Under the pieces are notes generated by a model that was given only the letters and a program-made list of their open reading frames with translations, made no database searches and was not told where the DNA came from. Both the position numbers and the translations under genes were made by a program. Shown in pieces: positions 1 to 20,970 of a DNA stretch of 20,970 bases (position 1 is its first letter; each line of letters begins with the position of its first letter). This DNA comes from a virus: the IMG/VR virus record IMGVR_UViG_3300035181_000791, positions 1 through 20,970 of that record; one strand, written 5' to 3'.

Positions 1-1281
1 AGCGGGAAGGGCCGGATGGATTATGATCGGAATCTTTACGCCGCCGTTCATGGCGAACGGGTTGAAGTACCAGCCGATGACGCCGCCCGCCATCAGGTTG
101 CCGTAGCCTTGCTGCGGATCGGCGAACAGTTGCAGCAGCGGCGAGGACGACGGGCCGTTCAGCACCTTGTTCGTGATGTTCTTCAATTCCTGCGAATTGA
201 CGTAGATCACGGTCGGGCTGACCTGATAGTTGTCCCACATCGACTGCAACATCACGTCGATTTCGTTGATGGTGCCGCGACCGGAAGCGGTCAGGGCAGT
301 ACCGACGCCGGGTGTGCCGGTAGCCAGCGACTTGACGTAAGCGCCGGAACCGCCAAGGAAGGCAGTCGTCAGCAGGCCGTCGAAAGCCAGCGAAGAGTTC
401 GCGGACTTATCGGTCGCGGTAATCGCGGAAGCGGCTTGACCGGTGCCAGCCAGCGGGGCCGCGAAGTTCGCGCTGTTGATGGTCGTGATCGCTTCCAGCC
501 TTTCCGAACCGGCGGCGCCGACGAACCAAGCGTAGCCCAGCGCGCCAGTGACAGGGGTCACGGTGCAGGACATAATCTGCCCAAGCGTCACGGCCTGCGT
601 GGCAGCGGCGGACTTGTTGGACGAACCACCGTTCAGCGTGTAGGTCTGGCCGTCAGCGCCGGTGATGGTCTGGCTGGTCGGTACGCCGTTGGCAAGGGAC
701 GCGCCCCGGAAGCCTTCGCCGGTCAGGGCGACGACGATGACGCTGTAGGTCGCAGCGGGCAAAGTTGCTCCGGAACCGGCAGCGGAAAGGGTCGGGATCG
801 CAGGTGTGCCAAGCGACAGCGACTTGTTACCGAACAGCAGGGCGTTTTCTTCCTTGAGCATCATCTTTTGCAAGACGCGCATCGTGCCGGTCGCGCGGAC
901 ATCCTCGAAGGTCTTGCCTGCGTTGATGGCCTCGAAGGTCGCCTGATCTTCTTCGCCGATGGTCACGTAGCTGGCCGACTTATTGACGGCGGAATAGCTC
1001 ATGCGACCGGTGCGCTGACCTTCCGCGACCCAGCCCATTGCATCGAAGCCGCTGCCGGTCAGCGCTTGAATGGCCTTCCAGTTGGTTGCGACGCCGAGGC
1101 CGCCGCCGACGCGGGGCAGCTTGTTGCGGATCGGAGTATTGACAGGGTAGAGGTTCTTCGCCGGGCCTTGCAGGTCATAGGCGACCAGACCGGTGCCGGT
1201 CGATACGGTTTTGGCGATGTCATCGTTCGGCGCGCCAAGTGCGCCTTTCAGCAGGTCAAGGGTTTGCTGGGTGGGGTTCAT
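1..1281 (-). CDS. Major capsid (coat) protein, 3' end beyond window
   Basis: At least 427 codons are open from an ATG at 1281 to the left edge, with a strong GGAGG ribosome-binding site just upstream. I see no catalytic motif. The call rests on position (terminase, portal, protease/scaffold, then this gene) and on composition typical of phage coat proteins. The N-terminus (residues 40-70) has the form NLYPVNTPIRNKLPRV, which I associate with coat proteins of the SU10/HK97-fold group. Residues about 165-262 look like an inserted beta-rich domain: a TYSVIVVALTGEG strand pattern, a Gly/Ser/Thr-rich middle, then GALGYAWFVG. Such Ig/FN3-like insertions are known surface decorations on coat proteins. 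The product would assemble the icosahedral head and may be trimmed by the neighbouring protease. The C-terminus is missing because the window ends. Confidence is high for a head structural protein and moderate for the exact family. Confidence 0.8.
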   Translation of the reverse strand, partial: MNPTQQTLDLLKGALGAPNDDIAKTVSTGTGLVAYDLQGPAKNLYPVNTPIRNKLPRVGGGLGVATNWKAIQALTGSGFDAMGWVAEGQRTGRMSYSAVNKSASYVTIGEEDQATFEAINAGKTFEDVRATGTMRVLQKMMLKEENALLFGNKSLSLGTPAIPTLSAAGSGATLPAATYSVIVVALTGEGFRGASLANGVPTSQTITGADGQTYTLNGGSSNKSAAATQAVTLGQIMSCTVTPVTGALGYAWFVGAAGSERLEAITTINSANFAAPLAGTGQAASAITATDKSANSSLAFDGLLTTAFLGGSGAYVKSLATGTPGVGTALTASGRGTINEIDVMLQSMWDNYQVSPTVIYVNSQELKNITNKVLNGPSSSPLLQLFADPQQGYGNLMAGGVIGWYFNPFAMNGGVKIPIIIHPALPA

Positions 1282-1293
1282 GTTCAAGCCTCC

Positions 1294-1321
1294 AAAAAGA
1301 AAAATGCCGCGCGATGGCGGC
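1294..1321 (-). terminator. Terminator-like hairpin with U-rich tail ahead of the capsid gene
   Basis: On the minus strand a 5-bp stem GCCGC/GCGGC with a 6-nt loop (1306-1321) is followed by ATTTTTCTTTTT (1305-1294) and then at once by the capsid ribosome-binding site. It could be a leaky terminator, an RNA 3'-end stabiliser for the upstream genes, or a U-rich ribosomal-protein-S1 enhancer for capsid translation. The short stem makes full termination doubtful. Confidence 0.4.
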
Positions 1322-1383
1322 CCTGAATCTAGAAATGGTCAGCCCCGCGAATGCAGGGCCGGGTTAATGGTTGAGAAATGGCA

Positions 1384-2556
1384 TCAGCCTACGCGGATGC
1401 CGCCCGATTGGTACATTTTCCGAATTTGCGCCAGCGCTACGTCCTCCGGTGCAGCCTGTTCATCATGGGCCAGGTCGTCCGTCTTTTCGACTTCGGTCTG
1501 GCCCACGTCTTGCCCCTTCTCGATGGCTTTCAGCAGCGCCTTGCCGTGCGCTGGCTGGGCCTCAAGTTCCTTGACGCGCTTTTCCAAGGCGTCGCGTTCG
1601 CCGGTCAGCTTGGAAACTTCCGCCTTGACCAGATCAAGTTCGGCGCTGACCTTCGCCAGCCCGCCGTCGTCGGCGTCTGCGGACTTCCGGACATCGCCAG
1701 AATCGTCAGCCTTGTCGGCCAGCGCTTCGGCGGCTTCTTCTTTGACCATCGCGGCCAGCAGCTTCAAGCCAGTCCCCAGCCATGCCTTGATCTTGCCGGG
1801 CAGCGCGGAATCGTCGCCTTCATATTCGGCTTCCCAAGCCGTATCTTCGGCAAGGTATTGGACATCGGCCAGCAGGGAAGCGAAGCGGGCGACGCCGTAG
1901 AGGCCTTTATTGACCTCGCCGCCGTCTGCTGCCTTCGCTGCGCCCGCATCGTCCGCCCCCTCGCCCCCAGCGTTGGCCGGGGGGTCATCGGGGGCCGCTT
2001 GCTGCTGCGGGCTGGGTTCATTGTTGTCGGCTTTCGCCAGTTCGATCAGCCGTTCGGGGGAAATTTCGCCCTTGTTCAGCATTTCGGCCAGCACATCGAT
2101 GGCAGAGGGGGCATCGTCAGCCGTTTCGGCCTTGTAGCAGGTGAAAACCGCTTCCGGGTTGGCCGGGCGATCCACAAGGCTGACTTCGACCAGCTTCAAG
2201 CCCTTGATGATGGACTTGTTCAGGTCGTCGCGCGCCGTGACCTTGCCGCCGATACTGAAACCCTTATAGACGCCGGTTTCGACCTTCTTGACGGCGACGG
2301 GATCAACGACATGCGCGCCAAAGTAGGTGCGTCCGTCGTCTTCGACCTTCGCTTCGATGGCCGTGCCAGCCGCAAGGGGCTGGTGCATTTCGCGGACAGC
2401 GCCGAACTTCATGTAGTCGGGCAGCGCGGCCTTCATCGCGTCGGCGGTGATGACTTCGCCGTCGGAATCGACCGCCTCGCTGCTGGCGTAGCCCCATACC
2501 TTGATGGTGCCGTCGTCCTGTTTTTCGGTCTTGCTGATTTCTGCGTAGATTTTCAT
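1384..2556 (-). CDS. Prohead protease with C-terminal scaffold-like region
   Basis: A 390-aa protein. Residues 1-140 match the HK97-type prohead protease pattern: an N-terminal beta-rich start, WGYASSEAVDSDGEVI, a His in REMHQP (H58) and a Ser in YKGFSIGGKV (S101), the expected catalytic His and Ser, then LVEVSLVDRPANPEA. Residues about 145-390 are acidic, Ala-rich and low in complexity, with a heptad-like coiled coil near 305-345 (LDLVKAEVSKL...RVKELEAQ). This looks like a scaffold/delta domain fused to the protease, as in several phages. I chose the ATG at 2556, which gives a GAGG 10 nt upstream. A TTG at 2562 overlapping the portal stop would add only two residues. The portal gene ends at 2559, so the two genes are coupled. 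The enzyme would cleave the scaffold region and possibly capsid protein during head maturation. Confidence 0.85.
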   Translation of the reverse strand: MKIYAEISKTEKQDDGTIKVWGYASSEAVDSDGEVITADAMKAALPDYMKFGAVREMHQPLAAGTAIEAKVEDDGRTYFGAHVVDPVAVKKVETGVYKGFSIGGKVTARDDLNKSIIKGLKLVEVSLVDRPANPEAVFTCYKAETADDAPSAIDVLAEMLNKGEISPERLIELAKADNNEPSPQQQAAPDDPPANAGGEGADDAGAAKAADGGEVNKGLYGVARFASLLADVQYLAEDTAWEAEYEGDDSALPGKIKAWLGTGLKLLAAMVKEEAAEALADKADDSGDVRKSADADDGGLAKVSAELDLVKAEVSKLTGERDALEKRVKELEAQPAHGKALLKAIEKGQDVGQTEVEKTDDLAHDEQAAPEDVALAQIRKMYQSGGIRVG

Positions 2557-2558
2557 GG

Positions 2559-3902
2559 TCAATTGCCCTCGTCTTCGACTGCCCCGCCGGGCTGGGAATC
2601 GCCAGCCCCGACAGGGACGGCGGGTTTCGGTTGCTGGGCCAGTTCAGCGCGCTGTTCCGGCGTCAGCGGTTCGCGGCCAAGGTCGGCCCGGACTTCATCG
2701 GGATGCAGCACCTTGGCAGCGACGTAGATTTGATTGATCTTCGCCTGCGTCAGCGGGTCAATGGCGTCTTCTTCTGCCCATGCGAATTCCAGATCGGGGG
2801 CTTTGAAGTAGCGCAGGATGACCAGATCGATCAGCCCCTTGACCCAGCGCTGCAACGGGGCCAAGCCTTCGGCAAGCGATTGGTCGCGGGCCGTTTCTGC
2901 CGTGCTTCGATTGACCTGCTTGATGAACGGGGTCGGTTCGATGCTGAACGCGAAGCAGACGATCCGGGCAAGCCATTCGTCGTATTCATCCTTTAGCGCG
3001 CCTTCCTTTGTCGGTCGGTAGGTCACGCCGTCGGGGATGAATTTCAGATGCCGCCGGGCCGCCGTATCGCCTTCCAGCAGGCTGTCCCAATATTCTTGAA
3101 ACTGCCTGATCTGCTCGGGCTGCCATTCCTTCGGGACGCTGGCAAGCGCTTCGGGGACGTTCCCTTCGGTGTAGAACTGCAATTGGTGAATCTGTCGCCG
3201 GATGGCGATATTCACCGTCACGATGACCTGTTCGACCGGGCTGTAGCCATAGACCTTATGGGTTCGCAGGTTCCGGGGCCGGTAGATCAGTTCGTCGCGG
3301 TTGTAATCGACCGCAGGCAAGCCCTTCAAGACCTGCTGATAGGCTGGATCGGGCGGCAGCGGTGTGCGCCCCGTCGAATCCAGAACGCGCTTGATCGTCG
3401 CGCCATCGACAGGTTCAAGGGCGTACAGGCCGCCGCCCAGCGTCATGCGCGGGTAGATCGTCGGCGCATCGATGACCAGCAGGTCTTCGGTCAGCATCCG
3501 CAGCCATTCTTCCCATGTATGTTCCCGGTCGGGCATGTTGAAGAATGTTTCGATGTCGGCGCATCGCTTGTCGGGCTGGGCTTTCTTGTCCTTCGGCTTG
3601 ATCTTCCAGCGCAGCTTCGACATCTGATCCTTGCGCGTTTCGATCACCAGCCGCAGCAGGTCGTAGCTTTCAGCCAGCGCCCGCATCTGCGCGAACGTGA
3701 CCGCTTCGCCTTCGCGGGGACGCACGCGGGCATTCGACAGCACCGGGAAGTCGAATTGACGACCGACGGCCTGTTCCTGCGCGACGGGCGGCAGCGGGTC
3801 GCCGGGGCCGAACCATTCCGGCTTTTGACCGGTCAGTCCGTAGCGAACGCCCGCCACCATGCGGGCAATGACGCCCGGCTCGATAGGGGTTTTTGTTGCC
3901 AT
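2559..3902 (-). CDS. Phage portal protein
   Basis: A 447-aa protein forming the dodecameric ring at the head vertex through which DNA is packaged and to which terminase docks. Family features seen: an N-terminal segment with AESYDLLRLVIETRKDQMSKLRWKI, a central YRPRNLRTHKVYGYSPVEQVI block, and SIEPTPFIKQVNRSTAETARDQ, all typical of portals in this position, plus an acidic Pro-rich C-terminus. Length is within the usual 400-550 aa. The large terminase stop (TGA, 3904-3902) overlaps the ATG at 3902 by one base (TGATG), so I prefer this start over a TTG one codon earlier. It is directly downstream of terminase and upstream of the protease, the standard order of a head operon. Nothing looks broken. 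Confidence 0.92.
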   Translation of the reverse strand: MATKTPIEPGVIARMVAGVRYGLTGQKPEWFGPGDPLPPVAQEQAVGRQFDFPVLSNARVRPREGEAVTFAQMRALAESYDLLRLVIETRKDQMSKLRWKIKPKDKKAQPDKRCADIETFFNMPDREHTWEEWLRMLTEDLLVIDAPTIYPRMTLGGGLYALEPVDGATIKRVLDSTGRTPLPPDPAYQQVLKGLPAVDYNRDELIYRPRNLRTHKVYGYSPVEQVIVTVNIAIRRQIHQLQFYTEGNVPEALASVPKEWQPEQIRQFQEYWDSLLEGDTAARRHLKFIPDGVTYRPTKEGALKDEYDEWLARIVCFAFSIEPTPFIKQVNRSTAETARDQSLAEGLAPLQRWVKGLIDLVILRYFKAPDLEFAWAEEDAIDPLTQAKINQIYVAAKVLHPDEVRADLGREPLTPEQRAELAQQPKPAVPVGAGDSQPGGAVEDEGN

Positions 3903-5350
3903 CAATTCGCCTTCTGCTGTTTCGCTGCTTGGGCTGCCTCGGCTTGCTGACGAAGCATGTCCAGCATCCCGAATGTGTTGGTGTTGAGCGCCGAGAAGCC
4001 GTCCGACAAGGCGTCGATCTGGTCGTCATGCACCCCGTTCGGGAAAAGCCGCATTTCAGCCACCAGCGCATCGTTCCATTCGGCGCGCAGCATCATGACG
4101 TTCCCGACATTGACCTGCGCCGCGAACGGTTCGGCCCGCGTGATCTTGTCGCCAGTGACCGGGGCTGACGTGACCGGGAAGCCTGCAAGCTGCTTCGTCA
4201 GGTAGGCCACTTGCGACTTACCGGCCTGTCCGGGGTCTTGCGGAATCTTCACCCGGCAGGTGGTGCCGTCGCGCTTGGCGGTATTGACCAGAGCTGATTC
4301 GACTTCCTCCGGGCCGCCGCGCATCCGGTTCATGTCGGCGATGATCCAGCGCCCGGTCGGCGTCAGGCCCAGCTTGCCGCCAGCCGTCCAATCGGGGTCT
4401 TTCCCAGGCGTCGGGTCGGTGGCTGCTAAGTCCCAAGCCCGCACGAAGCGGGTGCCAGCCGGGACAGCCTCAACCACCTCGATCTTGTCGGGCTTGAAGA
4501 TGTTGCCTTCCGGCGGGGCAGGCCGTTGCTGATACTGCCCTGCGAACGTGTAGGGCGCAGCCGACTGCATGCGCAACAGTTCTTCGACGCTATGCTTTTC
4601 CGGCCAAAGCGCCGTTCCGTCGTCTTGCAGCGCGGGCAGGCAAACATGCTCCCATTCCTCGCCGTTGCCGCCTTTCAGCAGCCAGCCCGCCAAATCCCGT
4701 TCATGCAAGCGCTGCATGATTAGGATGATCGGCGTATTCGGCGCGTTCTTCCGGCTTTCAAGCGTGTTCTGGAACCATTCGATGACGCCTTCGCGGATGA
4801 CATCCGAACGGGCCTCGTCGGCTTTGTGCGGGTCATCGATGATGATGGCCCCGCCGAATCCTTCCCGATGCTTGCCTGCGCCGTAGCCGGTAATCGTTCC
4901 GCCAGCGCCGACGGCATAGACGCAGCCGCCTGCGGTCGTCCGCCATTCGTCCTTCGCTTGGCTGTCCTGCCGCAGCGCGACGTTCGGGAAGATTTCCCGA
5001 TATTCCGGCGACTGGACAAGTTCGCGGGCCTGCCAAGCGTTGTTCCCAGCAAGCCGCCCCGAATAGCTGGTATGGATGAATTCAGCGTCAGGAACCTGCC
5101 CAAGCGCCCATGAAATGAAGTTGATGACCGCCAGTTCGGTCTTAGAGTAGCGCGGCGGCACGTTGATGATTAGCCGCTTGCATTCGCCCCGGAAGACGCG
5201 CATCAGGGCGTCGCAGATGGCCTTATGGTGCTGGCCGCGAATCCATTTGAAGCCCTTGCGCTGCGCGAACATCCAGCGCGAAAAGAAATACAGGTCGGCT
5301 TCGGCCATCTGGACAGCCGCAAAGCGTTCCTTTGGGCTGAACTGTCGCAT
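3902..5350 (-). CDS. terL: Terminase large subunit
   Basis: A 482-aa DNA-packaging motor with ATPase and nuclease domains. The ATPase part has a degenerate Walker A, NVPPRYSKTEL (residues 63-73), and Walker B, AIIIDDPH (168-175). The Walker A lacks the canonical GxxGxGK spacing, which is usual for terminases of this type. The RNase H-like nuclease has acidic residues in VRAWDLAATD (D307), IPQDPGQAG (D372) and GVHDDQIDALSDG (D442/D443). The C-terminal tail is Gln/Ala-rich. The ATG at 5350 has a GAGG 7 nt upstream. A TTG at 5356 overlapping the small-subunit stop is possible but less likely. It cuts concatemeric phage DNA and pumps it through the portal encoded next door. Confidence 0.95.
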   Translation of the reverse strand: MRQFSPKERFAAVQMAEADLYFFSRWMFAQRKGFKWIRGQHHKAICDALMRVFRGECKRLIINVPPRYSKTELAVINFISWALGQVPDAEFIHTSYSGRLAGNNAWQARELVQSPEYREIFPNVALRQDSQAKDEWRTTAGGCVYAVGAGGTITGYGAGKHREGFGGAIIIDDPHKADEARSDVIREGVIEWFQNTLESRKNAPNTPIILIMQRLHERDLAGWLLKGGNGEEWEHVCLPALQDDGTALWPEKHSVEELLRMQSAAPYTFAGQYQQRPAPPEGNIFKPDKIEVVEAVPAGTRFVRAWDLAATDPTPGKDPDWTAGGKLGLTPTGRWIIADMNRMRGGPEEVESALVNTAKRDGTTCRVKIPQDPGQAGKSQVAYLTKQLAGFPVTSAPVTGDKITRAEPFAAQVNVGNVMMLRAEWNDALVAEMRLFPNGVHDDQIDALSDGFSALNTNTFGMLDMLRQQAEAAQAAKQQKAN

Positions 5351-5352
5351 GG

Positions 5353-5763
5353 TCAAACCTCGTCAGCGATCTGCTTGGCAATCTCCTTGAACTCGGCGGT
5401 ACTGCTGACCCGATGTTCCTGCTGGATTGGGCCGCCGTCTGCGCCAGTCGATTCGACGCGGACGGTTTCCTTCCATCGCGCGCGGGTTTTCAGCCAGAAG
5501 ATCGCCGCCGTTACCGCCCCTTGGCCTGTTCCTTGGGTCGCATGCTTGTAAAGGCTTTCGGCGACCTTGCTGTTTGCGACGACTTCGCCAGTATCCAGTT
5601 CGTCGCGGAAATGCTTGCGCAGGGTCTTCGCATCGATGGGCTTGCCCGTCTGCGGGTTCTGGATGACCTTGCTGATGTCGTCTTCGGGGATGCCGTAACC
5701 GGCCATTGCCTTGACCATCTTCCGCTGTTCAGCGGTCGGGATGAAGGGTTTCCGTCCTGCCAT
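5353..5763 (-). CDS. terS: Terminase small subunit
   Basis: A 136-aa protein immediately upstream of the large subunit, in the usual position and size for the DNA-recognition subunit. The N-terminal third (FIPTAEQRKMVKAMAGYGIPEDDISKVI) reads as a helix-turn-helix, followed by KTLRKHFRDELDTGEV and an Ala-rich helical segment with IFWLKTRARWKET, a pattern common in small terminases. It would bind the packaging site and regulate the large subunit. The ATG at 5763 is preceded by GGAGG four bases upstream. I could not identify the cos or pac site. A 6-bp inverted repeat (GTCCCA 5780-5785, TGGGAC 5808-5813) lies in the short gap upstream but is weak evidence. Confidence 0.85.
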   Translation of the reverse strand: MAGRKPFIPTAEQRKMVKAMAGYGIPEDDISKVIQNPQTGKPIDAKTLRKHFRDELDTGEVVANSKVAESLYKHATQGTGQGAVTAAIFWLKTRARWKETVRVESTGADGGPIQQEHRVSSTAEFKEIAKQIADEV

Positions 5764-5816
5764 GATTCCTCCGTCGCCTGTCCCAGCAAGGCGCAGGTCG
5801 GCAAGAATGGGACGGT

Positions 5817-7232
5817 TTAGCCCTGATCGCCCGCTTCGGGGAATAGGTCGTCGCCGATTTCAACGTCGCCGCAGGCTTCGACGGCCTTTCGGGGGTCGCC
5901 TTTGCAGAAAACAAGCAGGTTCTGATGGGTCTTGCCCAGCTTTCGGCTGGTGCTGAATTGCTTCCCGGCCCGGATCGGCAGGCTGCCGACCATCGTGACC
6001 AAAATTGCTTCGTTGTAGTAGTCCAGCCCGGCTTCGCGGAACGCCTGAACGGTATCGCCTACGAAGTCGTAATACGCGCCCCGCTTGTCCCGAACCTCGC
6101 CGACAACGAAGGCGGCGAAGCGGTCTTGTTTCAGCAGGCCGCAAGCCCGCTTGATGATGTCGAAATAGGCCGCCCGGAAGTCTTCATAGGCCAGCGTCGA
6201 AAGGTCGGCTGGGTCGTCCGAATAGACCTCAAGGTCGGCATAGGGCGGGCAGGAAAACAGGAAGTCAGCCTGCAAGCCATTGCAAGTCTTGTCGATGTTC
6301 CGGCTGTCGCCGCAATGCCAGACGGGGACGGGATCGCCTTCGCCAAGGATTTCGGCCTGCGCCCGGTTCGCTTCGACCTGTTCTTTCCGCAGATCGCTGC
6401 CGACGTACTGGCGGCCCAGCTTGGCGGCGACAAGGCCGCGAACGCTGCCCCCGGCGAACGGGTCAAGGATGACGCCGCGCGCAGGGCTGAACCAGCGATA
6501 GGCCAGTTCGCATAGAACCGGGTCGAAGATGCTTGTCCCGCTTTGGCCGCTGGCGTTGCCTTCCGTCCCGAAGGTCGTAGCAAGCCGTTTTCCGGCCCCG
6601 TTGCCGCGTTCCTTGGCGCTGTAGTCGGCTGCCGGTCGCGGGCTGCCGCCGGGCGAACCGTTCGCGCCCCGGCCAAGTTCTGACCGAATGCCAAGCGTGA
6701 TCCATGCGTTCTTCCGATCCTGCCACCATCCTTCGCGGGCGTTCAGGACGCTGAACGGGGCGACCATGAAGCGGTCGGCAAGGCTGCCGGTTCCGCCTTC
6801 GTCCGATCCATCGCCGGAACCTTCTGGCGGCAGCAGGTCGGCCAGTTCGTCGCCGCTGAACCCGATCAGATCAAGGTCGAAGCCGTCGTCCCGCAGTTCG
6901 CCAAGTTCCAGCGCCAGCAGTTCGTCGTCCCAGCCAGCGTTCAGCGCCAGCTTGTTGTCGGCGATGATGTAGGCCCGCTTCTGCGCGTCCGACATGTAGG
7001 CAAGTTCGATGACCGGGACTTCATCCAGCCCCAGCTTCCGGGCTGCAAGAACGCGGCCATGACCGGCGATCAGACCGCGCTGACCATCAACAAGGACAGG
7101 GTTTGTGAAGCCGAATTCTCTGATGCTGGCCGCGATCTGCGCCACCTGTGATTCGGAGTGAGTCCGGGCGTTGTTGATGTAGGGGATCAGCGAATCGACG
7201 GACAGGTATTCAACGCGAAGTTTTTCAAGCAT
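5817..7232 (-). CDS. ParB-like N-terminus fused to a DNA methyltransferase
   Basis: A 471-aa fusion. Residues about 8-100 are a ParB/Srx-type domain with the box GLIAGHGRVLAARKLG and the downstream IIADNKLAL motif, typical of phage ParB-methylase fusions. Residues about 235-445 are a class I SAM-dependent methyltransferase: motif I DPFAGGS (257-263) and a catalytic motif IV written SCPPY (327-331), where DPPY or NPPY is usual. Motif I comes before motif IV, the reverse of the beta-class order. The middle (140-230) is Gly/Ser-rich and probably a linker plus a target-recognition part. It starts 8 nt inside the end of the upstream HNH gene, so the two are coupled. A likely role is modification of phage DNA before packaging, protecting it from host restriction; the base modified is not known. 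The adenine or cytosine-N4 class is inferred from the PPY motif. Confidence 0.85.
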   Translation of the reverse strand: MLEKLRVEYLSVDSLIPYINNARTHSESQVAQIAASIREFGFTNPVLVDGQRGLIAGHGRVLAARKLGLDEVPVIELAYMSDAQKRAYIIADNKLALNAGWDDELLALELGELRDDGFDLDLIGFSGDELADLLPPEGSGDGSDEGGTGSLADRFMVAPFSVLNAREGWWQDRKNAWITLGIRSELGRGANGSPGGSPRPAADYSAKERGNGAGKRLATTFGTEGNASGQSGTSIFDPVLCELAYRWFSPARGVILDPFAGGSVRGLVAAKLGRQYVGSDLRKEQVEANRAQAEILGEGDPVPVWHCGDSRNIDKTCNGLQADFLFSCPPYADLEVYSDDPADLSTLAYEDFRAAYFDIIKRACGLLKQDRFAAFVVGEVRDKRGAYYDFVGDTVQAFREAGLDYYNEAILVTMVGSLPIRAGKQFSTSRKLGKTHQNLLVFCKGDPRKAVEACGDVEIGDDLFPEAGDQG

Positions 7233-7731
7233 GGATGGAACCCCACGATTTTCCGTTTAGCAGGTTTCTGATTGCCCAACGGGACACGCCGAACATTCTG
7301 GCGAAGCCTGTAAGCTCTCCGCGCTTGCCTGTGTAGCTGGTCTTGACGTGAGCGACCTGCTGGTCAGTCATTTTTGCGATATAGACCTTTTCGCCCATAG
7401 GCTGCGTACCGTGCAGCTTCTTGTGGGCGTTGTTCTCGGTCGGGGTGGCCCACATCAGGTTTCCGGCCTGATTGTTTGCTGCGTTGCCGTCTCGGTGCGC
7501 CACTTCATGCCCGTCAGGCTGCGGGCCAATGAAAGCCAGAGCGACAAGGCGATGAACCTTGACCGTCTTGTAGCGGTTCGCGCGCCACAGATTGACGCGG
7601 CGGCGACCCCATTCATCAACCGAAGGCGAGAGGATGCGGCCAGAATCTACGCGCCGCACCTGCCCCAAGTCCGAAACCTCATACTCGGGGAAGTCAGGAA
7701 CAGCCTTCCAGTTTTCGGGGTTTGTTTTCAT
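7225..7731 (-). CDS. NUMOD4-HNH endonuclease
   Basis: A 168-aa free-standing HNH nuclease. The start NWKAVPDFPEYEVSDLGQVRRV is a NUMOD4 motif. The HNH core follows with VHRLVALAFIG, then HEVAHRDGNAANNQAGNLMWAT and NNAHKK. The C-terminus (TDQQVAHVKTSY...FARMFGVSRWAIRNLLNGKSW) is a helix-turn-helix DNA-binding module. I start it at the ATG at 7731 because NUMOD4 begins there; the longer frame to 7836 would translate through hairpins and a 13-bp repeat. The ribosome-binding site is weak. It may be a homing-type selfish gene, or, given its place next to terminase, a packaging accessory as known for the HNH protein of HK97. The sequence does not decide between these. Confidence 0.85.
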   Translation of the reverse strand: MKTNPENWKAVPDFPEYEVSDLGQVRRVDSGRILSPSVDEWGRRRVNLWRANRYKTVKVHRLVALAFIGPQPDGHEVAHRDGNAANNQAGNLMWATPTENNAHKKLHGTQPMGEKVYIAKMTDQQVAHVKTSYTGKRGELTGFARMFGVSRWAIRNLLNGKSWGSIHA

Positions 7732-7753
7732 AGGCGGGAGAAATAGCCCTGCA

Positions 7754-7786
7754 AAGCAAAACGCCCCACCGAAAGCCGGAAGGGCG
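7754..7786 (-). terminator. Weak terminator-like hairpin upstream of the HNH gene
   Basis: Minus strand: CGCCC/GGGCG outer stem (7786-7782 with 7766-7762), an inner CCG/CGG stem, then TTTTGCTTTG. It is the third hairpin in a row before the late genes and the least convincing. Confidence 0.35.
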
Positions 7787-7792
7787 AAGGAA

Positions 7793-7815
7793 TAAAAGCC
7801 CGGCGCGGGGCCGGG
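7793..7815 (-). terminator. Terminator-like hairpin
   Basis: Minus strand: a perfect 6-bp stem CCCGGC/GCCGGG (7815-7810 with 7804-7799), 5-nt loop, followed by GCTTTTATT. This is an intrinsic terminator geometry with a short U-tract. It lies between the late-promoter candidate and the first late gene. Confidence 0.5.
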
Positions 7816-7825
7816 AAACCAAGCC

Positions 7826-7870
7826 AAGGAGGGCATGGAAGGAGGGCATGGAAGGAGGGCATGGAAGGAG
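7826..7870. repeat. Tandem 13-bp repeat, about 3.5 copies
   Basis: The unit AAGGAGGGCATGG occurs three times exactly (7826-7838, 7839-7851, 7852-7864) and then partially (AAGGAG). Read on the plus strand each unit resembles a Shine-Dalgarno followed by ATG, but no plausible gene follows. It sits between terminator hairpins in a non-coding gap, so copy-number slippage is the simplest origin. Confidence 0.85.
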
Positions 7871-7882
7871 ACAGACGGGCAA

Positions 7883-7915
7883 CAAAAAAGCCCGGTTGTT
7901 GATGCGTTCCGGGCT
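7883..7915 (-). terminator. Strong intrinsic terminator (tR'-like)
   Basis: Minus strand: 7-bp perfect stem AGCCCGG/CCGGGCT (7915-7909 with 7895-7889), 13-nt loop, then TTTTTTG. It lies 72 nt downstream of the Q-like gene and about 30-60 nt past the inferred start of the late-promoter candidate, the arrangement expected for a terminator overcome by a Q-type antiterminator. Confidence 0.75.
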
Positions 7916-7950
7916 TCGGGCGTAGTACGGGGACTACTGAATTACGCGCT

Positions 7951-7979
7951 ATTTTCGACACATTCTGTCGAACCGTCAA
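7951..7979 (-). promoter_or_regulatory. Candidate late promoter (PR'-like) with internal inverted repeat
   Basis: Minus strand: -35 TTGACG (7979-7974), 17-bp spacer, -10 GAAAAT (7956-7951). The -35 matches consensus at 5 of 6 and the -10 at 4 of 6. A perfect 7-bp inverted repeat TTCGACA-N5-TGTCGAA (7954-7972) fills the spacer, where lambda places the Q-binding element. It starts 8 nt beyond the stop of the Q-like gene and reads into the terminators and late genes. Promoter function is inferred. Confidence 0.5.
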
Positions 7980-7986
7980 GGTTTTT

Positions 7987-8592
7987 CTATCCACCTACCA
8001 TTCCGATGTCGCGCAGACGATCCTCGATCGCGTTCATCGCTGCCGCCTCTAAGCCCGGTACGGCTGACTTGTCCTTCTTCGCTTGGGTGCCACCGAACAG
8101 AAGCGCCACCTTGGCTGCGTGGGCGCCGACAGTCTGCCGATTCACGTCGTAACGCTCGGCCAGCGCCTCCAGGCTGACCCGCTCGTCCTTCCGCGAAAAG
8201 TAACGCACGACGTATTCCCGGCGCAGGATCCCGTTCGCCGTGCATCCAGCCAGCGCCGTTGTGCGCACGTGGTCGGCCAGGTAGCTGATGGCATACACCC
8301 ATTCCTTGTTCGGCTTCTTGCCAGAGCAGCACGCGGACCGGCAATGGCACGGCACCGAGCGCGGCGCGATTCTGGCGATGATGATCGCCTCGGCCAGTTT
8401 CCCAAGCGACTGAACCTCGGCCCGGATCATGCCGGCCTGCGCAGCGCCGTCAAGGCCGACGAGACCCTTGCCGGTGCCGACGGCGGGTGATGCCAGGCGA
8501 TTCATCATCGGGCGGTCGTAGCACTGGCCCGAGAAGTTGAACGCAAAAACGAGCGCGGAATGCGCGCTGCTGAACAGGGATTCTTCGATCAT
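7987..8592 (-). CDS. Q-like late-gene regulator (probable antiterminator)
   Basis: A 201-aa protein, close to the lambda Q length. It has a cysteine cluster at residues 82-89 (CHCRSACC) with another Cys at 117, followed by a predicted helix-turn-helix at about 138-162 (VSLEALAERYDVNRQTVGAHAAKV). A Cys cluster next to a helix-turn-helix is typical of phage antitermination Q proteins, but my family match is from pattern and position, not alignment. It is the last gene of the early leftward operon and is followed by a promoter candidate and terminators, exactly where Q acts. Its start overlaps the previous stop (ATGA at 8592). It uses GAG for Glu far more than neighbouring genes, which favour GAA, suggesting mosaic exchange. 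Alternative: another phage DNA-binding protein. Confidence 0.55.
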   Translation of the reverse strand: MIEESLFSSAHSALVFAFNFSGQCYDRPMMNRLASPAVGTGKGLVGLDGAAQAGMIRAEVQSLGKLAEAIIIARIAPRSVPCHCRSACCSGKKPNKEWVYAISYLADHVRTTALAGCTANGILRREYVVRYFSRKDERVSLEALAERYDVNRQTVGAHAAKVALLFGGTQAKKDKSAVPGLEAAAMNAIEDRLRDIGMVGG

Positions 8593-8768
8593 GTTTTCTC
8601 CTTATATTCCCGGCATCGATTGCCATGCTTCTTTCGCTTGGCGCAGGAGGCAATGTCTTGCCCGAACGCCCGCACCACTTGATGATGCTGGCATCCTTTG
8701 CAGGTCATGGCTTCCTTCCGCATTGCCACTTCCAGCGGGTCGCGGTACATCCAGCCTTCCAGCGCCAT
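8589..8768 (-). CDS. Small cysteine-rich protein, possible zinc finger
   Basis: A 59-aa protein starting at the ATG at 8768, which overlaps the rusA stop (TGATG). It carries CKGCQHH, then a Cys in IASCAKRKKHG and a final Cys in RCREY, a CxxC...C...C arrangement compatible with one zinc site. Similar short Cys proteins are common at this position in phage early operons. It also overlaps the next gene by ATGA. The function is unknown; nucleic-acid or protein binding is likely. The longer frame upstream is the shadow of rusA. Confidence 0.7.
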   Translation of the reverse strand: MALEGWMYRDPLEVAMRKEAMTCKGCQHHQVVRAFGQDIASCAKRKKHGNRCREYKEKT

Positions 8769-9187
8769 CAGATCGGCCTCACCTTGACGCGGGCTTCGGC
8801 GACTTCGGCGTAGCGCTTGACGATATGAACGTCGCAAACCTGCTTGTCATCGCGGAAGACGACTTCATTCATCGCGTCGCAGATGCCTTTCAACACGTTG
8901 TCGATGTCGGGCTTGCTGGTCGGGAAAACGAAGCCGCAAAGGGCGTCAGCGGTCTTCTTCTTCGACCATGACGCGGGCGGCGTAACCAGCAGGGTCAGTT
9001 CCAAGCAGACCGGGCCTTCGATGGGCTGCTGCCCCTGCATGGCTTCCAGCGCTTTGACCTTGACCAGATTTTCGTAGCTGGCGGTCTTCTCCGGGGTGTA
9101 TGCCTGCACGAAGTTCCCGCGCTTTGCGAAGCGCGGCCTGCCTTTGCCGACAGGGGAACCGGGGACGATGAACGAAACGATGGTCAT
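8768..9187 (-). CDS. rusA: RusA-type Holliday junction resolvase
   Basis: A 139-aa endodeoxyribonuclease, matching the roughly 120-140 aa of the family. It opens with IVSFIVPGSPVGKGRPRF, the conserved RusA N-terminus. The catalytic acidic motif is KPDIDNVLKGICDAMN (D94, D96, K100) followed by FRDDKQV (D113/D114). RusA dimers cut four-way junctions symmetrically. Here it would resolve recombination or replication intermediates before packaging. The start is the ATG at 9187, overlapping the upstream stop (ATGA); the longer frame to 9373 lies inside the upstream HNH gene and is not plausible. Together with the exonuclease, annealase and SSB on the other strand it completes a phage recombination set. 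Confidence 0.93.
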   Translation of the reverse strand: MTIVSFIVPGSPVGKGRPRFAKRGNFVQAYTPEKTASYENLVKVKALEAMQGQQPIEGPVCLELTLLVTPPASWSKKKTADALCGFVFPTSKPDIDNVLKGICDAMNEVVFRDDKQVCDVHIVKRYAEVAEARVKVRPI

Positions 9188-9687
9188 GCTTCGCCCCCAA
9201 GGTTCTTGAATTCGCCATGCAGCCGTTCCGCCGCTACCGCGTAGGCTTTGCGGGCGTCGTCTTCGCTGTCGAAGTAGCCAAGATGATGCAGCCGACCGTC
9301 GGCGCGGATCGCTGCATAGAACCGGCCCTTGGTCTTGTGCCAATAGACGCCCTTGAATCCGGACGACTTGCAAGCGTAGCGCCCCTTGTTGCGCTGGTTT
9401 TCGGAATTCGTCGCCAGTCGCAGGTTATCGAATCGGTTATCGCCCTTGTCGCCGTTGATGTGGTCAATCGTCAGCGCGCCGGGGTCGTCGCCGGTCATGA
9501 ACAGCCAAGCCAATCGATGCGCTTGGTACTTCGTCGCGCCGATCCTGATGCGGATGTAGCCTTTCCAGTCGGGCGTCCCGGCGATGTCGCCAGCCTTGAC
9601 GCGGGTCGAACTAACGCGCCAACAAAACAGGCCGCTGGCTGGGTCATAGGTCAGCTTGCTGATGTCGGGCAGGGTCAGCGCGTTCAT
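9184..9687 (-). CDS. HNH endonuclease with C-terminal AP2 domain
   Basis: A 167-aa protein. Residues about 10-50 form the small beta N-terminus usual in this type (YDPASGLFCWR...GYIRIRIG). The HNH core is YQAHRLAWLFMTG, LTIDHINGDKGDNRFDNLRLAT and NSENQRNKG, with H57, D75-H76 and the Asn residues. Residues about 108-160 (SSGFKGVYWHKTKGRFYAAI...LGYFDSEDDARKAYAVAA) are an AP2 DNA-binding domain. Such HNH-AP2 proteins are usually free-standing homing endonucleases that invade phage operons. Both ends overlap neighbours by ATGA, so it is well integrated into the operon rather than freshly inserted. It is the second complete HNH gene here. Confidence 0.93.
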   Translation of the reverse strand: MNALTLPDISKLTYDPASGLFCWRVSSTRVKAGDIAGTPDWKGYIRIRIGATKYQAHRLAWLFMTGDDPGALTIDHINGDKGDNRFDNLRLATNSENQRNKGRYACKSSGFKGVYWHKTKGRFYAAIRADGRLHHLGYFDSEDDARKAYAVAAERLHGEFKNLGGEA

Positions 9688-9977
9688 GCGAAGAGCCTCC
9701 GCTGGCCGCGCGGCAGTCCGACCAATTCCTGCGGCTTCCCGGTTGCCGGGTCGCGGGATTCCCCAAGGACTTCCAGCAGACCGGCGGCGATCAGGCTATT
9801 GACCCGACCGCAGACGCTGGACAGTTCCATGCCGGTCAGGTCGCGCAGTTGCTTGCGCGTATAGGCGCGCCCGCTGGCGAAGCAGGCAAGGATGCGTTCC
9901 TGCATCGGTTGCAGCTTCCGGTCGCGTTGCAGCGCCCGGTAGGAATCGCGCGCCGTTTCAGTCTGTGCGATCTGCAT
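9684..9977 (-). CDS. Winged-helix DNA-binding protein
   Basis: A 97-aa protein. Residues about 25-80 (QPMQERILACFASGRAYTRKQLRDLTGMELSSVCGRVNSLIAAGLLEVLGESRDPATGKPQELVGL) read as a winged helix with recognition helix SSVCGRVNSLI and a wing containing RDPATGKPQ. I prefer the ATG at 9977 because AAAGGGGAA lies about 8 nt upstream; a start at 9995 would add six residues. It overlaps the end of the upstream small gene by 20 nt. It may be a local transcription factor or a replication accessory. Similar short winged-helix proteins occur next to phage DnaC and RusA genes; the target is unknown. Confidence 0.7.
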   Translation of the reverse strand: MQIAQTETARDSYRALQRDRKLQPMQERILACFASGRAYTRKQLRDLTGMELSSVCGRVNSLIAAGLLEVLGESRDPATGKPQELVGLPRGQRRLFA

Positions 9978-10179
9978 TTTTCGTTCCCCTTTCATCAAGC
10001 CAAGACCTGCGGGCCGCTTCCTGATCGGCATCCGCTTGAACAAACTGCTGGCAGTAGCGCGGATAGACGGCGCTGGGATACTCGCAGCGCGACTTCTTGG
10101 CGCAATTGCCGAAGCCATGCCGGGCCAGTTCCGACCCGCGCAGGCTGAAATTCAGACAGGCGACGCATTGAACGGTCAC
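9958..10179 (-). CDS. Small zinc-binding-like phage protein
   Basis: A 73-aa protein with a GTG start at 10179 that overlaps the dnaC-like stop (GTGA). It has CVACLNFSL, then GFGNCA, SRCEYPSAVYPRYCQQF: Cys residues spaced like a single zinc-ribbon or knuckle. I recognise this arrangement (a C-x2-C-x-F start followed by a G-x-C-A segment and a P-R-x-C tail) as a common short gene following the helicase loader in lambdoid prophages. No function has been established that I know of. The longer reading from 10218 is unlikely, since it would overlap the dnaC-like gene by more than 40 nt. Confidence 0.72.
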   Translation of the reverse strand: MTVQCVACLNFSLRGSELARHGFGNCAKKSRCEYPSAVYPRYCQQFVQADADQEAARRSWLDERGTKNADRTD

Positions 10180-10958
10180 GCCTTCACCCGGTAGCTGGGC
10201 CAGTCGAACGGAACCCAAATTCCGTCTTCGCGTAGCCGGTCAAAGCTGCGTTCGCCCAAGTATTCGCAGACGCCCTTCTTGCCGTGATTGGTCAGCAGGA
10301 TCATCGGCATCTGATCGCGGTAGCGCCCATCGATGACGCTAAAAAATTGGGTCTTCTCGGCGTCGGTATTGAACTGGACGCCGACTTCATCGATGACCAG
10401 CAGCGAAACAGAAGTCAGCATGCGCAGGACTGCCAATTCCGACGGTGCGCTGCTGTCATCCCAGCTTGCGCGGAGCATCAAGAGCATTTCCCGCGCGGTT
10501 ACGTAGAAAGCCGTTGCTCCGACCTGCATGACCGCCTGCGCGATGGCGATGGCAAGATGGCTTTTCCCGGTTCCGGGCTTGCCGCTGAAAATAATCGTCG
10601 TCCCGCGACGTTGATGTTCCGGCCATTCGTCCGCGATGCCCTTGGCGATGTCGAAGGCTTTGCGCTGGGGTTCGGTTTCCGCCTTGAAGGCGTCGAAGGT
10701 TCGCGCGCGGAAGCGCTTCGGAATGCCCGCCCGTTGCAGCTTTTCTTCCATGCGGGCCTGCCGTTCGCGTTCTTCGGCTGCGCGCTTTTCGGCGGCTTCC
10801 TGTTCCTGCGATTCGCGGGCGCATGCCGGGCAGCCCGACCAGATGACCTTCCCCGATGCCAGCGGCAGGGCGATGCCGCGCGATACGAATTCGCCATGCT
10901 TGGCGCAGGTTTCGGGGCGCGTCTGCAATTGCGCAGCGCTGGGGCTAGAAACGTCCAT
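10176..10958 (-). CDS. DnaC-like helicase loader (AAA+ ATPase)
   Basis: A 260-aa protein. The N-terminal 50 residues have C18-x2-H21 and C43-x2-C46, a likely zinc site, followed by a charged helical region (50-80). The AAA+ core has Walker A SGKPGTGKSH (125-134), Walker B LLVIDEVG (187-193), sensor I MILLTNHG (219-226) and an Arg-finger region ERSFDRLRE (236-244). This is the DnaC/IstB-type loader that would bring the host DnaB helicase to the phage origin, the job of lambda P. It follows the O-like gene with a 14-nt overlap, has AAGGAG about 9 nt before the ATG at 10958, and lies just downstream of the iteron array. IstB of transposons is the alternative, excluded by context. Confidence 0.92.
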   Translation of the reverse strand: MDVSSPSAAQLQTRPETCAKHGEFVSRGIALPLASGKVIWSGCPACARESQEQEAAEKRAAEERERQARMEEKLQRAGIPKRFRARTFDAFKAETEPQRKAFDIAKGIADEWPEHQRRGTTIIFSGKPGTGKSHLAIAIAQAVMQVGATAFYVTAREMLLMLRASWDDSSAPSELAVLRMLTSVSLLVIDEVGVQFNTDAEKTQFFSVIDGRYRDQMPMILLTNHGKKGVCEYLGERSFDRLREDGIWVPFDWPSYRVKA

Positions 10959-11877
10959 CGGCGGTTACTCCTTCGCGGTAGTCGATCTGGTCAAAGCCCG
11001 AATGGGATGACGGCTTGCGCTGGCTGCGCCCGGCTGCGGCCTGCTTCGGCGCGCTTTGGTCGTTCAGCATCGGGATTAGGTAGTTGATGTGCAGCCGTTC
11101 TCCCGGCTTCTTGGCCTTGGCAAGTTCAGCGCAGGCCATGATTTCTTCGTCGGTAAAGCGGTTCAGCACATCGGGCCAAAGCGGCATATGGGGGGCTGCG
11201 TCGAAGCCCATCATCCGAAGCTGTTTGCAAAGTCCGCCGACCCTCGTCTCGATTTGCTGCTGCGCGCCAGTAGCGTGTTCTTCCTCTCCCTTCCCTTCCA
11301 CTCCACTCCACTCCGGGGGCGATTGATCGTCGATCATTCGTCGAACGCTCGTCGAGCGCTCGTCGAATTCTTCGGAAACGCTTGATTGATGCGGGTTTCC
11401 GGGCGGCGCGTCTTGGTACTGCTGGCCGGGGACTTCTTGCCCTCCGTTCCCGTTTTCGACGATCATTCGTCGAACGCTCGTCGAGCAATCGGAGAAATTT
11501 TCAGTCTGGAAAAGCGGGGACTGCGACGGCTGCCGCTTGATCGTCGAACGCTCGTCGAACGGTGGGTGCTTCATCGTCGGGCGGTCAATCTTCTGGTGAT
11601 GCCAGCCTGTGACATGCCAAAAGCGCTTCCCGACAGCTTCGTATTCAGCCAGCAGCCCGACATCAAGCAGTTCATCGACAAGGCGCTGAACGTCGCTGAT
11701 CGTCAGGTCGTCAGCCGGGAAGACTTCCGCCTTCAAGGTTTTCGCGCTGGCAGGATGGTTGCCACCGTCGTCGCAGAAATTCCACATCCCAATGAAAGCC
11801 AGCCGCGTCAGCGGCGAACATTCCATCACCTGTTCAGCCGTCCAGAATTCCGGCTTTATTGATCTGATTCGGGCCAT
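10945..11877 (-). CDS. O-like replication initiator with origin inside the gene
   Basis: A 310-aa protein. Residues 1-105 (MARIRSIKPEFWTAEQVMECSPLTRLAFIGMWNFCDDGGN in overview, then FPADDLTISDVQRLVDELLDVGLL) match the winged-helix DNA-binding domain of many phage replication proteins. Residues about 106-205 are polar, low in complexity and encoded by the iteron array. Residues about 205-275 (GGLCKQLRMMGFDA...PDVLNRFTDEEIMACAELAK) form a helical C-terminal domain, probably the contact for the loader. The ATG at 11877 has AAGGAGG 5 nt upstream; longer reading frames run into the cII-like gene. By analogy with lambda O it binds the iterons in its own gene and recruits the DnaC-like protein and host DnaB. 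Confidence 0.85.
   Translation of the reverse strand: MARIRSIKPEFWTAEQVMECSPLTRLAFIGMWNFCDDGGNHPASAKTLKAEVFPADDLTISDVQRLVDELLDVGLLAEYEAVGKRFWHVTGWHHQKIDRPTMKHPPFDERSTIKRQPSQSPLFQTENFSDCSTSVRRMIVENGNGGQEVPGQQYQDAPPGNPHQSSVSEEFDERSTSVRRMIDDQSPPEWSGVEGKGEEEHATGAQQQIETRVGGLCKQLRMMGFDAAPHMPLWPDVLNRFTDEEIMACAELAKAKKPGERLHINYLIPMLNDQSAPKQAAAGRSQRKPSSHSGFDQIDYREGVTADGRF
11327..11558. repeat. Iteron array, candidate replication origin
   Basis: The heptamer TCGTCGA occurs at 11327, 11338, 11349 and 11360 (exactly 11 bp apart), again at 11467 and 11478, and at 11541 and 11552; a one-mismatch copy (TCGACGA) at 11456 keeps the 11-bp step. A 27-bp block is identical at 11331-11357 and 11460-11486. Since 11 is not a multiple of 3, the repeats encode different residues and must be kept at DNA level. 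An A/T-richer stretch lies at about 11493-11513, between the second and third clusters. The position inside the O-like gene matches lambda ori. Confidence 0.75.
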
Positions 11878-11893
11878 CCGCCCCTCCTTCTGT

Positions 11894-12157
11894 TCATTCC
11901 CCCGCCTCCAAGGCGTCCTTGGCGAGCAATCGAAGCGCGTCCAGCTTTGCCCGGCTGATGCGCACGTCATCGCCTTCCTGCGACCAAACATCCAAGCCGA
12001 GCGCCCGCAGGAAATCGCCCAGCCGTTCAAGCGGGACGCCCTGATTGCCGGACAGAATCCGCGACACGGTGCAAGCCTTCATTCCGGCTTTGTCCGCGAC
12101 GGCTTCCTGCGACAACTGAGCAACCCGATGCCGGATTAGCGCTTCGACGCTATGCAT
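11894..12157 (-). CDS. CII-like transcriptional regulator
   Basis: An 87-aa helix-turn-helix protein. Residues about 12-45 (VAQLSQEAVADKAGMKACTVSRILSGNQGVPLERLGDFLRALGLDV) match the CII/XRE pattern, followed by a helical tail (ISRAKLDALRLLAKDAL). Length and position between cro and the O-like gene match lambda cII. It would activate repressor and integrase synthesis on infection and favour lysogeny. GGGGGAG lies 6 nt before the ATG at 12157. I did not find a convincing paired TTGC site, so target promoters are unknown. A generic XRE regulator is the alternative. Confidence 0.72.
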   Translation of the reverse strand: MHSVEALIRHRVAQLSQEAVADKAGMKACTVSRILSGNQGVPLERLGDFLRALGLDVWSQEGDDVRISRAKLDALRLLAKDALEAGE

Positions 12158-12208
12158 AGCTCGCTCCCCCTTGCTCGCGCCTGTCCCTAAAGTTCGATGC
12201 AGGCAAGG

Positions 12209-12412
12209 TCATGCAGCGGCTGCCCCGAAGATTTCAGGGCGAAGTTCTTGGCGGGTGACTTGGCCGTCGGTGGCCTTCTCGATTTCTATGGCCCGTTCGG
12301 CGGTTATCCGGGTCTTCCCGGTCACCCACTGATGGACAAGCCCTTGCGTGACGCCAAGGCGGTGCGCCAGATCGGTTTGCGTCGTCTTCTGTAGGTAGGT
12401 TTTCAAGTCCAT
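12209..12412 (-). CDS. cro: Cro-like repressor
   Basis: A 67-aa helix-turn-helix protein, close to lambda Cro (66 aa). The motif is TQTDLAHRLGVTQGLVHQWVTGKTRITAERAIEIEKATDG, typical of Cro/YdaS-type proteins in which helix 2 and recognition helix 3 are well defined. I start it at the ATG at 12412, with GAGG 9 nt upstream; an in-frame ATG at 12439 falls at the predicted transcription start and is less likely. It is divergent from the CI-type repressor across a 113-bp control region. It would repress the repressor promoter and tone down early transcription during lytic growth. Confidence 0.85.
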   Translation of the reverse strand: MDLKTYLQKTTQTDLAHRLGVTQGLVHQWVTGKTRITAERAIEIEKATDGQVTRQELRPEIFGAAAA

Positions 12413-12445
12413 TGCTAATTGCCTCAACTGGATAAGCATGGGCGA

Positions 12446-12474
12446 ATAATAGCAATGCTTATGCGCTGACGCAA
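12446..12474 (-). promoter_or_regulatory. Cro/early promoter (PR-like)
   Basis: Minus strand: -35 TTGCGT (12474-12469), exactly 17-bp spacer, -10 TATTAT (12451-12446). Transcription would start near 12439 and read cro, the cII-like gene and the replication operon. The spacer contains the palindromic operator candidate AGCAATGCT, so repressor binding would block it. Confidence 0.7.
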
Positions 12475-12486
12475 TAGCGGCGGTGT

Positions 12487-12515
12487 TTGTGCGGCAATAG
12501 CTGCGTTAATAGAAT
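12487..12515 (+). promoter_or_regulatory. Repressor maintenance promoter (PRM-like)
   Basis: Plus strand: -35 TTGTGC (12487-12492), 17-bp spacer, -10 TAGAAT (12510-12515). The expected start, near 12522, is only about four bases before the repressor ATG at 12526, so the message may be nearly leaderless, as is lambda PRM mRNA. The second GCAATAGC copy (12494-12501) lies in the spacer. Confidence 0.55.
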
Positions 12516-12525
12516 GGGAAGAATC

Positions 12526-13230
12526 ATGGCAAAACAACGACGCGAACTAACTGACGACGAGCTGCGGGACGCCGAACGGCTGCGGGATGCGTGGGAGCGA
12601 TACAAGATCGCAACCCCAAGCGCGACGCAGGAGTCGGTCGCGTTCGCATGCGGATGGAAGACCCAAGGCGCGGTCAGCCAGTATCTGCGCGGGGTAATCC
12701 CTTTGAACCTTGACGCCCTGTTGAAATTTTCCGGGGTCTTCGGGGTCGCCCCCCAATCGATAAGCCCGCGATTGGCCCAAAAGATCGTCGGGGTTCCTGC
12801 CGGGGAAGTTGGGCAGTCTGACAATGTTCATCCGGGGCCGGAAATTCGCGGCAAGGTTCCGCTGATTTCATGGGTTCAGGCGGGCGACTTCGCCGAAGTC
12901 GTCGATCTGCTGCATCCCGGCGAAGCCTTTGAATGGATCGAAACGACTGTCCAGCCGCGCGTCCATACCTTCGCGCTACGGGTGCATAACGATTCAATGG
13001 AACCCGACTTCCCAGCGGGGACGATACTGATTGTCGAACCAGAACTGGACGCCCATGCTGGGGATTTCGTCATCGCCAAGAACGGCGACGAAGAAGCGAC
13101 CTTCAAGCAGTTGGTCAGGGACGGCGGCGATTGGTATCTGAAACCGCTGAACCCGCGCTATCCATTGAAGCCGCTGGCCGGTTGCCAAGTCGTCGGCGTC
13201 GTTCGTGCTGCGGAGCGGCGCTTTAGATGA
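12526..13230 (+). CDS. cI: CI/LexA-type prophage repressor
   Basis: A 234-aa repressor. The N-terminal domain (residues about 10-80) is a helix-turn-helix with SATQESVAFACGWKTQGAVSQYLRG and the CI-like segment IPLNLDALLKFSGVFGV. The C-terminal half (about 110-230) is a peptidase S24 self-cleavage domain: cleavage site A119-G120 in SWVQAGDF, nucleophile S157 in HNDSMEPDF and K194 in ATFKQLVRDG. It keeps the prophage silent and is expected to self-cleave when RecA is activated. I use the ATG at 12526 because the upstream part of the frame lacks homology and contains the promoter. Its stop overlaps the next ATG (ATGA), so the nuclease gene is expressed with the repressor in lysogens. Confidence 0.95.
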   Translation: MAKQRRELTDDELRDAERLRDAWERYKIATPSATQESVAFACGWKTQGAVSQYLRGVIPLNLDALLKFSGVFGVAPQSISPRLAQKIVGVPAGEVGQSDNVHPGPEIRGKVPLISWVQAGDFAEVVDLLHPGEAFEWIETTVQPRVHTFALRVHNDSMEPDFPAGTILIVEPELDAHAGDFVIAKNGDEEATFKQLVRDGGDWYLKPLNPRYPLKPLAGCQVVGVVRAAERRFR

Positions 13231-13991
13231 GCGTGACAGCCATATTCACGTATTCGACCCTATTTGTTTTCGCCGTCATCCTTGGCGGCTATTTCGAGTC
13301 GTGGGCGCTGTTCATTTTCAGCATGCTGATCGGTGGCGGCATTATCCACAAATCAAACAAACAGGTTGAAGAAGAACAGTTCAACAAGGCCAAAAGGGTC
13401 ATAGCAGAGCATTCCAATGAACTGAAGATCAGGCGCAACCAATTGTCCGTTCGCATGAACTATGGTCTGGTCGATGACGACAAGTGGAAGAAGGAAGTCG
13501 AAGTCTTCGTCGCCCGCGTCATCGCCCCTGTGGCTGGATGGCTTGATCCGTTCGGCAAGAACTACTCCCGCGTCAGGGACGAAATCGAACAGGTGACAAG
13601 CGACTTCCAAGCATCATCTGTTGCTTTCTCAAGCGAGATTTCGCCGATTGAATATGAACAGCTTGTCGCCAACGTCCTTCAAGAACATGGGTGGAACACG
13701 CGGCTGACAGCAGCGACCGGCGATCAAGGGATCGATGTCATCGCAGAAAAGCAGGGCGTGAAGGTTGTAATCCAATGCAAGCTGTACTCAAACCCGGTCG
13801 GAAATGCCGCCGTCCAAGAAGCCATAGCTGGAAAGTCATTTGAGCGCGCAGACTTTGCGGCAGTGGTAACGAATGCAGGATTTACCCGCGCCGCCAGACA
13901 GCTTGCGTCATCGTCAGGGGCGTTTCTGCTGCACCATGACCAACTTTGCGACCTAGAAGATATGTGCGGAATCGCCCCCCGATCCGCATAG
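13227..13991 (+). CDS. Membrane-anchored Mrr-type restriction endonuclease-like protein
   Basis: A 254-aa protein. Residues about 5-40 form one or two hydrophobic membrane segments (IFTYSTLFVFAVILGGYF, then WALFIFSMLIGGGII). Residues 41-130 are charged and helical. Residues about 138-235 are an Mrr-type PD-(D/E)xK nuclease domain: SPIEYEQLVANVL, GDQGIDVIAE (D170) and VVIQCKLY (Q183-x-K185), with the VVTNAGFT strand near the end. All expected catalytic residues are present. Its ATG overlaps the repressor stop, and a strong terminator follows, so it is a two-gene lysogenic transcript, the position of rexAB in lambda. Lower-GC, more varied codons than its neighbours suggest acquisition. A role in excluding other phages or plasmids is inferred; no methylase partner is adjacent. 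Confidence 0.85.
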   Translation: MSVTAIFTYSTLFVFAVILGGYFESWALFIFSMLIGGGIIHKSNKQVEEEQFNKAKRVIAEHSNELKIRRNQLSVRMNYGLVDDDKWKKEVEVFVARVIAPVAGWLDPFGKNYSRVRDEIEQVTSDFQASSVAFSSEISPIEYEQLVANVLQEHGWNTRLTAATGDQGIDVIAEKQGVKVVIQCKLYSNPVGNAAVQEAIAGKSFERADFAAVVTNAGFTRAARQLASSSGAFLLHHDQLCDLEDMCGIAPRSA

Positions 13992-14015
13992 CAAGATCAG
14001 ACAAATATCCCCATT

Positions 14016-14040
14016 AAACCCGCCGCGAGCGGGTTTTTTT
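14016..14040 (+). terminator. Intrinsic terminator after the cI-nuclease operon
   Basis: Plus strand: 8-bp perfect stem AAACCCGC/GCGGGTTT (14016-14023, 14029-14036), 5-nt loop, and a run of seven T (14034-14040). It closes the lysogenic transcript and insulates the PL-like promoter downstream. Confidence 0.9.
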
Positions 14041-14088
14041 GCGTCCGCAGTAGCCCTCCTATTTCCGTTGCAGACCGCAGTCAGCAGA

Positions 14089-14136
14089 AAATATTAGCAA
14101 TGCTCTTGCCTCAAGAAAGAAGCGCTGCTAATATTT
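14089..14136. promoter_or_regulatory. OL-like operator: two inverted 16-bp sites
   Basis: The left site 14089-14104 and the reverse complement of the right site 14121-14136 both begin AAATATTAGCA and agree at 14 of 16 positions; the outer 11 bp are perfect. Centres are 32 bp apart, about three helical turns. The left site includes TAGCAATGCT, identical to 12450-12459 in the cI-cro region. The right site covers the -10 of the PL-like promoter. Repressor or Cro binding is inferred. Confidence 0.7.
14106..14134 (+). promoter_or_regulatory. Early rightward promoter (PL-like)
   Basis: Plus strand: -35 TTGCCT (14106-14111), 17-bp spacer, -10 TAATAT (14129-14134). It would start near 14141 and drive the small early genes and the recombination operon. 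It is embedded in the inverted operator pair, so it should be off in lysogens. Confidence 0.7.
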
Positions 14137-14142
14137 GCTCAT

Positions 14143-14160
14143 GCCGACAAGCAAGTCGGC
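14143..14160 (+). other. Hairpin at the 5' end of the PL-like transcript
   Basis: Stem GCCGAC/GTCGGC of 6 bp with loop AAGCAA lies within a few bases of the predicted transcription start. It has no U-tract, so it is not a terminator. It may protect the 5' end or act as a boxB-like element; no clear boxA precedes it within the transcript. Confidence 0.35.
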
Positions 14161-14182
14161 GGAACCAACCTAGGAGATCGCC

Positions 14183-14410
14183 ATGCAAAACGCTAATGTC
14201 CATCCGGTCTTCGCCGAAGTCTTGGGGCAATTCGCTGCCATCCCGCAGCAGGTTGCCGCCGCCCGCGCCGTCAAGTGCCGGGTAACGGTCAAGACCGAAG
14301 ACGGCGAACAGACCTATGTCGGCCTGTTCCCCAGCACTTGCGACGCGGTAATCGACGCAGCCGAGCGCGTCGGCCAGCCCTGCAAGGTCAGCGCGAGGGC
14401 CGTCAAATGA
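14183..14410 (+). CDS. Small early phage protein
   Basis: A 75-aa protein, first gene after the PL-like promoter. AGGAG lies 6 nt before the ATG at 14183. The C-terminal 45 residues (KCRVTVKTEDGEQTYVGLFPSTCDAVIDAAERVGQPCKVSARAVK) form a compact beta-alpha-beta pattern that I recognise from short early proteins of Burkholderiales-type phages, without known function. The first 28 residues are helical and uncharged. It is not arginine-rich, so an N-type antiterminator is unlikely despite the position. Its stop overlaps the next ATG. Confidence 0.75.
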   Translation: MQNANVHPVFAEVLGQFAAIPQQVAAARAVKCRVTVKTEDGEQTYVGLFPSTCDAVIDAAERVGQPCKVSARAVK

Positions 14411-14496
14411 AGAAGTTCGTCGCCGATTTCCTTTACTACGTCCGCCGGGGCTATGGCCTGCGCAAGTCGTGGAATCTCGCAAGGGTGACGCTATGA
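14407..14496 (+). CDS. Very small basic protein (29 aa)
   Basis: The frame begins at an ATG overlapping the previous stop (ATGA) and ends overlapping the next ATG (CTATGAG). The product MKKFVADFLYYVRRGYGLRKSW... is basic (KK, RR, RK) with an aromatic patch. The chain of ATGA overlaps on both sides is the main reason to believe it is translated. Function is unknown; an RNA- or membrane-binding peptide is possible. Too short for homology from sequence alone. Confidence 0.5.
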   Translation: MKKFVADFLYYVRRGYGLRKSWNLARVTL

Positions 14497-14594
14497 GCCA
14501 GTTCAACGCGAACCCGATGCCGTCGCTGGAATACCTGCGCGAATGCTTCGCGCTGGACATGTCATTCGGCGCTTTTGCAGGGGGTGCGAAATGA
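14493..14594 (+). CDS. Short ORF, possible HNH endonuclease N-terminal remnant
   Basis: A 33-aa frame, coupled by ATGA overlaps to the 29-aa gene before and the 121-aa gene after. The segment MPSLEYLRECFALDMSFGAF resembles the first 20 residues of phage HNH-AP2 endonucleases, which usually run LEYLRECF.LD..SG.L.W. The rest of such a protein is absent, so this may be what remains after deletion. It could also be an independent small protein. The resemblance is from memory and short. Confidence 0.4.
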   Translation: MSQFNANPMPSLEYLRECFALDMSFGAFAGGAK

Positions 14595-14956
14595 ACAATT
14601 TTCCGTGTGCAGTTGAGGTCGATTTGCGCCGCTACCTCGCCACGCTTGACGAGGACGACAGCCGCGACGAGGCCATCGAGCAGCGCACCGAAGAACTGAT
14701 GGCCGACGGTGGCGAGTATGCCCCTTTCAATCCGGACAACCTTGCCGAGGCGATCAGTGAAGGCGACATCGCCGAGATCGCCAAGCTGATCGATGCGGGG
14801 AAGGTCTCGGAGGTCGGGGCCGTCCTGGTGAAGCAGGTGCGCGGCTACTGGGAGGCGCTGGCAAGAAACGAAGCCGAGCGCCAGATCGACAACGAAATTG
14901 CGAACGCCTGCCCGCGCTGCCGGGGCCGTGGCTGCCGCCATTGTTACGAAGACTGA
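14591..14956 (+). CDS. Hypothetical early protein with C-terminal cysteine repeat
   Basis: A 121-aa acidic, helical protein. Residues about 60-100 contain paired helices (LAEAISEGDIAEIAKLIDAGKVSEVG). The end is CPRCRGRGCRHCYED, two CxxC pairs like one DnaJ-type zinc finger half. A GGGGG lies 6 nt before the ATG at 14591; the earlier in-frame ATG at 14543 lies inside the previous short ORF. Glu is mostly GAG here, while flanking genes prefer GAA, suggesting a different origin. I do not recognise a family. Being upstream of the recombination genes, it may assist or regulate them. Confidence 0.7.
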   Translation: MNNFPCAVEVDLRRYLATLDEDDSRDEAIEQRTEELMADGGEYAPFNPDNLAEAISEGDIAEIAKLIDAGKVSEVGAVLVKQVRGYWEALARNEAERQIDNEIANACPRCRGRGCRHCYED

Positions 14957-14973
14957 TTTTCCAAGGAGAAACC

Positions 14974-15849
14974 ATGAACGCACCAGCAGTCAGGAAGGAA
15001 TCGCTGCCCGCTTTGGCGATGTCCGAACAGGAACTGATGAACGTCCTGCGCAATTCGCTTTATCCGGGCGCGCAAGACGATTCGATCAAGATGGTCATCG
15101 GCTACTGCAAGGCTTCCGGCCTTGATCCCATGCAGAAGCCTGTCCATATCGTCCCGATGTGGGACAGCAAGGCCAAGTCGATGCGCGACGTAATCATGCC
15201 GGGCATCGGCAGCTACCGGACGCAGGCCGCCCGATCCGGCGAATACGCCGGGGTTTCGGAACCGGAATTCGGGCCGGATGTAACCGAAGCGGTCGGCGGT
15301 TTGAGCATGACCTATCCGTCATGGTGCCGCGTCGTCGTCAAGCGCCTTCTGCCGAACGGCCTGATCGCCGAATTCGCGGCGACCGAGCGCTGGAAGGAAA
15401 ACTACGCGACCGCAAGCAAGGATTCCCAAGCCCCGAACGCGATGTGGAAGCGCCGCCCCTATGCCCAGCTTGCGAAATGCGCCGAAGCCCAAGCGCTGCG
15501 CAAGGCGTTCCCCGAATTCGGCGCGCAGCCGACCGCCGACGAAATGGAAGGCAAGAGCCTTGACGACGGGGCCACGGTCATCGACGGCAATACCGGCGAA
15601 ATCCTGAACAAGAAGGACGCGCCGCAGGAACTGCCCGCCTATACCGACGCGCAACTGGAAAAGAACATGCCCGCTTGGCAGGAAGCCATCAATGCCGACC
15701 GGACGACTGCGGAAAAGATCATCGCCAAGGTCACTAGCGGCTACCGCCTGACCCCGGCGCAGGCCGACCGCATCCGCGCCCTGAAAAAGCAAGAAGTCGA
15801 TTCTTTCGTCGCCGACATGGAAGCCGCTGAACAAGGAGAACAGCAATGA
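14974..15849 (+). CDS. bet: Bet/RecT-type single-strand annealing protein
   Basis: A 291-aa recombinase of the Bet/RecT superfamily. Conserved features: YCKASGLDPMQKPVHIVPMWD (45-64), where lambda Bet has YGLNPWTKEIYAF; VIMPGIGSYRTQAARSGEYAGV (73-94); and MWKRRPYAQLAKCAEAQALRKAFPE (157-181), the counterpart of Bet W-x2-HPKRMLRHKAMIQCARLAF. The C-terminal 90 residues are variable and acidic, as usual. AAGGAG lies 6 nt before the ATG at 14974. It anneals complementary strands exposed by the partner exonuclease, whose ATG overlaps its stop (ATGA). With the exonuclease it forms a Red-like pair for concatemer formation and genome exchange. Confidence 0.92.
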   Translation: MNAPAVRKESLPALAMSEQELMNVLRNSLYPGAQDDSIKMVIGYCKASGLDPMQKPVHIVPMWDSKAKSMRDVIMPGIGSYRTQAARSGEYAGVSEPEFGPDVTEAVGGLSMTYPSWCRVVVKRLLPNGLIAEFAATERWKENYATASKDSQAPNAMWKRRPYAQLAKCAEAQALRKAFPEFGAQPTADEMEGKSLDDGATVIDGNTGEILNKKDAPQELPAYTDAQLEKNMPAWQEAINADRTTAEKIIAKVTSGYRLTPAQADRIRALKKQEVDSFVADMEAAEQGEQQ

Positions 15850-17495
15850 TCACGCATAACCTGCAACAAGGAACCCCCGAATGGCATGCCTTCCGCGCTG
15901 CCCATTTCACCGCCAGCGACGCCCCCGCCATGATGGGCGAATCCCCCTACAAGGCCCGGAACGAATTGCTGCGCGAAAAGGCGACCGGCGTCAGCGCCGA
16001 AGTCGATGACGCGACCCAGCGCCGCTTCGATGATGGTCATCGCTTTGAAGCGCTGGCCCGCCCGCTGGCCGAAGAAATCATCGGCGCGGAGCTTTACCCG
16101 GTCGTCGGTTCCGAAGGAAAGCTGGCCGCCAGCTTCGACGGACTGACCATGCTGGAAGACATTTGCTTCGAGCATAAGACCCTGAACGACGACATCCGCG
16201 CATGCCAGACCGCTGACCATCTTCCCCTGCATTACCGCATCCAGATGGAACAGCAGCTTATGGTTTCCGGCGCGGACAAATGCCTGTTCATGGCGACCAA
16301 ATGGGACGGGAACGATCAGCTTGTCGGCGATCCGTTCGCCCGCTGGTATGAATCCGACCCGGCCCTGCGCCAGCGCATCGCCGACGGATGGGCGCAGTTT
16401 GAAAAGGACTTGGCAGCCTATCAGCATGTCGAAGTCAAGCCCGAAGTCGCTGGCCGCGCCCCCGACGCGCTGCCCGCCCTGCGCATCGAAGTTTCTGGCG
16501 CTGTTACCGCGTCGAACCTTGCCGAATTCAAGGCCCGCGCCATCGAAGTCTTCAACGGCATCAAGACCGACCTTGAAACCGACGAAGACTTTGCGAACGC
16601 CGACAAGACTACGAAATGGTGCAAGGAAGTCGAAGACCGACTGGAAGCAGCGAAGCAGCATGCGCTTTCGCAGACTGCCAGCATCGACGAACTGTTCCGC
16701 ACGGTCGATGCGATCAAGGAAGAAGCCCGTCAAAAGCGCCTGACCCTTGAAAAGCTGGTCAAGCAGCGCAAGGAAAGCATCCGCGTCGAAAAGGTTGAAG
16801 AAGCCCGGAAGCAGTTTTCCGCCCATGTCGCCGCGTTGCAGGCTGAAATTTCCGGCGTCCATCTGGTCGTCGCCCAGCCCGACTTCGGCGGGGCCATCAA
16901 GGGACTGAAAACGCTGGTCAGCATCCAGAACGCCCTTGATACGACGCTGGCGACCGCCAAGATCGAAGCCGACGCCTACGCCAAGGACGTGCGCGAAAAG
17001 CTGAATTGGTGCCGGGAAAACGCCGCCGGTCATTCCGCCCTGTTCCCCGATCTGCAACAGATCATCGTCAAGCCGATGGAAGACTTCGCGCTGACGATCA
17101 GCAGCCGAATCGAACAGCATAAGAAGGTCGAGGCCGACCGTCTGGAAGCTGAACGCGAACGCATCCGCCAAGAAGAAGCCGCGAAGCTGGCCGCCCAGCA
17201 GCAAGCGGCCCAGCCTGCGCCCGCCCCGGCATTGCAGCAGGTCGAAGTCGCGCAGCCGGTCAGCACGGCCCCGGTTCAGGTCGCCGCCAGCAGCGCCCCG
17301 ACATTAAAGCTGGGCGCGATCCATGACCGCCTTGGCTTCACCGTTACCGCCGACTTCCTGCGGTCGCTGGGCTTTGCCCCGCATGCAGAAGGCGCGGCGA
17401 AGCTGTACCACGAAGAAGACTTCCCGCTGATCTGCCGCGCGATCGTGCAGCACGTCGAGGCGGTCGCCGGTCATCAATTGAAGCGCGCAGCCTGA
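15846..17495 (+). CDS. YqaJ-type exonuclease with long C-terminal extension
   Basis: A 549-aa protein. Residues 1-190 are a YqaJ/lambda Exo-like nuclease: [24 protein letters not shown] (8-31), [14 protein letters not shown] (64-77, E68), AASFDGL (D98), FEHKTL (E109-x-K111) and [13 protein letters not shown] (130-142). These supply the metal-binding and catalytic residues of a 5'-3' exonuclease. Typical family members stop near 200-330 aa. Here residues about 195-440 are a helical, largely coiled-coil region, 395-450 is Ala/Gln/Pro-rich, and residues about 480-548 form a small C-terminal domain ([24 protein letters not shown]) that looks DNA- or protein-binding. I recall similar long fusions in phages of Proteobacteria. 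It is coupled to the annealase gene. Confidence 0.9.
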
Positions 17496-17505
17496 GGTGA
17501 ACGAC

Positions 17506-18252
17506 ATGACGCAGAAATTCCGATTTTCCGGCAAGGCCGAAATCCTGCATCTGAACGCCCGGAAGGAAGGCCCGGACGACGACAAGCAACTGGCCGTCGA
17601 TGTAAAGCTGCGCGCGGTCACGACGATGGCCGTCCTGCATTACTTCGACGACATGCTGGGCCAGCTTTTCTACACCGACATCGGCGCGGTCAGGAACACC
17701 ATGATCGGGCCGATCCCGATGAAGCACGAACTCGAAGACTATCGGCTTGAAGTCATGGGCGGAACGCATCACGGCGTCAAGCTGAAAAAGTTCGCGCTGG
17801 AAGCGATGGATGACGGCATGGTTTCGATCACATTCCAAGCCAGCTTCAAGCCGTCGGGCGATGAAGTCGCGCAGATGGCCGAATACCTGCAAGACGAAAT
17901 CGACATCTATCTGGAACCGGCGAACGCCGAACTAGACCTTGGCGACAGCGACAGCGCCGCCGACCGTCTGAACAAGGCGCTGGCCGCCGACGGCGCGACG
18001 GCGACCCTGCATAACGCGAACGGCGACCTGCTGGCGACCTTCGGCGAAGGGGCCGATCCCCTTTATGAAAACGCCAAGCTGGTCGTCGTCAGCCATCGCC
18101 GCGCGTCGATTTCGCTGGTTCAGCGCGAACTTCGCATCGGCTACAACCGGGCCGCGCGCCTGATTGAACAGATGGAAGCCGACGGCGTTGTTTCCGCGAT
18201 GGATGGCAGCGGCAGCCGCGAAGTTCTGGTCACAGCAGCGGAGGCAGCGTAA
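17506..18252 (+). CDS. Phage protein ending in an FtsK gamma DNA-binding domain
   Basis: A 248-aa protein. Residues about 184-242 are an FtsK gamma winged helix: [44 protein letters not shown] and SREVL match the domain that reads KOPS sequences in bacterial FtsK, including the GYNRAA recognition segment. There is no AAA+ motor, alpha or beta domain, or membrane part. Residues 1-145 are a separate beta-rich domain ([14 protein letters not shown]...ITFQASFKP) that I do not recognise beyond phage hypotheticals. The ATG at 17506 has GAGG 8 nt upstream; a GTG at 17497 is possible. Its stop overlaps the SSB start (TAATG), placing it in the recombination operon between exonuclease and SSB. A role as sequence-specific DNA binder is inferred. 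Confidence 0.85.
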
Positions 18253-18710
18253 TGGCATCGGTCAATAAGGTCATTCTGGTCGGCAACTTGGGGGCCGACC
18301 CCGAAACACGCTATGCCCCCAGCGGCGACGCGATTTGCAGCATCCGGCTGGCGACGACTGAAAGCTGGAAGGACAAGGCCAGCGGCGAAAAGCGCGAAGC
18401 GACGGAATGGCATCGCGTCGTCTTCTACCGGAAGCTGGCCGAAATCGCCGACCAATACCTGCGCAAAGGGTCGTCGGTCTATATCGAAGGCCGCATCAAG
18501 ACCCGGAAATGGCAGGACAAGGACGGTCAGGATCGCTACACGACGGAAATTGAAGCGACCGAAATGCAGATGCTGGGCGGTCGCGGCGATAGCAGCCGCC
18601 AAGGCGGCGACGGCGGCGGTCAGCCCGATCCGGCCCCGCGCAACCGTCCGGCCAACAAGCCCGCGCCCAGCAGCAGGCAAGACGATTTTGAAGACGACAT
18701 CCCATTTTAG
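18252..18710 (+). CDS. ssb: Single-stranded DNA-binding protein
   Basis: A 152-aa SSB. The OB-fold spans residues 1-110: [59 protein letters not shown] and [13 protein letters not shown] are classic. A Gly/Pro/Gln-rich linker follows and the end is DDFEDDIPF, the acidic tail that recruits replication and repair partners. It binds exposed single strands during phage replication and Red-type recombination. Its ATG overlaps the previous stop. A phage-encoded SSB next to annealase and exonuclease is common. Confidence 0.97.
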
Positions 18711-18745
18711 TTCCCACCAAGCTTTTAATAGGAACGAGGTGCAAC

Positions 18746-18946
18746 ATGGACGCGCAAGCAAAAATCATCCGTCTGCCGAAGGTCAAGGAATTGGTCGGCC
18801 TTGGCAAGACAGCGATCTACGACAAGATCAAGGAAGGGGATTTCCCTAAGCCGATCAAGCTGGGCCGCGCAAGCGGCTGGCTTGAAGGCGATGTGCAGCA
18901 ATGGATCGGCCAGCAGGTCGAACATCAGCGGGGGGTTGCAGAATGA
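18746..18946 (+). CDS. AlpA-family DNA-binding protein (possible excisionase)
   Basis: A 66-aa protein with the MerR-like helix-turn-helix of AlpA: IIRLPKVKELVGLGKTAIYDKIKEGDFPKPIKLGRASGWLEGDVQQWI. Length and motif fit the family. AlpA proteins regulate P4-type integrases and excision, and this gene lies three genes before an integrase of that class. It could be the recombination directionality factor acting on the repeats at 20028-20287, which is inference. A GAGG-like site precedes the ATG at 18746. The 35-nt gap after ssb has no terminator. The stop overlaps the next ATG (ATGA). Confidence 0.82.
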   Translation: MDAQAKIIRLPKVKELVGLGKTAIYDKIKEGDFPKPIKLGRASGWLEGDVQQWIGQQVEHQRGVAE

Positions 18947-19641
18947 CCAAGAAGAAAACCGAAGCTGTCGATCCGATCACTTCCTTCAAGGGGTTCGACA
19001 AGAATTGGCAATGCCTAGGGTATCAATTCAAGGTCGGGGAATCCTATCAGCACGACGGCAAGGTCAAAGCCTGCGAATCTGGTTTCCACGCCTGCGAATA
19101 CCCGCTTGATGTGTTCAGCTACTACCCGCCCGCTGGCAACCGATTCGCAGTCGTCCAGCAGTCCGGCGAACTGAGCCGCCACGATGGCGACACAAAGGTC
19201 GCAAGCAAGTCGCTTTCGATCATGGCCGAAATCAGCATCGCGGGCCTTGTGAAAGCCGCCATCGAATACACGACCAGCCGCTGCAAACCTGTCGATCCTG
19301 ATTCACCTTCCAGCAGCACCGGGGATTACGGCGCGGCCAGCAGCACCGGGGATTACGGCGCGGCCAGCAGCACCGGGGATTACGGCGCGGCCAGCAGCAC
19401 CGGGACTCGCGGCGCGGCCAGCAGCACCGGCAAGCATTCTGTCGCCATGTCCTGCGGTTATCAGGGCCGCGCGATGGCTGGCGATACCGGGGCAATCGTT
19501 CTTGTGTTCCGCGACGATGACGACAACATCATCCATATCCGCGCCAGCAAGGTCGGTGAAAACGGGATCAAGGCAGGGGTCTGGTACATGCTGGATGCGG
19601 ACGGCCAGTTCGTAGAAGCAGAAGACGAAGGGGAAGAATGA
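18943..19641 (+). CDS. DUF7666-like protein with tandem nonapeptide repeats
   Basis: A 232-aa protein. Residues about 12-105 (ITSFKGFDKNWQCLGYQF, GFHACEYPLDVFSYYPP, RFAVVQQSGELSRHDGD) match a domain I know as DUF7666, found in phage and bacterial proteins of unknown function; the name is from memory. Residues about 122-165 are nine-residue SSTGDYGAA units, three identical and two variant, likely a short beta-solenoid. The C-terminal 60 residues (GAIVLVFRDDDDNIIHIRASKVGENGIKAGVWYMLDADGQFVE) form a beta-rich cap. The ATG at 18943 overlaps the AlpA stop. Function is unknown. Confidence 0.8.
   Translation: MTKKKTEAVDPITSFKGFDKNWQCLGYQFKVGESYQHDGKVKACESGFHACEYPLDVFSYYPPAGNRFAVVQQSGELSRHDGDTKVASKSLSIMAEISIAGLVKAAIEYTTSRCKPVDPDSPSSSTGDYGAASSTGDYGAASSTGDYGAASSTGTRGAASSTGKHSVAMSCGYQGRAMAGDTGAIVLVFRDDDDNIIHIRASKVGENGIKAGVWYMLDADGQFVEAEDEGEE
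19312..19434. repeat. Tandem 27-bp repeat inside a coding gene
   Basis: Units start at 19312, 19339 and 19366 (identical), 19393 (variant in the middle) and 19420 (partial). The 27-bp period is in frame, giving nine-residue SSTGDYGAA repeats. Identity at DNA level, including silent positions, points to recent duplication, so copy number probably varies between relatives. Confidence 0.9.
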
Positions 19642-20069
19642 TGCGGATCATGAAGCACCCGCTGACGGGCGAATATTGGTGGTATTTCTGCCCGACGACC
19701 ATTGCAGCGCGGATTCGCGCGCTGTTTTCCGATGACCGCCTGTGGGTTCGTGAATCTTGGGCAAGGACAAAAGTCGCGCAGGATGCCTGCGGAGCGGATT
19801 GGTTCGTCTATCGGGAATGCGACAACTTCATCAGCAGCGCGGCAAGGGCTACTTCCTGCTGGGCATCATCTTCGGAAGCAGCGAATGGACGGCCCGCGAC
19901 ATCTGCACCTATCGAACGAGGCGGAACGCCTGACGCCTTCGGCGAACTGGACGCGATAGCCGACCCCTGCGATAATGTCAAGTCTATGGGCGCAGCAGCG
20001 CTGACCGCCCCCCCAGCGGATGAAAAACCGGATAAGCAGCCGGATAAGATTTTCAGAAGACAGCGGTAG
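19641..20069 (+). CDS. Hypothetical protein, probably a degenerate gene
   Basis: A 142-aa frame; ATG codons at 19638 and 19641, the first overlapping the previous stop, with GGGGAAG upstream. Residues about 1-60 look real: ARIRALFSDDRLWVRESWARTKVAQDACGADWFVYRECDN resembles phage proteins with an RLWVRE-x-W motif, which normally start with a longer N-terminus and continue with a conserved PS.HMPRWASR block. Here that continuation is absent. After about residue 62 the protein becomes Ala/Ser/Pro-rich without structure, as expected after a frameshift, and its end (EKPDKQPDK) is encoded by the CCGGATAA doublet. I think the gene is truncated at the start and frameshifted or replaced in the middle, but a short functional protein is not excluded. 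Confidence 0.45.
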   Translation: MRIMKHPLTGEYWWYFCPTTIAARIRALFSDDRLWVRESWARTKVAQDACGADWFVYRECDNFISSAARATSCWASSSEAANGRPATSAPIERGGTPDAFGELDAIADPCDNVKSMGAAALTAPPADEKPDKQPDKIFRRQR

Positions 20070-20257
20070 GGGCCAATTAAATCAAATGGTTAGGCCGAAT
20101 ATGCTTCTGATGATCGATAACTTGCATGCGTGGCCGCATTGGTACGCTAAAGTTCGCTAAACCCCCTTGAAAGCCTCATGGCTGCGCGGTTTTAGCCCGC
20201 TTTAGTTCGCTTTAGTTCGTTGGCAGCCGACGAAAAACCGGATAACCTACCGGATAA
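20028..20257. repeat. CCGGATAA doublets upstream of the integrase
   Basis: CCGGATAA occurs at 20028, 20040, 20238 and 20250, each pair 12 bp apart and each pair preceded by GAAAAA; an inverted copy starts at 20276. Two doublets 210 bp apart flank the non-coding stretch before the integrase. Spacing and number suggest binding sites for integrase arms or an AlpA/Xis-type factor. The first pair lies in the end of the doubtful ORF. Confidence 0.65.
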
Positions 20258-20290
20258 AACCCTTCGGGGCGACCCTTATCCGGTAGGCAG
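20070..20290. other. Repeat-rich non-coding region before the integrase
   Basis: No convincing gene in these 221 bp. Seen: two decamer pairs with 10-bp period, CGCTAAAGTT/CGCTAAAC (from 20145) and CGCTTTAGTT twice (20198-20217); an imperfect inverted repeat GCTAAACC/GGTTTTAGC (20156-20163, 20188-20196) enclosing AGCC/GGCT; the CCGGATAA elements and the hairpin listed separately. It looks like a control or recombination region. I cannot identify an attachment core, which needs the other prophage end. Confidence 0.6.
20246..20287 (+). promoter_or_regulatory. UUCG-capped hairpin covering the integrase start
   Basis: A perfect 12-bp inverted repeat CCTACCGGATAA (20246-20257) and TTATCCGGTAGG (20276-20287) encloses CCC-TTCG-GGG (20260-20269). 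In RNA this would be a stable hairpin capped by a UUCG tetraloop, ending three bases before the integrase ATG at 20291 and pairing the only GTAGG-like ribosome-binding site. There is no U-tract. It could limit integrase translation or be a DNA-level binding site. Confidence 0.6.
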
Positions 20291-20970
20291 ATGGCAAACC
20301 TTACAGACACCAAGATCAGAAACACGAAGCCGGGCGACAAGCCGGTCAAGCTGACCGACGGCCAAGGGCTTTATCTGGACATCCGACCCAGCGGCGCAAA
20401 AATCTGGCGCTACCGCTACTGGATTACGCCCAAGGCCGACGGCATTTTCACCATTGGCGAATACCCGGCGGTTTCGCTGGCCGACGCGCGCAAAGAAAGG
20501 GAATGGGCGCGCGAACAAGTCAAGCAGGGGCTGAACCCGACGCAGGTCAGGGAAGCCGAACGCCTGCAACGGATGGGCGAACATGCCAACACCTTCGAGG
20601 CGGTCGCGCGCGAATGGATCGAACAGAACCGCGCCCATTGGTCGGCCAACTACTGCAAGCAGGTCGAAACCTTCCTTGCCAAAGACGTGTTCCCCAAGAT
20701 CGGGGCTTTCCCGATCCGAATGGTCAAGGCCGCCCATATTCTTGAAATCATCAGGAACGTTGAAAAGCGCGGGGCGCAGTCCATCGCCGTGCTGATCCGC
20801 CAATGGTCGGGGCAGATTTTCCGCTATGCCGTTGCGACGCTGCTCGCGGACAGCGACCCGGCGTCAGCCCTTGCCGGCGCGCTCAAGCGCAAGCCGGTCA
20901 GGCATAACCCGCCGCTGTCCAAAGAGGACATCCCGGCCTTCATGGCGCAGCTTGGGCAATATGGCGGCTA
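20291..20970 (+). CDS. int: Tyrosine integrase, P4 type, 3' end beyond window
   Basis: 226 codons are open from the ATG at 20291 to the right edge. Residues about 1-90 are the DUF4102-type arm-binding domain (LTDTKIRNTKPGDKPVKLTDGQGLYLDIRPSGAKIWRYRYW, FTIGEYPAVSLADARKEREWA). Residues about 100-195 are the SAM-like core-binding domain (TFEAVAREWIEQNRAHWSANYCKQVETFLAKDVFPKIGAFPI). The catalytic domain with its R...HxxR...Y residues is beyond the window, so activity cannot be judged. It would integrate the phage, typically into a tRNA gene or similar site. It reads outward from the early operon as in lambda. The ribosome-binding site is poor and inside a hairpin. Confidence 0.95.
   Translation, partial: MANLTDTKIRNTKPGDKPVKLTDGQGLYLDIRPSGAKIWRYRYWITPKADGIFTIGEYPAVSLADARKEREWAREQVKQGLNPTQVREAERLQRMGEHANTFEAVAREWIEQNRAHWSANYCKQVETFLAKDVFPKIGAFPIRMVKAAHILEIIRNVEKRGAQSIAVLIRQWSGQIFRYAVATLLADSDPASALAGALKRKPVRHNPPLSKEDIPAFMAQLGQYGG

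Follow-up and report, generated by a model that had tools for sequence, protein, structure and literature searches.

The gene at 13227 to 13991 (+ strand) encodes a 254-residue protein of a phage-borne, mostly membrane-anchored family of Mrr-type PD-(D/E)XK nucleases, which recurs in two cargo slots, behind repressors and beside tape-measure genes. We analyzed the gene in a stretch of viral DNA of 20,970 nucleotides (IMG/VR record IMGVR_UViG_3300035181_000791), hereafter called the window. The assignment draws on Pfam and an AlphaFold2 model. Defence or exclusion is the likely role of the gene. Our preferred reading, held with moderate confidence, is that lysogens express a membrane-tethered nuclease which protects them by cutting DNA on entry and discriminates self by location. 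In the open-access literature, we found no report of an Mrr-type nuclease in this arrangement.

The window protein has three parts, a hydrophobic N-terminus, a helical middle domain, and a nuclease domain. The hydrophobic N-terminal segment (residues 3-41; 13233 to 13349, + strand) was already part of the original prediction. It diverges fast, shows two hydropathy peaks of about 2.0 on the Kyte-Doolittle scale, and is followed by a K/H-rich sequence whose positive residues are predicted to lie on the cytoplasmic side. One or two membrane passes are predicted; AlphaFold2 draws a single long helix (residues 4-61) despite the two peaks, so the number of passes is left at one or two. The middle domain (residues 42-136; 13350 to 13634, + strand) carries conserved H62, L66, Y79-G80, W87, E90, and F94, with the conservation of Y79 and W87 partly imposed by our selection of family members. 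Predicted alone, this domain reached a pLDDT of 91.6, and a Foldseek search of the PDB with it gave nothing better than E 3.8, a result that does not by itself make the fold new. The nuclease domain (residues 137-243; 13635 to 13955, + strand), delimited by Pfam, contains E144, D170, Q183, and K185. Its match to Pfam Mrr_cat (PF04471) is far beyond chance, with an E-value of 2.6e-24, a score of 86 bits against a curated cut-off of 21, and coverage of profile positions 3-114 of 115. The AlphaFold2 model of the protein, built on an alignment of 54 sequences, has a mean pLDDT of 90.7. The nuclease part of the model matches PD-(D/E)XK enzymes, including AF1548 (Z 12.9 over 105 residues, 2.8 Å), EndoMS, Can2, MspJI, AspBHI, and Holliday-junction resolvases.

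A nuclease fold with intact D170, Q183, and K185 had been predicted, and these residues are identical in all 197 relatives aligned over the site, as is E144 in 196 of 196; catalytic residues are therefore not commonly missing from homologues. Because the searches were seeded on peptides that contain D170 and exclude E144, Q183, and K185, the conservation of the latter three is fair evidence. The Mrr_cat profile was matched by 58 of 58 relatives. Mean identity to the window protein across the family is 14% in the N-terminal part, 25% in the middle part, and 53% in the nuclease part. A strong predicted membrane segment is missing in 16 of 54 members (about 30%), and some tape-measure-adjacent copies (L040 and L201) also seem to have none. 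Single-sequence scans of viral and genome contigs found no close relatives, and alignment queries recovered the family; the window DNA had no match among phage records. Only 2 of 369 genomes in the class of a Bordetella relative contained the full family at E 1e-20, so it is sparse in that class. The profile of RRG7 (required for respiratory growth protein 7) was matched by 16 of 58 relatives, at best with 1.4e-6, which hints at a connection with a eukaryotic family.

In E. coli Mrr, the catalytic domain is Mrr_cat, and the PADLOC mREase_IV models match the window protein at about 1e-7. The protein could then be a type IV (modification-dependent) restriction enzyme that recognizes modified bases in foreign DNA, with the membrane segment merely aiding placement. 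The lack of a methyltransferase in the nuclease transcript would suit such an enzyme. MspJI and AspBHI among the structural matches are modification-dependent, but nuclease folds are widely shared and the matches are uninformative on modification. Pfam searches gave no Mrr_N match at E up to 0.1 (window protein) or 0.01 (58 relatives), thresholds that a very diverged copy could escape, and they found no other known modification-reading domain in these proteins. The middle domain has no PDB match that could supply one, and a broad methyl-dependent nuclease would need to tolerate the phage's own ParB-type methyltransferase. We consider modification-dependent restriction unlikely.

That methyltransferase had itself been suggested as a distant partner of the nuclease. 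Its gene (5817 to 7232; N6_N4_Mtase 1.2e-7, and ParB_N 4e-5, below the curated cut-off) is on the opposite strand at a distance of about 6 kb, and a ParB-methyltransferase gene was seen beside the nuclease gene in one relative only (L022). We dropped the partnership for want of linkage. A NUMOD4-HNH endonuclease gene (7225 to 7734) adjoins the methyltransferase gene. Elsewhere in the window, 18901 to 19641 encodes a DUF7666 protein with internal SSTGDYGAA repeats.

The nuclease gene occupies the immunity region of the phage. Upstream is a cI-type repressor gene with an S24 peptidase domain (12529 to 13230, + strand; Pfam Peptidase_S24 7.4e-27), whose stop codon overlaps the nuclease start in ATGA at 13227-13230, as had been noted before. 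A Cro-like gene (12209 to 12439, - strand; YdaS_toxin/HTH_3, Pfam 1.1e-20) diverges from cI. Between cro and cI lies an operator-like site, AATAATAGCAATGCTTATGC (12445 to 12464, + strand), which is conserved in a related viral contig (L159). A second operator-like region (14090 to 14139, + strand), made up of AATATTAGCAATGCTCTTGC and an inverted copy at 14121-14139, precedes the RecT/YqaJ/SSB operon. The direct repeats at 12445-12464 and 14090-14109 are 85% identical over 20 nt. Their 11-nt core, with up to 1 mismatch, occurs in the window only at these two sites, against 0.19 occurrences expected by chance, and two or more occurrences appeared in 3 of 100 shuffles. By these matching repeats on both sides, cI and the nuclease gene are bracketed as cI-rexBA is in lambda, with the second region resembling oL. 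The terminator proposed after the nuclease gene corresponds to a hairpin with a T-run at 14016 to 14036 (+ strand), the sole one in the region. Similar patterns also arise in shuffles (mean 2.9), so its placement rather than its mere presence is the evidence, and L159 has a comparable hairpin and T-run at the same place.

With this arrangement, the nuclease gene would be lysogenic cargo of a temperate phage, co-transcribed with the repressor. A search for a sigma-70 consensus promoter of cI found none, and a lysogenic promoter that escapes detection would suit an inert passenger with little or no expression and no function in the lysogen. The reading frame is nevertheless open, the active-site residues are conserved in all aligned relatives, and the gene recurs behind unrelated repressors. 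These observations make an inert passenger very improbable.

The L159 contig indicates that the contents of this slot are exchanged. Its CI is 75% identical to that of the window, and the two DNA sequences align collinearly at 77% over window positions 11916 to 13212. The similarity stops 18 nt short of the cI end and returns at 14088-14134 (87%, the operator region) and at 14173-14499. In place of the nuclease, L159 encodes a 129-residue protein with a zinc ribbon and a membrane segment. Collinearity on both flanks with a different membrane protein between them means, as read from the sequence comparison, that the position behind cI is an exchangeable cargo slot. The slot had been likened to that of lambda rexAB, and both the bracketing operator-like repeats and this swap of contents agree with the comparison. 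Next to less similar CI proteins, the slot product is a pilin-like protein in L162, a small lipoprotein-like one in L163, and a further zinc-ribbon membrane protein in L160; L161 showed no comparable gene behind a similar repressor. The products of the slot genes in L159, L160, L162, and L163 likewise seem directed to the membrane or envelope. Tried as a further marker of this slot, the L159 cargo protein turned up, among viral contigs, in its own contig only. An L159-like zinc-ribbon membrane protein is encoded in L080 (7221-8663), after a large gene resembling a tape-measure gene and two genes from an Mrr copy that seems to be frameshifted. At 52.5%, the window nuclease gene is lower in GC than most of its neighbours (60-62%), which fits later acquisition.

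The original prediction also proposed looking for Mrr genes next to repressors in other phages, and we found that the arrangement recurs. The closest viral relative (L010; 53% identity over residues 55-244) directly follows a repressor gene and has its own hydrophobic N-terminus. Its repressor is a different one, a short HTH protein that lacks S24 and has a weak PHROG match (8.5e-4). In Roseburia phage Jekyll (L009), the gene order is an Xre-like gene, a putative toxin component, the nuclease, an HslV-like protease, and an integrase. An iterated search with the window CI gave few relatives and no adjacency, and we used broader HTH/ImmA detection and Pfam tallies instead. For the neighbour statistics, 103 viral contigs were collapsed to 62 clusters, with random genes drawn from the same loci as controls. 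On average, the same-strand gene directly upstream encodes a repressor or ImmA in 8.3 of the 62 clusters against 1.6 for random genes, an enrichment of about fivefold that none of 5000 draws reached and that is inflated by the detector profiles for repressors, ImmA, and tape-measure proteins, which were seeded with genes found beside Mrr. The Pfam tallies are independent of these seeds; upstream neighbours included M78 in 5 of 59 and HTH_3 in 5 of 59, whereas downstream neighbours included M78 in 1 of 60 and S24 in 1 of 60, with no HTH_3 listed.

The company of regulatory genes also bears on abortive infection, in which an infection signal would release or activate the nuclease, host DNA would be destroyed, and the cell killed. 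RexAB kills through the membrane, and the window gene sits in the same slot as rexAB. In STAND NTPase systems, the effector can be an Mrr-type domain (PMC9122126), and the upstream ImmA-type or HTH genes of Firmicutes-like relatives could be sensors. The window operon, however, contains no sensor gene or antitoxin, and the nuclease is a single gene with a membrane part. In addition, 7 of 11 putative-DNase systems studied by Vassallo et al. gave direct immunity and not abortive infection (PMC9519451). We regard killing of the infected cell as improbable for the window gene.

The second cargo position is beside tape-measure genes. The nuclease gene directly adjoins a tape-measure gene in 7.7 of the 62 clusters against 2.4 for random genes (P 0.0006), an enrichment of about threefold that is likewise inflated by the seeded profiles. 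PHROGs, a check that is also independent of the seeds, gave strong tape-measure calls for the large neighbours in L011, L012, L013, L015, L018, L023, L187, L191, and L197 and weak calls in L040 and L201; the neighbour in L016 was called a lytic tail/tape-measure protein, and those of L031, L035, and L080 were not recognised. Where the two genes are directly adjacent in the listed cases (0-60 nt apart), they always lie on opposite strands; the nuclease gene thus diverges from the tail operon, the arrangement that a separately transcribed moron would have. The window nuclease gene itself does not adjoin a tape-measure gene.

Several other features accompany these loci. A small signal-peptide protein is often encoded beside the nuclease (L011-L013, L015, L016, L018, L020, L023, and L026) and might be a periplasmic partner; no such gene accompanies the window copy. 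A compact relative of about 177 residues, with a hydrophobic hairpin and an Mrr domain and no middle domain, occurs in L185-L188, L191-L205, and L222-L232. In these viral contigs, which come from related metagenomes, its gene stands head-to-head with a tape-measure gene, often near a small secreted protein. In L018 (2305-11065), the nuclease and its neighbours lie between two near-identical genes for 479-residue transposase-like proteins; this segment beside the tape-measure gene may be a mobile cassette.

Many relatives are encoded on chromosomes, with no recognisable phage context, and such chromosomal copies are common in Methylobacterium and other Alphaproteobacteria. In a Rickettsiales genome, one relative (L081, 7893-8687) lies inside an apparent Fe-S cluster set in the order iscS, iscU, iscA, nuclease, hscB, and hscA. 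Given the chromosomal relatives, defence need not be the sole role of the family. The window protein might accordingly be a DNA-processing enzyme of the phage cycle or of housekeeping, for example one that resolves or trims DNA at the membrane. The conserved neighbourhoods of chromosomal relatives in Methylobacterium and elsewhere speak for such a function, as does a fold common to Holliday-junction resolvases and EndoMS. Yet the gene is swapped in and out of one slot in otherwise collinear phages, is coupled to the repressor and not to the RecT, exonuclease, or SSB genes, and has a low GC content against its neighbours. We therefore find a processing role improbable for the window gene.

In the mechanism that we propose, a single membrane-tethered PD-(D/E)XK protein would cut phage DNA, and perhaps plasmid DNA, during entry at the inner membrane. 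Tethering there would be the main reason why the host chromosome and the resident prophage are spared, and the variable N-terminus and middle domain may steer it to the entry site or the injection machinery. SNIPE provides a precedent, being a membrane-bound nuclease that cuts phage DNA during injection and is toxic without its membrane anchor (Saxton et al., PMC13190303). Its conservation rises from the N-terminus to the nuclease (PMC13190303). Two prophage proteins, TP-J34 Ltp and HK97 gp15, prevent DNA injection, and phages escape them through changes in the tape-measure protein (PMC10883804). From the conservation gradient, the SNIPE precedent, and these injection-blocking proteins, we infer action at entry and an involvement of the tape-measure protein. 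Two means of discrimination had been suggested. The anchored N-terminus, the relatives beside tape-measure genes, and SNIPE favour DNA entry at the membrane; recognition of DNA modification is the less likely of the two, and no Mrr_N recognition domain was found.

A broader proposal is tentative and, in our view, somewhat doubtful. The family may represent a second, independently evolved form of entry-site immunity, in which phage-borne anchored PD-(D/E)XK nucleases recognise the injection machinery and cut DNA in transit. Their place behind the repressor or beside the tape-measure gene of the carrier phage would let exclusion specificity move together with that phage's injection protein. If this is true, membrane location, and not DNA sequence or modification, would be a rule for telling self from non-self that has arisen more than once and that phages use against each other. 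It would also provide a defined gene set for the hunt for exclusion nucleases, behind repressors and beside tape-measure genes, and would make tape-measure proteins testable as a general target. Finally, it would help explain how a restriction-type nuclease can reside in a prophage that has no protective methylase.

Several known systems resemble the window protein in part. The C-terminal Mrr-like domain of Zorya ZorD matches it (4.5e-16) at profile positions 942-1059 of 1071 only; ZorD has an SWI2/SNF2 helicase and works with the ZorAB motor, whereas the 254-residue window protein has neither helicase nor ZorAB, and the lack of a helicase part ruled it out as ZorD. The PADLOC candidate PDC-S02 is matched at 1.1e-14 over C-terminal positions 173-304 of 334 only. 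E. coli Mrr shares the Mrr_cat domain and the lack of a cognate methylase, but it has Mrr_N where the window protein has a hydrophobic anchor and an unclassified helical domain. With lambda RexAB, the gene shares its place between cI and the second operator, the coupling to the repressor, and a membrane component; it differs in being one protein and a nuclease. Neither Pfam nor PHROGs matched the window protein to RexA or RexB, and it was ruled out as a Rex protein. Mycobacteriophage Panchino, cited in PMC7542560 for single-subunit prophage restriction, is alike, by the description given there only, in a restriction-type defence from a prophage accessory region. HK97 gp15 and TP-J34 Ltp are also prophage-borne membrane or surface proteins, which stop DNA injection (PMC10883804). 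They act on the products of tape-measure genes, the genes that relatives of the window gene adjoin, but they contain no nuclease, and the window copy is in the repressor operon. The window protein is not SNIPE, since it has no DUF4041 and its nuclease is Mrr_cat and not GIY-YIG; DUF4041 had no match in 58 family members at E 0.01. SNIPE combines DUF4041 with a GIY-YIG nuclease unrelated to the PD-(D/E)XK Mrr_cat domain, and the window gene, known here from its sequence, sits behind a temperate-phage repressor. The two nevertheless share a single-gene design with an N-terminal membrane anchor (predicted in the window protein), a middle domain, and a C-terminal nuclease, a conservation that rises toward the nuclease, and a predicted discrimination by location.
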